Shown here: positions 1 through 64,000 of the stretch, one piece after another
Numbering within the stretch: position 1 is the stretch's first letter
Layout: every line of letters starts with the position of its first letter
From: Pirellulales bacterium
GTDB lineage: Bacteria; Planctomycetota; Planctomycetia; Pirellulales; Lacipirellulaceae
Assembly (NCBI GenBank): GCA_019636345.1
Contig: JAHBXQ010000003.1
Span: 620,001-684,000 of the forward strand
Direction of reading: 5' to 3'
Length of the DNA stretch: 64,000 nt
Notes under the pieces: model-generated
Seen by the model: only the letters and a program-made list of their open reading frames with translations
Told to the model about the DNA's origin: nothing
Databases searched by the model: none
Translations under genes and position numbers: made by a program

Positions 1-288
1 CAACCGGTGCGCAAGCAAGAAGCATCCCCCCACCGTCGCCCCAACCTGGAGCGCCGCGTGGCAACGGGATGCCTCTTGCGGCTGCGCCGTGGGAGGTTGA
101 GGACAACCTGGGCTACCCCTGGATCGCCTGGCGCAACGCCTCGGCGACCAGCGTTGCCCATATGTTGCGTAGGGGATTGCCCCCTGAAATTATCAATTCC
201 CTTGCTTCAACGGGGCTAGCTCTCTCAAAATACGGGGATTGCTTTACGGCCGCAGCGATTGTCGGGTAGGTTCACGCACGGAACACTT
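1..288. other. Window-edge stretch without a recognisable gene
   Basis: Two short overlapping open frames exist here on the + strand, but neither has a convincing start, a recognisable motif or a plausible composition. No hairpin followed by a T-run was seen. Most likely this is intergenic sequence and the 5' region of the gene that begins at 301. It could hold the end of a gene lying outside the window. Confidence 0.4.
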
Positions 289-300
289 GGAGGGCTTCTC

Positions 301-900
301 ATGCGATGGTTACTGGTTGTGTTCGCTATAGCAGCAGGTTGGTCACAAGTTAACGCCGAGGAGACAGAGTCGGTAACGATCCCATTGGAGAAGGTTTGGG
401 GATTACGCATTCCGAACACTCGCGACTTGACCAGCCTCAATGAGGCAAAAAACAACACGCCCATAATGCTGCCGCTCCTGAAGCACATCCGCGATTCATG
501 GCAGGATGATCCCGGAGTCGCCGTCAACGGAGTTGACACCGTAGCGTTTCATCAATTCAACAAACACGAATTGGGCAACGAGAAACAGCCCGAACTAACC
601 AGCGACGCTCCGGTTTCTCTTGTCGTCTTCACTCGTTTTCTTGGTGGTAGCTTGGAACTGGTGGAAATCAATCAACAAGGGCGCACATTCGTAGTCAAGT
701 ACCGCTTCACTCCGCACGAAGCGGCGGAATCAACTCAACACATCGCGATCATTCCCGTGGGCAAGCTGGGCAAAGGAGAATATTTGGTATGTATCGAACG
801 GTTGCCAATCGAACGTAAGCTGCGCGAAGCTGGATTCCGAGAACCACCTAAGGAATGGGATAAGCGGATTAGCCGCTCTTTTCGATTCACGGTCAAATGA
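301..900 (+). CDS. Small exported protein of unknown function
   Basis: 199 residues. The N-terminus (MRWLLVVFAIAAGWSQVNAEE) is a clear signal peptide with likely cleavage after the Ala near residue 18, so the mature protein is about 180 residues and extracytoplasmic. The remainder is hydrophilic with no motif I recognise. I chose ATG 301 because a GGAGGG ribosome site lies at 289-294 and the signal peptide starts there; an upstream in-frame ATG at 259 would add 14 residues before it. Only 12 bases separate its stop from the next gene, so the two are probably co-transcribed. Base composition is much less GC-rich than most of the window (27 of 60 bases in line 541-600), suggesting a different origin from its surroundings. 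Confidence 0.8.
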   Translation: MRWLLVVFAIAAGWSQVNAEETESVTIPLEKVWGLRIPNTRDLTSLNEAKNNTPIMLPLLKHIRDSWQDDPGVAVNGVDTVAFHQFNKHELGNEKQPELTSDAPVSLVVFTRFLGGSLELVEINQQGRTFVVKYRFTPHEAAESTQHIAIIPVGKLGKGEYLVCIERLPIERKLREAGFREPPKEWDKRISRSFRFTVK

Positions 901-912
901 CGGAGCGTAGTA

Positions 913-2727
913 ATGAGAACCTTGGTTTGCGTGCTTGCATTGCTGATCGGCGCACAAAATCACGCAGAAGCAAGCTCAGAAAGCGTTGGCCCCAATGGTA
1001 TCAAATCGATCGGGCTCATGCGGCCCGACGGCGAAGTATTGACGGGTGCGGGGGTCAATATCGGCCAAGTTGAACCTGATCGGGTGCCGTTGCGGGGTAC
1101 CGATGACGATGACGAGTCAAATCAATTTGTAGCCCCAACAACGACCGTCACGAAGGCGGGTATCGCGCCAACGCCGAACCTCGATATTTCCACGCTTATG
1201 TACCATTCGCTTTCTGTGGCGGGGGTAATGATCGGGAAAGACGACGCACCGAAAAGCGTGTCGTCAAATGCCGGCTTGCATTCCTCTGGTTTTGTGGATC
1301 CAGGAATCTCGCCTGGGTATAGCGAAGTGATTATCACTACGCAATACCTAGCCAAACTGTTTCCACAAGGAACGCAGCAACAGATTCGAGCCATTAACCA
1401 TAGTTGGGGGAAATTACCCCTCAACGCAAACGTTGCACCTGATGGCAATTCGTTGGTGACTCTCGGACTAGATTGGATTGCTCAAAGATTCGATGTTCTT
1501 AATGTTGTCGCAGGCGTTCAGGACTCTACCGGGCAACGACTCCCCTCTGATAATTTCAATGGCGTTACAGTCGCCCGCTCGGAACAAGTGAACGGCGTAT
1601 TTCTTCAGGTCGAATCCGGAAACGACAACGAGGGGTATGATGACGCCGAAGGCAGTAGAGTGTCGGTGGACCTCCTGGCGCCTGGGGTTGACATTGCTGT
1701 GCCAAGCAACGGCGCGACAAACCCCAACACTACCAGAACTGGCACTAGTTTTGCTGCTCCGCACGTTACCGGCGTTGTCGCACTGCTTCACGAATTTGCT
1801 AATTTCCAAATCGACGATGCTCCCCGCTGGGATTCTTCAAATGCTCGACGACACGAAGTGATTAAGGCTGTTTTGCTAAACTCTGCGGACAAACTTGCGG
1901 GCGTTCATGGATCAGCCAGGACAGTTCTGGACAATCTGGGAAGAAACTGGACAGAGACTGATGCGTTCTCGAATGATCAGATGTCGCTGGACAGTCAGAT
2001 GGGAGCGGGCCATCTCAATGCCGCTAGAGCATTGCGGCAATACCGGAGCGGTGAGTGGAATTCGCTGGAATCCATTCCCAGCATAGGCTGGGATTTCGGA
2101 GAGTCAGGCGGCCTGTCTTCGGAATATAGGTATCCTCTAAGCGTGACAACTTCTGGATACATCGCGGTGACTTTGGCATGGGACAGACCGACTGACAAGA
2201 TCAATGTCGCCGGAACTCCCAACAACTATGCTTTTACGGATGACTTCCTCTCAAGCTCGATAGCCGCAGACGATCTTGACTTGTTTGTCGTTCTGGCGGG
2301 CGAGCCCGACCCCTATGGTTTTGTTGCCCTTCGTTCTTACAGCGTAGATGACAACGTGGAACATATATTCGGCATGCTCGACCCTGGGGAATATGAGATC
2401 GTTGTTCATCACAAGGCTGGCGGTGCGAGGGATTATGGTCTCGCTTGGTGGGTCGGCTCAAATATGCCGGGCGACTTCGACGACGACGGCAACGTTGATG
2501 GCACAGATCTCAATAGTTGGCAGGGCGATTACGGCGGTTTCGACGGGCTGTCAGACGCGGACTTCAACGGTGCTACTGACGGTTCCGACTTCCTTGCTTG
2601 GCAGCGCAATTTCGGAATTGCGGCTGCCTCTGCCACAACTACAGCAGTCCCGGAACCGAAGCCGCTGATGCTTCTAGCAGTCGCGGCGGTGCTCGTGGCG
2701 CATCGTTCTTCGAATGGTCGGCGTTGA
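913..2727 (+). CDS. Subtilisin-like (S8) PEP-CTERM protein with an altered catalytic triad
   Basis: 604 residues. A signal peptide occupies residues 1-20. A subtilase-like core follows: the Ser motif GTSFAAPHVTG is intact with Ser279, and a degenerate His motif YHSLSVAG has His98. Where the first motif (normally V-x-D-x-G) should be, the protein reads GVNIGQVEPDR, placing Glu54 at the usual Asp position. A dockerin-like pair of Ca-binding loops with 'NSWQGDYG' and 'FLAWQRNFG' lies at about 520-575, then a PEP-CTERM tail (AVPEP, hydrophobic helix, Arg-rich end). GGAG at 902-905 supports the start. It is probably a surface protein, possibly a protease with reduced or no activity; the triad assignment is by eye. 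Like its upstream partner it is less GC-rich than the rest of the window. Confidence 0.82.
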   Translation: MRTLVCVLALLIGAQNHAEASSESVGPNGIKSIGLMRPDGEVLTGAGVNIGQVEPDRVPLRGTDDDDESNQFVAPTTTVTKAGIAPTPNLDISTLMYHSLSVAGVMIGKDDAPKSVSSNAGLHSSGFVDPGISPGYSEVIITTQYLAKLFPQGTQQQIRAINHSWGKLPLNANVAPDGNSLVTLGLDWIAQRFDVLNVVAGVQDSTGQRLPSDNFNGVTVARSEQVNGVFLQVESGNDNEGYDDAEGSRVSVDLLAPGVDIAVPSNGATNPNTTRTGTSFAAPHVTGVVALLHEFANFQIDDAPRWDSSNARRHEVIKAVLLNSADKLAGVHGSARTVLDNLGRNWTETDAFSNDQMSLDSQMGAGHLNAARALRQYRSGEWNSLESIPSIGWDFGESGGLSSEYRYPLSVTTSGYIAVTLAWDRPTDKINVAGTPNNYAFTDDFLSSSIAADDLDLFVVLAGEPDPYGFVALRSYSVDDNVEHIFGMLDPGEYEIVVHHKAGGARDYGLAWWVGSNMPGDFDDDGNVDGTDLNSWQGDYGGFDGLSDADFNGATDGSDFLAWQRNFGIAAASATTTAVPEPKPLMLLAVAAVLVAHRSSNGRR

Positions 2728-2739
2728 GGCACGGCACCC

Positions 2740-2980
2740 GTACTGTCATCGATATCACCTAGCGACGAGGTGCGACGTTTCAGTTCACGGTGGAGCCGCT
2801 CCAATAGGTTGGCGGTTCGCAGCCGTCGGCGGATCGCGGCGGATCAGGCGAGGACGGCGAGCGCTTCGTGGACGATCCGCTCGATCGACTCGGCTAGTCG
2901 CGGCGCCGTACTTCTTGACGGGCAAGGCGCCGAGTCGGTTCGCCTCGGCGCGATTGGGGCGTTGAATACGTCGCGCAGTC
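2740..2980 (-). pseudogene. Remnant of an IS256/Mutator-family transposase
   Basis: On the minus strand one frame reads LRTANLLERLHRELKRRTSS (about 2823-2764), a very good match to the C-terminal signature of Mutator-type transposases, where RTTN-x-(I/L)ERLNRE(I/L)(R/K)RRTR is typical. In the same frame, just upstream, ESIERIVHEALAVLA is followed by an in-frame TGA near 2848, so the frame is broken. The rest of the roughly 400-residue transposase is missing or unreadable. This is a decayed fragment, not an active element. It sits at the boundary between the AT-richer first 2.7 kb and the GC-rich remainder, which fits past insertion or rearrangement there. The family call rests on about 20 residues. 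Confidence 0.6.
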
Positions 2981-3104
2981 TGCCGTTACCGCGAGGCTGC
3001 TTCTCTGCGGCGGCTCGTATTGTACAACTCTCGCCTCCGCGGGATTCTGCCGGAATTTGGCCGCCGCATCGCGTACAACGAACGCAAGGGGCGGCGCGGC
3101 GCCA

Positions 3105-3230
3105 TGAGCGGACGGCGCTAGCCGCCGGTGGACGGTTGGCGCGGCTTGGTGCTTTGACGTGGGCCAAGATGATCGAGTTGACGTAGCGCGTGATTGCGCT
3201 TCATCGGGGGCTAGCGCCCAATGCCACTCA
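3105..3230. repeat. Inverted-repeat element, copy 1 (one arm diverged)
   Basis: The left arm at 3105-3129 is 25 bases starting TGAGCGGACGGCGCTAGC and is identical to both arms of a second element at 51423-51536. The right arm at about 3203-3230 is a diverged reverse complement (GGGGGCTAGCGCC...CACTCA). Arm separation is about 73 bases here and 64 in the other copy. The centre of the arm, GGCGCTAGCGCC-like, is itself nearly palindromic. It looks like a small non-autonomous or REP-type element. A short + strand frame running into the left arm (ending ...NERKGRRGAMSGRR and a stop at 3120) could be a gene remnant, but I cannot identify it. Confidence 0.65.
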
Positions 3231-3319
3231 CGTTGGGCTTTGGGACTGCGCGGGGGGGCGGGCTCCGTGCACTCTGCGATTCACAGCCCGTGATTCTACG
3301 GCTGACTGCCGGCTCTTCC

Positions 3320-5047
3320 TCAGAACTTCTTCCGCACCTCGATTCGCGCTCCGTTGACGTCGTTGGCGTTTTCCAGCCAGCCGTGCATTGCGTCGGCGCG
3401 GAGGATCACGGAGTTCGACAGCGGGCGCTGCCAGCGGACTCCCACGGCGTACTGGTCGCCGGGGGCGCGGCGGAAGGTCGGGTCGCCGTGGGCCTGGACG
3501 AACGCCCCTTCGAGGATGAGTTGCCGATCGAACGCCCGGCCCAGCAGGTCGACCCCGACGGCCCCGCCGAACGTGTTGTTGCCCGAGTCGTCGAGGATCG
3601 GGTACCCCGTGAGAAGGTCCGACTCGAAGTTGATGCCCGTGTTTTTCAGCGGGCCCTGCAACCGCCCCAGCGGCTGCGGCTGGCGGAAGCCGGCGAACAG
3701 GTTCACATAGGGGATGACGTTGTACGGGTTGGAGGTGAGAAAGCTGTTTTCCATGAGCACGAGGAACCCGTCCGCGGTCCGCTGGTCGCGCACGCCCCCT
3801 TGCCCCGTGTTGGCGATGAGCCGCAGCGAGTTGCTGACGAGGTTCAAATACCGCCGCGTGTAGCTGATCCCCACGTTATGGTAGGTGCGGCCCTGATCGC
3901 GGGGGTCGTCGACCAGCGCGTAGCCGAGCTCGATGTAGCCGCCGCGGCGTTCGATAAACGTGGTCGCTCCGACGAACGTCGCGTCGGCCGAATCGGCGCC
4001 GAAGGCCTGCGAGGTGAGCTGGTCGAACCCGACGAACAAGGTCGTGTCGAAATTGGCCCAGTCCCACACCGGGTTGTTGCGCGCGGGGATCGTGGCCGCG
4101 GCGCCGACGAACGCGTCCTCGAGCCAGATGCCGTTTTGCAGCACCAGCGGGATCAACCCGGCGGCGAACGGCAGATCGAACGGGGGCCCCGTGCCGTTGG
4201 CTCCGCCGAGGATCCACCCGAGGTCCCCCTCGATGAACATCGTGTCGGTCACGGGGTCCCAGACGTCGAAGAACTCCTGGACCTCGCTGTCGCCGTCGTC
4301 GAACACGATGCCGCTGAAGTTCTGCCCCTTGTCCAAGGGGCCCCAGAACATGTGGAACCGCTCGGTCGCGGTGAGCCAGAAATCGATGTCGAGATTGAGC
4401 CGGTTGGCCCACACGGTTTGGCCGTTGCCGACGTTTCGGTTGTAAGCCGCGGCGGTGCGGAAGTCGCCGTAGACGTAGAACTTGGGGTGCGTCGGGTTGG
4501 TGACGCCCAGGCAGGTCCCGGAGGGATCCCAGGGGCCCGTGTCGTACAGCGGGGTGAACAGCTCGACCCAGGGGCGCTGGTTGGGGTTGAGGCGCTTGTC
4601 GCCGTAGACGCCCAGCTCGCCGCAGGCGTCCCAGTAGAATTGCCCCAGGAGCGGATCAGGGGTGAAGTCGCCCCCTTGGTACTCGCGCTCACAGGCGCGG
4701 GGGTCGTGCCGATGGGGCTGCGGGACGATCAGCGGCGGGTGAGCGCCGGACGTGTTGGGGGCAGGGTTCGGCGCCGGGTGCATGTCCCACGCCGGGGCGT
4801 GCATCGAGACCTCGCCCGGGGCGTACGGGGCCAGCGGGCTGGAGCGCCCGAGCGACCGCTGGAACCCCGGCCCCGCGACGCCCGGATGCGGTCCATAGGG
4901 AGCGCACGGCTCGCCGAACGGCTGCGCCTCGGCCCGCACGGCGAGCGGCCCGACGAGCGCGGCCAGCGCCAATGCGACTGCCGGCGGCAATCGGCGGGCG
5001 ATCGCGCTTCGAGGCGTCGGCGGGCGTCGGCGGGAGCAGGTCGTCAT
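3320..5047 (-). CDS. Outer-membrane beta-barrel protein, downstream of a multiheme cytochrome
   Basis: 575 residues. The N-terminus has an Arg-rich stretch followed by a hydrophobic segment ending in AVRAEAQP, an export signal. The mature region starts Pro/Gly-rich, then shows many alternating polar/hydrophobic strands rich in Asn, Asp, Tyr and Trp. The last strand ends in Phe (ARIEVRKKF), the usual C-terminal signature of outer-membrane barrels. No specific porin family was recognised. Its start lies 52 bases downstream of the stop of the pentaheme cytochrome gene, on the same strand, so the pair is probably one transcript. This resembles porin/cytochrome pairs that move electrons across the outer membrane, but that function is an inference from context only. 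Confidence 0.72.
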   Translation of the reverse strand: MTTCSRRRPPTPRSAIARRLPPAVALALAALVGPLAVRAEAQPFGEPCAPYGPHPGVAGPGFQRSLGRSSPLAPYAPGEVSMHAPAWDMHPAPNPAPNTSGAHPPLIVPQPHRHDPRACEREYQGGDFTPDPLLGQFYWDACGELGVYGDKRLNPNQRPWVELFTPLYDTGPWDPSGTCLGVTNPTHPKFYVYGDFRTAAAYNRNVGNGQTVWANRLNLDIDFWLTATERFHMFWGPLDKGQNFSGIVFDDGDSEVQEFFDVWDPVTDTMFIEGDLGWILGGANGTGPPFDLPFAAGLIPLVLQNGIWLEDAFVGAAATIPARNNPVWDWANFDTTLFVGFDQLTSQAFGADSADATFVGATTFIERRGGYIELGYALVDDPRDQGRTYHNVGISYTRRYLNLVSNSLRLIANTGQGGVRDQRTADGFLVLMENSFLTSNPYNVIPYVNLFAGFRQPQPLGRLQGPLKNTGINFESDLLTGYPILDDSGNNTFGGAVGVDLLGRAFDRQLILEGAFVQAHGDPTFRRAPGDQYAVGVRWQRPLSNSVILRADAMHGWLENANDVNGARIEVRKKF

Positions 5048-5099
5048 GCGGGCTTGCGAAAGCGTTCTGGCGGGCGCGGGGGGCGGCTTGCTGTTGGAC

Positions 5100-7739
5100 T
5101 CACGGCACGAAGAATTCCATGCTCGACTCGTGGAAGTCGAGGATTCCTTCGGTCATCGCGCGTTGCATCTCGGGGGTCGCGTCGCAGAACCGCATGAAGT
5201 ACAGCGGTTCCAGTCGGCTGCGCATCCGGAAACTGAGCCGGTAATGGCCGGGCTCGCCCATCAGTTCGGCGGGGACCTTGTACGGCACGCGCCGCGACCC
5301 CAGCGGCGGCAGCGAGCGGGCTTCCATCCGAATGAACGGCGGATGGTTGATTACCGAAATCGGTTGCGCCCCCGGGCGGATGAACGGCAGTTGGTCGATG
5401 TCGACGTTCACCGGCAGGAAGAACTCGCGATCGGTCCCCTTGGCGCCGGTGATGAGGAACATTGTCTGCAGGTTGAACAACTGGGCGTCGAAGGCGAGCC
5501 GTTTGCGGCGGACGTCGACCGAGTGGATGTCGGCCAGGTCGCCCAGGCTGTCGAGGTAGCCGGTCTCCCACAGTCGATTGCCGCGCGGACCGATCAGCAC
5601 GACGTTGGCCCACAGTTGCGGCTGGGCGCCAAGCGACGCGGTCGGCAGGTTATGCCCCTCGTTGGTGTTGGCGACGATGAACTCGAACTCCAGCGGCTGC
5701 CCGCGCACAGGTTGGCGCTTGAAGAACGGCCCGTCGACGTGCGAGCCGTTCTCCATGACCGCCAGCCGTAGCTGATCCTTCTTGGCCCGCCGCTTGAGGT
5801 TGTCCTCGATGATCTCGCGGGCGTCGCAGCGGTCGTCCGATTCCTTCCACTCCGCGGGGAACACGACGTGGATGCGGCCGGCGTCGACCGCGTCCTCGAA
5901 CTCCTCGGTCCCCCAGCCGGCGCGCCAGTCGAACAGCAGCCATTCGCGCATCGTCCAGCGGTACGCCTTCGGGTTGAAGGGAAATATGCCGGGGTGCGCG
6001 ATCGAGTACCCGGGGCCGTAGAAGACGTGGTTCGAGTGCTTGCGGTTCTCGCCGACGTTTTTCTTGTTGACCACCGCGGCGGGGCCGACCTCGAACCCGC
6101 TCGGCACGCCCGGGATGCGTCCCATGTGGCAGTCCTGGCAGCGGATTCCCTTCTGGCACGCGGGACTGGCGCGGTATTGCTCCCACACCACCTCGAGCTT
6201 GATCCCCGGGAAGACCGCCACTTGGTGGCACGTGATGCAGAAGTCGCTCGTGGCGAGTTGCGGATTGTAAAAGCCGGCGGTGTGGATCGGCTGCCCCGGG
6301 CCCTTTTCGTCGGGCGAGGTTTTGAGTTTGAGATCGTCCTTGCGCGAGATCGCCTCCGCGACGCCGTGCCCGCCGATCGTGCCGTAGACCGGGTCGTAGA
6401 CGTCGCCGGGAACGATTCGCCGCTCGCCGTTCGTGCGGCCGTAGAATTCGTTGACGCGATGGCAGGCGACGCAGGTGACCCCCTCGCGGGCCACCTGGGG
6501 GAGTTCCCACAACGGCGCCGCGCGCGAGATCCCCAGTTCCGTCCCCGCCGGCGAGTGGCAGCGGTAGCAGAAGTAGCCGATCGTCCCCTGGGCGACGTCG
6601 TTGATCTTCTGCTCGAACTTGTGGAACATCGGCGAGACGAACGCGTAGGCGTGGCTCGACATGGCCCACTCGTCGTAGATCTGTTCATGGCACGCGCGGC
6701 ACTCGGTCGCCGCGGGGTAGCGACTTTGGGCGACGAACTCGCACCGCTCGAGCGGCGTTTGCGGCGCGGCCGGCTTCGAGCCGGCGTGCGGATTCGGGAC
6801 GTTGGCCGGCGGGTGCGCGAAGGCGGAACCGGTCGGGGGCCCCGGGGGCGTCGGCGCGACCGGAACGCCGCGATTCTCCGGCGGCGGTTGCGTGGGAGTC
6901 GGCGAGGCTTGCGGTTGCCGCTGTTCGGCGACCGGAGGCAACGGGACCGGAGGCGTCAGGAGATCGTCCTCGTCGGTCAGCAAGTCGTCGTCGCTGGATT
7001 CCGCGGCGCTCTTGGGCGGAGCCGGCGTCGACGGTTGTTGATTGGATGTTGCAGCCGCCGGCCGCTCGTTCGGCGTCGACAGGAGCAAGTCCTCGTCCGG
7101 CGTCAGGAGTTCGTCGGCGTCCTCGGAGAGCGCGGCTGGAGAATCGACCGGCGATTCAGGGCGGGGCGCCGGCGGGTCGTCGACCGGCGGCAAGGGGACC
7201 AGATCGTCGGCTCCGTCGAGCAGATCGTCTTCCTCGGCGAGCAAGTCCTCGCCCGCGGCGAGCAGTTCGTCGTCCTCGCCGGCAATCTCGGCCGAAGGCC
7301 GCGCGGCGAGGCGCAGCGGGACAGGGTGCTTCACCCGCGGGACGGCGTCGCTGCGGCGCTCCGACGCGAGGCGCACGGCGCCGGGCGGGACGAGATTTGC
7401 AGGAGGCGCCGCGTCGCCGTGCTCGGCGTCGTCGGTCGTCGGTTCGAGCCATTCGGGGTGATTCGCCACCGCGATCCACCCGGGGCAGCCTCCTTCGGCG
7501 AGGAGGGACTGCACCTTCGTCGACATCGTCGCGCGGTCGTCGACGACAGGCGTCGCGACGACGGAGCGCCGGGTCGACGAGGCATCAGCAGCGGTCCAAG
7601 CCTGCGCGTCGACGCTCGGCAGCGGCGAGGCGTCGGGGACAAGCAGATACGCCGCTGCTGCGCCGACCACGGCCAAGGCCGCGGCGCGCAACGCGATCTG
7701 ATCGGGGAGGAGTCGCGCTCGAGGCCGCACGGGGAGCAT
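5100..7739 (-). CDS. Membrane-anchored pentaheme cytochrome c with an acidic, Pro-rich linker
   Basis: 879 residues. An N-terminal hydrophobic segment (about 17-36) is probably an uncleaved anchor or signal. Residues about 150-300 form a low-complexity Pro-rich linker with repeated acidic motifs (EDDELL, EDLL, EEDDLL, DDDLL, EDDLL). Five CxxCH heme sites follow: CRACH (Cys347), CYRCH (391), CVACH (423), CITCH (501) and CQDCH (534). The layout, including GHNLPTAS further on, resembles cytochrome c554-like multiheme proteins. The C-terminal 300 residues look beta-rich. It would carry electrons in the periplasm or at the outer membrane. The gene precedes an outer-membrane barrel gene by 52 bases. 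The electron donor and acceptor cannot be told from the sequence. Confidence 0.85.
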   Translation of the reverse strand: MLPVRPRARLLPDQIALRAAALAVVGAAAAYLLVPDASPLPSVDAQAWTAADASSTRRSVVATPVVDDRATMSTKVQSLLAEGGCPGWIAVANHPEWLEPTTDDAEHGDAAPPANLVPPGAVRLASERRSDAVPRVKHPVPLRLAARPSAEIAGEDDELLAAGEDLLAEEDDLLDGADDLVPLPPVDDPPAPRPESPVDSPAALSEDADELLTPDEDLLLSTPNERPAAATSNQQPSTPAPPKSAAESSDDDLLTDEDDLLTPPVPLPPVAEQRQPQASPTPTQPPPENRGVPVAPTPPGPPTGSAFAHPPANVPNPHAGSKPAAPQTPLERCEFVAQSRYPAATECRACHEQIYDEWAMSSHAYAFVSPMFHKFEQKINDVAQGTIGYFCYRCHSPAGTELGISRAAPLWELPQVAREGVTCVACHRVNEFYGRTNGERRIVPGDVYDPVYGTIGGHGVAEAISRKDDLKLKTSPDEKGPGQPIHTAGFYNPQLATSDFCITCHQVAVFPGIKLEVVWEQYRASPACQKGIRCQDCHMGRIPGVPSGFEVGPAAVVNKKNVGENRKHSNHVFYGPGYSIAHPGIFPFNPKAYRWTMREWLLFDWRAGWGTEEFEDAVDAGRIHVVFPAEWKESDDRCDAREIIEDNLKRRAKKDQLRLAVMENGSHVDGPFFKRQPVRGQPLEFEFIVANTNEGHNLPTASLGAQPQLWANVVLIGPRGNRLWETGYLDSLGDLADIHSVDVRRKRLAFDAQLFNLQTMFLITGAKGTDREFFLPVNVDIDQLPFIRPGAQPISVINHPPFIRMEARSLPPLGSRRVPYKVPAELMGEPGHYRLSFRMRSRLEPLYFMRFCDATPEMQRAMTEGILDFHESSMEFFVP

Positions 7740-7873
7740 CCTTGCTCAAACGGCGCTCGTTACGACGGGCGCCGGCAATGCTAGCGATGTCGGCCGTCCC
7801 TGGCCGTACTCCGCCATCATCGAACGGTCGCCGCCGGCAAGTCGAGCAATCTCCCGCCAGTCCGCACAGCTTA

Positions 7874-9283
7874 TCACCGCGCTCGAACGCGGCGCAAGGG
7901 GCGGGCCGGTTTGCATGAATCGGGGTCGGCGAAGCCGCCGCGACGACAGGCCGCGAGTCGACGCCCGCAGGCGAGCGACGCCATCGCGGCCCCGGCGAGC
8001 CCTGCCGTCGCCGGTTCGGGAATCGCGGCCGCGGGACCGACCAAATGCACGAGCATGTCGTCGAGCAACCCGCGCCACTGCCCCCAGGAGTGCCCTTCGT
8101 TGGACTCCACGAAAGCGAAGTCGTAGCCCCGCTCCGCGAGCACCGCGGCGAACTGGCGCCCGCCTGCGCCGTCGTTGATCGTGCCGGCGGAAACGAACAG
8201 CCGCAGTCGATCTGCGAGCGGCTGCGTGCGATAGGCGTCGAGCAGCCCCGGGGCGAAGCTGCCGAAGCTGGCGGGCGACTGCACGGCGATGTTGCCGAAC
8301 ACGTCGGGCCGCTGGGCGCCGAAGTAGGCCGAGTTGAGCCCCCCGAGCGAGGTTCCCAGGATCGTCCGCGCCGCGGCCGCGGGATCGGTGCGATACTCGC
8401 CGTCGATCGCCGGCACGAGCGCGTCGGCCACGAACGCGGCGAAGCGCGAGTTCTGCACGTAGTGTTCGGCGCGGCGGTTCTGGCCGGTGGTCGGGTCGCG
8501 GGGGTCGATGAAGACGGCGATCGTCGGACGAATGCGTCCGTCGGCGATCAGGTTGTCGAGCACCGCGGTCATGCTTCCCATGTGATCGGCCGCGTACTCG
8601 TGCCCGTCGGTGACATAGACGACCGGCAGGTTCGCAAGCTCGCCGCCCGCGTATCCGGCGGGGGTGTAGACGCGGTAGTTGATCGAGGCGCCGAGCTGCG
8701 GACTCGGGAGCGTGACGTTCGGCGACAGCGCACCGCGAGCCAGTCCGGCGGCGCGCACCGTGTCGCGCGGGTACTGGTAGTCGGGCATCCGCAGTTCGGA
8801 GTTCGGGCCGAAGCCGCTCCACATCTGCAGCGGATTCGCGGGATCGAGGATCCAGTTCGACCCCCCCAGCACGATCTTGTAATCGAGCCGCGCGTCGGGG
8901 GGGAGGGTCGTTTCCCACATCCACAGGTTCGTTCCCGCGACTTGCGTGGCGCGCACGGCGCTGGACGATGCGTTCCAGCCGTTGACGTCTCCCGGAAACG
9001 AGACGGAACTGGCGGCGCCCCGATAGAGAAACGCCGCGCGGTTCCCCTGGGCGTAGGGGACCTGCCCCGCGGCCCGCAGTTGCGACCACAGGGCGTCGAG
9101 CTGCGCAGTCCGCGCCATAGGATCGGCGACGCCGGCGATGCGGTCGATCTCGCCGCGGAACTCCGCGTACGAGCCAAACAGCGGCTGCCGAACGTAGTTC
9201 GGATCGGGGGGAGCCTGCGCACGGGCGGCGCCGGCCAGCCCCGCGACGAGTGCGCCGATCGCCGCGAGTCGACGGATGATCAT
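7874..9283 (-). CDS. Secreted esterase (esterase D/Fes-like alpha/beta hydrolase) with PEP-CTERM
   Basis: 469 residues. A signal peptide (1-22, ending ARAQA) is followed by an N-terminal E-set/CBM48-like module (VSFPGDVNGW, LDYKIVLGGSNWILDP) and an alpha/beta hydrolase domain of the putative-esterase family. The nucleophile motif is GTSLGG with Ser312, and the likely catalytic His is His398 in EGHSWGQW. A PEP-CTERM motif (AIPEP plus a helix) follows, with an unusual ~35-residue basic extension after it. The start ATG overlaps the stop of the upstream GH57 gene by four bases (ATGA), so the two are translationally coupled. In this locus it may deacylate polysaccharide or act on sugar esters; the substrate is unknown. 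Confidence 0.85.
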   Translation of the reverse strand: MIIRRLAAIGALVAGLAGAARAQAPPDPNYVRQPLFGSYAEFRGEIDRIAGVADPMARTAQLDALWSQLRAAGQVPYAQGNRAAFLYRGAASSVSFPGDVNGWNASSSAVRATQVAGTNLWMWETTLPPDARLDYKIVLGGSNWILDPANPLQMWSGFGPNSELRMPDYQYPRDTVRAAGLARGALSPNVTLPSPQLGASINYRVYTPAGYAGGELANLPVVYVTDGHEYAADHMGSMTAVLDNLIADGRIRPTIAVFIDPRDPTTGQNRRAEHYVQNSRFAAFVADALVPAIDGEYRTDPAAAARTILGTSLGGLNSAYFGAQRPDVFGNIAVQSPASFGSFAPGLLDAYRTQPLADRLRLFVSAGTINDGAGGRQFAAVLAERGYDFAFVESNEGHSWGQWRGLLDDMLVHLVGPAAAIPEPATAGLAGAAMASLACGRRLAACRRGGFADPDSCKPARPLRRVRAR

Positions 9284-12200
9284 GGTTGGTCTGCTTGCTG
9301 AGGGATGAGCATCGTCGCAGTTTGTCGACGCCGTGCGACCGCCCCGATCGCCGCAGCGAGACCGGCCAGCATGAATGCGGCGGGCTCGGGAATCGCTGTC
9401 GAAGCCGCCTTTGCGGCGCTCGCGCCGAACTTGCGCTGCCAGGCCAGGAAGTCGGCCCCATCGCTGCGGCCGTCGCCGTCGGCGTCGGCGCCCGCGCTCG
9501 GGCCGTAGGAGGCTTGCCAGGTCGCCAGGTCGGCGGCGTCGACGATGCCGTCGCGGTTGAAGTCCTCCGGTTCCGGCGCGAGCAGCGCAAAGGCGACGAA
9601 CTCGTTCGCGTCAAGATTGCCGTTGGCGTCAAGCGACGCGGGGATCTGCAGCGCGGAGACGAGCGCCCCGCCGTTCGCCGTGGCGTAGTGGGCCACCGCC
9701 AGATAGATCTGGGTCGGCAGACTGCCGAACTCGGCGGCCAGGTCGATCGTTCCCTCGAGGACGCCGCCGTTGGCGCCGGTTGCGGCCTGGGAACCGGCCG
9801 GGGCGTCGAACCATCCTTCGTAGTCGTTGTCGTTCTCGTCGGCGAGAAATGCGCTCCACCCGGCGACCTGCCCCGACTTGGCCCACGGGGCGGCTTGCAG
9901 GGCGCCTGGTTGCTCGGCGAGGAAGATGAACACGTCGTTCCCCTGGCCGGCGTCTTCGGTGGCGACGTACAGGGTCGTCCCCTGGAGCGCGACGTACAAC
10001 TGCCGACCGCCGTTGCCGGCGATCGCCACGGCCGACGCGTCGAGCACGCCGTCCATCGTGAAACCCGGTTGCACGGCGCCCTGGACGGCGAAGTGCCAGT
10101 CCTGGCCGCCGTTGTTGTCCCATGTTCCGGCGCCGTTGTTGAACACCGCGTCGAACTGGGTCGCGTGGGAACTGACCGGCACGGCGACGGTCCATCGCTG
10201 GACGTCGGCGTCCCAGGTCATCGCGACGTCGGTTGGATGGACGGTCTGCCAGTCGTTGAAGCCGTAGTGCATGTTCACCGTCGAGGCGCCGGCCAGGGGG
10301 CCTCCCAGCGGATCGTAGGAGACCGTGACCGATTGTCCGGCGATCGCGGGGTCGGGGCTGAGCGTCACGGCGTCGCCGCCGGGGCCGCTCGCCCCCGTGC
10401 CGACGTAGACGTGCTGAATCTCGGACCGGGCGACGTTCCCCAGGTTGTCGATCGCCTCGACGTAGTAGTCGACCAGTGCGTCCTCGACGCCGGTCACCAT
10501 GGCGCCGTAGCGAAGGGCCCGATAGGTGGGCGTGAGGATGCCCGCCGGGGGCGCCACGTCGCTGGAGGACATCGTGACGCTCGTCCAGGGGCCGACTTCC
10601 GGGCCGCCGGCGTAGGTCTCGTTTTGGGTCGACGAGATCGGGTTCACGCCATCGGCGTCGATGCGGTAGTTGAGCGTGACGCTTTGCAGACCGCTGACGT
10701 CGTAGGCGTAGGTCCACACCTCGAAGTCGCTCGGCAGGCGATTGGGCGACCACTCGAACCCGCCGGGGTTGTAGTGTTCGCGCTGCGGCTGAAACACGCT
10801 TGGCGGCGTGGCGTCCTGGGCGAGTCGTGGCGCCAGATAGGGATCGACTTGCTGCACCGCCAAGTTGCTGCCGCGGGTGACGTCGGAGTCCCAGATCTCC
10901 GTGCCGTCCCAGTACCAGTAGTCCGACGCCTGGGCTTGCAGCAAATAGCTCCAGCCGCGCTCGACCGCGTTGCCGCTGGAGGTCATCACGTTCTGCATGT
11001 TCGGAAACGCGTCGGGCCCGCCGTACATGATGTCGTGGGCCGTGTAGACGCGATTCTTGGCGGCGGTGAGGACCGCCCACGAGTTGCGATCGGGACTCCA
11101 GCCGTTGGGGCCGGGGTCGCCGAGCCATTTCTTGAACTCGGGGTCGCCGTTGTCGGCGCCGGCCCAGGAACCGGGCTCGACGTGCACCACGTCGCCGGCC
11201 GGCACGGGATAGCGATCGAGATAGTCCTGCACGGTCGATACGTCGTAGTTCGGATTGCCGGCGGCCCAGGACACCATGTTTTGGAAGTTGCCGTGGTAGT
11301 ACGACTCGCTGCCGCCGCCGAAGTTGTCGCCGTCGTGGTGCAGCAGCACGAACATCGGCCGGGCAGGATCGGTGTTGAGCTGCCGATATTGCTCCATGAC
11401 CTGTTCGTACTGCAGGGCGCCGAACCCGCCGCGGCCGTCTTCGTTTCCTTCGTACCGCGCGGCGGGGACGCCGACGATCGTCTGGATCTGGCCGGTGTTC
11501 GGATCGACGTACTGGACGTTGTGGGGCCGATAGGCCAGCGGCGCCGCGACCTTGCTCGGCGCCCACAAGTTGTTGAGCTGCACCCACTGGTTCGCGGGCA
11601 ACGCCGGGTTGATCTGGTCCGCTGGGTTCGGCGGGTACAAGTTCGACGAGTTCGTGTGGGGGTAGCCGCTCGTCGCTCGCTCGAGATGGATGCTGTCGAA
11701 GATCGTCCACTCGATCCCCTCGGCGACGAGCGCGGGGATCATCTTCGTAGAGAACGCCGTTTCGGCCGGGAAGAATCCCTTGGAGTAGGGGACGTTCGGC
11801 CCCCAAGTCTGCTCGTGGACGTGCTTGTGGAGCCGGATCTGCATCCGCATGTCGCGTTCGTCCAACAGCGGCATGAGCGGGTGGTAGTAGCCGAACCCCA
11901 CCAGATCGAGCCGCGGGTTCCCCAGCGACGTATCCCACTGAGCGGCCTGTTTGTACGCCCCCTCCCAGTTGTTCCACTGGCCGCCGTTCACTCCGGTCGC
12001 TTCCAACTGATTGAGGTTCGCGATCAGCGAGCCGGAAAACGACACTTGCGCCCCGAGATGCGGGAGCGACAGGCCCGATTGGATCGCGTTGCGCGGCCAC
12101 GTGGTGTACGGCCCGAGCCGTTGGTTGTGGACGTCGGTTACGCTGAACGAGAACCGACCCGCGGCGTCGGTCTGCGTGATGTTCTCGCCGGGGTAATAAA

Positions 12201-12447
12201 TCGGCTGGTGCATATGCCACAGAAAGCCGACGTGGATCGGCGCCTGTGCGCAGGCCGGCGCGGCGACCAGCGCCAACCCGCCCAGGCATGCCGTCAGGGC
12301 CCTGAGCAGCGTCGCCGCGAACCGCAACGACGTACTGCCAGCGACGTACGATCGCCATGCGAAGGTCGTGCTCGTCGTGTCCGTCGCACTGCAGAGTTTT
12401 CCTTCATCCCGCGAAGAGCGGATCCGTAGGGCGTCAGGCAAGTTCAT
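9280..12447 (-). CDS. GH57 amylopullulanase-like enzyme with starch-binding and PEP-CTERM modules
   Basis: 1055 residues from this start. After a hydrophobic signal region (about 41-68, ending APACAQA) comes the GH57 hallmark WHMHQP (77-82). The likely nucleophile is Glu229 in FFPAETAF and the likely acid is Asp372 in HHDGDNFGGGS. A module at about 694-786 with HYGFNDW and WDNNGGQDW resembles CBM25. A further beta-rich domain, a dockerin-like pair (FNRDGIVDAADLATWQ) and a PEP-CTERM tail near 1018 follow. It should hydrolyse alpha-1,4 and perhaps alpha-1,6 bonds in starch or glycogen outside the cell. The ATG lies one base after the stop of the ABC ATPase gene. The ~40 residues before the signal region make a later start possible. 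Confidence 0.88.
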   Translation of the reverse strand: MNLPDALRIRSSRDEGKLCSATDTTSTTFAWRSYVAGSTSLRFAATLLRALTACLGGLALVAAPACAQAPIHVGFLWHMHQPIYYPGENITQTDAAGRFSFSVTDVHNQRLGPYTTWPRNAIQSGLSLPHLGAQVSFSGSLIANLNQLEATGVNGGQWNNWEGAYKQAAQWDTSLGNPRLDLVGFGYYHPLMPLLDERDMRMQIRLHKHVHEQTWGPNVPYSKGFFPAETAFSTKMIPALVAEGIEWTIFDSIHLERATSGYPHTNSSNLYPPNPADQINPALPANQWVQLNNLWAPSKVAAPLAYRPHNVQYVDPNTGQIQTIVGVPAARYEGNEDGRGGFGALQYEQVMEQYRQLNTDPARPMFVLLHHDGDNFGGGSESYYHGNFQNMVSWAAGNPNYDVSTVQDYLDRYPVPAGDVVHVEPGSWAGADNGDPEFKKWLGDPGPNGWSPDRNSWAVLTAAKNRVYTAHDIMYGGPDAFPNMQNVMTSSGNAVERGWSYLLQAQASDYWYWDGTEIWDSDVTRGSNLAVQQVDPYLAPRLAQDATPPSVFQPQREHYNPGGFEWSPNRLPSDFEVWTYAYDVSGLQSVTLNYRIDADGVNPISSTQNETYAGGPEVGPWTSVTMSSSDVAPPAGILTPTYRALRYGAMVTGVEDALVDYYVEAIDNLGNVARSEIQHVYVGTGASGPGGDAVTLSPDPAIAGQSVTVSYDPLGGPLAGASTVNMHYGFNDWQTVHPTDVAMTWDADVQRWTVAVPVSSHATQFDAVFNNGAGTWDNNGGQDWHFAVQGAVQPGFTMDGVLDASAVAIAGNGGRQLYVALQGTTLYVATEDAGQGNDVFIFLAEQPGALQAAPWAKSGQVAGWSAFLADENDNDYEGWFDAPAGSQAATGANGGVLEGTIDLAAEFGSLPTQIYLAVAHYATANGGALVSALQIPASLDANGNLDANEFVAFALLAPEPEDFNRDGIVDAADLATWQASYGPSAGADADGDGRSDGADFLAWQRKFGASAAKAASTAIPEPAAFMLAGLAAAIGAVARRRQTATMLIPQQADQP

Positions 12448-12448
12448 C

Positions 12449-13507
<1,059 letters not shown>

Positions 13508-13586
13508 GGGGAGCAGGTGATTGGAGATTGGTGAATTGTGTGAATAGACGTGACATCCTGCCTTGCCGGCGGCGGGCTCGCGTTCG

Positions 13587-14438
13587 TCACTCCTTGACCG
13601 ACCCCAGCGTCAGGCCGCTGACGAGGTACTTGCTCAGTACGACGAAGACGACCACGACCGGCACGCTCACCAGCAGCGACGCGGCGGCGTACAAGCCCCA
13701 CTGCGTCGACATGCTCGCCTGAAAGCTTTTCAGCCCCAAGGGGAGCGTGAACATCTCTTTTTCCTGCAGGATCTGCGCGGCGACCAGGTACTCGCTCCAC
13801 GCGCTCATAAAGCTGAACAGCGCCGTGATCACCAGCCCCGGCACGGCCAAGGGGAGGATGACCTTGGTGAACGCCTGCCAGCGCGAACAGCCGTCGATGC
13901 GAGCCGCCTCTTCGAGCGAGGCGGGAATCGTATCGTAGAATCCCTTCATTTGCCACACGCAAAAGGGCAGGGCGGTCGAGGCGTAGAACACGCACAGCCC
14001 CAAGTACGTGTCGATCAGTCCCAGCTTGGCGATCATCAGATACAGCGGCAACAGCAGCATCGTCGCGGGGAACATTTGCGTGACCAGGATCGAGGTCATC
14101 ATCGCCCCCCGGCCGACGAAGCGGAAGCGGCTGAACGCATACCCGCCGATCGCCGCGAGAGCCACCCCCGTCGCGGTCACGGCCGTCGAGACCAACAGGC
14201 TATTGAGCAGCCAGCGGACGAACACCGGCATTGCGTCGGACTCGCTCTCGCGGGTGAACAGTCGCTTGTACGAATCAAGCGTCCAGTCGTCGGGGATCAA
14301 CTGCCAATTCGTCGTGCGCAACTGGTTTCCCGGGCGCAGCGAGATCGACACGACGTCGAGCACCGGCCACAGCGCGATCGCCGCGAACGTCAGCAGGATC
14401 GCATGCCGGGCAAACGAGATGCGTCTGGGTTCAGGCAT
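13587..14438 (-). CDS. MalG-type sugar ABC transporter permease
   Basis: 283 residues with about six hydrophobic helices. The first is [20 protein letters not shown]. The EAA loop that docks the ATPase reads [17 protein letters not shown] and is well conserved. I chose ATG 14438 because the protein then begins [16 protein letters not shown], directly before the first helix; an upstream in-frame TTG at 14513 would add 25 basic residues. It lies 71 bases after the fused binding-protein/permease gene and 79 bases before the ATPase gene. With the MalF-like half of its neighbour it should form the membrane pore of a maltodextrin-type importer. Confidence 0.92.
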
Positions 14439-14509
14439 GAGGAATTGAACCGAATGCAGTCGAATACAAGAATGTCGTCTCAGCCGCGAGCGGCGTCGCC
14501 GCTCGCCAA

Positions 14510-16876
14510 TCAATACGCTCCCTCAGCCGCTTTCGTCCGCTGCAGAAACAGCGCCGAGAACGCCAAGAGCAGCAAGAAGATCACCATCGACAGCGCCGCC
14601 CCGTACCCGTATTGGTACAGGTTGAACACCGCTTTGTAGACGTACGAGACCAGGATGTGGGTCTTGTCGGCCGGCTCGCCGCCGTTGGAGACCAACCACA
14701 CGACGTTCAGGTTGTTGAAGGTCCAGACGGCGCCGAGCGTGATCGCCGGCAGCAGCACGGGCTTCAGAAGCGGCAGCGTGATATTGCGGAACTGCTGCCA
14801 GCGACTCGCCTGGTCGATCCGCGCCGCTTCGTACAACTCGGCGGGGATCCCCTGCAATCCGCCCAGGGCGATCACCATCATGAACGGGAACCCCAGCCAG
14901 ACGTTGGCGACCAGACACGCCGCGAAGGCGGGACCCGCCTCGCCCAGCCAGTTCACCACCGGCAGTTGCAGCCAATCGACGTATTGCCCCGTCCAATTAT
15001 TGACGTCGCGGACGAGGTTGTTCACCGCGCCGAAATCGAAGTCGAACATTCCCCGCCAAGTGAGGGCCGTGATGTACGCGGGGACCGCCCAGGGAATGAT
15101 GAGCAGCAGCCGGTAGGTCCCTTTGCCCCGCACCGGGCCGTTGAGAGCGACCGCCAGCAGCACCCCCAGCGTGACGTGCAGCGCGACGTTGATCACGGTC
15201 CACAGGATCGTGACCCACAGCACGCCCCAGAACCTGCCGGCCTGCTCGCCTGACAGCATCGCGGCGTAGTTTCCCAGCCCCACGACCTGCCAGTCGCGCA
15301 GCGACGCCAGCGACATGTTCGTGAACGACAGGACTACGTTGTAGGCCAGCGGAAACAGCACCGTGAGCAGAATGACCGCCAGCGACGGGAGCACGAAGAC
15401 GTAGGCGAGCGGATTCGTCCGCAGATCGCGTCCCAGGTCCGCCAGCGCTCGCCGTTGCCAGAGGACCGCTCCGACCAGCAGCGCGAGTCCCGCGAGCGAC
15501 ACCAACGGGGCGGTCGCATCCGGTTGCGCCACGTTAGTCAGCGCGGCGCATTGCCGCAGCGCCTCGGCCTGCATCTTCGCCGCGGCGGCGGCGGGGGCGA
15601 GCTTGCCGGCCATCAGTTCTTGGTACGCCGGACGCATCGAATCCCACACGGCTCGCATCTCGACCGCCGTCGGCATGAGTCGACCTCGTTCGACTTGCGC
15701 GACCGAGGCGGTCAGCAGCGGATCGGACTGAAACTCCGCCGACTCGCGCAAGGCCAGTCGCGAGGGGAGGATTCGTTGCCGCTGGAGGAAGATCTCCTGC
15801 GTCTCGGCGCTCGTGAGAAACTCGACGAGCGACATCGCATCGTCGGCTGCGGCGCCACGGGCGAATGCGGTGAGACTGTACCCCTTGGGGGCGACCATCG
15901 GCGCCAGGGGGAGCCCCGTCGCCGAGCAGGTCGGCAGCACCGCCACCGCGGCGTCGATCTTGGGGCTGGTCATGTAGCCTTGCCAGCTCCAGTCGCCGTC
16001 GATGAGCATGGCCGCCTTGCCGCTGCGGAACAACTCGGCGGCGGCCTCGTAGTCGGCGCTCCGCGGCAGCACGCGGTGCTTGGTTCGCAGGTCGGCGACG
16101 AACTGGTAAGCCGCGGCCGCCTCGGGGGCGTCAAGCGCCGGCACGGCGTGTACGGCCGTCGCCGCGACGGCCGACTCCCCGTCCGAAGCTTCTCCGGCCG
16201 ACTCCGGCTGCTCCTCGGCGAACACCCAGGCCCCGTAGCCGGTGAGAAACGGGATCACAAAGAACGGTTCCGTGTAGTTCCAGACCAGTCCGTAGCGGTC
16301 GGGCTCGCCGTCGCCGTTCTCGTCGACCGTGTTCGCCTTGGCGAGCTTCAGCAGTTCGTCGGTCGTCGTCGGCGGGTTCGGGATGCGGCGCTTGTCGTAC
16401 ACGAGCGCCAGATGATTGCCGAACCGATCGCCGACGAACACCAGCGGCGGCTCGGCGTCGTCGTCCTCGGCCGGCATGCGAATCAGCGAACGGTGATCGA
16501 ACTTCGCCAGTTCAGCGTCGTCGAGCCAAGGGGACATGTCGGCCAGGGCGCCCATGGCATGGTACACCCCCAACACGTCGGACGGGCCGTAGACGATCTC
16601 GGGGCCCGACTGGGCGAGCGTCGCCGCCACCAACCCGCTGCGCAGCTCCTCGGTCTCCTTGTAGAGAGCCCGGACGCGAAACTCGGGGTGCAGTCGCTGG
16701 AACTCCGCCAACCGGGCGTCGAGCACCTCGCGATCCTCGGGCCGCATCTGGTGCCACAGCCGCAGTTCGCGGCGCTGGTCCCCGCCGCCGCAGCCAACCG
16801 CTGGCGCAAGGATCGCGACGAGCGCCCCACAAAGCGCGAGGCGAAGCGGCGGCGATCCGAGAAGACGAGTCGTCAT
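14510..16876 (-). CDS. Fusion of a sugar-binding lipoprotein with a MalF-type permease
   Basis: 788 residues. The N-terminus is a lipoprotein signal with lipobox AVGC. Residues about 30-440 are a complete family-1 extracellular solute-binding protein (ELRLWHQM, LVYDKRRIPNPPTT, FRSGKAAMLIDGDWSWQGYM, MVAPKGYSLTAF). A helix near 454-472 (LVSLAGLALLVGAVLW) is followed by a MalF-type permease at about 490-788 with EAA loop ELYEAARIDQASRWQQF. The binding protein would therefore be tethered to its own pore, with lipid at one end and a helix at the other. ATG 16876 is chosen because it starts the signal peptide; a GTG at 16927 lies 17 codons upstream. No frameshift separates the halves. Family identity is secure; sugar specificity is inferred from the locus. 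Confidence 0.92.
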   Translation of the reverse strand: MTTRLLGSPPLRLALCGALVAILAPAVGCGGGDQRRELRLWHQMRPEDREVLDARLAEFQRLHPEFRVRALYKETEELRSGLVAATLAQSGPEIVYGPSDVLGVYHAMGALADMSPWLDDAELAKFDHRSLIRMPAEDDDAEPPLVFVGDRFGNHLALVYDKRRIPNPPTTTDELLKLAKANTVDENGDGEPDRYGLVWNYTEPFFVIPFLTGYGAWVFAEEQPESAGEASDGESAVAATAVHAVPALDAPEAAAAYQFVADLRTKHRVLPRSADYEAAAELFRSGKAAMLIDGDWSWQGYMTSPKIDAAVAVLPTCSATGLPLAPMVAPKGYSLTAFARGAAADDAMSLVEFLTSAETQEIFLQRQRILPSRLALRESAEFQSDPLLTASVAQVERGRLMPTAVEMRAVWDSMRPAYQELMAGKLAPAAAAAKMQAEALRQCAALTNVAQPDATAPLVSLAGLALLVGAVLWQRRALADLGRDLRTNPLAYVFVLPSLAVILLTVLFPLAYNVVLSFTNMSLASLRDWQVVGLGNYAAMLSGEQAGRFWGVLWVTILWTVINVALHVTLGVLLAVALNGPVRGKGTYRLLLIIPWAVPAYITALTWRGMFDFDFGAVNNLVRDVNNWTGQYVDWLQLPVVNWLGEAGPAFAACLVANVWLGFPFMMVIALGGLQGIPAELYEAARIDQASRWQQFRNITLPLLKPVLLPAITLGAVWTFNNLNVVWLVSNGGEPADKTHILVSYVYKAVFNLYQYGYGAALSMVIFLLLLAFSALFLQRTKAAEGAY

Positions 16877-16885
16877 GGTTGCGCG

Positions 16886-16954
16886 ACGAGTGCTTTGACA
16901 GCTGACAAAGCGCTCGTGCTTTGACACAGGCTAGATTTCGGGATGACGAAGCAC
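16886..16954. repeat. Nested GCTTTGACA hairpins between transporter and GH13 genes
   Basis: A hairpin pairs 16886-16897 (ACGAGTGCTTTG) with 16906-16917 (CAAAGCGCTCGT), 12 pairs including one G-T. A second GTGCTT (16917-16922) can pair with AAGCAC at 16949-16954. The first overlaps the 5' region of the fusion gene and the second reaches the GH13 stop. The same GTGCTTTGACA core occurs in hairpins near 54545 and 56490. It could be a terminator or a dispersed palindromic repeat; there is no T-run. Confidence 0.5.
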
Positions 16955-18933
16955 TAGAGCGGTTCTCCCTCGCTCACCAGCACGATTCCCGACAGGGGAG
17001 GAACCTTGACGACGCGGCCGACCGCTCCGCTGGCTTCGGCCTCAGGCGAGGTCGCCAGCGCCAGGCTCCACTCCGCAGCCGGCTCGGCGGGCAGAGACCA
17101 GCCGTAGGAGCGCGACCCCCGATTGAAGCCGACCAGCACGTGCCGGTCGCCGTCGCTGCGGAGGAAGGCGAAGAATTTCGCCTGATCGTCGACCGTCGAT
17201 GCCGTGAAGGAACCGCGCCGCAATACGGGGAGGGAGTTGCGCAGAGCGATCGCCGCTTTGTAGAAGTCGTGCAACGAGCGATCGAACGCCACTTGATCGG
17301 CGGTGCGGGGACGGTCGTGCGGGTCGCCGACCTCCGGGTCGTAAGTCAACTCGGGCCAGACCATCGGCTTGCGAGCGCACGGGTCGTCTCCTCCCCACAT
17401 CCCCGCCTCGTCGCCGTAGTAAACCATCGGCGGGCCGACGTACGTCATTTGCATCAACACCGTCATTCGTTGGATCGCCCGTGCGGTCTCGTCGGGAGCG
17501 CCGACCTTGTACTCGCCGTAGTGGCGGGGCGAAACTCGCTCGGTGACGTCGTAGTCGAACCGGTCGGGATTGACGTACGGCTCGTCGCCGGGGCGGTTGA
17601 CGATCATCGACGCTACGCGGTCCGTATCGTGCGAGTCGACGAGGTTTTGCAAGGCAAACTGCATCGCCGGCGGGTACTCGCGGCGGCGCACTTGCAGCTC
17701 ATGGCCGAAATCGTGGGGGGTGAGCCGGCCGTCGATCAGGTACCCCTTCACTGGAAACGCGAAGGCGTGGTAGTTCATCGTGGCCGAGAATCCCCCCTCG
17801 GTCAGAAACGTGCGGGCGTCCTCCCAGATTTCGGCGACCGTGTACGCCTGCGGGTTGAGCTCTCGGACCAACTTGTTCCAATCCTTCCAGAACGGAATCG
17901 GCACCTCGTTGGCCACGTCGAGTCGCCAACCGTCGATCCCGTCGGACGGGTCGCCGTCGCCGTCGGGGTCCATCCAGCGGCGGGTCACGTCCATGAGGTA
18001 CGCCTTGGGGCCGGGGTGGAGGTCGTTGCCGCCTGGCGCATCGGCGAACTCGGGCAGCGTGTCGATCCCCCACCAGCCCTTGTAGCGGAACTCGTTCCCC
18101 GGGGTCGCGGGGTCGTCGAAATGCTGCACGATGTACCAGTCGCGATACGGCGACTCGGCCTGCTTCTCGCGCAAGTCGGCGAACGCGAAGAAGTCGCGAC
18201 CCGTGTGGTTGAACACCCCGTCAATGATCACGCGCATGTTGCGGCGACGAGCCTCGGCGAGCACCTTGAGAAACAGTTTGTCGGCCGCCGTCCACTGCCA
18301 TGTGGCCGGGTCGCTCGTCTCGGCGGACATGAGTTCGAAGTCGCCTGCCGGGTCGGGGCCGAAATACGGGTCGACGTGATGCATCGACGCTCCGTCGTAC
18401 TTGTGCAGACTGCGGGCGTAGAACACGGGGTTGAAGTACAACGCGTTCACCCCGAGGTCCGCCAGATAGTCGAGCTTGTCGAGCACCCCTTGCAGATCTC
18501 CGCCGTAGCGGCGGTTGAACACGCCGTTGTCCCAGAAGCTGGGGCCCGCTTGGCGTTCCCACTCAGACCGGGCGTACCAGTCGCTCGTCCAAGGGGAGAT
18601 CGTCCACTCGTCGGGAACCAACTCGGGGAACTCGAGCGACTCGCGCGTCGGATCGTTCGCGGAGTCGCCGTTGGCGAAGCGCTCGGGGAAGATTTGATAG
18701 AACACCGCGTCCGCCGCCCAGCCTGGGACGTTGGGCAGAGGCGGAGCTTCGCTGAAGGCGACCGGCGTGAACTTCTCGCTCACGACCGCGTTGTTGCCGG
18801 GCGCGACGGTCGCTGTTTCGCTTGCAGGGGTCGCAGCGGCTTCGCTTGCCAGGTCCGAACCTGTCGGGTCCGCCTTGCCGCTGCAGCCGAGCAGCAAGGC
18901 GGCCAGCGCAGGCCAAGCCAGACCCCCGCTCAT
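16954..18933 (-). CDS. GH13 lipoprotein (neopullulanase/cyclomaltodextrinase-like alpha-glucanase)
   Basis: 659 residues. The lipobox LLLGC near residue 17 makes it a lipoprotein. The catalytic barrel starts at FYQIFPERFANGD. The GH13 triad is intact: nucleophile Asp339 in GWRLDVANE, acid Glu368 in VAEIWED and Asp436 in VDSHDTDR, along with IDGVFNHTG. A beta-sandwich domain closes the protein. It should cut alpha-1,4 links in maltodextrins or cyclodextrins at the cell envelope, feeding the adjacent importer. I chose ATG 18933 because it opens the lipoprotein signal; the frame extends 74 codons further with no plausible signal. A terminator for the preceding gene lies just upstream, so this gene probably has its own promoter in 18934-19064. 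Confidence 0.88.
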   Translation of the reverse strand: MSGGLAWPALAALLLGCSGKADPTGSDLASEAAATPASETATVAPGNNAVVSEKFTPVAFSEAPPLPNVPGWAADAVFYQIFPERFANGDSANDPTRESLEFPELVPDEWTISPWTSDWYARSEWERQAGPSFWDNGVFNRRYGGDLQGVLDKLDYLADLGVNALYFNPVFYARSLHKYDGASMHHVDPYFGPDPAGDFELMSAETSDPATWQWTAADKLFLKVLAEARRRNMRVIIDGVFNHTGRDFFAFADLREKQAESPYRDWYIVQHFDDPATPGNEFRYKGWWGIDTLPEFADAPGGNDLHPGPKAYLMDVTRRWMDPDGDGDPSDGIDGWRLDVANEVPIPFWKDWNKLVRELNPQAYTVAEIWEDARTFLTEGGFSATMNYHAFAFPVKGYLIDGRLTPHDFGHELQVRRREYPPAMQFALQNLVDSHDTDRVASMIVNRPGDEPYVNPDRFDYDVTERVSPRHYGEYKVGAPDETARAIQRMTVLMQMTYVGPPMVYYGDEAGMWGGDDPCARKPMVWPELTYDPEVGDPHDRPRTADQVAFDRSLHDFYKAAIALRNSLPVLRRGSFTASTVDDQAKFFAFLRSDGDRHVLVGFNRGSRSYGWSLPAEPAAEWSLALATSPEAEASGAVGRVVKVPPLSGIVLVSEGEPL

Positions 18934-19064
18934 CAATCGCGAAGTCGATCTCGTCAGCGGCCGACGCGAGGCGGATGAAAGTGTGTAGGTCACGGCACTT
19001 GGGCGGGGATTCCGGGGGAGAGTGAACGCGGCAGCCGATCGGGCGCCGCCGCCGGCCTGGGGGC

Positions 19065-19112
19065 AAAAAAACGGGGCGACCGCCGCTGCCCCCAGCGTGC
19101 GCGGCCGCCCCG
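19065..19112 (-). terminator. Intrinsic terminator
   Basis: On the minus strand a GC-rich stem pairs 19101-19112 with 19072-19083 (12 pairs including one G-T) and is followed directly by seven T (19071-19065). It lies 47 bases after the stop of the PEP-CTERM gene ending at 19160 and should end that transcript before the GH13 lipoprotein gene. It is the clearest intrinsic terminator in the window. Confidence 0.85.
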
Positions 19113-19159
19113 TCGACGTCCGGCCGTCGCAAACAAAGCGACGACCTCCTCGCACCGAG

Positions 19160-20659
19160 TTACGCGCGACGGCGCGCGTAACCGGTCAGACAAATCGCCA
19201 AGCCGATCAGGACGATCGACCCCGGCTCGGGAACCGACGCCAACGTCGGCAGCCCGGGCACGGCGAGCGAGACGAACTGATTCCCGGCGAAGTCGTTCAT
19301 GTTCACCCCGGACAAGTCCCCGGTGAACCCGCCGAAGCCGTTGCCGCCGAGATTGCCGTCCAGAATCCCGTCGCCGCTGACCTGGTTTGACGCATAGTCA
19401 TGACCGCCGCCGTTGATGAACGCGAAGATGCGGATCACGTCGCTCGATCCGGGCGAACCGATCGCGGACAAGGGGATCGAGAACTCGAGCCCCGTCGTCA
19501 CGTTCTCCGGATCGCCCGCGGTGGGAGTCGTGTAGGGGCTGTCTCCCGAGACGCCGGCGACGTTCGAGTCGTTGTAGGCCAACTCGAGTCCCACCGTGTT
19601 GAGCATGTCGCGCCGGTTGGAGTTGTTGTCGGGGTCATTGTCCAAATCGGGCGGCAGCACGAACGCCAATTCGCGGGCGAGGAGTTGTCCGGTGTCGCCG
19701 TCCGTGCCGAGCGTGGTGGCGTAGGCTTGGTCGATCAATTGACCCTGGCTGAGCCCCGGCAGGGCGGGACCGAGCAACGACTCCGAGGAAGGACCGCCGT
19801 TGTAGGGATTGAACGCGTAGTCGCCGAGTTGCGGCGAGCGTCCATAATCTCCTTGCCAATTGGCCAGGTCCGTCGCGTCGACGAGGCTGTCGCCGTTGCT
19901 GTCGCCGTCGGCTTTCGCGGCGAAGGTGGTCGTGCCGTCGAACTGGTCGAAGCCGCGCTGCCAGGCGAGAAAATCTTCGCCTCCGACCAACTGATCGCTG
20001 TTGAAATCAGGGCCCAAGGGACCGCGCAACACGTTCGGCAGGCCGTTGTACGCCAACTGCATGCCGAGGGATTGCTTGGTCCCCCCCTGCAGGTCGGCGT
20101 AGTGGGCGGTGATGGCGTAGAATCCGACGCCGTCGTTGTAGCCGAGCGAAGGCCCGGTGCTCTCGCCGCCGCGCGAGAAGGTGAGGTAGTAGTCGGCCTC
20201 GAACCCGGCGTCGAACGTCAGCCCGTTCTGCCGCTGCAAGGCGCCGCTGTTCGGATCGGGCAGATTCGGCGGGTCGCCGCCGTTGAGATTGCAGCAGTAG
20301 CCGTCGACCTGCGTGACGAGGCTGGCGCCGTTGATCGTGTTGAAGCCCCCCGACTTGCTGTCGATGTAGACTTCCATCTTGTTGAAATTGGCCTCGAGGT
20401 TGCCGGTAATCGTCACGTACAGCCGGCCGTTGGCCACCGTGGCGAAGACCTGGTTGATTTCCGAACCGCCGCTGCTGACGATCGGGTCGGGATTCGTGTT
20501 GTTGCCGAATTGCGTGTTCGTGTTCTGGATCGACAACGCCGCGCCGTACGCCGCGTCGGCCGTGCCGTCGATCGTAATCTGCGCCGCGGCGGGAACCGCG
20601 GCGACCGCGACCGTCGCCAATGCGAAAGCCGTCCGTCGCCAATTGCTGCCGTCTCTCAT
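19160..20659 (-). CDS. PEP-CTERM protein with a dockerin-like module inserted mid-domain
   Basis: 499 residues. A signal peptide ends near AVPAAAQ. The body is homologous to the protein encoded at 26059-26973: both share (T/D)GT-x-DAAYG, LYVTITGNLEANFNK / LYLILTGNMEGNFNK, LTFDAGFEADY and a C-terminal GNLGG...AGNQ region. Here a dockerin-like pair of Ca-binding loops (FNSDQLVGGEDFLAWQRGF and DSNGDSLVDATDLANWQ, about 217-275) interrupts the shared domain instead of sitting before the tail. The tail is SVPEPGS, a helix and YARRRA. ATG 20659 has AGGAG at 20669-20673; the frame runs 113 codons further upstream but looks non-coding there. The function is unknown. It may bind or display something at the surface within the glucan locus. 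Confidence 0.85.
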   Translation of the reverse strand: MRDGSNWRRTAFALATVAVAAVPAAAQITIDGTADAAYGAALSIQNTNTQFGNNTNPDPIVSSGGSEINQVFATVANGRLYVTITGNLEANFNKMEVYIDSKSGGFNTINGASLVTQVDGYCCNLNGGDPPNLPDPNSGALQRQNGLTFDAGFEADYYLTFSRGGESTGPSLGYNDGVGFYAITAHYADLQGGTKQSLGMQLAYNGLPNVLRGPLGPDFNSDQLVGGEDFLAWQRGFDQFDGTTTFAAKADGDSNGDSLVDATDLANWQGDYGRSPQLGDYAFNPYNGGPSSESLLGPALPGLSQGQLIDQAYATTLGTDGDTGQLLARELAFVLPPDLDNDPDNNSNRRDMLNTVGLELAYNDSNVAGVSGDSPYTTPTAGDPENVTTGLEFSIPLSAIGSPGSSDVIRIFAFINGGGHDYASNQVSGDGILDGNLGGNGFGGFTGDLSGVNMNDFAGNQFVSLAVPGLPTLASVPEPGSIVLIGLAICLTGYARRRA

Positions 20660-20804
20660 CGAATCGTCTCCTGGTAAAAATGCGACCGTTGTTTGCCGCC
20701 GCGCTTCGACGGGGTGTTCCGCCGGTCGCCCCTCTGAGTAAGTGCGTTCTCTTTCGTCAAAACTTCCTTCGATCTCCGCCTGTCGTGGTCCGCGCTGTGC
20801 CAAA

Positions 20805-23800
20805 TCAATGCGCCATGCTTGCTGCGAAGTGCGCCTTGCGCCGGCGACGAACGATCGCCAGCGCTCCGCCGGTCGCGCACGCCGCGAGCGCCCCGGCGGC
20901 CGGTTCCGGCACGGCGGCCGTCGCGGCGCTCGCTCCCGGCGAACCGGGTTGCCCGTATTGGGCCTGCCAGATCGCCAAGTCGGCGCCGTCGACCGCACCG
21001 TCGAAACTCGCGTCCCCGTGGACGAACTGCGTCCCGCCGCCGAACCCGCGCTGCCAAGCCAGGAAGTCGCCCCCGTCGACCAAGCCGTTCAGGTTGAAGT
21101 CGCCGGGACTGGCGCCGAGGATCCGGGTGACCATCGTTTCGACGTCGGCCACGGTGACCACGCCGTCGGCGTCCAGATCGCGGAGCCAGTCGTTCTGCCC
21201 CAAGCCGGCGTAGATTGCGGCGACGTCGGCGGCGTTGGTGAACCCGTCGCCGTTGAGGTCGCCCCGCTTCAACAGCAGCGTGCCGTAGGCGTCGAGCGTG
21301 GCCGCGGGTGCGCCCGCCGCGACCAGCTCGACGCCCAGGTCAAACAGATCGAGATTCGTGATCAAGCCGTCCCCGTCCACGTCCGCAGCGGCGTTGAACT
21401 TGGAGTTCTGGCTGTAGAGGACGTCCTCGAACGAGTTGTTGCCGATTCCCAGGATGTCGTTCACCTGCAGCAGACCGTTGCCGTTCATGTCCCCGAATCC
21501 GGCTCCCAGGCCGATGAACGGATTGAACGGCGACGGCACGCCTGCGATGCGCTGGACGTTGTAGTTGCCCGACTCTTCGTAGGTGACGACCGTCACGGCG
21601 TGATTGCCGCCGCGCACCCCCGTGAAGCCGCGGATGAACGAGTCGCGATCGTAGAACCCGGCCGTCCCCTGGCCCATCTGGGCCATCGACAGGATCTGGC
21701 CCTCGGACATTCCCGCGGGCAGATCGAGGAAGAAGTGCATCTGGTTGGCCGTGCCGTCGGTCGACTTGACGATGAGATCGCGATTGGCCTGATTGTTGGG
21801 GTTCGTGGCGAACGGAGCGAAGCTCACTAATTCCGCTTCCGGCTTGAACCGGTCGACGTAGATCGTCTTGGTGAAGTCGGCGTAAACCGCGGGACCGCCG
21901 TCGCCGCCGCTGGACGAGTTGCGATGCCGGAACGCCCGCACCGTCAGGTAATGGCGTCCCTCGGCGAGTTGGGTGACGTCGATGGTCTGCTCGAACACGC
22001 CGTGCCCCGTGCCGACATTCGTGCTGCCGTCCCAGACGTACCCGGGGGAGTTCACGTCGGCGAAGTTCTCGAAGCCGTAAGTCACGCTCCCCGGCGTGAC
22101 GTAGTCGACCCCCGAGTTGCCGTTGAGATTGATTCCGCCGTTGATCTTGAGCACCGCGAAGTCGCCGTCGGCGTGAACGTCGCGCACGGGGTTGGTTTCG
22201 CCCGCCGGCGCCGGCAGCGTGACGGGGACCGTGTCGAGTCGCACCTTGAACGTGTCCGTGGTGATGACGTCGATGTTCGCCAGCCGGGCCGTGCCGTTGT
22301 TTGCGGCGCTCGGCGTCGCCCCGCCGATGGTCGAGGCCACGTTGGTGAGCGACAACGTCCCCTGCGGCGGCGCCACGCCGTAGACGACGTATCCCCGCCC
22401 GTGGCCGTGGTTGGCCGGGATGCTCACGGGGATTTGTCCGCTGCCGCTCACGCGGACGGCGTCGGGGATGGTTCCGCCCGGATCGACCGTCGGGTCGGCC
22501 GCGTTGCCGGTCAGTTCCACCAGCACGGTCCCGGGGGCGAAGCTGGTCTGCACGGTGCGAGTTTCGACGGCCGAATCGTTGCGGCTGTTCAGTCCCACGA
22601 CCGCCGAATTCTGTCGTTCGTACACGTACACGTTCGAGAAGCCGTTGGGGTTGAACGCGTCGTCGATCCAGCGTTCGTGAAAATTCCCGCGACCGTGCGA
22701 GTTGCGCAGCTCGACGAGCTTGGCGATCGTGTCGCCGTAGAAACCGCCGAGGGCGTCGTCTTTGCCGTCGTTGGGAAAGTCGCGGTTGTCGCCGAACTGC
22801 CGGGCGTTGAGATACACGATCGCCTGCCCGGGCCGCATGAGCGTGTAGGCGTAGGCCACGTTCTTGAGAAAGGGGAATCCGCCCCCCAGGTTGTCGTGGC
22901 TGTCGACGAACGCGACCCCTTGGCTGCCGTTGTTCAGGCCGTCGTCGTGCATGTCCTGGCTGGCGTGACGGATGTTGTGCCAGTTGTTCGCCAGCCCGTT
23001 GCCCGTCAGGTTGTCGCGCATGGCGTAGAACAGCGGGAAATCCAGCGCATCGCGATTGCCGCCGACCGTCGTGTTCGAGGGCGAAATCGCGTGGCGGTTC
23101 GGCAAATTCTGGCGAATGTACGGCTGCAGAGCCGCCTTGTTGCCGTCGAGGATTTCGGAATACGCGTAGACCGGTTGGATCGATCCGTCGAGATTCAGCC
23201 GCGGGTTCGCGGCGAACACCGCTTGGTCGTAGTAGTTGAGGACCCAGGTGGGAAAGTGCTTGGCCGCGTCGATACGGAAGCCGTCGACGCCGATCTCTTG
23301 GACCATCCACTGGGCGTTCCGCATAAGCAGCCCCGTGGCGTTCTCGGCAATCGGATCGCCCGCCAGCGGGTCGGCCAGGTTGAAGTTGTAGCGGGTGACC
23401 GTCCCCCCCAGCGCGGGGTCGGTGAGCGTAACCCCGGGCAGGTCGCGATCGGGATAGAACCGGGCGTTGGCGGGGTTCGGCTTGTTGTAGGCAGTCCCCG
23501 CGGGGATGTTCTGCGGATTCCCTTCCTCAATCGGGTGGCGGATGAACTGGTAGTTCTTTTCCTGAGCGATGTCGACCAACCCGGCGAGTCGCCCTTCGAT
23601 CGTGCCCGAGGCGGCCGGGTCGTGGAAATCACCGAACGGGTCGCCGGGCCTCGTCATCACGAACCCGGGATAGCCCCCCAAGGCGACGAATGAAGGGTCG
23701 GTGGAATCGCCGAAGCCGTTGTGGTTCCAGATCAACTCGACGTCGACTTTCACCCCGGCGTTGCGAGCGGCGGCAAGCTGCGTGCGGAACGATTGCTCGG

Positions 23801-24113
23801 TTCCGTACAGGGTCTCGTTGCGCGGCCCGCCGAGGTCGAACCGATCGAACACGTCGTATCCGACCGAAAAGCCCCCCGTATCGGCCCGATGCGGCGACGG
23901 GAGCCAGAGTCGTCCGTACCCGACGTTGTGAACGTCGGCCATGCGGTCCTCGACGACGGTCCACTTCGCCTCGAACAATTGAAGAATCGCCGGTTGCGAC
24001 GCGTCCTGGGCGCGGACCGCGGACTCAACCGCAGTCGTCGCAGCGACCGCGATCGCGAGTCCCGCAAATCGCAGGGCAAGCCGTCGCAAGTTGGGAAGAA
24101 GAAGCGGCATCAT
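20805..24113 (-). CDS. Secreted GH13 alpha-amylase with a six-loop dockerin-like array and PEP-CTERM
   Basis: 1102 residues. After a signal peptide (ending AVRAQD) the catalytic barrel opens with LQLFEAKW. The GH13 triad is intact: Asp282 in GFRIDAAKH, Glu320 in YAYSEILDG and Asp407 in FVDSHDN, plus VDVELIWNHNG. Beta-sandwich regions follow to about 860. Residues 872-1054 hold six EF-hand-like loops (DMNGNGLLQVND, DVDGDGLITNLD, DLNGDGFTNAAD, DLDADGVVTVAD, DFNLNGLVDGGD, DASFDGAVDGAD), the last two with WQR/WQ. A PEP-CTERM tail (AVPEPAAG) ends it. It should degrade starch or glycogen at the cell surface. ATG 24113 is used because it opens the signal; ATG 24110 and an upstream start at 24173 are alternatives. 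Confidence 0.9.
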   Translation of the reverse strand: MMPLLLPNLRRLALRFAGLAIAVAATTAVESAVRAQDASQPAILQLFEAKWTVVEDRMADVHNVGYGRLWLPSPHRADTGGFSVGYDVFDRFDLGGPRNETLYGTEQSFRTQLAAARNAGVKVDVELIWNHNGFGDSTDPSFVALGGYPGFVMTRPGDPFGDFHDPAASGTIEGRLAGLVDIAQEKNYQFIRHPIEEGNPQNIPAGTAYNKPNPANARFYPDRDLPGVTLTDPALGGTVTRYNFNLADPLAGDPIAENATGLLMRNAQWMVQEIGVDGFRIDAAKHFPTWVLNYYDQAVFAANPRLNLDGSIQPVYAYSEILDGNKAALQPYIRQNLPNRHAISPSNTTVGGNRDALDFPLFYAMRDNLTGNGLANNWHNIRHASQDMHDDGLNNGSQGVAFVDSHDNLGGGFPFLKNVAYAYTLMRPGQAIVYLNARQFGDNRDFPNDGKDDALGGFYGDTIAKLVELRNSHGRGNFHERWIDDAFNPNGFSNVYVYERQNSAVVGLNSRNDSAVETRTVQTSFAPGTVLVELTGNAADPTVDPGGTIPDAVRVSGSGQIPVSIPANHGHGRGYVVYGVAPPQGTLSLTNVASTIGGATPSAANNGTARLANIDVITTDTFKVRLDTVPVTLPAPAGETNPVRDVHADGDFAVLKINGGINLNGNSGVDYVTPGSVTYGFENFADVNSPGYVWDGSTNVGTGHGVFEQTIDVTQLAEGRHYLTVRAFRHRNSSSGGDGGPAVYADFTKTIYVDRFKPEAELVSFAPFATNPNNQANRDLIVKSTDGTANQMHFFLDLPAGMSEGQILSMAQMGQGTAGFYDRDSFIRGFTGVRGGNHAVTVVTYEESGNYNVQRIAGVPSPFNPFIGLGAGFGDMNGNGLLQVNDILGIGNNSFEDVLYSQNSKFNAAADVDGDGLITNLDLFDLGVELVAAGAPAATLDAYGTLLLKRGDLNGDGFTNAADVAAIYAGLGQNDWLRDLDADGVVTVADVETMVTRILGASPGDFNLNGLVDGGDFLAWQRGFGGGTQFVHGDASFDGAVDGADLAIWQAQYGQPGSPGASAATAAVPEPAAGALAACATGGALAIVRRRRKAHFAASMAH

Positions 24114-24215
24114 TGAGGTCGTGCTAGAGTCGGGCGTACTTCGAGGTCCGTCGGACAGAGCGATCCCTGTCAAAGTCGACGCCGCCGATTCGAAAACGAA
24201 GGCGGCGAACTCGGC

Positions 24216-24725
24216 TTACCGCGGACGCCGCGTCGGCGTCCAACCTGCGGGGGCTTGATTGGTCAGTTCCAAGGGGACGTCGTTCTTGCCGGGCTTCACG
24301 TCCACCTTCAGCGGCGAGTACTGAGCCAGGGCGTACCATTCGGGGGTCAACGCTTTGCCGGGGGGGGGCGGGCCGCCGGTCTTCGATCGTTCGGTCGCCG
24401 GCGGCTCGCGCGAGACGACTGTCACGCCGTAGCTGCCTGAGGGGAGGCCGCGCTCCTTGCCGGTGTGGATGTCGTAGCGTCCGTTGGCGTCGATTTGGGC
24501 GTAGGCGGTCGGTCCTCCCGCCGCGGGAATGAACGCCACGGCGCCAGTGGTGATTGGTTGGCCATCGAGTCGCACCTCGCCGGTGACGACCGCGTCGTAC
24601 GCCCCGCCGCAGCCGACCAAGGCGAGCATCGTGGCCGCGACGAGCGATCGCAGCAGGCTGATTCCGGCAGGCGGCGCCAGGGCGGCTTTCTCAAGATCAT
24701 TCATGGCGACAAGTTCGGGTCGCAT
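24216..24725 (-). CDS. Small lipoprotein paired with the DUF1559 gene
   Basis: 169 residues. The lipobox LALVGC lies near residue 39. The mature part has a carboxypeptidase-regulatory-like or transthyretin-like beta-sandwich pattern: VTGEVRLDGQPITTGAVAFIP then ANGRYDI and GSYGVTVV, as often seen in planctomycete lipoproteins. The ATG lies 17 bases after the stop of the DUF1559 gene, with GAGG upstream; a second in-frame ATG at 24704 would give a shorter signal. The role is unknown. The pairing suggests it works with, or is exported alongside, the pseudopilin-like protein. Confidence 0.8.
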   Translation of the reverse strand: MRPELVAMNDLEKAALAPPAGISLLRSLVAATMLALVGCGGAYDAVVTGEVRLDGQPITTGAVAFIPAAGGPTAYAQIDANGRYDIHTGKERGLPSGSYGVTVVSREPPATERSKTGGPPPPGKALTPEWYALAQYSPLKVDVKPGKNDVPLELTNQAPAGWTPTRRPR

Positions 24726-24742
24726 GGCGTCGACCTCGGCGA

Positions 24743-25801
24743 CTACTGATTGATGGAAACGACTTCGCCCCGATCCCGGGTCGACAAACCGCGATATACC
24801 TGCGTGTCGATCGATTCCTGGACGAAGTGGACGGACCCGTCGGCCATCACGAATTGCGATCCGCCGGGGTGCAGACTCTTGAACCCGCGCGTCTTGTACC
24901 AGTACCGGACCTTAATATCCTGGTCCGTGACGCCGGTGATGAAGAAGTTGAGCGGCAGACCGCAGGTGGCCCAATCGCCGTCGGAGAAGAACGCCGCCGA
25001 GTGGTAGTCTTGCTGAACGACCCCTTCGCCGATGAGGAAGGTATTGCTCGTCCCGTCGCCGACCATCCGCCCGCTGATCGGAGCGAAGAAGCTGGTCCGC
25101 TGGAAAAGGCCGTTGTTCGAAGCTGAGTTGTGGACGTCGGGCGAGCCGGTTTGAGCGCTTGCCGGAGGATCGACGTTGGTGCTGCAGGGGACCGAATCGA
25201 CGGACAAGAGCGTGTCGCCGACGCATCCCTTGTAGCTGGTCGTCGCGGTCGAGACTCCGCCGGAGTCCCAGTACCACTGTTCTTCCGACGGCTTGGCCGA
25301 ATCGTCCGACGGGCAGGTGAGCACCGGCAGTTGCGTGCCGATGAGATCTCGCACCTCCATTGCCCCCAGTCCCGTGCCGCGGGTTGCGCGGGCGCCGAAG
25401 CTCTTGTCCTGCTTGATTTGATTGACGATTCGGTCGTGGGTCGCAGTTTGCTCGAGCTGCGGCAAGATCCCCACGAGCCACCCTTGGCCGTTGTAGCCGT
25501 AGGGGGCCGGGACTTGGAGCGTAACCGGCGTCGAGCTTGCGGCGCAATCGACGCTGCGGACCTCGAACGCCCATTGCGACGTGCTCGTGGGATACGTCTT
25601 TTTCGTATCGAGGTAGTTGATGCAGGCCAAGCCGAGGTTCTTCAGGTTGTTCCCGCAGCTCATCCGTCGGGCCGCCTCGCGCGCCGCTTGTACGGCCGGC
25701 AACAGCAGGGCGACCAGCACGCCGATGATGGCGATCACCACCAACAACTCGACCAACGTGAACGCGCGGCGCTTCCCGGCGATGCGAAAGGGTTGCGACA
25801 T
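24743..25801 (-). CDS. DUF1559 pseudopilin-like protein
   Basis: 352 residues. The N-terminus [20 protein letters not shown] is a type-IV prepilin/pseudopilin methylation signal: cleavage before Phe, then Glu at +5 and a long helix ending [15 protein letters not shown]. The C-terminus carries the H-x9-D-G motif (HPGGSQFVMADG) that defines this planctomycete family. It should be processed by a prepilin peptidase and assembled in the envelope; the exact function is unknown. AGAGGA precedes the start. The gene is followed by a lipoprotein gene on the same strand, the pattern also seen at 44.3, 42.6 and 61.9 kb. Confidence 0.93.
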   Translation of the reverse strand: MSQPFRIAGKRRAFTLVELLVVIAIIGVLVALLLPAVQAAREAARRMSCGNNLKNLGLACINYLDTKKTYPTSTSQWAFEVRSVDCAASSTPVTLQVPAPYGYNGQGWLVGILPQLEQTATHDRIVNQIKQDKSFGARATRGTGLGAMEVRDLIGTQLPVLTCPSDDSAKPSEEQWYWDSGGVSTATTSYKGCVGDTLLSVDSVPCSTNVDPPASAQTGSPDVHNSASNNGLFQRTSFFAPISGRMVGDGTSNTFLIGEGVVQQDYHSAAFFSDGDWATCGLPLNFFITGVTDQDIKVRYWYKTRGFKSLHPGGSQFVMADGSVHFVQESIDTQVYRGLSTRDRGEVVSINQ

Positions 25802-25976
25802 AGGACTCGTTTCCTCTGGCTAGTAGTGCGTACGAGGCGATTGTCAGGCGAACGACGCGCGGTCGGGGTCGGGCGTGCGTCGTTGGCGTGAAAGCCGCAT
25901 TCGAAGATAGGGTTTAAGCGAGATACGAGACGGGGCGGCGACGCGTCGCGAGTCGCTCCGTTTCGTCTCCCCGCGG

Positions 25977-26000
25977 CCCGCGGCCGGATTCGGCCGCGGG
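25977..26000. terminator. Perfect 10-bp GC hairpin between two minus-strand genes
   Basis: CCCGCGGCCG (25977-25986) pairs exactly with CGGCCGCGGG (25991-26000) around a GATT loop. It lies 58 bases downstream of the PEP-CTERM gene that ends at 26059. There is no T-run, so termination is likely but not certain. Confidence 0.45.
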
Positions 26001-26058
26001 CTGGGGCGACGAGCTTTCGGTTCCGGGACGCGCTCCCACGCGCGCCTGCCGGTCGTCG

Positions 26059-26973
26059 TCACTTTCGACGCCGCACGAGCGCCAACGCGCCGAGCGCCGT
26101 GCCGGCCAGAACCAGCGACGCGGGCTCGGGGATCACGCGCACCTCGAAGTATTGGTTCCCGGCGTACTGATTCAGATTGATCTGTCCGACGGTTCCGTTG
26201 AACCCGCCGGCGCCGTCGCCGCCGAGGTTCCCCTGTCCGGCGGGCAAGCCGCCGAGGAACTGGTTCGAGAGGTAGTCGTGATTCGAGCCGTTGATCATTG
26301 CCGAAATCTTGATCGTGCTGCCGAGGCCGGGGTTGCCGATCGCCGCCAGCGGGATCGCCAGTTCCAGGCCGGTGGTCACGGCTTGAGCAGCCGTCTGGTC
26401 GGCTGCGCCGCTGCCGCCGAGGATGCCCGCGACGTTGGAGTTGTCGAACGCGACGCCGATGCCGCTGGCGCCGACGCTCGCGTTCACGCCCGTCGGCGAA
26501 CCGCCGAAGATGCTGCCCGAGGCTTCGACGACCGACGCGTTGCCGACCGAGTTGAAGTCAAAGTCGAACTGGCCGCCGCCCCGGCGATTGATCAGCAGGT
26601 AGTCGGCCGCGAAACCGGCGTCGAAGGTGAACCCGGCGTACTTGCCGGCCCAGCCGTCGTTGGTGGGGTTGTTGCCGCCGTTGCTCGTGTCGTTGGTGAT
26701 GACGTTTTCGCCGCCGGGGACCGAGTCGATGAAGATGTTGAGCTTGTTGAAGTTGCCCTCCATGTTGCCGGTGAGGATCAGGTACAACGTTCCGCCCTCG
26801 ACGACGCCGTAGGCGGCGTTGAGCTCGCTGAAGTTGTCGCCGAACCCGGTCTCGACCGTCTGCACGGCCAAAGCGGAGCCGTAGGCGGCGTCGCGCGTAC
26901 CGTCGAGGGTCGGCGCCGCCAAGGCCGGCGTCGCGACCAAACTGAGAATCACAAGACCGCACAATCGCTTCAT
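26059..26973 (-). CDS. PEP-CTERM protein, paralogue of the one at 19.2-20.7 kb
   Basis: 304 residues. The signal peptide is MKRLCGLVILSLVATPALA. The body shares the same landmarks as the protein at 19160-20659 (LDGTRDAAYGSALAVQ, LYLILTGNMEGNFNKLNIFID, FTFDAGFAADYL, VTTGLELAIPLAAIG, NLGGDGAGGFNG) but has no dockerin-like insert. A PEP-CTERM tail (VIPEPASLV, helix, RRRK) follows. CCTCC at 26981-26985, read on the minus strand, is a strong GGAGG ribosome site seven bases before the ATG. The function is unknown. It is exported and probably surface-attached through the PEP-CTERM/exosortase route. Confidence 0.88.
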   Translation of the reverse strand: MKRLCGLVILSLVATPALAAPTLDGTRDAAYGSALAVQTVETGFGDNFSELNAAYGVVEGGTLYLILTGNMEGNFNKLNIFIDSVPGGENVITNDTSNGGNNPTNDGWAGKYAGFTFDAGFAADYLLINRRGGGQFDFDFNSVGNASVVEASGSIFGGSPTGVNASVGASGIGVAFDNSNVAGILGGSGAADQTAAQAVTTGLELAIPLAAIGNPGLGSTIKISAMINGSNHDYLSNQFLGGLPAGQGNLGGDGAGGFNGTVGQINLNQYAGNQYFEVRVIPEPASLVLAGTALGALALVRRRK

Positions 26974-27169
26974 GATGCTACCTCCGGGAGTTGGTTCTCC
27001 CCCTCCAGAACAGGTGACGCCGACGACGCACCGACGGTGCGCCGACTCGGCGAACGAACAAGGGAACGGGCTCTGTTAAAAAAGGTCGCTCGCGCCGGTC
27101 GGCTTGCGGCCGATCGGGCGAGTCGCGTTCGATCGTCGAACGCTCGGGTCGTGCGCCGCGCCGCTGGAA

Positions 27170-29050
27170 TCAGCTGCGCTCGCCGGCGACGTCGGTCCCG
27201 ACGTCGGTCTCGTCAAACATTGCCAGCACGAACTGCCCCGATCGTCTGGCGAACGCGGGCGACTGCGGAGGGTGAAAAGTGATCCGCCGTTGCAGTCGGT
27301 CCAAGGTCGCTCCCCAGCGGCGCGTCACCGCCAGGAAGTGAGTTCCGATTCGTATCTCGTCCACTTCGTGGATTTTCTTGCCGTCGTAGTTGCCGAGGCT
27401 GATCCGGTCGAACGCAAAGTTGCCGCGCAGCACGGCGTCGACTCGGCAGCGGCTTTCGTCGCTGAGCGACTCGGGGTTGCGATAGATTTCGACGAGGTCG
27501 CGGTGCTCCACCCCATAGGTGATCTTAATCACAATGAGATTGACTTCCGAGTTTTCGGGGCCCAGCGAGGGAAAATTCGCGACGCCGTAAATGTTGACGT
27601 TCGACGTGGCGCCGTACCCCGTGCCGTCGGCTCCGTTGCCGACACAGAGGACGCGGTTGAAATTCCCATCGCCGCGATGGAATTCAACGCCGTAAAAGCC
27701 GTCCTCCAACCGGTCGACCCGCTGGAGGAAGCTGATGTAGACCTGTTTCCCGTCGCGGCCAACTAACCGCAAGGCGTCTTGATTCTCAACTAGTCCGGCC
27801 GTGTCGAACACGCCGCCGACCGAGGTCGCCAGACTGCGGCGAATGCGATTCTTCTGCGCCGTCAAAGCCGCGTGGTTCCCCACCGGGGCGAGGCCCTCGA
27901 CCGTCAGGCTCCCCAGCAGGACGCGGTTCGAGTCGGGCCCGGCCGCTTCGTCGGCGGCGATGTTGAACCAGGGGCCGGCCCAGCCGAAGCCGCCGTTCTG
28001 GGCTTCGAGCGGACCCTCGGGATAACGAAATCCCTCGTAGGCCAGCAGCCCGTCGTGCGGGCCGGAACTGGGCAGAATGCTGCGAGCGAACAGCGCGTCG
28101 TCCGCGGGGACGTGCGTCACGGTGGTCAGCAGCGGATTGATTCGCGCCGCTTGAGCGTCGTTGAGTTCCAGGCTCTGAAACGCCCGGCCCTGGCCGTCCA
28201 GCACTTCGGCCCGCAACAGCCCGTTGAATACGTGCAGTTCGGCGGCGCCCGACTCTTGGGCGATGATGCCGAATTCGGCCCCGGCCTCGAGGACGTCGAG
28301 CGCCGCGGTGCGGACCTGGAAGCCGTGCGCGCGCTTGGGGACGACCGCCGCCAGCCGTCCGGCGGTCAGTTGGGCCCGGTCGCCGGAGTCGATCGTCAGC
28401 GACGCCGGTCCTTCCAACAGCAGCGTGGCCCCGTCGTTGAACGTGATCTCCGCCAGCCCCTCGACCAAGTCGAGCCGCTGTCCCGCGCTCAGCCGGGCGC
28501 CGTACTCGATGGCGCCCGCGGAGCGCGACCAGAGACAGTTGTGCGTGCCGGTGATCCGCGCAACCGCGGCCTCGGCGGGTTGCTGGGCGACGGAGGCGGC
28601 CGCGGGGGCCGCGGTGCGCGAAGCGAGCTGGCGCCATTGATGCGTGACGAGACTGCTGAGAGTCGCCACGCCGGCCAGCGAAGCGGCGATCGCCCAGAAT
28701 CCCCAGCGGCGCGAAGCGCCTTCACCGGGGCGGCGTCGCGAGCCGACAATCCCCCGGGGCGAGTCCTCGGGGGCGGTCGCCGGCGTGTGAGGCGCGGGAA
28801 CGCTCCCCCCCGGAGCCGCGTCGACGATCGTGCCGGCCGGGCGACCGTTCAGCAATTCGCCCGCGTCGCCGTACAGGCTGCCGTGCAACCACATGTAATT
28901 TGTGTAGAGCGTGCGAGCCTGCGGGTCGGTCCGCAGCGCGAGGTCGAGCTGCCGCCCGTCGGCGTCGCTGATCGTGCCGTTGCATAGGTCGCCCGCAAGC
29001 TCCAGCAGGCGCTCCTTCGACAGCGAGTTGGCGGGGTCGCGGGGGCTCAC
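27170..29050 (-). CDS. FecR-like transmembrane regulator (putative anti-sigma factor)
   Basis: 626 residues. The cytoplasmic N-terminus (about 1-115) has LLELAGDLCNGTISDADGRQ and LDLALRTDPQARTLY, typical of the sigma-binding region of planctomycete anti-sigma proteins. One transmembrane helix lies at about 117-136. A FecR domain at about 190-300 (GQRLDLVEGLAEITFNDGA, LLEGPASLTI) is followed by a long beta-rich C-terminal domain resembling a LamG/concanavalin fold (EGFRYPEGPLEAQNGGFGWAGPWFN). It starts with GTG and overlaps the sigma-factor stop by four bases, so the two are coupled. It probably holds the sigma factor until an outside signal, perhaps a carbohydrate, is sensed. Confidence 0.85.
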   Translation of the reverse strand: MSPRDPANSLSKERLLELAGDLCNGTISDADGRQLDLALRTDPQARTLYTNYMWLHGSLYGDAGELLNGRPAGTIVDAAPGGSVPAPHTPATAPEDSPRGIVGSRRRPGEGASRRWGFWAIAASLAGVATLSSLVTHQWRQLASRTAAPAAASVAQQPAEAAVARITGTHNCLWSRSAGAIEYGARLSAGQRLDLVEGLAEITFNDGATLLLEGPASLTIDSGDRAQLTAGRLAAVVPKRAHGFQVRTAALDVLEAGAEFGIIAQESGAAELHVFNGLLRAEVLDGQGRAFQSLELNDAQAARINPLLTTVTHVPADDALFARSILPSSGPHDGLLAYEGFRYPEGPLEAQNGGFGWAGPWFNIAADEAAGPDSNRVLLGSLTVEGLAPVGNHAALTAQKNRIRRSLATSVGGVFDTAGLVENQDALRLVGRDGKQVYISFLQRVDRLEDGFYGVEFHRGDGNFNRVLCVGNGADGTGYGATSNVNIYGVANFPSLGPENSEVNLIVIKITYGVEHRDLVEIYRNPESLSDESRCRVDAVLRGNFAFDRISLGNYDGKKIHEVDEIRIGTHFLAVTRRWGATLDRLQRRITFHPPQSPAFARRSGQFVLAMFDETDVGTDVAGERS

Positions 29051-29610
29051 AGCAATCCTTCAGCGCTGATCGTGCGGTCGATGCATTCGTGCAACGACCG
29101 GCGGATGCGATTGAGGGCCTTGTAAACGGTGTTGACGGGTCGTCCCAGTTCCTCGGCGATCGCCTTAAAGCTCGGCGAGGCGTCGGCGTAGCAGCGTTGT
29201 ACGAGTCGGCGGTCTTCGGGGCCCAGCTTGTTCAGGCAGTTCTGCAGCGCCTCGCGGCGGAAGTCGAACAGGTCGGCGCGGCGGCTCGCGTCTTCGGCGA
29301 TTTGGGAGCACGCCTCGTCGCTCAACTGGAAGCCCGACCGCTTCGCCTCGCGGCGAAACTTGCGGACCTGGTTGTGGGCGATGACGCTGACCCACTTCAC
29401 AAAGTCGGTCCCTAATTGGAACTGATCCGACAGCCGCCAGACGGTGACGCAGACCTCCTGAAACACCTCCTCCGCGTGCGCCGGGTTAGCCAACAGCGTC
29501 ACGAGGTACGAAAACAGCCACCGGTCGTACCGGGCGAAAAGCCGGGCGAACGCATCCCGCCGCTCGTCGGCAGAGAGTCGTCCGTCCCGGGGATCGTCGC
29601 TTTCTGTCAC
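29047..29610 (-). CDS. ECF-type RNA polymerase sigma factor
   Basis: 187 residues, the normal length. Region 2 includes LFARYDRWLFSYLVTLL, HAEEVFQEVCVTVWR and FVKWVSVIAHNQVRKFRR. Region 4 includes LGPEDRRLVQRCYADASPSFKAIAEELGRPVNTVYKALNRIRR with a recognisable helix-turn-helix. The sequence is closest in style to the Rhodopirellula/Verrucomicrobium group of ECF sigma factors. The start is GTG 29610. The gene leads the FecR-like gene with a four-base overlap, so it is probably controlled by that protein. Target genes are unknown; the 202 bases upstream would be the first place to look for autoregulation. Confidence 0.92.
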   Translation of the reverse strand: MTESDDPRDGRLSADERRDAFARLFARYDRWLFSYLVTLLANPAHAEEVFQEVCVTVWRLSDQFQLGTDFVKWVSVIAHNQVRKFRREAKRSGFQLSDEACSQIAEDASRRADLFDFRREALQNCLNKLGPEDRRLVQRCYADASPSFKAIAEELGRPVNTVYKALNRIRRSLHECIDRTISAEGLL

Positions 29611-29812
29611 GTGACGCCCCTCCCGGCGTGCCTGGACTTAGCGGTGTCTACGACCTCGGTTCTAAGGTAAGGCGCGCGCCATGACAATTTGGTATCGAAA
29701 AAGTCACGAAAATCGCAGTGACAACCCCGCCGCCGCTCGTAAGCCGAATCGGGACAACGGCTTGCAGCCGTCGCCGCCCCTCTCGCCGGCGGCCTGCAGC
29801 CTCTGCTGGCGG

Positions 29813-30931
29813 CTACTTTGCCGGGGAACGCAACTCCGGCTGAGGCGCCGCCAGCGCCTCGCAGAGCGCTTCGTACGCCGGTTTCGGGCGCCAGGATTCG
29901 TCGAACAACAGTGGGCGGCGCTTCCCCCCTGCGCCGGGGCGGTCGAGCCAACTGTGCCGGTCGCTCACCCCCCAGGTCTGCAGCCAGCCCTCTCCCCGCT
30001 GCCGGAGCCAGATCTCCGCGATTCGGCGATACGCCTCGGCCTGCCGCTGCAGACTCTCCGGCGAGCCGTCGGGGATCGCCACGTCGAGCTCCGTGACGTA
30101 GTTGGCCAGCCCCAGAGAGGCGATCTCGCGCATCCGGGCCTCGAGCGCGAAGCTCGGCGCCAGCGCCTGCTCGGGGGTCGTGTGGAGTTGCCAGCCCATG
30201 CCGTCGACGAGTCCCTCGGCCTGCAATCGACGAACGATCTGCAGCGCGACCTGCCAGCGCCGGGTCTGCAGGGCGTCGGTCTGCTCGCAGCCGTAGTCGT
30301 TGTAGAGGAAGACGGCGTCGGGATCGGCTTCGCGGCACAGCCGGAAGACCTCAGTCACATAGTCTGGCCCCAGCGCCCGGCGCCACCAGCAGTCCCGCAA
30401 GCCCCGACCGTTCGGGGCGACTGCCTCGTTCACCACGTCCCACACGGCGCAGCGACCCCGGTACCGGCCGAGCGCCTCGCGGACGTGCGCGCTCAGAATG
30501 CCGTGCGCTTCCGACTGCGGCGACTGCGTCACCCAGGCGGGATTCTTGTCATCCGCCGGATAGAGGACGGGATGGAGATGCACCGCCATGTCGTGCTGCT
30601 GGGCGAACTCGATCGCTTCGTCGGTGAGGCGCCAATCCCAACGGTTTCGTTCCGGATGCGTGCGGGTCCAGAAGGTTCCGATCGTGGCAGCGTTGAACTC
30701 TCGAGACACGAGCGCCTGCTGCGCGGGAGTGCGCCAGTCGTCGTCGAGAATCATGGCGCCGATGCGGACTTCGCGCGCCTCGGCGAGATGGCGAAGCGTC
30801 GGCGTCGAGGGCGAGTCGGCGATCGGCGGCTGCGCCGCCGGGCCCCGCGACGCAAGGCCCGCGATCACCAGCGCCAGGCGTACGAGGGTCGCGCATCCGG
30901 GTCGGCGAGTTTCCCTCGTCGTCCGCGTCAT
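29813..30931 (-). CDS. GH10 endo-1,4-beta-xylanase-like enzyme
   Basis: 372 residues. A hydrophobic signal segment (LVRLALVIAGLASRGPAAQ) precedes a GH10 barrel: FNAATIGTFWTRTHPERNRWDW, MAVHLHPVLYP, acid/base Glu169 in WDVVNEAV and nucleophile Glu281 in YVTELDV, with GMGWQLHT and GVSDRHSWL. All are standard GH10 landmarks, so activity on beta-1,4-xylan is likely, secreted to the periplasm or outside. Its ATG overlaps the pyrF stop (ATGA), which is odd for a secreted glycosidase. No PEP-CTERM tail or carbohydrate-binding module is attached. The larger open frame upstream of 30931 is antisense to nothing real and simply overlaps pyrF. Confidence 0.9.
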   Translation of the reverse strand: MTRTTRETRRPGCATLVRLALVIAGLASRGPAAQPPIADSPSTPTLRHLAEAREVRIGAMILDDDWRTPAQQALVSREFNAATIGTFWTRTHPERNRWDWRLTDEAIEFAQQHDMAVHLHPVLYPADDKNPAWVTQSPQSEAHGILSAHVREALGRYRGRCAVWDVVNEAVAPNGRGLRDCWWRRALGPDYVTEVFRLCREADPDAVFLYNDYGCEQTDALQTRRWQVALQIVRRLQAEGLVDGMGWQLHTTPEQALAPSFALEARMREIASLGLANYVTELDVAIPDGSPESLQRQAEAYRRIAEIWLRQRGEGWLQTWGVSDRHSWLDRPGAGGKRRPLLFDESWRPKPAYEALCEALAAPQPELRSPAK

Positions 30932-31848
30932 CGCAGGGCCCGCGCTCCCCCCTCGGCGCCGATCTCGGCGATCATGTCGCGCGTCGCCTCGGCCACCGCG
31001 TCTTGCCAGCGCGCGTCGCCGAAGCGTTCGGCGTACGGCGAGCGGCGAGCGGCGAAGATCAACCCGCGACTGTTGTTCACCACGGCGCCAAGTCCGCGGT
31101 CGTCGAACGCCCCCGCGACGTCGGCCGCTCCGGCGCCCTGGCTGCCGTAGCCGGGGACCAGAAACCACGTGTGCGGCATCGCGGCCCGCAACTCGCCAAG
31201 CTGAGCGGGGTAGGTCGCGCCCGCAACGGCGCCGACGAGTCCGTAACCGCACTCGCCGACGGTCGCGGCCGAGAGTCGCTCGACGAGCGCGGCCGCGTGG
31301 CGATAGACCGGCTGCCCGTCCGCCACGAGGTCCTGCAGCAATCCGCCGCCGGGGTTCGAGGTTTTCACCAGGACGAACAGCCCCGCAACTCGCTCTTGGG
31401 CGACCTCGACGAAGGGAGTGAGACTGTCCTCGCCCAAGTACGGGCTGACCGTCAGGGCGTCGGCATGCCATGGCGCCGCGTCGCGCCCCAGCATGCCGCG
31501 GGCGTAGGCCTCGGCGGTGCTGCCGATGTCGTTTCGCTTGGCGTCGAGGATGACCAAGAGTCCGCGCTTCTGGGCGTGGCAAATCGTCTCGACGAGCGCG
31601 GCGACCCCCGGGGGGCCGAGTTCCTCGAAAAAGGCCGACTGCGGTTTGACCGCCGGCACGAGTTCGGCGACGGCGTCGATCACCCCGCGGCAGAATTCGA
31701 GATAGGCGGCCGCGCGGCCAGCCGTCGAGTCGACGTGCGCGGCGGCCAGCGGCGCGGGGAGTTGGTCCCAACGCGGATCGAGCCCGACGCACACCGGCGT
31801 CCGGCGAGCGATCACGGCGGCGGCCAGGGCGTCGGTGAAGTGCGGCAT
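30928..31848 (-). CDS. pyrF: Orotidine-5'-phosphate decarboxylase, subfamily 2
   Basis: 306 residues. The active-site segment DAKRNDIGSTAEAYA, with catalytic Lys104 after Asp102, together with VCVGLDPRWDQLP, AVKPQSAFFEELG and LFVLVKTSNPGG, identifies the longer bacterial type-2 form of OMP decarboxylase. It makes UMP from OMP, the last step of de novo pyrimidine synthesis, in the cytoplasm. The start ATG gives MPHFTDALAAAV directly before the conserved N-terminus. It is divergent from the acyltransferase gene at 32083 and overlaps the following GH10 gene by four bases. Confidence 0.95.
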   Translation of the reverse strand: MPHFTDALAAAVIARRTPVCVGLDPRWDQLPAPLAAAHVDSTAGRAAAYLEFCRGVIDAVAELVPAVKPQSAFFEELGPPGVAALVETICHAQKRGLLVILDAKRNDIGSTAEAYARGMLGRDAAPWHADALTVSPYLGEDSLTPFVEVAQERVAGLFVLVKTSNPGGGLLQDLVADGQPVYRHAAALVERLSAATVGECGYGLVGAVAGATYPAQLGELRAAMPHTWFLVPGYGSQGAGAADVAGAFDDRGLGAVVNNSRGLIFAARRSPYAERFGDARWQDAVAEATRDMIAEIGAEGGARALR

Positions 31849-32082
31849 GGGCGAAGCGACTCACGAAGACACGTCGAACAGCAGGCGGCTCGCGTCATTG
31901 TATCGGCTCGCTTCCCGCAGGGAACGCCCTCGCCGGGGGAGAGAGATCTCGGGATCGCCGCTCTGCAAAGTCGTGCGAACGAGCAACAGGAACTCGCGCC
32001 GTGGCGCGATGTTCCTCGGCTTCGTCCGTTCGCCTATCATGGTTCGCTTTCCGGCCGCACCGAACGCCCGCGTCGAGACCTC

Positions 32083-32883
32083 ATGGAAGACTTGCACTTC
32101 GAGAACGGAATCTATCGCACTCCCGCGGGGCGGAGCTGCCTGCTCGGGCGGCTGTTTCCCACGTGGTCGTTCTTTGTGCAGTACCCGGTCATCGTGTGGC
32201 TCGCCGCGCGGTTGGCGAAGCGCGGCCGGCTCGACGGGGCCGCGTGGGCCAACAGCAGTCGCCAGGTGATACGAGCCCTGGAGCGCTCCGGGGTTGAGTT
32301 CGAGATCACCGGCGTCGAGCATCTCCACGGCATCGACTCGGCCTACGTGCTGGCGGCCAATCACATGAGCACGCTTGAAACGATGGTCCTCCCCGCGGTG
32401 CTGCAGCCGTTGCGCAATACGACCTTCGTCGTCAAGCAGTCGCTGACGACGATGCCGGTGTTCAAGCACATCATGTGCTCGAGACACGCCATCGCGGTGA
32501 CGCAGACGAATCCGCGCGAGGATCTCAAGACGATGCTCGCCGAGGGAGTCGATCGGCTGAAGCGCGGGTTCGCGCTGGTCGTCTTCCCGCAGGGGAGTCG
32601 CACGCCCGGTTTCCGCGCCGAGGAGTTCAACTCGATCGGCGTCAAGCTTGCCGCTCGCGCCGCGACGCCGCTCGTGCCGTGCGCGGTGGCGACCGACGCC
32701 TGGGGGCTGGGGCGTTGGATCCCCGAACTCTCTCGCATCGATCCGACGCGCAAGGTGCGGATCGCCTTCGGCGAGCCGACGACCGTCGAAGGTCGCGGCG
32801 AGGAGCAACACGCGCGAACGCTCGAGTTCATCGGCGGCAAACTCGCCGAGTGGGGCTACGGGCCCGCGGGACCGTTGCCGTGA
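32083..32883 (+). CDS. PlsC-like lysophospholipid acyltransferase with variant motifs
   Basis: 266 residues. The acyltransferase fold is recognisable: motif I is NHMSTLE, with His94 followed by Glu99 instead of the usual Asp of HX4D, and motif III is FPQGSRTPGF (168-177) where FPEGTR is usual. LPLVPCAVAT-type motif IV is present as TPLVPCAVATD. A hydrophobic segment near 24-45 (LFPTWSFFVQYPVIVWLAARL) should place it on the inner membrane. It probably acylates a lysophospholipid or a related lipid; the exact substrate is not visible. ATG 32083 was chosen because the frame upstream is antisense to pyrF. The promoter should lie in the 234-base divergent gap. Confidence 0.85.
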   Translation: MEDLHFENGIYRTPAGRSCLLGRLFPTWSFFVQYPVIVWLAARLAKRGRLDGAAWANSSRQVIRALERSGVEFEITGVEHLHGIDSAYVLAANHMSTLETMVLPAVLQPLRNTTFVVKQSLTTMPVFKHIMCSRHAIAVTQTNPREDLKTMLAEGVDRLKRGFALVVFPQGSRTPGFRAEEFNSIGVKLAARAATPLVPCAVATDAWGLGRWIPELSRIDPTRKVRIAFGEPTTVEGRGEEQHARTLEFIGGKLAEWGYGPAGPLP

Positions 32884-33358
32884 TCGCCGCACTGGGCGCG
32901 TGAGAATTCGCCGCGCGAACTTGCTGAGCGGCGCGAGCTTGCGCCCGTCGAGCGAGCTTGTTGGTTGCGAACGGATCGGCACGTTTTGCGCAAACCGATC
33001 ATGCTTCTGCGCCGGGGGGCGGTTGCCTGGTTTCGCCGGTTTGCCGCGCTGCTCTATTTGTCGGCAGATTTTGCGATTCTCCCGGTCTGGGAATTTTGAC
33101 CCGACCCCGCCGCTGCGATAGACTGAGTCCCGTCAGTTCGGGCTTGCGACGTGCATCGCGGGCTCGGTCGACAGGCGTCGCTGCCGCCGCTTGTCGAGTT
33201 CTCCCTCACACCCGCCGGTCGCATCGACCTCCTGCGTTCTTTGCCGCAGTCTCTTGCCGGGCCGCCGCTCGCGAGCCGCCCCCCGATTCCCTCGCTGAGC
33301 CGTCCTTGCTCGGTCCGCTCGGCGAACTCCCCGATCCGCACTGTGGAGACCTTGGCGT
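32884..33358. other. 475-base gap holding the leader of the DUF1501 operon
   Basis: I see no gene here. Short frames occur on both strands without recognisable motifs or ribosome sites. The stretch contains a sigma70-like promoter candidate at 33096-33124 and a ribosome site GGAG at 33345-33348, ten bases before the ATG at 33359. If that promoter is used, the leader RNA is about 230 bases. Confidence 0.5.
33096..33124 (+). promoter_or_regulatory. Sigma70-like promoter candidate for the DUF1501 operon
   Basis: TTGACC (33096-33101) and TAGACT (33119-33124) are separated by exactly 17 bases. They match five of six and four of six bases of the housekeeping consensus. No gene overlaps it, and it lies upstream of the four-gene + strand operon. 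Confidence 0.4.
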
Positions 33359-34669
33359 ATGGCCGTTCGACACGTACCGCTGAGTCGCCGTGGATTTTTG
33401 ACCGTCGGCGCCGTGGGGGGCTTGGGTCTCTCGCTCGCCGACTGGTTCGCGCTGCGCAGCACGGCTTCGGCGGCGGAGAACGCGTACGTGACTCCTCCGG
33501 TCAAGGCCGAGAGCGTCATTCACATTTTTCTCCCCGGCGGGCTCAGCGCGCAGGACTCGTTCGATCCGAAGCCCCTGGCGCCGATTGAATACCGGGGCGA
33601 GCTGAAGGCGATTCCCACGAAGATTCCCGGCGAGCAGTTCAGCGAGCTGATGCCGCGCACCGCGGGAGTGGCCGACAAGATCACCGTGATTCGATCGCTC
33701 ACGCATAGCGAGGCGGCGCACGAACGGGGCGAGATGAACATGCTCACGGGGTATCGTCCCAGCCCGGCGCTAGAGTACCCGAGCCTGGGGAGCGTCGTGA
33801 GCCACGAATTCGGCCCGCGCAAGAATTTGCCGGCGTACATTTGCGTCCCCGAGATGCCGAGCCCTTACGCCGGCCCCGGGTATTTGAGCGCGGCCTATGC
33901 TCCGTTCGCGCTGGGGGACGATCCGGCGCGGAACGGTTTTCAGGTTCGCGATCTCAACCTTCCCGGCGGCGTCGACGAGGCGCGGTTCGCGCGCCGGCGC
34001 GCGGCGCTCGAGGCGGTCAACAAGTCGTTCGTCGACGCCACGCAGGCGGACGGCGTCGTCGCGATGAATTCGTTCTACGAGCGAGCGTTCGACCTGATCG
34101 GCTCGGCGAGCGCTCGCGAGGCGTTCCGCATCGAGGCCGAGGACGCCGCGATGCGCGACCGCTACGGCCGGCACCAGCCGGGGCAGCGGATGTTGTTGGC
34201 ACGGCGACTCGTCGAGGCGGGGGCCCGGTTCGTCACGCTCAGCTACGGCGGCTGGGACCACCATGTGAACGTCACCGGCAACATGCGGCGACTCATGCCG
34301 GCGTTCGATCAGGCGTTCGCCGCCTTGGTGAGCGACCTCGACGAGCGGGGCCTGCTGGACACGACCCTGGTGATGGTGACGACCGAATTCGGCCGGACTC
34401 CCAAACTCAACCAGGATGCGGGGCGCGACCACTGGGCCAAGGTGTTCAGCGTCGCCCTGGCCGGCGGCGGCGTACGCCGCGGTGCGATCGTCGGCTCCTC
34501 GGGTCCGACCGCCAGCGAACCGACCGACTGCCCGGTGACCCCCGAAGACCTCGCCGCGACCGTGTACCACCAGTTGGGCATTCCCCCCGAGAAGGAACTG
34601 ATCGCCCCCGGCAACCGCCCCATCGAAATCGTCAACAACGGCCGCGTGCGCAGCGAGATCGTGGCGTGA
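33359..34669 (+). CDS. DUF1501 protein (Tat-exported, sulfatase-like fold)
   Basis: 436 residues. The N-terminus LSRRGFLTVGAVGGLGLSLADWF is a twin-arginine signal. DUF1501 landmarks follow: IHIFLPGGLSAQDSFDPKP, TVIRSLTHSEAAHERGEMNMLTGYRP, FVTLSYGGWDHHVN, MVTTEFGRTPKLNQDAGRDHW and GGGVRRGAIVGSS. The family is distantly related to alkaline phosphatase/sulfatase folds and is hugely expanded in planctomycetes; its reaction is unknown. It heads an operon with a PPC protein, a DUF1549/DUF1553 cytochrome and a PSCyt1/WD40 protein, the usual neighbourhood of this family. GGAG at 33345 supports the start. Confidence 0.93.
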   Translation: MAVRHVPLSRRGFLTVGAVGGLGLSLADWFALRSTASAAENAYVTPPVKAESVIHIFLPGGLSAQDSFDPKPLAPIEYRGELKAIPTKIPGEQFSELMPRTAGVADKITVIRSLTHSEAAHERGEMNMLTGYRPSPALEYPSLGSVVSHEFGPRKNLPAYICVPEMPSPYAGPGYLSAAYAPFALGDDPARNGFQVRDLNLPGGVDEARFARRRAALEAVNKSFVDATQADGVVAMNSFYERAFDLIGSASAREAFRIEAEDAAMRDRYGRHQPGQRMLLARRLVEAGARFVTLSYGGWDHHVNVTGNMRRLMPAFDQAFAALVSDLDERGLLDTTLVMVTTEFGRTPKLNQDAGRDHWAKVFSVALAGGGVRRGAIVGSSGPTASEPTDCPVTPEDLAATVYHQLGIPPEKELIAPGNRPIEIVNNGRVRSEIVA

Positions 34670-34737
34670 CTTTCGGCATCAACGGCGATGTTTTTGTTCG
34701 CGTCATGACGCTCAGTCGCACAGGGGGAAACGGCAGC

Positions 34738-37182
34738 ATGACTACGGCGCTTCCGAGATCGAGCAACCGACACGTCTGTTCCGCCAAGTCGACCCGTCCG
34801 CTTCGAAGGTCCTCGCACGCGCGGCGCTCGAAGCTTGCAGCGCTTTGTCAGAGACTCGGGGGCAGCTTGCGGGCTGCTTTTGCGCCTGGGCGACTTTGCG
34901 CGAGCCTTCTTCTTGTCGGTTCCTCGATCGCCGGCGCCGGCGAGCCACGGTTGGATCGGCTGGAACCGCAGGGGGCGCAGCGGGGGACGACTGTCGCGGT
35001 CGAGTTGTTCGGCCCGCGACTCGGCAAGGCGCCGCAGGGGCTGCTCTGGTCGCGCGCGGGGATCGAGGCGACCAAGCTGGAAGTGGTCGACGACAACCGC
35101 GTCCGGGTCGAGTTGATCGTCGCCGCGGATTGCCCGCCGGGCATTCACCCGCTGCGGGTTCACACGGCCACGGGGTTGTCGAATCTGGTTCAATTTCACG
35201 TCGGCGCCTTGGCCGAGTTGAGCGAGGTCGAACCGAACGATGCTCCTGAAGCGGCGCAGGCGATTCCTCTCGACACGGTCGTCAGCGGACTTGTGCAGGG
35301 GGCCGACGTCGACCGCTTTGCGGTCGAGTTGGCCGAGGGGGAGCGATTGTCGATCGAGGTCGAAGGGCTACGGCTGGGACGCACGATGTTCGACCCGGCG
35401 ATCGCCGTTCTTGACCCCGCTGGACATGAGATCGCGGCCAGCGACGACGCGGGGCCAGCGTATCGCGACGCGTTCTGCTCGCTGCTCGCACCGCAGGCGG
35501 GCCGCTACCTCGTCTTGGTCCGCGACGCGGCGCTGCAAGGGGACGGCCGGTCGAGCTACCGGCTTCACGTGGGTCGCTTCCCGCGCCCGGCGGCCGTGAC
35601 GCCGCTTGGCGGGCGGCCGGGGGAGAAGCTCGCGGTCCGGTTTCTCGGCGACGCGGCAGGCGAATTGAACGCCGAGATCGAACTGCCGGCCGCCGAGACG
35701 GAGGCCTTTCCCGTGTTCGCCGGCGACGACCGCGGCACGAGCCCCACGCAGTTTCAGCTGCGGGTCGTCGACTTGCCGAACGTGCTGGAGGTCGAACCGA
35801 ACGGCGACCGCGAGCATGCGACCGAGGCGCCCCCCGCGGCGGCGCTCGAGGGGGCGATCGCCGCGGCAGGCGATCTCGATTGGTATCGCGTGCCGCTGCA
35901 GAAAGGGCGGCCTGTCGACGTCCGGATGCACGCCCGACGACTCGGCTCGCCCGTCGACGGCATCGTGCGGGTGTTCGACGCCGCGGGCAGACAACTGGCC
36001 GCCAACGACGACGACCGCGGCGAGCCGGACAGTTCCCTGCGGTTTGCTCCGCCCGAGGACGGCGATTACTTCGTTCGCGTCGAGGACCGCCTCAACCGCG
36101 GCGGGCCGACGTTCGTCTACCGGGTCGAGCTTTCCGCGCCGAGCCCCGCGGTCGATCTGCGGATCGAGGAGCAACAACGCTACGAATCGCAGCGGGTCGT
36201 CGTGCCGCGGGGCAATCGCGCGGCGATCATGGTCGCGGCAAGCCGTCGCGACGTCGGAGGACTGCTGACGATTGCGCCCGGCGAGCTCCCCGCGGGGATC
36301 TCGTCTCCCGCGATGCCGCTTGCCGCCGACGCCAACCTCGTTCCCCTGGTGTTCGAGGCGGCCGAAGATGCGCCGCTGGGGGCGCAGTTGTGGAGCCTCG
36401 TCGCTACGCACGCCGAGGAGGGCAAACAGACGGCGAGCTTCTTCAAACAGCAAACTTGGCTGGTCCGCGGGCGGAACAACTTTCCCATGTGGAACCACTG
36501 GGCCGAGCGACCGCCGATCGCGGTCGTCGAGCCGGCGCCGTTCAAGCTGCGGCTCGTCGAACCGCAGGCTCCGCTCGTGCAGAACGGGTCGAAGGAGCTG
36601 CGCGTCGTCGCCGAACGGGCCGCAGGGTTCACGGCGCCGATCCGGCTGCGGTCGCTCTACAACCCGCCGGGCATGGCGGCGAACAACTCGTTGACGATCC
36701 CTGCCGAGCAGACCGAAGGCACGGTCCCGATCACCGCGGCGGGGAACGCTCGGCTCGGCGAGTTCGACGTGGCGATCGTCGGCGAGGCCGACGTCGACGG
36801 GCTGGTCTCGGTCTCGACGCAACTGGCCAAGCTGCGGATCGCCCCGGGGTACGTGGGACTCGCGTTCGCCCCCGTGGCGACGATGCAGGGAGCGGACGCC
36901 GAGTACGTCGTGCAGGTCGAGCAACGGACCCCGTTCGCCGGGACCGCTCAGGCGGAACTCTTGGGGCTTCCCCCCGGGGTGACGGCGCCGAACGTGGAGA
37001 TCGACAGTCAAGCCGAGCGGATCGTCTTTCCGCTCACAGTGGCCGCGGACGCGCGCGTCGGTCGGCATCAGCAACTGGCGTGTCGCGTGACGATCGTCGA
37101 ACACGGCGAGCCGGTCGTCCACACCCTCGGCACGGGGGAACTGCGGGTTGATCCGGGCGCTCCTCCGGGAGACGCGTCATGA
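34738..37182 (+). CDS. Large exported protein with pre-peptidase C-terminal (PPC) domains
   Basis: 814 residues. A long basic N-region precedes a hydrophobic segment (LCASLLLVGSSIAGAGEP), so it is exported. An IPT/E-set-like start (LEPQGAQRGTTVAVELFG) leads into two PPC-type units, recognised by (S/L)EVEPNDAPEAAQ...VDRFAVELAEGERL...LDPAGHEIAASDD and LEVEPNGDREHATE...LDWYRVPLQKGRPVDVRMHARRLGS. The C-terminal third is a further beta-rich region. There are no catalytic motifs, so it is probably a structural or binding partner of the operon. ATG 34738 has AGGGGG at 34722-34727; ATG 34705 is an alternative. Its stop overlaps the next gene's start (ATGA). Confidence 0.85.
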   Translation: MTTALPRSSNRHVCSAKSTRPLRRSSHARRSKLAALCQRLGGSLRAAFAPGRLCASLLLVGSSIAGAGEPRLDRLEPQGAQRGTTVAVELFGPRLGKAPQGLLWSRAGIEATKLEVVDDNRVRVELIVAADCPPGIHPLRVHTATGLSNLVQFHVGALAELSEVEPNDAPEAAQAIPLDTVVSGLVQGADVDRFAVELAEGERLSIEVEGLRLGRTMFDPAIAVLDPAGHEIAASDDAGPAYRDAFCSLLAPQAGRYLVLVRDAALQGDGRSSYRLHVGRFPRPAAVTPLGGRPGEKLAVRFLGDAAGELNAEIELPAAETEAFPVFAGDDRGTSPTQFQLRVVDLPNVLEVEPNGDREHATEAPPAAALEGAIAAAGDLDWYRVPLQKGRPVDVRMHARRLGSPVDGIVRVFDAAGRQLAANDDDRGEPDSSLRFAPPEDGDYFVRVEDRLNRGGPTFVYRVELSAPSPAVDLRIEEQQRYESQRVVVPRGNRAAIMVAASRRDVGGLLTIAPGELPAGISSPAMPLAADANLVPLVFEAAEDAPLGAQLWSLVATHAEEGKQTASFFKQQTWLVRGRNNFPMWNHWAERPPIAVVEPAPFKLRLVEPQAPLVQNGSKELRVVAERAAGFTAPIRLRSLYNPPGMAANNSLTIPAEQTEGTVPITAAGNARLGEFDVAIVGEADVDGLVSVSTQLAKLRIAPGYVGLAFAPVATMQGADAEYVVQVEQRTPFAGTAQAELLGLPPGVTAPNVEIDSQAERIVFPLTVAADARVGRHQQLACRVTIVEHGEPVVHTLGTGELRVDPGAPPGDAS

Positions 37183-39782
37183 GGGCGATCACGGGTTTCG
37201 ATGCGACGAGCGGCAAGAGAACCACGACGGCACGACGGGCGCAACGAGCGCAACGAGGGGGGGAGTCCTTGGCGGTGAATTCAGCGATCCATGCGTTGGG
37301 GAATACTTGCAGCCGTCGGCGAATCGCGCTTTTCGTTGCTCGACGCGCGGCGGCAGGGCTGGTTCTGGGCCTGCTGGGCGGCGTGCCGCTCGACGCGCTT
37401 GCGGCCGAGTACGTCGAGCTGGCCCTCTACCCGCCGCAGGTCCGGCTCGAAACCGGCGACGACTCGCAGCGGGTTGTCGCGGTGGCGACTCGCGACGACG
37501 GCGTCACGGTCGACGTGACAGCCGAGGTCGTCTGGGATCGCGCCGGCGCGGGGCCCGAGTTGTTTGCGGTGGAGCAGGGGGTCGTCCGTCCCCGCGCCGC
37601 CGGCCAGGCGCGTTTGCGCGCCAGCCTGGGCGAGCTTGGCGCCGAGGCCGACGTCGTGGTCGCATCGCTCGACCCGCGCGACGGCGTCGCCTTCCGCCGT
37701 GACGTGATGCCGGTCTTCATGCGCGCCGGGTGCAACGCCGGCGGATGCCACGGGGCGGCCCTCGGCAAGGACGGGTTCATGCTGTCGCTGTTCGGCTACG
37801 ACCCGGCGGGCGATCACTTCCGCCTGACGCGGCAACTGGCGACGCGGCGGCTCGATCTGGCCGTTCCCGAGGAAAGTCTGCTGTTGACCAAGGCGACCGG
37901 CGGCGTTCCCCACACCGGCGGCAAACGGCTGGAGCCCGGGGACCCGCACTACGACGCGCTCCTGGCGTGGATCGCCGCGGGGGCGCCGGACGACGGGGCC
38001 GACGCCCCGCAGGTCGAGTCGCTGGCCGTCTATCCCCCGCAGTGCGTCTTGGCGGAGCCCGGGGCGACGCAGCAGTTCGTCGCCGTGGCGCGCTACGCCA
38101 ACGGCGAAGAGCGCGACGTGACCGACTTGGCCGTGTTCTTGTCGAACAACGACGCCGCGGCGGCCATCGACTCCGCCGGACTGGTCACGGCCCAGTCCCC
38201 CGGCGAGGCGTTCGTGACTGCTCGGTTCGACGTCCACACCGTGGGGAGCCAGGCGCTGGCGCTCGATCCCGCGGCCGCGTATCAGGCGCCGACCGAGCCG
38301 CCGGCCAACTTCATCGACGAGTTGGTCGAGGCGAAGCTCGCCCGGCTGCGGCTTTCTCCCAGCGGGCTTTGCACCGACGAGGAGTTTCTCCGCCGCGTGA
38401 CGATCGATCTGGCCGGCCGACTGCCGACAGTCGAAGAGCGGGCCGCGTTTCTCGCCGATGCGGCGGCCGAGAATCGCGCCGCGAGACGACTCGCCAAGAT
38501 CGACGAACTGTTGGCCTCGAAGGACTTCGTCGACGTGTGGGCGCTCAAGTGGGCCGAGATGCTGCTCGTGCGCAGCGAACCGAACCGAGTCGAGTACAAG
38601 CCCATGTTCTTGTACTGGCAGTGGATCAGAAATCACGTCGCCGCGGGGACGCCGGCCGACGTCATCGTCCGCGAACTGCTGTCCGCGAGCGGCAGTTCGT
38701 TCACCACGCCGCAGGTCAATTTCTTTCAGATCGAACCCGACCCGAAGAAGACGGCCGAGAACGTCGCCCAGTCGTTCCTGGGGATCCGCGTCCAGTGCGC
38801 CCAGTGCCACAACCATCCGTTCGATCGTTGGACGATGAACGACTACTACGGCTTTGCGGCGTTCTTCGCGCAGGTCGCCCGGAAGCGAACCGAGGATTAC
38901 CGCGAGATCGAGGTGTTCGACCGCGGCGGCGGCGAGGCTCCTCATCCGTTAACGGGGCAGCCGCTGCCGCCGAAGTTCCTGGGGGGCGAGCGTCCCGACG
39001 TGAAGGGGCAAGACCGTCGCGCGGTCGTCGCCGCGTGGATCGCCTCGCCGGACAATCCCTACTTTGCCGCGAATCTGGCCGATCGCGCGTGGGCCCATCT
39101 CATGGGGATCGGCATCGTGCAGGAGGTCGACGACGTGCGAGTCAGCAACCCGCCGAGCAACGCCGCATTGCTCGACGCGCTGGCCGCCCGGCTGGTCGAG
39201 CACCAGTTCGACGTTCGCAAGCTGCTGCGCGACGTCGCGGCCAGCAACGCCTACCAGCGGAGCTCGACGAGCACTGCGGCCAACGCGCACGACGGACGGA
39301 ATTTCGCTCACGCCGCGGTCCGACGGATCCCGGCCGAGGCGCTGCTCGACTGCTTGTGTCAGGCGACCGGGGCCCCGGAGAATCTCCCCGGGCTCCCCCC
39401 CGGGGCTCGAGCCTTGGAGGTCCCCGACGGGCAGGCGGGGGGGTACTTCCTGAAGACCTTCGGCAGGTCGCGCCGCACGACCGTCTGCGCGTGCGAGGCC
39501 CAGGCCGAGCCGACCTTGTCGCAGGCCCTTCACCTGCTTAACGGCGCCGCGGTCCATGCGAAAATCAACCAGGGCAAGCTCGTCGAAACCTGGCTCGACG
39601 CCGGCCAGACCCCGGCCCAGGTCGTCGAGTCGATCTACCTTCGCGCGCTCGGTCGGACGCCGACCGCCGAGGAGTCCGCCGCGCTCGTCGCCCTCTGCGG
39701 CGAGGAGCAGCGCCCGGTCGCCGAACTCAAGGACGCCTTCTGGGCTGTGCTCAACTCGCGCGAGTTTTTGTTTATGAGGTGA
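37179..39782 (+). CDS. DUF1549/DUF1553 cytochrome-like protein with Ig-like domains
   Basis: 867 residues. A signal segment near 55-72 (AAGLVLGLLGGVPLDALAAE) precedes a Big_2-type domain (VELALYPPQVRLETGDDSQR). A heme-like site CNAGGCH (Cys185, C-x4-CH rather than CxxCH) follows, then a second Ig-like domain. The DUF1549 region (FIDELVEAKLARL, EFLRRVTIDLAGRLP, WALKWAEMLLVRSEPN) contains a true CxxCH, CAQCHNHPFDRW at Cys540. DUF1553 ends the protein (WIASPDNPYFAANLADRAWAHLMG, YLRALGRTPTAEE, LNSREFLF). It is exported and probably redox-active, partnered with the DUF1501 protein. The function of this planctomycete family is not established. The start overlaps the PPC gene stop. Confidence 0.92.
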   Translation: MRAITGFDATSGKRTTTARRAQRAQRGGESLAVNSAIHALGNTCSRRRIALFVARRAAAGLVLGLLGGVPLDALAAEYVELALYPPQVRLETGDDSQRVVAVATRDDGVTVDVTAEVVWDRAGAGPELFAVEQGVVRPRAAGQARLRASLGELGAEADVVVASLDPRDGVAFRRDVMPVFMRAGCNAGGCHGAALGKDGFMLSLFGYDPAGDHFRLTRQLATRRLDLAVPEESLLLTKATGGVPHTGGKRLEPGDPHYDALLAWIAAGAPDDGADAPQVESLAVYPPQCVLAEPGATQQFVAVARYANGEERDVTDLAVFLSNNDAAAAIDSAGLVTAQSPGEAFVTARFDVHTVGSQALALDPAAAYQAPTEPPANFIDELVEAKLARLRLSPSGLCTDEEFLRRVTIDLAGRLPTVEERAAFLADAAAENRAARRLAKIDELLASKDFVDVWALKWAEMLLVRSEPNRVEYKPMFLYWQWIRNHVAAGTPADVIVRELLSASGSSFTTPQVNFFQIEPDPKKTAENVAQSFLGIRVQCAQCHNHPFDRWTMNDYYGFAAFFAQVARKRTEDYREIEVFDRGGGEAPHPLTGQPLPPKFLGGERPDVKGQDRRAVVAAWIASPDNPYFAANLADRAWAHLMGIGIVQEVDDVRVSNPPSNAALLDALAARLVEHQFDVRKLLRDVAASNAYQRSSTSTAANAHDGRNFAHAAVRRIPAEALLDCLCQATGAPENLPGLPPGARALEVPDGQAGGYFLKTFGRSRRTTVCACEAQAEPTLSQALHLLNGAAVHAKINQGKLVETWLDAGQTPAQVVESIYLRALGRTPTAEESAALVALCGEEQRPVAELKDAFWAVLNSREFLFMR

Positions 39783-39845
39783 GGGAGCAGAGGTCAAACG
39801 GTTCGCGACAAGTCAGCTCAACAATCCAACATCTCGACATCCGCC

Positions 39846-42110
39846 ATGCGCTTCGCCGAATCCTCGCCTCCGTCGCCCTCGCTGCTGCGCACTGCGCTCT
39901 GCGTCCTCTGCGCGCTCTGCGGCGATCTCGTTCTGGCGCGGCCAGCGTCGGCCGACGAGCCGACGAACGTCACGTACGCCGAGCATGTGCGGCCGATCTT
40001 TCAGGAGCACTGTTTCGCCTGCCACTCGCAGGACGACAAGTCGAGCGACTTGGCTCTCGACGACTACGCCTCGGCCGTGGCGGGCGGGGCGAGCGGCGAG
40101 GTCCTCGTCGCGGGCGATCCGGACGGGTCGCGGCTGTGGGCGCTAGTGACCCACGCCGACTCGCCGGCGATGCCCCCCGACAGCGACAAACTCCCCGACG
40201 CTCAGCTTGCGCTCGTCAAAGCATGGATCGAAGGGGGGCTGCCGGAAAACGCCTCCTCGAAGCCCAAGCCGAAGCCGACCCTCGCCGCGGCCGTGGCGCC
40301 GACGGCGGACAATCGCCCCGTGGGCGAGCCGGCGATGCCCCGCGACGTGCTGTGCGAGCCGGTCGTGGCGCCCGCCCGCCCCGGCGCCGTCGACGCCCTG
40401 GCGGCCAGCCCCTGGGCGCCGTTGGTCGCCGTCGGCGCCCCGCGGCAGGTCGTGCTCTCTCATGCCGACTCCGCGGAAGTGTTGGGCATTTTGCCCTATC
40501 CCGAGGGAACCCCCCGCGTCGTCCGCTTCAGCCGCGACAGCAGCCGGCTGCTGGTCGCCGGGGGGCGGGCCGGCGCCTTCGGCAACGCCGTGCTGTTCGA
40601 CGTCGCCACGGGCGCCCGGTTGGCCGCCGTCGGCGAGGAGGTCGACTCGGTCCTCGCGGCTGATCTCTCCCCCGACCAGTCGCTGGTCGTCGTCGGCGGT
40701 CCGAAGAAGGTGGTGCGCGCTTATCGCGTCGCCGACAACACGACGGCGTACGAGCTGCGCAAACATACCGACTGGATCACCGCCGCCGAGTTCAGCCCCG
40801 ACGGCACGCTGCTGGCCACGGCGGATCGCGCCGGGGGCGTGTTGCTGTGGGACGCCGCGGCCGGGCACGAGACGGCGGTCCTCGCCGGCCATACGCAGCA
40901 CGTCACTGCCGTCGCCTGGCGCAGCGATTCGCAAATGCTCGCCACCGCCGGCGAGGACGGCACGCTTCGGCTGTGGGATCGCACAGGCAAGCAGCTCAAG
41001 TCGGCCGGCGCCCACGGAGGCGTTCTGGCGATCGACTTCCATCGCGACGGCCGGCTCCTCTCGGCAGGCCGCGACCGCGTCGTGAAGCTCTGGGACGGCG
41101 AGCTCAAGCATCTGGCGGACCTGACGACGATGGACGACGCGGCCTTGGCCGTACGGTTTACGCACGACGGCGTCGCCGCGATTGTCGGCGATTGGTCGGG
41201 CGCGGTGCGGGTCGTCGGCGTGGAGTCGCGGGAGACGCTTCGCACGCTGGCCCCCAATCCGCCGCCGCTGGCGCGCCGGCTGGAGCTTGCTCAGCAGGAA
41301 TGCGACGCCCGGCGCGCCGCGTGCGAGCAAGCGACGGCCGCGTTGGCCGAGGCGCGATCGGCGTTGGCGTCGGCCGACGCGGCCCTCGCCCGGCAGGACG
41401 AGGAGCGGCAGAAGTTCGTCGCCGCCGCGACCGCGGCCAGCCAGAATCGCGCCGCTGCCGCGAAGCGCCTCGCCGAGTTCACAAGCGCTTGGCAGCGCGT
41501 CGCCGACGGGGCCGCGGTCGCCGCGCAGAATCTGGCCAAGGCCGAGCAGGCGCTGGCGGAATCGCGTCGCGCGTCGGCCGCCGGCGACAACGGCGAGCCG
41601 TCAGAGGGCGACGACGCCGAGTCGCTTCGCGCCGCGGCAACTCGCGCCGAGCAGGCGGTCGTCGCGGCGCGGTCTGCGCAGCGCAAGGCGGAAGAGCAAG
41701 TGACCGCCGCCGACGCCGCGCGGACAGCGGCTGAGCGACAAGCCGCCGCCGCGGTCGCGGCGCATCGCGCCGCCGAGGCTGACGCGGCCGGTCGCCGCGA
41801 CGCGGCCCCCGCGGCCGATCTCGCCGCGGCGCGACAAACGGTCGGCGAGCGCGAGTCGGCGCTCGCCGCAGCCGCGTCTGCGCAAGCCGCCGCCGAGGAA
41901 CGGCGCGCGCGGATCGCCGCCCAGTGCGACGCTTACCTCAGGGCAGGCGAGCAATTGACCGCCGCCGCCTCGACCGCCGCCCTCGTGCGGGACGAAGCCC
42001 GGGCGAAATACGAAGCCTCCGAGCGCGAGGCCGAACTGGCGGCGGCCCGAGCGGCCGAGTTCGAAGCGGCCGAACAGGCCCGTGCCAAGGCCCGGGCCAA
42101 GGGACGCTGA
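39846..42110 (+). CDS. PSCyt1 cytochrome c / WD40 protein with a C-terminal coiled coil
   Basis: 754 residues. A signal peptide (ending ASADE) is followed by a planctomycete cytochrome c domain with one heme site, CFACH (Cys56, His60), and MPPDSDKLPDAQ. After a Pro-rich link, about seven WD40-type repeats fill residues 185-460 (AAEFSPDGTLLATADRAGGVLLWD, AVAWRSDSQMLATAGEDGTLRLWD and others). From about 475 to the end the sequence is almost entirely Ala, Glu, Arg, Gln and Lys in heptad-like runs, a long coiled coil. It is the last gene of the DUF1501 operon, 63 bases after the DUF1549 gene. It may scaffold the other products; the role is unproven. Confidence 0.92.
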   Translation: MRFAESSPPSPSLLRTALCVLCALCGDLVLARPASADEPTNVTYAEHVRPIFQEHCFACHSQDDKSSDLALDDYASAVAGGASGEVLVAGDPDGSRLWALVTHADSPAMPPDSDKLPDAQLALVKAWIEGGLPENASSKPKPKPTLAAAVAPTADNRPVGEPAMPRDVLCEPVVAPARPGAVDALAASPWAPLVAVGAPRQVVLSHADSAEVLGILPYPEGTPRVVRFSRDSSRLLVAGGRAGAFGNAVLFDVATGARLAAVGEEVDSVLAADLSPDQSLVVVGGPKKVVRAYRVADNTTAYELRKHTDWITAAEFSPDGTLLATADRAGGVLLWDAAAGHETAVLAGHTQHVTAVAWRSDSQMLATAGEDGTLRLWDRTGKQLKSAGAHGGVLAIDFHRDGRLLSAGRDRVVKLWDGELKHLADLTTMDDAALAVRFTHDGVAAIVGDWSGAVRVVGVESRETLRTLAPNPPPLARRLELAQQECDARRAACEQATAALAEARSALASADAALARQDEERQKFVAAATAASQNRAAAAKRLAEFTSAWQRVADGAAVAAQNLAKAEQALAESRRASAAGDNGEPSEGDDAESLRAAATRAEQAVVAARSAQRKAEEQVTAADAARTAAERQAAAAVAAHRAAEADAAGRRDAAPAADLAAARQTVGERESALAAAASAQAAAEERRARIAAQCDAYLRAGEQLTAAASTAALVRDEARAKYEASEREAELAAARAAEFEAAEQARAKARAKGR

Positions 42111-42134
42111 CGGCGCCCGCGGCGCCCGTGACGG

Positions 42135-42599
42135 TCAGAAGGCCTTGATCCGCGGGTTCAGCCGCTTGGCCTTGGCAAACTCGGCCTGCGCCCCGGCTTT
42201 GTTGCCTTGCTTGCCGAGCAAGAATGCGCGGGCTGCATAGACCTCGTCGAGATTCGGAGCGCCTCGCTCCAAATCGTCGAGTCGCGCGGCCGCTTCGGCG
42301 AATTTGCCGGCGGCGGCTTCGGCGACGGCCAGCTTGACCGACGCGCTGCAGTACACGTCGAGATTCAGCAACCGACTGTCGACCGCTTTCCGCAGTTCGA
42401 CCTCGGCCGTCGTGAAGTCGCCCTGTTCGAAGGCCTTCTCTCCAGCTTCGCAGGCGGCTGAGGCGGCGATCCGCGCATCGCCGTGTTCGCTCCCGCCCGA
42501 GGAGCCGCAACCGGCGGTCAGCAACGCCCCGGCGCCGATCGCCAGCATCGTACGACAAAGGCGCCTTTGCGCACTAAAAAACAAGGACGGTTCCGTCAT
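42135..42599 (-). CDS. TPR-like lipoprotein after a DUF1559 gene
   Basis: 154 residues. Lipobox LLTAGC near residue 31. The mature protein is helical with TPR-like repeats (AGEKAFEQGDFTTAEVELRKAV, AEAAAGKFAEAAARLDDLERG, AFLLGKQGNKAGAQAEFAKAKRLNP). It is anchored in the envelope and probably mediates protein contacts. It starts six bases after the DUF1559 stop, so the two are co-translated. It converges with the WD40 gene, 24 bases away. Confidence 0.85.
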   Translation of the reverse strand: MTEPSLFFSAQRRLCRTMLAIGAGALLTAGCGSSGGSEHGDARIAASAACEAGEKAFEQGDFTTAEVELRKAVDSRLLNLDVYCSASVKLAVAEAAAGKFAEAAARLDDLERGAPNLDEVYAARAFLLGKQGNKAGAQAEFAKAKRLNPRIKAF

Positions 42600-42605
42600 G
42601 GGCGG

Positions 42606-43760
42606 CTACAGCTCCGCGTCCGTCGTCTCGCCGCCGTTGCGGCTGCCGACCGCTCGCCAGACGCCCAGGTCGACGCTGTCGGAGACGATGGCCGTGTGAC
42701 CGTCGCCGAAGGCCACGACGACGGTCCCCGGATGATCGCTGCGGGCCGCGATGATGGCATGCTCGTCCGGTGTGTCGGGGATCGCGCTGAAGCTGCCGCA
42801 GTCGTAGCCGCTCCAATTCGGCGGCGCCACGTGGTTGTACTGCGTGCTGTCGTACCCGGCGAACGGCCAACCGTTCGACCAGTCGTCTCCCGGCGGCCAG
42901 CGCCCGGCGGCGAAGAAATCGAAGGTGCTTGCCGTCGGCGTGTAACCTTGACAGTCGTTGAACAACGTTTGCACGGGCATCAGCGTCCGCGATCGATTGC
43001 TGGCGGTCACCATCGCCGATTTGTTCGGGACGGCTTGGCCCGGTACGTCGGCGCTGCCTTTGATTCGCTCGGAGAAGAAGGCGGTCTTCGACAATCCGTC
43101 GGAGTATTCGCCGGCGCGGAGCCCCTTGACTCCCATCGAGAACGCGCCGTTGCCGCCGGCGGGGATTCCTTCGCTCGACAAGACGTTCGGATCGGCCAGC
43201 CCGCCGGTTCCCGTCACCGCCCCCGCGTAGGGGGACGAGCCGCCGAAGTTCGAGCGATAGTTGTTTTCCGAGATGATCGTCACGGTGTTCGCGTCGCTCG
43301 GGCAGATAAACAGCCCGGCCGCCGTGGCGTAGGCGTTATAGTGCGGATTGGTCGGGGTTCCGAGAGTTATCATCCGCTTGTATTGACCGACCTTGAAATC
43401 GATCATGTTGTAGACGTTGCCCGCTTCCATATAGGGCAACAGCCAGATGTGAACCGAGTAGTAGCCCGACTTGAAGGTCGGATTGTAGGGTTCACTATAG
43501 TTGGAATATCCTAGCGGCGTCTCAACGCCGTTGATCGACTTGTCCGGCTTGAGTCGTCCCGGCGGGAACACCCCCTTGGCGCTTTCGTAGTTCGCCGCGG
43601 CCAGGGCCATCTGCTTGACGTTATTGACGCACTGGGTGCGCCGGGCCGCTTCACGCGCCGCTTGGATCGCCGGCAACAGCAGTGCCACCAGCACGCCGAT
43701 AATGGCGATCACGACCAACAGTTCGACGAGTGTAAACGCGGGCGAAACGCGACGGCGCAT
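42606..43760 (-). CDS. DUF1559 pseudopilin-like protein
   Basis: 384 residues. Prepilin-type N-terminus [20 protein letters not shown] with [18 protein letters not shown], and C-terminal H-x9-D-G as [12 protein letters not shown]. The middle has the usual Asn/Gly/Tyr-rich beta region with paired Cys. Like its paralogues it should be processed by prepilin peptidase. It is third in a minus-strand run of DUF1559, lipoprotein, DUF1559, TPR lipoprotein. Confidence 0.93.
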
Positions 43761-43843
43761 GGCAAGATTCCTGCGGGGCGATGGGAGCAGGGCCGACCGG
43801 GAGCTACGAGGGAGGCACGGACGCGGCGTACGCCCACTCGCGC

Positions 43844-44281
43844 CTATTGTATCTCAAAGTTCAACTCTTGCTCCCCCGGCGCGACGTCGGCCGACAGGGG
43901 GGTCATGCCGGGATTGCTGTACGCCTCGGGCACTTTGCGGGGCGGGGGGGCCTGCCCCTGGGGGGTGTGGGGCCGGTTCGCCTCTTCGACGCAGACCCGA
44001 TGCCGCCCGATCACGGCCCCTTCGCCCGGCTTCCCTTGGTAGGCGTACTGCAGCGAGTACCGCCCCTGGTCGTCGGTGATCCCGCTCGACCCGACCGAGA
44101 TCTCCACCCCCTCCGGCCCCGGGTCGGGCAAGAAACGGACAAGCAGGTCCTTGGTCGGTTTGCCTCGGAGCTTGACCACGCCCGTGACTTGGCCGAACTT
44201 CGGCTCGGGCTTGCCGCACCCCGCGGAGACGCAGGCGACGAGGACGAGCGCGGTCGGCAGCGAAGCGAGTGTCCGAGTCAT
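43844..44281 (-). CDS. Small lipoprotein between two DUF1559 genes
   Basis: 145 residues. Lipobox CVSAGC near residue 21. The mature part is a beta-sandwich of the regulatory-domain type ([41 protein letters not shown]) similar in layout to the lipoproteins at 24.2 and 61.5 kb. ATG 44281 was chosen; a TTG seven codons upstream is less likely. It starts 83 bases after the DUF1559 gene. Confidence 0.82.
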
Positions 44282-44364
44282 TGCGAACCGTGCGTCCAGC
44301 AAGGAAGGGGGGCGAAGGGCCGGGCGAGCGGCACGAGGCCCAGGACCAAATCAGCGGCAGGGCT

Positions 44365-45378
44365 CTACCGTGCTTCGCTGGAGTCGACGATCTCGCCCCC
44401 GGCGCGGGTGCTGAGCGCGGCGAGCGTGACCAGGGAAATCGAATCGGAGACGAACCGCGTCGACCCGTCGGCAAAGCAAAGATTGGCCCCGCCGGGATGG
44501 CCGCTTCCCCAACCCATCAACCGGTCGTCCTGGCAGGCGTACGAAGCGCCGGTGACGCAGCTTTGCAGGGTGGCGACGGTGCTGTTCACCGGTTGCCGGC
44601 TGCTGCGCGTCACGTGCCCCAGACCCTTGAATCCACCCTGCCAGCCCCACAGCGCCCATTGATGGATCAGCAGGCTGCTGCGCTGGGTTTCCGGCTTCGC
44701 ATCGAACAGGGGGTCGAAATTGAACCGCTCGCCCAACAGGATCGTATTGCTCGAACCGTCGGTCACGGCCCGCAGACTGACAGGTTTCTGGTTGACAGTC
44801 GGCGCCGAGGCGGCGCCCGTCGAGAAGAAGATGCCGTTGACGTCGCCGTCCAAGACGTTCGTCGGGGCGATCAAGTCGTTGGGATAGTAGTTGCGCGTGC
44901 CGTGGTTGCCGGCGTAGCTGGTGACGCCGTAAAAGCCCGGATACTGCAGCCCCGAGTTGCCGGGGCTGTTGGTGAACTGACACACCCGCTCGGCCGGGCT
45001 GTCCGACGGACACAACATCGTGGCGATTTCAGTGGCCGCAGGCGCTTGCGGCGTGTTGCAGTTGTTGGCGAGGTTTGTATCGTCCCAGCGATCGTAGACC
45101 GACTGCTGCTCGATGTACGGCAGCAACTCGACGAAGAACGTCTTCCCGCGATAGGGATTGGGGGTTTGCGTCATGCCCGCGGGAAACATGTCGCCGCGCG
45201 AGAGATGGTTCTGCACCGCCAGCCCCAGTTGCTTGAGATGGTTGGTGCACTGCGTGCGCCGCGCCGCTTCTCGGGCTGCTTGGATTGCCGGCAACAGCAG
45301 TGCGACCAGCACGCCGATGATGGCGATGACGACCAACAACTCAACGAGAGTAAATCCCCGGCGTCCGACAACGCGCAT
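44365..45378 (-). CDS. DUF1559 pseudopilin-like protein
   Basis: 337 residues. N-terminus [20 protein letters not shown] is the prepilin-type signal. The H-x9-D-G motif reads HPGGANLCFADG. I chose ATG 45378 because GGGAG precedes it and the methylation site is then at the normal position; the frame extends 23 codons further without merit. It leads the four-gene minus-strand run that ends at 42135. Confidence 0.92.
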   Translation of the reverse strand: MRVVGRRGFTLVELLVVIAIIGVLVALLLPAIQAAREAARRTQCTNHLKQLGLAVQNHLSRGDMFPAGMTQTPNPYRGKTFFVELLPYIEQQSVYDRWDDTNLANNCNTPQAPAATEIATMLCPSDSPAERVCQFTNSPGNSGLQYPGFYGVTSYAGNHGTRNYYPNDLIAPTNVLDGDVNGIFFSTGAASAPTVNQKPVSLRAVTDGSSNTILLGERFNFDPLFDAKPETQRSSLLIHQWALWGWQGGFKGLGHVTRSSRQPVNSTVATLQSCVTGASYACQDDRLMGWGSGHPGGANLCFADGSTRFVSDSISLVTLAALSTRAGGEIVDSSEAR

Positions 45379-45600
45379 GCGAGTCTCCCTGCGAATGTTT
45401 TGTGATATACGACCGACGCCAGGCGGGACGACCGGGCCGAGCGGCAAGGGCTCGGGCTAAGTCGCGGGCGGGCCGTGTTGGTGACAGCCGATGGCGGCAG
45501 CGTACACCGGCTATGTTAAGGCCGGGGGAGGGAATTGGAAATGTTTTTTTTGAGATTCGGGCGACTTCCCCTGCGAAGCGCCCCGAGCTGGCAGCGGGGG

Positions 45601-46983
45601 TCACTCCGGCGCATCTTCCCCAATCGCGACATCCGCCCACACGAGCCGATGGTCGGAGCTCGGGAAGGGGTGCTCTCCCACGAGCCGAAACAGCGGGTCC
45701 TCGCGCACCGGCCAGAACACCCCCGAGGCGATCACGCGCAGGTCGGCCGAAGGAAGCACGTAGTCGAGTCGCAGGTTGCCCGGGCCGGGGTCGTCGGGGG
45801 GATCGCACGTGTCGTGGGCGGGGTCCCCGTGGTGATGCGCGTTGGCGCCCCCCTGGCGAGCGGCCTGCTCGACGGCGCCGCGACTCGCCGGCGGTTCGTA
45901 CTGTGCGATCCGCGGCGATGACAACAGGCGATTGATCGAGGGGGAACCTTCGCCGTCGTGCGGGTCGCTGTTCAAGTCGCCGACGACGACGAAGCTGCTT
46001 GCGGCCGGCAATCCTCCGGCGTTTCCCGCGTCGTCGACGATGTACGCCCCGTCGGCTGTCGGGCCGACGTAGTCGACCCACAGGCGGATTTCGTCGTGGT
46101 TGCGGCGGCCGTTGCGGTTTTCCGGGCCGTCGAAGATCGGCGGCGTGGGATGACTCGCCAGCAGGTGAATCCGTCGCCCGCCGACTTGAATCGGCACGTC
46201 CCAGTGGCTCTTGGACGACAGGGGAAATCGCCCCAAGGCCTCGGCCGAGTACCAATCGTTCGGCGCCGGGGTCGCGGGATCGTCGGGCAACTGCGCTCCG
46301 GGCATCTGCGCCCAGCGAAAGTTCTGGAACGTCCGCACGCCCTCGGCGTCGATCGGCCAGCGCGACAACACGGCCATGCCGTACTGTCCCTGGTAGCGTC
46401 CGAACCCCCAGCAGTCGCCGCCGTAGGCCTCGGTCCCCGCGCGGGCGTTGGTCCGACCGTTGCGATCAAGGTCGAACCCCGACGGCTCCCCGGTGTTCGT
46501 ATCAGCGAGAAACTGATACGCAAAAACGATGGGCTCGGCAGGTCCGTCGGGGTGCTCGCTGGCGTGCTGCGGGACGGCCAAGTAATTGTCGCAGAACGCC
46601 CGGAGCGTCGCGTGCTCGGGATCGTAGTCGATCTCGTTGACGAGCAGCACATCGGGCCGAACCCGTTGGATGATCTCGGCCAGGCACTCGGCTTGGCGAT
46701 CGCCGGGCTTCGCGAGCCGCTCGAGCACCTCGCCCGCGCGCTCGCCGTAGAGCGAAACATTGAACGTCGCGAATCGCACGCGATTGGGAATTGACTCGGA
46801 AAAACCAGGGTTGTTCGGCTCGTCGGCCAGCGCAGGGGGGGTCGCGGCCAGGGCGCTCAGCCCCACGAAAACTGCCAGGGCGCGTCGCCGCCGGTTGGGA
46901 GTCGGCGTCGGGGGCGCAAGGCCGCGGCTGCCGGCGGGAAGCGGCGAAAGCGGGGTCGCGGGGCTTGGACGGAAACGGGTCAT
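45601..46983 (-). CDS. Exported endonuclease/exonuclease/phosphatase-family protein
   Basis: 460 residues. An export signal lies near 32-54 (RRRALAVFVGLSALAATPPALADE). The EEP fold has its conserved sites: FATFNVSLYG, LLVNEIDYD (metal Glu), LLASHPTPPI, VVVGDLNSDP (Asp-x-Asn) and SSDHRLVWADV (C-terminal Asp-His). It probably cleaves phosphodiester or phosphate-ester bonds outside the cytoplasm; the long insert with DLDRNGRTNARAG resembles alkaline phosphatase-linked planctomycete forms. ATG 46983 is used; TTG 47004 would add seven residues. There is no PEP-CTERM tail, unlike the second EEP protein at 51762. Confidence 0.87.
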   Translation of the reverse strand: MTRFRPSPATPLSPLPAGSRGLAPPTPTPNRRRRALAVFVGLSALAATPPALADEPNNPGFSESIPNRVRFATFNVSLYGERAGEVLERLAKPGDRQAECLAEIIQRVRPDVLLVNEIDYDPEHATLRAFCDNYLAVPQHASEHPDGPAEPIVFAYQFLADTNTGEPSGFDLDRNGRTNARAGTEAYGGDCWGFGRYQGQYGMAVLSRWPIDAEGVRTFQNFRWAQMPGAQLPDDPATPAPNDWYSAEALGRFPLSSKSHWDVPIQVGGRRIHLLASHPTPPIFDGPENRNGRRNHDEIRLWVDYVGPTADGAYIVDDAGNAGGLPAASSFVVVGDLNSDPHDGEGSPSINRLLSSPRIAQYEPPASRGAVEQAARQGGANAHHHGDPAHDTCDPPDDPGPGNLRLDYVLPSADLRVIASGVFWPVREDPLFRLVGEHPFPSSDHRLVWADVAIGEDAPE

Positions 46984-47766
46984 GGGTCGCTCGCTGGTTG
47001 TCAATCGCTGAAAAAAGGCGGCCTTGCGGCGCCGAAAGCTTCACCCCCGCCGGCCGTTGGACTAGGCTGGAGCGTGTTCCGATGCGTGCCGCGGCACGGG
47101 TCGGCCGACGCCGCGCGGCCGACGATCAGGTCCTCGCGTGTCGCCGCGCGGGCTGAGACGGCGCGTTGTCGCGGCGAACCCAACCCTCCGAAACACGAAG
47201 ATCATTGCCGCAAGTTGCGCGGGCAGTGATCGCTGGTCCTCCCTCCCCGACACCTGACAAACATAGCGGCGCTTGCGGTCCTTGGGCGAGCCGTCGCAGC
47301 GCATCGTACCACGCTTCGCGACGATCGCAGCGCGGTCCTGTCGCAGAGAACGCCAACCCGCGCCGCTGCCCGGATCGTCGGCGACGCTGCCCGAGTCGCG
47401 CGCAGAAACGAACGTCACGCCAGAAATTTGCGCGAGGTTCGGGACCCGCGCGTAGCGACGAAACTCAAGCGGCAGCCACGAGATAGGAGTCCTGCAAGAA
47501 CTTTCAGCGCCAACTGGCGCGAGTTTTGCGTTGTTGATCTGTCTTTGCCCCAGCGCCACAATTCGCGGTTTGCGATGCGTCGAGAGCACGGCCCGTCGCG
47601 CAGCTGTTTATCAAGACTTGCCGCAAATCACATCAGAACTTCACGAAGCGGATGTAGTCTGACGTTCGGATCGCCCAGCCTGTGGCGTCGATCGAGCGAG
47701 TTGACGAATTCGAGTTTGCACCACGAGCACTTCCACCACGTTTTAGTTACTTGAGAGGGGACGCTA
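46984..47766. other. 783-base gap between divergent genes
   Basis: No gene recognised. A 175-codon minus-strand frame (47062-47589) lacks a ribosome site, a signal or any family motif and is probably chance. GCGCCA-AC-TGGCGC (47507-47520) is a short perfect palindrome followed by GAGTTTTG. The stretch must carry the promoters of the divergent genes on either side; none stands out. Confidence 0.5.
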
Positions 47767-48438
47767 ATGTCTGTGAAATCTCGTTTTGCCTGGACCGCGA
47801 TTTGCGGCTTGGTCCTGGCAACGTCCGTCGCCAATGTGCGTGCGGCGATCATCATCTCCCAGTACTACGAAGGTACGAGCAACAACAAGTGGATCGAGTT
47901 GTACAATTCCGGAGGCGCCTCGGTCGATCTGGCCGCCGGCAATTATCAACTCTCCCATTGGAGCAACGCCAACCGCGAGCTCTGGAAGACTGACGGCGCC
48001 CCGACCGGCACTCAAGCCCTCACCGGCGTCATTGCGGCCGGCGGGACCTATCTCATCGGCCATTCGTCCGCCGTGTTGCCGGCCTATGCGGTCGCCGATC
48101 AAACCAGCGGCTCGAACGGCGGATTGAACTTCAACGGCGATGACAGCGTCGCGGTTTGGGTGGGGACCACGTTCGCCACGGCGAGCATCGAGGACGTCTT
48201 CGGTCTGACCGCGAACACCGCTGCTGATCGCAGCTTTGTGCGCAATGCGAACATCGTTTCCGGCACGACGTCGGATTTCAGTGCGTCGGACTGGACGGAG
48301 TATTCCATTGCCGACGTCGAAGGGGCGGCTGCCGACGTCAATGAACGTCTGGGCTATCACGCCGCCATCCCGGAGCCGACGACCGTCGCCCTGGCCCTCG
48401 TGGGGCTGGCCGGTTTGGCGGTTCGGCGTCGTCGTTAG
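47767..48438 (+). CDS. PEP-CTERM protein with a lamin-tail-like domain
   Basis: 223 residues. Signal peptide MSVKSRFAWTAICGLVLATS...VRA. The body reads IIISQYYEGTSNNKWIELYN and LTGVIAAGGTYLIGHSS, the pattern of the lamin-tail (LTD) domain found in bacterial surface and nuclease proteins. PEP-CTERM tail AIPEPTTVALALVGLAGLAVRRRR. A purine-rich GAGAGGGG site precedes the ATG. It is probably a surface-attached binding protein. It is followed by a strong hairpin at 48513-48540. Confidence 0.85.
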   Translation: MSVKSRFAWTAICGLVLATSVANVRAAIIISQYYEGTSNNKWIELYNSGGASVDLAAGNYQLSHWSNANRELWKTDGAPTGTQALTGVIAAGGTYLIGHSSAVLPAYAVADQTSGSNGGLNFNGDDSVAVWVGTTFATASIEDVFGLTANTAADRSFVRNANIVSGTTSDFSASDWTEYSIADVEGAAADVNERLGYHAAIPEPTTVALALVGLAGLAVRRRR

Positions 48439-48512
48439 CATTTGCCGGCGTGTCGCGCACGCCGCGTAGGATCGTGTCGTTCGACGCGGTCAAGTCTCGC
48501 CAACTCAGGCGT

Positions 48513-48540
48513 GCCCCTCGCAGTTGTCGCTGCGAGGGGC
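48513..48540 (+). terminator. Hairpin after the lamin-tail gene
   Basis: GCCCCTCGCA (48513-48522) pairs perfectly with TGCGAGGGGC (48531-48540) across an eight-base loop, 75 bases after the stop. No T-run follows. Confidence 0.5.
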
Positions 48541-48721
48541 GGGCCTGTGGCGAGGGGCGTGCTGGGCGTTCGCACGAAAACGAAACAGAGGAATTCACTG
48601 CCCGCGGAAATGACTGCCGGAACAAAATCCTGCTTCGGTCGGCGTCGCGCTGGAAACCGACCAAGTTGCTGCCGACTTTCTAGTTCACAGACTTCAATCA
48701 CTCTACGGATCGACTCCTACT

Positions 48722-49792
48722 ATGAAACGCTTTGTCACGGCCTTCGCCGTCTGCATGATCGCGTGCGTCGCTCAGGTTGCCTCCGCGGCGGTGTTCTTCA
48801 CCGATGCGTTCGAGTACGAAGACGGGCAACTGACGGCCCACAATGAGGGCGCCAACGTTTCAGGCGGCTTGTGGACGACTCACAGTCCGACCCCTGTGCA
48901 GACCGTCACTGCATCGACCATGCAAGTATTGGACGGCGCCGCGGTGGTGAAGACCTCCGGCGTCGAGGACGTGAATCGCGTTACCGGGTTCACGCAATCC
49001 GAAGGTGAAACGTGGTACTACGCCGCCCGCTTTAGCGTAAACGATCTTCGGGACCCGCCGGGAACTGGAGCGTTGGCCTCGGCAAATCAGTACTTCATTC
49101 ACTTCAAGGACGACGGCACGTTTAATTTTCGCAGTCGGCTCTACGTACTGCCGCCGAATGATGCCGAGAGTCCGAATTTCACGCTCGGTTTGTCTTCCTC
49201 AAGCGTCTCGGGCGGCAACGGACAAGTTGTCAACTGGAGCTCCGATTTGACCTTCGGCGAGACCTACACAGTCGTTGTTTCTTACAAGGCGTTCGACTCC
49301 GATCCGGAGACGACCGACGACGGTTTTGCCAGTCTGTGGGTCAATCCGAGCAGTTCAGCCAGCCCGTCGATTACCGACACGCTGCCCAACTCGAACATCA
49401 CGACCGGGCTTATGACTTCGCTGGCGTTGCGACAAAACGGGGCGGGGAGTTCGAACCCGGATGTGTTGGTCGACGTTGTTTCAATCGGCAACAGCTTTGA
49501 CGACGTCCTGGCCGCTCTCGGCGGCGGCGGGGGCGAGTTCGCGGCGGCCGACTTCAACGAGAACGGGGCGGTCGACGGGACCGACCTCGGGATTTGGGCC
49601 GGCGGCTACGGTTCGACCGGCGCCCCGAAGTCCTCGGGCGACGCGACCGGCGAAGGGGACGTCGACGGAGCCGACTTCCTCGTCTGGCAACGCGAGTACA
49701 CCGGGCCCCCCGCCGTCGGCGCCGTCCCCGAGCCGACCTCCGTCGGGCTGGTCCTGGTCGGGCTGGCGGTCTTGGCCCGTCGGAAGAAGTAG
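48722..49792 (+). CDS. PEP-CTERM protein with dockerin-like module
   Basis: 356 residues. Signal peptide MKRFVTAFAVCMIACVAQVASA. The body (VFFTDAFEYEDGQLTAHNEG ... TWYYAARFSV) resembles a LamG/concanavalin-type sandwich. Residues about 270-320 are a dockerin-like pair (FNENGAVDGTDLGIW, GDVDGADFLVWQREY) and the tail is AVPEPTSVGLVLVGLAVLARRKK. The C-terminal module is almost identical to that of the gene at 50069, down to shared runs of about 30 bases. A 12-bp hairpin follows the stop. The ligand is unknown. Confidence 0.85.
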   Translation: MKRFVTAFAVCMIACVAQVASAAVFFTDAFEYEDGQLTAHNEGANVSGGLWTTHSPTPVQTVTASTMQVLDGAAVVKTSGVEDVNRVTGFTQSEGETWYYAARFSVNDLRDPPGTGALASANQYFIHFKDDGTFNFRSRLYVLPPNDAESPNFTLGLSSSSVSGGNGQVVNWSSDLTFGETYTVVVSYKAFDSDPETTDDGFASLWVNPSSSASPSITDTLPNSNITTGLMTSLALRQNGAGSSNPDVLVDVVSIGNSFDDVLAALGGGGGEFAAADFNENGAVDGTDLGIWAGGYGSTGAPKSSGDATGEGDVDGADFLVWQREYTGPPAVGAVPEPTSVGLVLVGLAVLARRKK

Positions 49793-49835
49793 CCTCGACC
49801 ATCGTCGGCGACTGACGACGGATGATTGACATCGG

Positions 49836-49863
49836 GCCGCCCGGACCGTGAGGTCCGGGCGGC
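49836..49863 (+). terminator. 12-bp perfect hairpin after the PEP-CTERM gene
   Basis: GCCGCCCGGACC (49836-49847) pairs with GGTCCGGGCGGC (49852-49863) around GTGA, followed by TTCCGTATTCC. It lies 44 bases after the stop at 49792. A weak T-rich tail makes it a likely terminator. Confidence 0.65.
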
Positions 49864-50068
49864 TTCCGTATTCCGGCCTTCCTCGGGCCGGAGTCGGACG
49901 GAGCGAGCCGCTCGACCCCCGCCGGAGTCGTCGCGGACCAGCCGGTTAGAGGAAGCCTCGGGGCTTCGCAGCCGGTCGTATCTGAAGCAGAATACGAGTT
50001 ACGGAGATTTTGTGCGGATCCCACCACTTTCGTTGATGAGCTCGCTTGTCAGTTCCGGAGCAATGGCG

Positions 50069-51406
50069 ATGAAAAGCAGATACGTCCTGTCGGCGTTGGC
50101 GTTGGCCACGATCACTCTGAACACGGCGTCCGCCGCGTTGTACGTCACCCGCGTCGGCGACGGCAGCGGGTCGCTCACCAATGCTGCCGTCCCTGTGTTT
50201 GTCGAAAAATTCACGGACGTCGGCGCCCCCCTGGGAACCATTTCCTTGCCGACGACCGCCTCGGAAAGCCAGCGAGCCTTGGTGCTTGGGGGAACGGCCA
50301 CGTCGGTCGGGTTCATCAACGCGTCGGGGGACGGCAACTATCTGTTCTTGGCCGGTTTCGACGCTGCCGTGGGTACGGCTAGCGTCAACAGCACGACCTC
50401 GGCGGTTGCGAATCGCGTTGTTGGTCGCATCAGCGTGAGCGACGATTCGATCGACACAAGCACGGCGTTCACCGACACCTCGTATTCGGGCGACAACATT
50501 CGTAGCGTGGTGTCGACCAACGGGACCGACATTTGGACCGCCGGGACCGCGTCGAGCGGCGCCAACGGCGGCGTCCGCTACACGACGTTCGGCAGCAACT
50601 CCTCGACTCGCGTTTCGTCGACCCCGACGAACACCCGCGTCGTGAACATTTACAACGGCCAGTTGTATGTTTCGAGCGGCACCGCGGCGTTTCTTGGCGT
50701 GAGCACCGTCGGGACCGGGCTCCCGACGATGTCCGACGAAGCGACCTCGACTCTTGCGGTCAACGTCACCGGCACCGGGACGGGCACCGCTTCGTCGTAC
50801 GACTTCTGGTTCAAGGACGACAACACGGTTTACATCGCCGATGATCGAACGTTGGCCAACGGCGGCGGGATTCAGAAATGGTCGTTTGATTCGGGCTCTT
50901 CGGTTTGGGGGCTTGATTACACCTTGAACGTCGGCGCCGGGGCCCGCGGGTTGGCCGGAACAATGAGCGGCGGCAACGCCGTCCTGTACACGATCACCGC
51001 CGACAATCCGAGCCGGCTTGTCAGCATCACCGACGACAACGGCGTCGACTCGGTCTTCTCCACTCTGGCCTCGGCTGCGACCAACACGCAGTTCCGCGGC
51101 GTGGCGTTCATCCCCTCCGGCGGCGGAGGCGAGTTCGCCGCGGCCGACTTCAACGAGAACGGCGCCGTCGACGGAACGGACCTCGGCATTTGGAGCAACG
51201 GCTACGGGTTGACCGGCGCCCCGAAGTCCTCGGGCGACGCAACCGGCGACGGGGACGTCGACGGGCGCGACTTCCTCGTCTGGCAGCGCCAGTACACCGG
51301 GACCCCCGTGGCCGTCGCCGCCGTGCCCGAGCCGGCTTCGGTCGGGCTGACGCTGGTCGTGCTCGGCGGGTTGGCCCTGGCCGCCCGCAGGGGGCGCCAC
51401 AGCTAG
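50069..51406 (+). CDS. PEP-CTERM protein with dockerin-like module
   Basis: 445 residues. Signal peptide MKSRYVLSALALATITLNTASA. The body is Ser/Thr/Asn/Gly-rich with repeated short beta strands (VGFINASGDGNYLFLAGF, IYNGQLYVSSG, NTVYIADDRTLANGGG), suggesting a beta-propeller. A dockerin-like module (FNENGAVDGTDLGIW, GDVDGRDFLVWQRQY) and PEP-CTERM tail (AVPEPASVG, helix, RRGRHS) end it. ATG 50069 is preferred because GGAG at 50057-50060 is eight bases before it; ATG 50063 is too close. The function is unknown. Confidence 0.85.
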   Translation: MKSRYVLSALALATITLNTASAALYVTRVGDGSGSLTNAAVPVFVEKFTDVGAPLGTISLPTTASESQRALVLGGTATSVGFINASGDGNYLFLAGFDAAVGTASVNSTTSAVANRVVGRISVSDDSIDTSTAFTDTSYSGDNIRSVVSTNGTDIWTAGTASSGANGGVRYTTFGSNSSTRVSSTPTNTRVVNIYNGQLYVSSGTAAFLGVSTVGTGLPTMSDEATSTLAVNVTGTGTGTASSYDFWFKDDNTVYIADDRTLANGGGIQKWSFDSGSSVWGLDYTLNVGAGARGLAGTMSGGNAVLYTITADNPSRLVSITDDNGVDSVFSTLASAATNTQFRGVAFIPSGGGGEFAAADFNENGAVDGTDLGIWSNGYGLTGAPKSSGDATGDGDVDGRDFLVWQRQYTGTPVAVAAVPEPASVGLTLVVLGGLALAARRGRHS

Positions 51407-51422
51407 GCATTGCCCCCCAACG

Positions 51423-51536
51423 TGAGCGGACGGCGCTAGCCGCCGGTTTAGCGCGCGCCCGGGGTTTGTCGGTCGTCGTCGCAACGAATGGCCTGTCGTT
51501 GCGCGTCGTTCACCGGCGGCTAGCGCCGTCCGCTCA
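51423..51536. repeat. Inverted-repeat element, copy 2 (both arms perfect)
   Basis: 25-base arms at 51423-51447 and 51512-51536 are exact reverse complements, separated by 64 bases. The left arm is also identical to 3105-3129. The core GGCGCTAGCCGCC is nearly palindromic. No open frame lies inside. It sits between a PEP-CTERM gene and the EEP gene. No target-site duplication was obvious. Confidence 0.8.
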
Positions 51537-51625
51537 TGGTTGGGGGGGAAAGCCGAAAGTTCGACGAAAGACTTGTTCGCGGGCAAATCGTTTGTCAGAT
51601 TCGCCCCGGCTGGTTTTAATGAAGG

Positions 51626-51669
51626 GACGGCCGCGCTCTGGGGGCAGGGCGCGGCCGTCTTCGTTGTTT
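51626..51669 (+). terminator. Intrinsic-terminator-like hairpin
   Basis: GACGGCCGCGC (51626-51636) pairs perfectly with GCGCGGCCGTC (51649-51659) over a 12-base loop, followed by TTCGTTGTTT. It lies beyond the repeat, 220 bases after the stop at 51406 and before the EEP gene. Confidence 0.6.
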
Positions 51670-51761
51670 CGCCGGCTTATGCCGCGCAGGTCCGGAACCC
51701 TGCGCGTCGCCCGGCGCCTAGGAACCCGGCAGAGGAGCAGGCGATCGGCCGGCATTCGCTC

Positions 51762-53435
51762 ATGTTGTTTCTTGCCAAACGAGTCTTCGCGACGGGGCTG
51801 ACGGCGCTGGCCGTCTGCTGGTCCGCCGCCGGCGATGCGCTTGCGCAGCTGCGGATCGTCACTTACAACACGGCCAACGGCCAGTTTAACGGAGCTCTTG
51901 CGCCGCGGGCCGGGATGGACTTCGTTCTGCGCGCCATTGGCGAAGAAATCGTGAACGGCGTTCAACGGCCGATCGACGTCATTGCCCTGCAGGAGCAATA
52001 CACGACGGCGACGGCTACGCAAGCGTTCGTCGATCTATTGAACGGGATCTACGGCCCCGGGACGTACGCCCGCGGCTTCCTCGACGGCGACACGAGCGAC
52101 AGCTTCCGCCGCGCGGGGGCGCCGGCGCTCGTTTACAACACGCAGACGGTGCAGCTCATCGGCGAGACGAAGTTCGGCGACGTCGGCACCAGCGACGGCA
52201 CGGGCGCCACGCCGGCGCAGCAGCCGCGTTCGACGATGCGCTACCAGTTGCGACCCGTGGGGTACGACGAGCGGGCCGACTTCTATGTCTACTCGAGCCA
52301 CATGAAATCCGACACGGGCACCGAGAACAACAATCGCCGGCTGGTCGAGGCGGAAGCGATTCGGACCGACGCCGACGCCTTGGGCGCCGGGGTCTATGCG
52401 ATCTACGCCGGCGACTTCAACATCCGATCATCGAGTCAGGCGGCCTATCAGCATCTCCGCTCGGCGGGGACCGGGCAGGCCGTCGATCCGCTCAACGTGG
52501 CCAACACGCTGCAAAGCTGGAACAACAATTCCAACTACGCCGCGATCCACACGCAAAGTCCGACGACCTCGGAACGTTTTAGCGGCCAGACCCTGTCGGG
52601 CATGGACGATCGGTTCGATTTCCAGCTTGTCACGAGCGCCCTGTTCGACAACGAGGGGATGAGCCTGCTCGCCGGGTCGTACCACGCGTTCGGCAACAAC
52701 GGGACGACCTACAACTCGGACCTCGACGACGCCTCGAACACCTACGCCTTCAACGGCGTCACGTTCAGCGGGGCGAACACCCGGGCGCAGTTGCTGACGA
52801 ATCTGGCGTCCGTGACCGACCATTTGCCGGTGGTCGCCGATTACCAAGTGCCGGCGATCATGGGGGCGACGCTCGCCTCGTCGATTCCGCCGGTCGTGCC
52901 GGTCGGCGTCCCAACGTCGATCGACCTGTTGGTGCGAAACCTGGCCAACGTGACGGTCGCCCACGGGGCGGACGAGCTCGATTACTCGTTCACGGTCTCG
53001 GGCGACCTGTCCGGACTCGGGTCGGGGACGACGCTTGCGCTGGCCGGCGGCAATCTCCACTCGATCATGCTCGACACCGCCACGCCGGGCCTCAAGTCGG
53101 GGTCGATCGTCGTCACCACCGACAGCCAAGCGGCGGCCAACCCGCTGGTGACGATCCCGGTGAACTACCTCGTCGGTACGGTCTCGCCGGCCGATTTCAA
53201 CGTGGACGGCTACGTCGACGCGACCGATCTGGCGACGTGGCAAACCGCGTTCGGCATGACGGCCGCGGGGGACGCCACCGGCGACTCGGTCACGAACGGC
53301 GCCGACTTTCTGGTCTGGCAGCGTGATTACACGGGACCGGGGGGAGCGATCGCGGCCGTGCCCGAGCCGACGAGCGCGGCGCTGGCGCTGCTGGTCGCGG
53401 CGGGGTTGCTAGGCCGCAAGCGAGCCCGCGGCTGA
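51762..53435 (+). CDS. Secreted EEP-family hydrolase with dockerin-like module and PEP-CTERM
   Basis: 557 residues. Signal peptide MLFLAKRVFATGLTALAVCW...ALAQ. The endonuclease/exonuclease/phosphatase domain has LRIVTYNTANGQ, IALQEQY (metal Glu), FYVYSSHMKS, YAGDFNIRSS (Asp-x-Asn) and SVTDHLPVVADY (Asp-His). A CARDB-like beta domain (VPTSIDLLVRNLANVTVAHG), dockerin-like loops (FNVDGYVDATDLATWQTAFG, GDSVTNGADFLVWQRDY) and a PEP-CTERM tail (AVPEPTSAALALLVAAG, RKRARG) follow. It is likely a surface phosphodiesterase or nuclease. ATG 51762 opens the signal; the frame extends 74 codons upstream through the terminator hairpin and is not used. Confidence 0.88.
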   Translation: MLFLAKRVFATGLTALAVCWSAAGDALAQLRIVTYNTANGQFNGALAPRAGMDFVLRAIGEEIVNGVQRPIDVIALQEQYTTATATQAFVDLLNGIYGPGTYARGFLDGDTSDSFRRAGAPALVYNTQTVQLIGETKFGDVGTSDGTGATPAQQPRSTMRYQLRPVGYDERADFYVYSSHMKSDTGTENNNRRLVEAEAIRTDADALGAGVYAIYAGDFNIRSSSQAAYQHLRSAGTGQAVDPLNVANTLQSWNNNSNYAAIHTQSPTTSERFSGQTLSGMDDRFDFQLVTSALFDNEGMSLLAGSYHAFGNNGTTYNSDLDDASNTYAFNGVTFSGANTRAQLLTNLASVTDHLPVVADYQVPAIMGATLASSIPPVVPVGVPTSIDLLVRNLANVTVAHGADELDYSFTVSGDLSGLGSGTTLALAGGNLHSIMLDTATPGLKSGSIVVTTDSQAAANPLVTIPVNYLVGTVSPADFNVDGYVDATDLATWQTAFGMTAAGDATGDSVTNGADFLVWQRDYTGPGGAIAAVPEPTSAALALLVAAGLLGRKRARG

Positions 53436-53470
53436 GGGGCGTGCGTCAGGGCGCCGGGGGCGAGCGCGGA

Positions 53471-54397
53471 TCAATCCGCGGGGTCGACCTCGAAGTCCTT
53501 CCACTTCATGGCCCGGCGGAAGGGCTCGACGCGCAAGATCACCTCGCCGTTCTGGAAGAGCCGGACCGTGCCGGTCGATTCGCTGACCGTGATCGCCACG
53601 GCGCCGGTCGCGCGGCTGATGGCGGCGGCGGCCCAGTGGCGGGCGCCCAGCCCCTTGCTGAGCGTGATGTCGGCCCCCGGCGCCGAGACGTGCTGGCACG
53701 CCGCGGCCACCGTGCCGTCGGCGGAGATGACGAACGCCCCGTCGAGTTGGGCGATTTCCTTGATCGCCTCGCGGACCTTGGCGTCGTCGAGCTGCCGTTC
53801 CGATTGGTTGTAGCCCCGCACCGGGTCGTACCCCAGCGGGTGGCAGTGCTTGAGCACCTTGCGATGGTCCCCGACGACCAGCAGCGTGCCGACCGGCTTC
53901 CCCTCGCGTCCTTCGCGACCGATCTCGACGGCCAGATCGACGGCGGCCTTGAGCGTGTCGAGCGGCACGCGGGTCTCGAGCTGCTTGAGGTCGCGCACGG
54001 TGAGCCGGCCGAGGTGCTCGTCGAGTTGGATGACGCTGAGCGAGTCGATTTGCCCCGCCTCGAACCCGCTGTAGAGGGCGACGACGGTTCCCCCCGGGGG
54101 GAGCAGGTCGTCGGCGACGCTTTCCAGCAGCGCCTGGGCCAGCTTCTCCTGGATCGTGCTCTCGGGGATCGTCACCTCGACGCAGGGAAAGTTGTAATCC
54201 TCGGCCCCGGCGTAGTCGCGCACGGCGTCGGCCGCCAGCACGACGTGTAGCTGGCCGGTCGCGGCCCGCAGCTTGGCCCAGTCGAGCGGCTTCTCGACGA
54301 AGATCAGCAGGGCGTCGGCCTCCTCGTGCCCGGCCAGACGGGCCGCCAGTTGGCAGAACGCTTCGAGCTGGTCGGGAAACTTGGGAGCGGGAGCCAT
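53471..54397 (-). CDS. Diadenylate cyclase-like (DAC/DisA_N) protein, DacZ-type layout
   Basis: 308 residues. The N-terminal half is an alpha/beta domain (ADALLIFVEKPLDWAKLRA, CVEVTIPESTIQEKLAQAL) and the C-terminal half is a DAC domain: DGA motif at Asp219 (LDGAFVISADG), then LGARHWAAAAISRATGA, where the usual RHR reads Arg253-His254-Trp255, and AITVSESTGTVRLFQNG. It lacks the DNA-binding HhH part of DisA, so it resembles the DacZ arrangement known from archaea. It would make c-di-AMP from two ATP if active. ATG 54397 was chosen because upstream codons look unrelated; ATG 54472 is an alternative. It is convergent with the EEP gene. Confidence 0.85.
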   Translation of the reverse strand: MAPAPKFPDQLEAFCQLAARLAGHEEADALLIFVEKPLDWAKLRAATGQLHVVLAADAVRDYAGAEDYNFPCVEVTIPESTIQEKLAQALLESVADDLLPPGGTVVALYSGFEAGQIDSLSVIQLDEHLGRLTVRDLKQLETRVPLDTLKAAVDLAVEIGREGREGKPVGTLLVVGDHRKVLKHCHPLGYDPVRGYNQSERQLDDAKVREAIKEIAQLDGAFVISADGTVAAACQHVSAPGADITLSKGLGARHWAAAAISRATGAVAITVSESTGTVRLFQNGEVILRVEPFRRAMKWKDFEVDPAD

Positions 54398-54544
54398 TGC
54401 AACGCTGACGCAGGGACCGGAAGACGCAAACGGCGGCGGGGAGAGCAGGCAACTCATAGTCGCGCACGCCAAGCAAGAGGCTGCAATTTAGACCAGGGAC
54501 GAGCGATTCACAATGCCGACCGGCCGTCGGCGCAATGCGTCGGA

Positions 54545-54591
54545 CTAGCGCTTTGACGCAACCCGAAATAATCGAGCAGACAAAGCGCTAG
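54545..54591. repeat. Perfect CTAGCGCTTTG hairpin at the stop of the next gene
   Basis: CTAGCGCTTTG (54545-54555) pairs with CAAAGCGCTAG (54581-54591); the arm includes the stop codon of the gene ending at 54588. The core GCTTTGAC is shared with the hairpins at 16.9 and 56.5 kb. It may act as a terminator for that gene. Confidence 0.55.
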
Positions 54592-56366
54592 CGCCGCGAG
54601 TTGTCCGGCGAGGCGGCGACCGCGTCTTGGTCGACCTCGTCGTACTGCTGCAAGTACAGGCGGTCGTACAACACCAGCGCGTGGATGGCGTGCCCCAACG
54701 GGCCGGCTTCCCAATCACGGGTGCGATTGTTCCACATGATGTTCGACAGGTAATTGACCGCCTTCACGGTGCGCGGATACGTGAAGTGCTTGTCTTCGGC
54801 GGCGTAGAGCAGCCACTCGAGGATGTGCCCGGTGGTCTTCAGCCGGCGATCGAGATCGGCCTCGCTGCCCGGGCCGCGAAACCACTCGGTGCTGAAGCTG
54901 CCGTCGGGGTTCTGCAGCCGATAGGCGTAGTTCTGGTAATTGGCGACGAACTTCTTCGCCGCGGCGAACTCGCCCGTCAGCGGGCGGCCGGTCTTCAGGC
55001 TCTTCTTATAGGCGAAGGTCAGACCCGACAGTCGATGGGTCCCCCCGCACGCGGCGGTGCGGACCGGTTGGTGCATTTCCTCGCGGACCAGCGTGGCGAA
55101 GTCCCAGGTCATTCCCTGGTCGTTGACCCACCGGGCGTCCAGGTCGAGGTACGCCTGCAGTCCGAGAAGCTTGAACGTGAGCTCGGTCTTGGGGTAGCAG
55201 GTCTTCTTCTCCGACTCGACGAGGTCGGCGATCGTGAACTCTTTTCCTTCGACGCGGATCGGATAGGTGCTTTTCACCCGGGCTTGAGCCAGAAGCGCCA
55301 GCAATTGGCCCTGGTGCCCTTGCAGCGCGGGGCCGACGCGCACTCGCAGTTCGCCCTCGTTGTTCAGATAGAGCAGCTCCCGCTCGCGGCAAGGCATGTT
55401 GAAGCACAACCACCCCACGGCCGTGATCGGTTGGCCGTTGGGACCGCCCTGGCGGATGCGGCTGTGGACCTCGAAGGCGAGCATCTGGTGCATCACCTCC
55501 CACGGTCCGCGGTTGCCGGTGTGAAGCGGATTGTCGTAGTAGTGCTTCAACACGCGGCGGACTTTGTCTCGGAGCGCTTGTTGGCTGCGCGACAGGGGGG
55601 GGAGCCGTTTCCGCGCGGTCGAGTTCACGACCGGGATCGGCGTCGTCTCCTCCGCCTCGTCCGGGGTCTCCGGGGCTTCGTCGGCCGCGGCGGCCAGCGG
55701 CCGCGCCGAGTCGGCGTCGCGATCGTGTTGTGCCGCGGCTTGCTGTTGGCGCAGTTCCAAGGCTTCGTCGAGTTCGTCCCCCGAGAGGCCGGCCAATTCG
55801 TCGTCCGGCTCGGCGGCAGGCATCGGCTCGGCGTCCTCGGCGGCAAGCGTCGGCTCGCCGCAGGAGTCCTCGGCCGGGGAATCCTCGACGGGCGTCGCCG
55901 CCTCCTGCGGCTGCGGCTCGAACGAGAGCGCCGGACCGGACAGAGGCTGGGCGGGCGCGACCGGCGTCGACGAACTGCTCTCGCGGCGCGGCAGAGCGCC
56001 GATCAGGAGCGGGCCTGACTCTTCGGCCGCGTCGTTCGAGCGTTGCTCGCCGGACGGCCGCGGGGCGGCGCCGTCGGCCGAACGGGGGCGCCAGCCGTGC
56101 TGCGCCGGCGCGAGGTTCGCCGGAGAGGAGGGCGTCGCGGCCGCGGCTTCCTCGTGCGGGCGGACAAAGACGGGGCGCAACGCGCGGCTCAAAACGCGCG
56201 TGCCAAAGTCGGTGTTCCCGCCCGAAACGCTGGGGGCGAGCGTCGAGGAGTCGCGAAACGGGTCCTGAGAGCCCGCCGCCCCGTTGGCGCCGGCCCCTGC
56301 CAAGACGAATGCGGACAGCAGGACGCGCGTGGTCCGAGCGTCCCGCGCGATCTTCCAGCGCAGCAT
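54588..56366 (-). CDS. Large exported planctomycete-type protein of unknown function
   Basis: 592 residues. ATG 56366 is preceded by GGGGGAG and opens an export signal (MLRWKIARDARTTRVLLSAFVLAGAGANGAAG). Residues about 30-245 are low-complexity, Pro/Ala/Glu-rich and acidic (EPDDELAGLSGDELDEALEL), probably disordered. Residues about 250-580 form a folded, largely helical domain: LRDKVRRVLKHYYDNPLHTGNRGPWEVMHQMLAFE, GWLCFNMPCRERELLYLN, EKKTCYPKTELTFKLLGLQAYLDLDARW, TTGHILEWLLYAAEDK and GPLGHAIHALVLYDRLYL. The repeated helical pairs recall alpha/alpha-toroid folds, but I cannot name the family. No catalytic site is evident. Confidence 0.78.
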   Translation of the reverse strand: MLRWKIARDARTTRVLLSAFVLAGAGANGAAGSQDPFRDSSTLAPSVSGGNTDFGTRVLSRALRPVFVRPHEEAAAATPSSPANLAPAQHGWRPRSADGAAPRPSGEQRSNDAAEESGPLLIGALPRRESSSSTPVAPAQPLSGPALSFEPQPQEAATPVEDSPAEDSCGEPTLAAEDAEPMPAAEPDDELAGLSGDELDEALELRQQQAAAQHDRDADSARPLAAAADEAPETPDEAEETTPIPVVNSTARKRLPPLSRSQQALRDKVRRVLKHYYDNPLHTGNRGPWEVMHQMLAFEVHSRIRQGGPNGQPITAVGWLCFNMPCRERELLYLNNEGELRVRVGPALQGHQGQLLALLAQARVKSTYPIRVEGKEFTIADLVESEKKTCYPKTELTFKLLGLQAYLDLDARWVNDQGMTWDFATLVREEMHQPVRTAACGGTHRLSGLTFAYKKSLKTGRPLTGEFAAAKKFVANYQNYAYRLQNPDGSFSTEWFRGPGSEADLDRRLKTTGHILEWLLYAAEDKHFTYPRTVKAVNYLSNIMWNNRTRDWEAGPLGHAIHALVLYDRLYLQQYDEVDQDAVAASPDNSRR

Positions 56367-56778
56367 CTGCAATCTCCCCCCTCGCAACGCGTGGCGTGAC
56401 GCCCGGCATGTCGACCGAACGCCGCTCACGCGGTCCTGGCGTACCAAACGGGCGACGTTCGATTCGCAACTGCTGCGGACGTGCGCCTCGTGCTTTGACA
56501 GCACTTGCATCAAGAGCGGCCAAAGCACTCGTCCGCGCGAACTCGTGCCGACGAGTCAGCCCGTGTGTTTGGTATCGGGCGCGCGCCCAGGTGAAGTTGA
56601 CCCCGAAGCGGCATTTCGACGAGCGAACTTCCGCAACCCCGCGCGCCGACTGCAACAGCCGATCGGGACGCGAGTTACGCAGTTTCGCCAGATCCGCAAG
56701 AGCGGCCTTGAACCCCGCCGGGAGGGGGCCTGCGGGGCGTCGCGCGGCGCGCGAGAGAACGTCGCCGGTCGAGGGCGA
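56367..56778. other. 412-base gap with a GTGCTTTGACA hairpin
   Basis: No gene recognised. GTGCTTTG (56490-56497) pairs with CAAAGCAC (56521-56528) across 23 bases, the same core as the hairpins at 16.9 and 54.5 kb. The start region and promoter of the gene at 56366 must lie here. Open frames on both strands are GC-driven and carry no motifs. Confidence 0.5.
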
Positions 56779-57477
56779 CTACCGCGGCAGAGGGGCGTCG
56801 GGGTTTGACGCGACTGCGGCTTCGCCGCTGCCGGCGCCTGCCGGCAGGCTCTCCGCGTACTGGCGCCAGGCGTTGACGTCGTTGCCGAGGTCCTGGCCGC
56901 TGGCGCCGCGCATTGCTTGCACTCCGGCGTATTGCATCGCGGGGTCGCTGTCCTTGAGCGCTGCCGCAAGCGCGGCGACGCTGGCCGGGGTCTTGATCTT
57001 GCCCAGCGAGTCGACCGCCGCCATGCGCACGTCGAAATCCGCGTCAGCCTGCGCGACGACCGCCAGTCGTTGGATCGCAGCCGCGTCGCCGCGTCGCCCG
57101 AGCAAGCGACAGCACTGCATGCGGACCTCGCGATCCTCGTCCTGCAAGCCGGCGACGAGCATATCGCGGGCCAGCGGAGCGTCGAGCTTGGCCACCGTCT
57201 CCTGAATCGTGCGCCGCACGAGGGGATCGGGCTCGGTCTGGATTTGTTGGGCGAGTTGCTCGCAGACTTTTTGCTGCTCGGCCGCCTCGGCGTCGCCGAC
57301 GCGGGCCCCGGTTTCGCGAATGGCCGCCATCCGCATGGCGGGCGTCACCATCGTGGTGCGGTCCTTGTATTTGAAGGGCCCCATGCCGCAACCGGCGAGC
57401 GGCGCAAGGACGAGCCCCAACGCCCCGGCGACCAGCCAGCGCGCAGGACCCTCGGCAACTTCGATTCGTCGAAACAT
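56779..57477 (-). CDS. HEAT-repeat lipoprotein
   Basis: 232 residues. Lipobox LAPLAGC near residue 31 of a start at ATG 57477 (MFRRIEVAEGPARWLVAGAL). The mature part has HEAT/PBS-type helical repeats: DPLVRRTIQETVAKLDAPLARDMLVAGLQDEDREVRMQCCRLLGRRGD, ADFDVRMAAVDSLGKIK, SVAALAAALKDSDPAMQYAGVQAM. It is an envelope-anchored scaffold or binding protein. It is divergent from the gene at 57827, with a long palindrome between them. Confidence 0.87.
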   Translation of the reverse strand: MFRRIEVAEGPARWLVAGALGLVLAPLAGCGMGPFKYKDRTTMVTPAMRMAAIRETGARVGDAEAAEQQKVCEQLAQQIQTEPDPLVRRTIQETVAKLDAPLARDMLVAGLQDEDREVRMQCCRLLGRRGDAAAIQRLAVVAQADADFDVRMAAVDSLGKIKTPASVAALAAALKDSDPAMQYAGVQAMRGASGQDLGNDVNAWRQYAESLPAGAGSGEAAVASNPDAPLPR

Positions 57478-57616
57478 CGGCAGCGCGTAGTGCGAGGAGC
57501 GACCAGTACCCGTTCCGCGGCGCAAACCGTAGCAAACCCCCTGCGGGCGATCTACTCCACTTTGGTCCCTGCGGAGACAAACAGTGCAGCCCGCGGTGAC
57601 TTCCGCCCCGTTGGTC

Positions 57617-57739
57617 GTGATCCCATTTGCCAAATTGACGGGTGGCTGGGGTCGAACGAAGCGAGCCCCCAGCGGATCCCCTGGGGGCTTTGCTGCGCTG
57701 CGACCCCAGCCACCCTTCCAAGGGCGCAAATGGTATCAC
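57617..57739. repeat. 123-base extended palindrome
   Basis: Three nested inverted repeats: GTGATCCCATTTGC (57617-57630) with the imperfect complement GCAAATGGTATCAC (57726-57739); GGTGGCTGGGGTCG (57641-57654) with CGACCCCAGCCACC (57701-57714), 14 perfect pairs; and AGCCCCCAG with CTGGGGGCT inside. It would form one long cruciform or RNA hairpin between divergent genes. It is probably a mobile or REP-type repeat rather than a terminator. Confidence 0.75.
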
Positions 57740-57826
57740 TACCGCCCCGCTCGACGGCGTGTTCTGCGGGGGCCGGGCGGCTAGAATGGCGTTCTGCCAG
57801 TCCCGGCCGACCCGTTGCGAGAATCC

Positions 57827-60418
57827 ATGCCCGCCGCATTCGCCCATTCCCGCTCGCCGCGAGGCGCCTGGTCGCGGCTGGGGGCGTTTGCGCTGGCGTG
57901 CTTGCTGCTAGCGGGGTGCTGGGGGTGCAGCGACGACGGTTCCGCGGCGGCCGATCCCCAGGCCGCGGCCAAGAAGAAGGCCGAGCAGGACCAGAAGGAC
58001 AAGCAGGACCAGGATCGCGACAAGCCTGACGTCGAGATCAGCCGCGTCGTGCCGCTGCTGTCGGAATCGCTCGTCGAGACGAGCCAGGGTCAATCGCTGG
58101 CGCTCGCCAAGCCGGGGCATTGGACCGCGGCGGCCCAGCAGGTGAAGGCCAACCGCGACGATCTCGAAGCTCGCGCCACGGTCGAGGTGCTCGACGCCAA
58201 GGGAGAGCCGCGGCCTTTGACGGACACCTCGTACCGGCTCGTATCGAGCCGCCCGGCGGTGCTTGCCAAGGGACGACAGAAGCGGATCGAGACCGAGGTG
58301 TTCGTCCCCGAGGATCTTGACCGGTTTCAAGTGGCGGCTCGTCTGGAGCGGGTTTCGACCGGTTCCCCCGTCGGCGCCACGCCGCCGACGCCATGGCGCG
58401 CGATGCCTTCGTACCAGTACTTCTTCATCGTGCTGGCGAAAGACCCCGCGCAGTACTCGTTTCTCAAAGTCGCCGACGCCGTGCGCGCCCCGCATGAAGA
58501 CGAAGGGGGCCGGTTTGCGTTGCATTACCGGGTCGTGTTGGCCGACGGCGACCAGCACCCGCCGTTGCCGGCGAGCGTGCTGCAGTGGACCAGCGTCGCT
58601 CACTTGTGGTGGGACGAAGCGAACGTCGACCGCCTCTCGCCCGAGCAGCAGACCGCGCTGGTCGATTGGCTCCACTGGGGAGGTCGGCTGGCGATCAACG
58701 GGCCGGACTCGCTCGACAAGCTGCGGGGAACGTTTCTCGATCCGTACCTCCCCGCCGAAAGTGGCAAGACGCGCGAGTTCACGGTCGACGATCTGGCGCC
58801 GCTGAACAAGGCGTGGACGCTTCGCGACGCGACGGGCCAGCCGCGCGATCTGCTGCGGCCGGCCAAACCGTGGTCGGGCGTGGAGCTGAAATTGCGACCT
58901 GGCGCGGCCGAGACGCCGGGGACGGGGGGGCTGCTGGTCGAGCGGAGCGTCGGGTCGGGGGGCATCGTCGTCTCTGCCGTGCAACTCGCCCAGCGAGAAC
59001 TGTTGAACTGGCCCGCGTACGACAGTTTTCTCAACGGCGCTTTGCTGCGGCGACCGCCGCGCAAGTTCCGGATGGAAGACTCGGACTTCTTGAGCGGCCT
59101 CGAGGTTGATTGGATCGGGTACAAGGGCCGGCAACTCGACGCCCATTTCACGACCCCGCTGCGGTGGATGGCTCGCGACGCCGGGGCCCAGGCGAACATG
59201 CGCACCGAAACCGTCGCCGCGACCCCGCCGGCGGTTCCCGGCGCCTATGCCGTCGGCGGCGAAGAGACGCGGACGATCGTCGATCGGCGCGGCGGCTTGG
59301 GAGCATGGAGCGATTTCGGCCTGACCGCCGCAGCGGCCCGAGCCGCGCTGCGCGAGGCGGCCGGCGTCACCGTTCCCGGCGCCGGGTTCGTGTTGGCGTG
59401 TCTGGCGGTGTATCTCGTGGTGCTCGTGCCGCTCAATTGGATGGTGTTTCACTCGCTGCGGCGAGTCGAGTGGGCATGGCTGGCGGCCCCGCTGATCGCT
59501 CTGGCCGGCGCCGCCGTGGTGATCCAGCAGGCCCAACTCGACATCGGGTTCGTCAGCTCGCAAACCGAGATCGCGCTGTTGGAATTGCAGCCCGAACATC
59601 TGCGCGGGCATTTGAGCCGGTTCACGGGGCTGTACACCTCGCTGTCGACGACCTACGACGTGGCGTTCGAGCACCCCACCGCGGTGGCCGTCCCCTTTCC
59701 CGGCGCACGCGACGACAGCGTCGTCCGCAGCCAATTGCTAGGGGAGGGGGGGACGGTCGCGTTCGAGAAGTACGCCGAGACGCACCTCCGCGGTCTGGCC
59801 GTCGCATCGAGCACGACCCGGCTTGTCCACAGTGAGGAGATCGTCCCCTTGCCGGGCGCCGTGCGACTCACGACCGCCACGAACGGCATGCGGCAGCTTG
59901 AAAATCGGTCGGGACTGCGCCTCGCCGATGCGGCGATCGTGCGCCGCTCGTTCGATCGCCAGGGGAAGCCGCGGTTCGACGGGTGTTGGCTGGGCGAGGT
60001 GCGCGACGGGGCGACGACCGTCGTGTCGTTCGCACCGGCGACGATCGACCCGGTACGGGGGCCGTTCGCCGCTGAGCGGGCCGCCGCGGCCGAGCGCGCC
60101 GTCGCGACCGGCCAACCGCGGCTCGACGTCGACGAGTTGGTCAAAGTGGCCTTTCGATTCGCCTCGGGGGACGACCCGCTGTACGGCGGTCGCGAGGAGA
60201 CGCGGCTGGTGGCCCGAATCGACGGGTTGCTCCCCGGGACGACGGCGACTCCGTCGGCTTCGCAAACGTCCGGGGCCGTGATCGTGGCGGTCCACCTCGC
60301 CTACGGCCCTCCTCCCGCCCCGCAACCTGACGCCAACGCCGCCGCCGACGTCCTTCCCGCCGCCGATCGCCCGACGGGCGAGGAGGACTCGCTCGACGAA
60401 CTCGAGGATTTGCCGTAA
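57827..60418 (+). CDS. Membrane lipoprotein linked to an ABC exporter (Gld-like context)
   Basis: 863 residues. Lipobox LLLAGC near residue 24. A charged Lys/Glu/Asp-rich linker (AAKKKAEQDQKDKQDQDRDK) follows, then a large soluble region with a possible glutamine-amidotransferase-like part (LVDWLHWGGRLAINGPDSLDKL). Two hydrophobic helices lie at about 521-541 (VLACLAVYLVVLVPLNW) and 551-567 (WLAAPLIALAGAAVVI), then another extracytoplasmic beta-rich region. It precedes an ABC ATPase gene by 69 bases, as do GldG-like or membrane-regulator proteins in planctomycetes. The function is unknown. ATG 57827 was chosen over TTG 57815 because it directly opens the signal. Confidence 0.8.
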   Translation: MPAAFAHSRSPRGAWSRLGAFALACLLLAGCWGCSDDGSAAADPQAAAKKKAEQDQKDKQDQDRDKPDVEISRVVPLLSESLVETSQGQSLALAKPGHWTAAAQQVKANRDDLEARATVEVLDAKGEPRPLTDTSYRLVSSRPAVLAKGRQKRIETEVFVPEDLDRFQVAARLERVSTGSPVGATPPTPWRAMPSYQYFFIVLAKDPAQYSFLKVADAVRAPHEDEGGRFALHYRVVLADGDQHPPLPASVLQWTSVAHLWWDEANVDRLSPEQQTALVDWLHWGGRLAINGPDSLDKLRGTFLDPYLPAESGKTREFTVDDLAPLNKAWTLRDATGQPRDLLRPAKPWSGVELKLRPGAAETPGTGGLLVERSVGSGGIVVSAVQLAQRELLNWPAYDSFLNGALLRRPPRKFRMEDSDFLSGLEVDWIGYKGRQLDAHFTTPLRWMARDAGAQANMRTETVAATPPAVPGAYAVGGEETRTIVDRRGGLGAWSDFGLTAAAARAALREAAGVTVPGAGFVLACLAVYLVVLVPLNWMVFHSLRRVEWAWLAAPLIALAGAAVVIQQAQLDIGFVSSQTEIALLELQPEHLRGHLSRFTGLYTSLSTTYDVAFEHPTAVAVPFPGARDDSVVRSQLLGEGGTVAFEKYAETHLRGLAVASSTTRLVHSEEIVPLPGAVRLTTATNGMRQLENRSGLRLADAAIVRRSFDRQGKPRFDGCWLGEVRDGATTVVSFAPATIDPVRGPFAAERAAAAERAVATGQPRLDVDELVKVAFRFASGDDPLYGGREETRLVARIDGLLPGTTATPSASQTSGAVIVAVHLAYGPPPAPQPDANAAADVLPAADRPTGEEDSLDELEDLP

Positions 60419-60487
60419 ACGCCCGACGCAACTGCGTATTTCCTTTGCGACCCTGGCGCCCTCGCGGTCGCCCTTCCCGTTTCGCCC

Positions 60488-61414
60488 ATGATCGAACTCA
60501 AGAACTTCGGCAAGCAATACGGCGACTTCATCGCGGTCGCCAACCTCAACCTCAAGATCGAGGCGGGGGAGATGTTCGGCTTCATCGGTCCCAACGGCGC
60601 GGGGAAGAGCACCACCATTCGCTTTTTGGCGACGCTCCTCAAGGCGACCCACGGCGAAGGGATCGTCAACGGGTGCAGCGTCACGCGCGATCCGATCGGC
60701 GTGCGCCGCAGCGTGGGATACATGCCCGACAACTTCGGCGTTTACGACGGGATGAAGGTGTGGGAGTTCCTCGACTTCTTCGCCGTCGCGTATCAGGTCC
60801 CGCGCGAGCGGCGCAAGGGCGTGCTTTCCGACGTGCTGGAGTTGTTGGACCTGACCCACAAGCGCGACGACTTCGTCAACGGCTTGTCGCGAGGGATGAA
60901 GCAGCGACTCTGCCTTGCGAAGACGCTGGTCCACGACCCGCCGGTGCTCATCCTCGACGAACCGTCCAGCGGCCTCGACCCGCGGGCTCGGCTCGAAGTG
61001 AAAGCCCTATTGCGCGAACTGCGCAGAATGGGCAAAACGATCCTGATTTCCAGTCACATTCTCACCGAGCTGGCCGACTGCTGCACCTCGATCGGCATTC
61101 TCGAACGGGGGCAACTCTTGCTGCACGGCCCGATCGATCGGGTCTACAAGCAGATTCAGCGGAACAGACATCTTGAGATCCGCTTCGCCGGCGACCCGGC
61201 TGCGGGGCTCAGCCTTGTTCGCAGCGACCCGAAGGTGCGCGAGGTGATCGAGAACAGCCGCACGTTCGTCGTCGAGATGGCCGGCGACGACGCGGACGTT
61301 CAGCGGCTGTTGCGCCAGTTGGTCGCCGCCAATTGCGGACTGGTCAGCTTCGCCGACAAGGAGCCGACGCTCGAGGACGTGTTCATGCTGGTCACCAAGG
61401 GGTTGGTGAGCTGA
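60488..61414 (+). CDS. ABC-2 type transporter ATPase (NatA/GldA-like)
   Basis: 308 residues. Walker A GPNGAGKST (34-42), signature LSRGM, Walker B LILDEPSSGLDP and switch His in ISSHILTELADCC are all present. The C-terminal ~70 residues match the extension of DrrA/NatA-type ATPases (PTLEDVFMLVTKG at the end). It powers an exporter of the ABC-2 class. No ABC-2 permease gene is adjacent in this window; the upstream lipoprotein is the only partner seen. A strong hairpin at 61426-61451 follows. Confidence 0.92.
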   Translation: MIELKNFGKQYGDFIAVANLNLKIEAGEMFGFIGPNGAGKSTTIRFLATLLKATHGEGIVNGCSVTRDPIGVRRSVGYMPDNFGVYDGMKVWEFLDFFAVAYQVPRERRKGVLSDVLELLDLTHKRDDFVNGLSRGMKQRLCLAKTLVHDPPVLILDEPSSGLDPRARLEVKALLRELRRMGKTILISSHILTELADCCTSIGILERGQLLLHGPIDRVYKQIQRNRHLEIRFAGDPAAGLSLVRSDPKVREVIENSRTFVVEMAGDDADVQRLLRQLVAANCGLVSFADKEPTLEDVFMLVTKGLVS

Positions 61415-61425
61415 GGCGCGCCAGT

Positions 61426-61451
61426 CAAGCCCCCCGCTGACGGGGGGCTTG
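61426..61451. terminator. Hairpin between convergent genes
   Basis: CAAGCCCCCCG (61426-61436) pairs perfectly with CGGGGGGCTTG (61441-61451) around CTGA, 12 bases after the ATPase stop. There is no T-run. It is placed to end transcripts from both sides. Confidence 0.6.
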
Positions 61452-61536
61452 GCCGATCAGCCGCGGGCGCCCTTTCTGTTCTCCCCCGCTTGCGGTTCCT
61501 CAAGCGGCGCACTCGCCAAGCTCGGCGAGCGAGACT

Positions 61537-61968
61537 TCAGTTCGTCAACTGAAAGTCGAACGGCTGCGATTGGCCCGAGGCCACCTCGACGCTCAGCCCG
61601 CTGCCTCCGAACGAGCCGTAGCGCTGCGGAATGAGCGAGCGTCCGAGGATTGGCTCGCCGTTGGGGAGCGTCATGGGGTTGTTCGGGTCGTTTCCTTCGA
61701 AGCAGGTGATTCGCACCAACTGCGGGCCGACCCGCACGCCTTCGCCCAACCTGGGGGTCGACAGACTGAAGGAGCCGTCGCTTTGAATGGCCCCGACGGC
61801 CGGCTGCCCGCCGGCTTTATGCTGGAACATCACGGTGCCGAACTTCAACGGTTCGCCGCGGAACGAGACGGTTCCCGTCGCCGGGGCCATCTCGGGTCCC
61901 TTGGAGCAGCCGATCGACAGCACCGTCGCCCACGCCAACAGCCAAGCCGCGCATCGCGGGACGTGCAT
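61537..61968 (-). CDS. Small lipoprotein paired with a DUF1559 gene
   Basis: 143 residues. Signal MHVPRCAAWLLAWATVLSIGC with lipobox LSIGC. The mature part is a beta-sandwich of the regulatory type (ATGTVSFRGEPLKFGTVMFQ, AIQSDGSFSLSTP, LVRITCFEG). Its ATG is one base after the DUF1559 stop, so translation is coupled. It is the fourth DUF1559/lipoprotein pair in the window. Confidence 0.85.
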   Translation of the reverse strand: MHVPRCAAWLLAWATVLSIGCSKGPEMAPATGTVSFRGEPLKFGTVMFQHKAGGQPAVGAIQSDGSFSLSTPRLGEGVRVGPQLVRITCFEGNDPNNPMTLPNGEPILGRSLIPQRYGSFGGSGLSVEVASGQSQPFDFQLTN

Positions 61969-61969
61969 C

Positions 61970-62992
61970 TCAGTAGCCCCCGGAAACCACGTCGCCGGCG
62001 TTGACCGTCGCCAAATAGTGATACGTCGTCCGGTCGACTCCGTCGGCGATGGGATGCACGCTGCCATCGACAAATGCGAACTGAGTGACGCCCGGATGGA
62101 AACTGCCGAAGGGGAGGTGATTGAACTGCACCCCCTGGTCGCGATTGATCTGCGTGTTGGGGGTGAACTCGATCACCTTGAAGGAATAGGGGGCGTTTTG
62201 GAATCCGCCCAGGTACCAGGGGCGGACGTTTCCCGGCGCCTCGGCCCATTGTCCGGTCGCGGCGATCAAGTCGCGATGGACGAACTCGCCGATGAGCAGC
62301 GAATTGCTCTGGCCGTCGGTGATCTCGGCCGCTTTCACGCGGCGGCCCTTGAATTGCAGCGTCGTCGTCGGGGCGCCGCGCGAGCCGGTCGTCGTCACCG
62401 CGACCTCGTCCGCCTGGAAGGCGCCGTTCTTGGGGACTTTGCCGAAGCCGGAATTTACGGCCAAGTTCGGGTCCGAAAGGTCCAGCCCGTCGAGCAAGGC
62501 CCCGCCGACGCCGTTGTAGGTCACGAGCGCCCCGTTTTCGTACCCGTTGACCCGGCCGAAGATCACGCGCTCGTCGATCCAACTGGGGCAGATGTACGAG
62601 TCGATCACGTGGTTGACGGCCGGTTCGTTGTCCCAGGGATTGCCGCTGTAAGCGAAGTTGATCTGATCGTAGACCGTCTTCTGCTCCATGCTCGGCAGCA
62701 TCTCGGTGAAGAGGTGCTCCTTGTTGAAGTTGGCGGTCGCGCGCCCGGTGGCGCCCGCGTAGCCCATCGGCAGGAAGCCGCCGCTGGACGAGATGTAGTT
62801 CTGGACCGCCAGTCCCTGCTGCTTGAGGTTGTTCGAGCATTGGATCCGCCGGGCCGCCTCGCGCGCCGACTGCACTGCGGGCAAGAGCAGCGCCACGAGC
62901 ACGCCGATGATCGCAATCACGACCAGCAACTCGACCAGCGTGAACGCTCGCTGTGAGGGCCGGAGGGGGGGCGTAGTGCATCCTTTCGACAT
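61970..62992 (-). CDS. DUF1559 pseudopilin-like protein
   Basis: 340 residues. Prepilin N-terminus [20 protein letters not shown] with LLLPAVQSAREAARRIQC; H-x9-D-G as HPGVTQFAFVDG. AGGACTTGCC precedes the ATG. Processing by prepilin peptidase is expected. It is followed by a coupled lipoprotein gene and preceded by a PEP-CTERM gene 63 bases upstream. Confidence 0.93.
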   Translation of the reverse strand: MSKGCTTPPLRPSQRAFTLVELLVVIAIIGVLVALLLPAVQSAREAARRIQCSNNLKQQGLAVQNYISSSGGFLPMGYAGATGRATANFNKEHLFTEMLPSMEQKTVYDQINFAYSGNPWDNEPAVNHVIDSYICPSWIDERVIFGRVNGYENGALVTYNGVGGALLDGLDLSDPNLAVNSGFGKVPKNGAFQADEVAVTTTGSRGAPTTTLQFKGRRVKAAEITDGQSNSLLIGEFVHRDLIAATGQWAEAPGNVRPWYLGGFQNAPYSFKVIEFTPNTQINRDQGVQFNHLPFGSFHPGVTQFAFVDGSVHPIADGVDRTTYHYLATVNAGDVVSGGY

Positions 62993-63055
62993 GGCAAGTC
63001 CTCGCGGTATAGGGTACGGACGAAAGGGACCAAGACGCCGGCTCCGGCCGATGGG

Positions 63056-64000
63056 TCAGCCGCGGCGGCGGCGCTGACGCCACGCCAGGCCGCAACAAGC
63101 CGCCGCGACGAGCGCGGCCGACGTCGGCTCGGGGACGGCCCCGATTGCGGTTGCGGCCGCCGGGGACGTGCCGTACTGGATCTGCCAGACCGCCAGATCG
63201 GCCTCGTCGACGTTGCGGTCGCCGTTGGCGTCGCCGTCAATCCGGTCCGCCGTGCCGTCGGTCACCGGAAAATTGCGTTGCCACGTGAGGAAGTCGGCGC
63301 CGTCGACGCCGTTCTCGCCGTCGAAGTCGGCGTTGTCGATCACGACGGGATCGAGCGTCAGCTCAAACGCCTGGATGCCGTTGTTGGTGCTCAGGGCGTA
63401 GATGACGACCTTGTTGCCGTCGATGGCGCCGAACTTGACGCTGCCGGTGCCGTTGATGTTGGCGTTTTGGTAGATCCCCTCGGGAAAGACGCTTCCCTCG
63501 GCGATCTTCATTTCGGCCACCGAGGCGGTCGGATCGGAGATGTCGTAGACGAAAATCCGCGCCCGATTTGCGCTAGGATTGCCAGGTTCGAGTGCGTTGC
63601 CAGCGCTCGCTTCGAGCGTGACCAAGAGCGGTCGACCGTCGACGACGGCAAAATCGAGCGGGCGAAGCGAGGCGCCGTCCGAGCCGATGCTGGCGGCGAG
63701 CGTCCCCGTGCCGCCGGTGAAATCGACCATCCGGGCGAAGGTCGATTGTTTGCCGATGACGGTGTCGGCGTCGGTGAAGGTGATGCCCAACCGGAAGTCG
63801 CCCGCATCGGGAGGCGTGCCGGCGACCTCGACGTGAGTTGCCGAGAAGCTCGCGCCCATGTCGCTGGTGGTGAACACCGCGAAGCTGTTGTTGCCAGGCA
63901 CGCTGGGATTGTTGCCGTAGCCCGCCGCGAGTCGGGTGTCGTTGCCGCTGCCGATCGCGTCGAGCGTGTCGCCGAGTCGGGCTCCGGCGAGCGGGGCCCC
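63056..64000 (-). CDS. PEP-CTERM protein, 5' end outside the window
   Basis: At least 314 residues; the frame is open to base 64000, so the start and signal peptide are missing. The visible body is beta-rich (GARLGDTLDAIGSGNDTRLA, GYGNNPSVPGNNSFAVFTTS, FVYDISDPTASVAEMKIAEG), suggestive of a propeller. Dockerin-like loops (DFDGENGVDGADFLTWQRNF, DANGDRNVDEADLAVWQ) and the tail AVPEPTSAALVAAAC...RQRRRRG end it. It is exported and probably surface-attached; the ligand is unknown. Confidence 0.85.
   Translation of the reverse strand, partial: GAPLAGARLGDTLDAIGSGNDTRLAAGYGNNPSVPGNNSFAVFTTSDMGASFSATHVEVAGTPPDAGDFRLGITFTDADTVIGKQSTFARMVDFTGGTGTLAASIGSDGASLRPLDFAVVDGRPLLVTLEASAGNALEPGNPSANRARIFVYDISDPTASVAEMKIAEGSVFPEGIYQNANINGTGSVKFGAIDGNKVVIYALSTNNGIQAFELTLDPVVIDNADFDGENGVDGADFLTWQRNFPVTDGTADRIDGDANGDRNVDEADLAVWQIQYGTSPAAATAIGAVPEPTSAALVAAACCGLAWRQRRRRG

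Follow-up and report, generated by a model that had tools for sequence, protein, structure and literature searches.

The window, that is, the whole 64,000-nucleotide stretch of a Pirellulales bacterium genome that was analysed here, carries two adjacent minus-strand genes near its left end. The upstream gene encodes a pentaheme c-type cytochrome and the downstream gene a protein predicted to form an outer-membrane barrel; their features are given below in window coordinates, with the basis of each assignment in brackets.

5100..7739, minus strand: pentaheme c-type cytochrome, 879 aa (Cytochrome_C554 PF13435; 5ze8 by sequence and fold)
7641..7697, minus strand: hydrophobic segment spanning residues 15-33, either a signal anchor or a signal peptide, in N-in orientation (hydropathy, Arg-rich start)
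6759..7640, minus strand: Pro/Ala/acidic linker with [DE]DLL repeats and low conservation (sequence; repeat enrichment in relatives)
6687..6701, minus strand: heme motif 1, CRACH (CxxCH codon pattern)
6555..6569, minus strand: heme motif 2, CYRCH (CxxCH codon pattern)
6459..6473, minus strand: heme motif 3, CVACH (CxxCH codon pattern)
6225..6239, minus strand: heme motif 4, CITCH (CxxCH codon pattern)
6126..6140, minus strand: heme motif 5, CQDCH (CxxCH codon pattern)
5103..5765, minus strand: C-terminal beta domain, core residues 332-552 (model DSSP/pLDDT, immunoglobulin-like matches, conservation)
5048..5099, no strand: 52-base intergenic gap between cytochrome stop and barrel start
3320..5047, minus strand: outer-membrane barrel protein, 575 aa, C-terminal Phe (sequence, predicted barrel, fold matches)
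4925..5047, minus strand: putative barrel signal peptide, residues 1-41 (by eye; N-termini of relatives)
4610..4924, minus strand: N-terminal Pro-rich stretch of the barrel protein, predicted as disordered, model residues 1-105 (pLDDT < 50)
3323..4489, minus strand: barrel domain of about 18 strands, model residues 146-534 (model, fold match)

The preliminary description of this DNA had reported five CxxCH sites and, 52 bases downstream, a barrel ending in Phe. Both are confirmed, the five sites lying within one minus-strand frame of 879 amino acids and the barrel frame, for which a barrel is predicted, terminating in RKKF. The N-terminal anchor that it had also proposed stands as a hydrophobic stretch at residues 15-33 (Kyte-Doolittle mean 2.0, preceded by an Arg-rich N-terminus), with which an anchor and a cleavable signal peptide are both compatible; given this start, the hemes of the cytochrome should lie on the periplasmic side with or without cleavage. 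The N-termini of several proteobacterial homologues have, as judged by eye, the look of ordinary signal peptides. Across the whole window the CxxCH codon pattern occurs seven times against 1.98 expected (seven or more in 0 of 100 shuffles), and five of these sites belong to the cytochrome frame. The remaining sites, at 38796 and 40011, were rejected as parts of the system because their frames look like ordinary planctomycete proteins, which we take from their appearance to be PSCyt1/DUF1549-like and WD40-like.

The cytochrome matches Cytochrome_C554 (PF13435) at 35.6 bits, above the Pfam cut-off of 20.8, and the NCBIfam ExtKL model NF040886 at E 9.9e-07 and 27.7 bits, far under the cut-off of 250 for that model. 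Its best solved relative is 5ze8, found at E 2.7e-10 by sequence and at E 5.1e-18 by profile, with all five heme motifs aligned and the GHNLPT/PHAMPTG segments of the C-terminal domain matched; cytochrome c554 and the MccA protein gave weaker profile matches. The GH(N)LP motif of the C-terminal beta domain is invariant and a candidate heme ligand. The barrel protein matched no family in Pfam or NCBIfam at E <= 1, none of 45 barrel relatives (0/45) matched Pfam at E <= 0.01, and a sequence search of solved structures gave no trusted relative; a profile match to a tape-measure protein among the solved structures (E 0.062) was taken as chance. No CxxCH motif occurs within the last 480 residues of any of 74 barrels (0/74). 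A plasmid search matched nothing.

Structural models were compared with known folds. The model of the cytochrome core, predicted from 41 sequences, has a mean pLDDT of 81.5, with residues 436-476 poorly modelled, and aligns to 5ze8 with Z 19.5 over 346 residues (rmsd 3.8, 19% identity). Foldseek alone returned nothing for the core at E <= 0.001, and realignment of candidates ranked 5ze8 first; the next-best rows lie far below it and cover the immunoglobulin-like C-terminal domain only. Among solved structures, it is 5ze8 whose match extends across the entire core. The barrel model, predicted from 45 sequences as a monomer with no partner, heme or lipid included, has a mean pLDDT of 79.6, and about 18 long strands were counted in its secondary structure. 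Its matches to OccK7, OpdQ, MOMP and AlgE extend over 312-347 residues at Z 23-27 and 7-12% identity (Z 27.2 over 320 residues for OccK7 and 26.3 over 338 residues for MOMP), and the best Foldseek row has E 8e-11. MtrB is absent among the best 50 fold rows listed, which is not taken as proof against a match. The OprD/OccK, MOMP and AlgE reference barrels have 18 strands. By this model the protein looks like an OprD/MOMP-like channel of approximately 18 strands, for which substrate conduction is putative. The cytochrome core has 552 residues for five hemes, or about 110 residues per heme, and this bulk, together with the narrow 18-strand model, makes it unlikely that the whole core is threaded through the barrel; an 18-strand barrel could still accept one heme-bearing segment or tail. 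By comparison, MtrA homologues have about 33 residues per heme in the available part of the published account (PMC5566968).

The linkage of the two genes was followed in samples of genomes from the family (43 genomes), the order (246) and the phylum (392), and in named records; the samples overlap, so their counts are not to be summed. Within the family, a strong cytochrome match (E below 1e-250) was found in 28 genomes and the barrel in the same 28; five motifs are present in 28/28 of these cytochromes, and 27 of the barrels end in Phe while one runs off its contig. One family genome (G016) has two pairs, of which the additional one is divergent (38% and 29% identity) and likewise adjacent, and another (G022) has a barrel only, which begins near the end of a short contig. 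The order sample holds 71 cytochrome loci (E <= 1e-30; 69/246 genomes) and 73 barrel loci (71/246 genomes). In 71/71 cytochrome loci the barrel lies directly downstream on the same strand, with the cytochrome first, which rejects a chance neighbourhood of the two genes; the two barrel-only matches are that of G022 and a 114-base fragment in G141. The barrel was found at E <= 1e-15 in 60/392 phylum genomes, and among the 20 loci examined, out of 65 match rows, the cytochrome is directly upstream in 19 and the twentieth starts at contig base 2. Among the phylum loci there are also pairs in tandem (L204) and loci with two cytochromes (L219, L220).

Named records yielded 552 relatives of the cytochrome core, and the barrel is directly downstream in 75 of the best 80; in the other five the contig ends 1-667 bases past the cytochrome. 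These best 80 include isolates of Lacipirellula, Adhaeretor, Bythopirellula, Botrimarina and Hyphomicrobium and a Kordiimonadales strain, as well as bins labelled Opitutae, Phycisphaerales, Burkholderiales and others, labels which may be wrong. Barrel and cytochrome have diverged together: their distance matrices correlate with r 0.875 over 74 pairs, against a maximum of 0.076 in 999 permutations (five barrel-less loci and L145, which has four motifs, were left out). For one distant cytochrome with five motifs, L092 (26% identity), BLAST detected no barrel in the 7.8 kb downstream, and by this sequence comparison more distant relatives need not be paired with a barrel. Alignment A1 comprises 29/31 cytochromes, with L092 and L091 left out as distant and with no barrel found; the contig of L091 stops 77 bases beyond the cytochrome frame. 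Alignments A3 and A4 contain part of the family rows, for balance, and A4 is without L088 (contig-cut) and L101 (frame breaks). As judged from gene order and divergence, the cytochrome and the barrel are a stable, co-inherited unit.

Conservation of the pair within the order had been suggested as a check in the preliminary description, and unlinked genes in relatives as a refutation; the genes proved to be linked in the order, named-record and phylum loci alike. Its view of the pair as a planctomycete version is contradicted by the same pair in isolates of Hyphomicrobium and of Kordiimonadales and in bins that bear the label Opitutae or other labels, and by the published description of a PCC4-like set considered below. 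We rejected a planctomycete-only system on the pairs in Hyphomicrobium, Kordiimonadales and other-labelled bins.

Beyond the motif histidines, five His residues are invariant in 80/80 cytochromes (core positions 36, 159, 244, 369 and 472), and one more, at core position 255, is present in 79/80; the set comprises 79 named loci and the window cytochrome, L145 with its four motifs having been dropped. Five such residues would be enough to ligate all five hemes, an assignment that is tentative because type B sequences, described below, are without some of them. Their invariance suggests that all hemes can be six-coordinate, which would fit electron transfer better than substrate catalysis. The linker N-terminal to the core carries [DE]DLL repeats in 23/79 cytochrome N-termini, 45 in total, against a mean of 0.5 and a maximum of 4 in 200 shuffles, a control in which the related sequences are not independent. 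The loci that bear these repeats range from ones labelled Opitutae to Bythopirellula, and the conservation line of the linker and cytochrome was drawn with L089-L092 left out. The linker as a fixed periplasm-spanning tether was not upheld, with N-terminal lengths of 42 to 547 residues (upper bounds); some proteobacterial cytochromes have a short N-terminus, of 49 residues including the signal in L172.

Around the pair in other phyla a set of five genes recurs, and the same five partner genes are present in the genome of the window at about C3:609,617-617,388, on the plus strand and pointing at the pair, about 2.6-10.4 kb left of the first base of the window (620,001). They encode an NAD(P)H/2Fe-2S reductase, a tetraheme c554-like cytochrome, a cNMP/4Fe-4S protein, a membrane protein and a decaheme cytochrome; between this inner set and the pair lie two window genes, at 259-900 and 913-2727, the latter a subtilase. 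The reductase of the set has FAD, NAD and 2Fe-2S domains, and for the reductases of L172 and L183 the best NCBIfam match, below cut-off, is the reductase part of flavohemoprotein. The tetraheme partner weakly matches the Nitrosomonas c554 model (48.2 bits, cut-off 400), and the decaheme cytochrome of the set has ten hemes and a Cys-rich N-terminus. In the genome of the window the CxxCH counts are 4 in the c554-like protein, 5 in the window cytochrome and 10 in the decaheme cytochrome, all presumably periplasmic. The cNMP/4Fe-4S protein of this genome matches PF13247 at 42.3 bits (cut-off 26.2), and its gene lies upstream of the membrane-protein gene, an order read in L193. Two WX3HX13H motifs occur in 22/22 membrane proteins and SGXXG in 19/22, the protein of this genome having both WX3HX13H motifs and SGAVG; a simple hydropathy scan found two transmembrane helices, against five in the PCC4 criterion.

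This content matches that of PCC4, which was described in 2017 as a putative porin-cytochrome cluster and has Planctomycetes in its subgroup II (PMC5566968). In the available part of that paper PCC4 comprises a porin, cytochromes with 4, 5 and 10 hemes, in subgroup II a pfam13247 Fe-S gene, and a roughly 300-aa membrane protein that carries SGXXG and two WX3HX13H motifs and was proposed to be a b-type cytochrome; the cluster was proposed as an outer-membrane conduit, and genomes of iron oxidisers are among its carriers (PMC5566968). The agreement in heme numbers, membrane-protein motifs and Fe-S gene makes the pair a member of this published putative kind, and from the described gene content and motifs we are highly confident in assigning it to a PCC4-type set, of which it would be the outer-membrane end. 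Searches of the open-access literature found no experimental study of PCC4 and, besides the naming paper, one citing metagenome survey; they found no paper joining multiheme cytochrome, porin and Pirellul*, and none that treats cyclic nucleotide-binding proteins together with multiheme cytochromes, porins and extracellular electron transfer. The accessible part of the published PCC4 account contains no mention that we found of the pair as a stable unit, of type B, of the [DE]DLL linker or of tandem pairs.

Across the order, the cNMP/4Fe-4S gene was the sole inner-set gene searched. It co-occurs with the type A pair: 45 genomes have both and 196 neither, while 3 have the pair without the gene and 2 the gene without the pair (n=246; Fisher p 4e-43, with no correction for shared ancestry). 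The cut-off for this comparison was about E 1e-170; at 1e-60, 65 genomes match, the weaker matches lying in longer frames. In family f1 at most 20 kb separate the pair from the cNMP gene in 18/27 genomes; in 3 the distance is 21-194 kb, and in the remaining 6 the two lie on different contigs. In family f15 they are apart: 6/17 genomes have both on one contig, at a distance of 109 kb to 3.9 Mb, and 11/17 have them on separate contigs. The Hyphomicrobium-type loci (L181, L185, L187-L192) show no cNMP/4Fe-4S match in the neighbouring stretch and in this resemble PCC4 subgroup I as described in the available text (PMC5566968).

A type B pair, defined by lower score, is present in 22/246 order genomes. 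Its cytochrome has six CxxCH motifs in 9/9 loci read, the extra motif sitting, in the two proteins scanned, in an N-terminal PSCyt1-like domain (21.5 and 21.9 bits, just below the cut-off of 22). None of the 22 type B genomes (0/22) has a strong cNMP match, G063 having a weaker one, so that the pair can work with other partners; no neighbour family is common to more than 3 of the 9 loci.

Taken together, these observations suggest a mechanism in which electrons would be exchanged between the periplasm and either NAD(P)H or quinol via the membrane protein (likely a b-type cytochrome), and the decaheme and tetraheme cytochromes would link this protein to the pentaheme. The pentaheme would sit at the periplasmic mouth of the approximately 18-stranded channel, through which a small redox substrate, be it a metal ion, a chelate or an oxyanion, would most likely reach or leave it. 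The reading of the barrel as a channel rests on the OprD-like model, the compact 5ze8-like core, the lack of CxxCH in the barrels and the precedent of Geobacter, where the porin ExtI, encoded beside the pentaheme ExtKL, is described in the available text as needed for reduction of selenite and tellurite and not of Fe(III) citrate (PMC5877670). A pentaheme docked at a channel is accordingly favoured over a heme wire sheathed through the membrane, and for the mechanism as a whole, a pentaheme docked at an OprD-like substrate channel and fed by the PCC4 set, we would put the chances as even. On the other side of the ledger for the channel reading stand the monomeric barrel model with residues 1-105 unresolved, the room that 18 strands could leave for one heme-bearing segment or tail, the potentially six-coordinate hemes, the f15 split, type B and the barrel-less L092. 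A broader proposal, towards which we are inclined to be sceptical, is that PCC4 in general is not a conduit and would instead be a selective 18-stranded channel with a pentaheme exchanging electrons with the passing substrate, a portable unit with two electron supplies, the PCC4 set in type A and, in place of that set, a fused planctomycete-type cytochrome c domain in type B.

The principal alternative is a true trans-outer-membrane conduit, with the pentaheme at least partly inside the barrel and extracellular Fe(II), Fe(III) or minerals as partners. The close pairing across order, named records and phylum, the congruent divergence, the full electron chain encoded in the genome and the five invariant candidate distal His speak for such a conduit, and the published PCC4 hypothesis, with its iron-oxidiser genomes, points the same way (PMC5566968). 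The geometry argues otherwise: about 18 strands are predicted here, whereas MtrB has 26 and encloses an MtrA of about 80 x 30 x 35 A, according to the accessible part of the structural report (PMC7198977). The cytochrome is moreover compact and not wire-like, and among the frames read beside the pair there is no other extracellular-looking multiheme gene. We consider a conduit of this kind unlikely, though far from negligible.

Should the pentaheme instead be the enzyme itself, a terminal reductase or oxidase that acts on a nitrogen oxide or small oxyanion and is served by a dedicated uptake porin, the match of 5ze8 to the whole core, the weaker profile matches to c554 and MccA and the faint resemblance of the tetraheme partner to the Nitrosomonas c554 model would find an explanation, and ExtI/ExtKL would again provide a precedent, with selenite, in the text available (PMC5877670). 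In type A, however, the five invariant His beyond the motif His leave no obvious open heme, no catalytic residue was identified in the pentaheme, and a decaheme-tetraheme-pentaheme chain exceeds the needs of a simple reductase; we regard an enzymatic pentaheme as improbable. That the genes are linked for other reasons, with a nutrient porin or assembly partner beside a housekeeping carrier and no joint function, might be argued from the f15 pairs lying away from the cNMP gene, the absence of a neighbour family shared by more than 3 of 9 type B loci and the barrel-less L092, but is very hard to credit given the adjacency kept across phyla and in the divergent second pair, the joint presence in the 246-genome sample and the congruent divergence.

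The electron conduit that the preliminary description had inferred survives as a conserved pair with a probable outer-membrane redox role, while a conduit of the MtrAB type is doubtful; a barrel that is too narrow, which it had named as a refutation, is partly what the predicted 18 or so strands indicate. Its statement that the pair is not obviously homologous to the Geobacter or Shewanella systems holds for the barrel, which matched no curated family, and probably fails for the cytochrome, which weakly matches the ExtKL model. PCC4 has been named as a possible extracellular electron transfer route, and the narrow-channel reading bears on that use: should the barrel prove to be narrow, genome surveys would need further proof before taking PCC4 as a sign of extracellular electron transfer. 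Since the pair occurs in cultured strains (Lacipirellula limnantheis, Hyphomicrobium facile and Kordiimonadales bacterium IMCC3096), these readings are testable in isolates.

Comparison with known systems places the locus closest to PCC4 subgroup II, with which it shares, on the available description, the porin and pentaheme, the tetraheme and decaheme cytochromes, the membrane protein, the pfam13247 gene and a further redox gene upstream of the tetraheme gene; it differs in the two genes between the halves, the long [DE]DLL linker of the pentaheme and the f15 split (PMC5566968). Shewanella MtrAB likewise joins an outer-membrane barrel to a periplasmic multiheme cytochrome, but with 10 hemes and 26 strands in the part of the report available, against 5 hemes and about 18 predicted strands here (PMC7198977). 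Compared with MtrAB/PioAB, the partner of the barrel is not a decaheme cytochrome, having five CxxCH motifs with the decaheme gene of the set elsewhere, and the barrel does not have 26 strands on the predicted model, with the uncertainty of that model. The Verrucomicrobia clusters, also putative porin-cytochrome systems, are described in the accessible text with an eight-heme cytochrome and porins of at least 20 predicted transmembrane motifs (PMC5615132).

The barrel model has a fold in common with OprD/OccK, MOMP and AlgE, and a shared fold proves no function. The cytochrome resembles Thermochromatium tepidum c552 (5ze8) in its five motifs in the same order and its C-terminal domain with PHAMPTG/GHNLPT, but the T. 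tepidum protein, which presumably has nitrite or hydroxylamine reductase activity, lacks the 300-residue linker of the window cytochrome. ExtKL, Gsu2801 and the cable-bacteria pentahemes form one family whose small members have structural homology to the T. tepidum protein, as stated in the available part of a recent account (PMC11976967). This structural tie to 5ze8 and the ExtKL model match indicate that the window cytochrome is probably a distant relative of Geobacter ExtKL. The Geobacter extHIJKLMNOPQS cluster, as far as the available text describes it, also unites a pentaheme, a porin, larger multihemes and a membrane cytochrome b; unlike the set described here it includes a Rieske protein, a rhodanese-like protein and a 12-heme cytochrome, and ExtI is likened to the present barrel by description (PMC5877670).

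The five PCC4 genes that accompany the minus-strand pentaheme cytochrome-barrel pair lie 2.6-10.4 kb left of the window and are convergent with that pair. The features considered here are as follows.

G000:C3:609617-617388 (L193 7618-15389, in the genome's own stretch left of the window), plus strand: the five PCC4 partner genes.
L193 13443-15389: decaheme protein of the PCC4 set.
Window 6759-7640, and the N-termini of relatives: [DE]DLL repeats of the cytochrome linker.
Window 38796 and 40011: further CxxCH motifs, in frames within 37179-42110.

In the decaheme protein and its homologues a conserved-looking, Cys-rich segment precedes the membrane segment, and is perhaps a cytoplasmic metal site.

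The cytochrome linker is poorly conserved apart from its [DE]DLL repeats, which are commoner in linkers than in shuffles, occur in loci labelled Planctomycetota and Opitutae, and are possibly a docking motif. In the barrel proteins of relatives, judged by eye, an LFAPP-like start of the mature protein recurs and a P-G-F/Y-M-R region is kept ahead of the barrel domain.

The divergent type B pairs, found in 22 of the 246 genomes sampled from the order, have a hexaheme cytochrome with a PSCyt1-like domain at its N-terminus; the barrel ends in ILF in five of the nine loci read (L104-L112). No strong cNMP gene match was present in these 22 genomes, and no widely shared neighbour genes were found around the pairs in the nine loci.

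Two cytochrome-barrel pairs stand in tandem in L204, and in L219 and L220 two cytochromes precede one barrel. A distant cytochrome relative with five motifs (L092, G021:C19) has no detectable barrel beside it. Close copies occur in L151, L161, L164 and L166, whose bins carry the label Myxococcota, Proteobacteria, Burkholderiales or Bordetella; some of these labels may be wrong. The frames bearing the CxxCH motifs at 38796 and 40011 resemble common planctomycete PSCyt1/DUF1549-like and WD40-like proteins.
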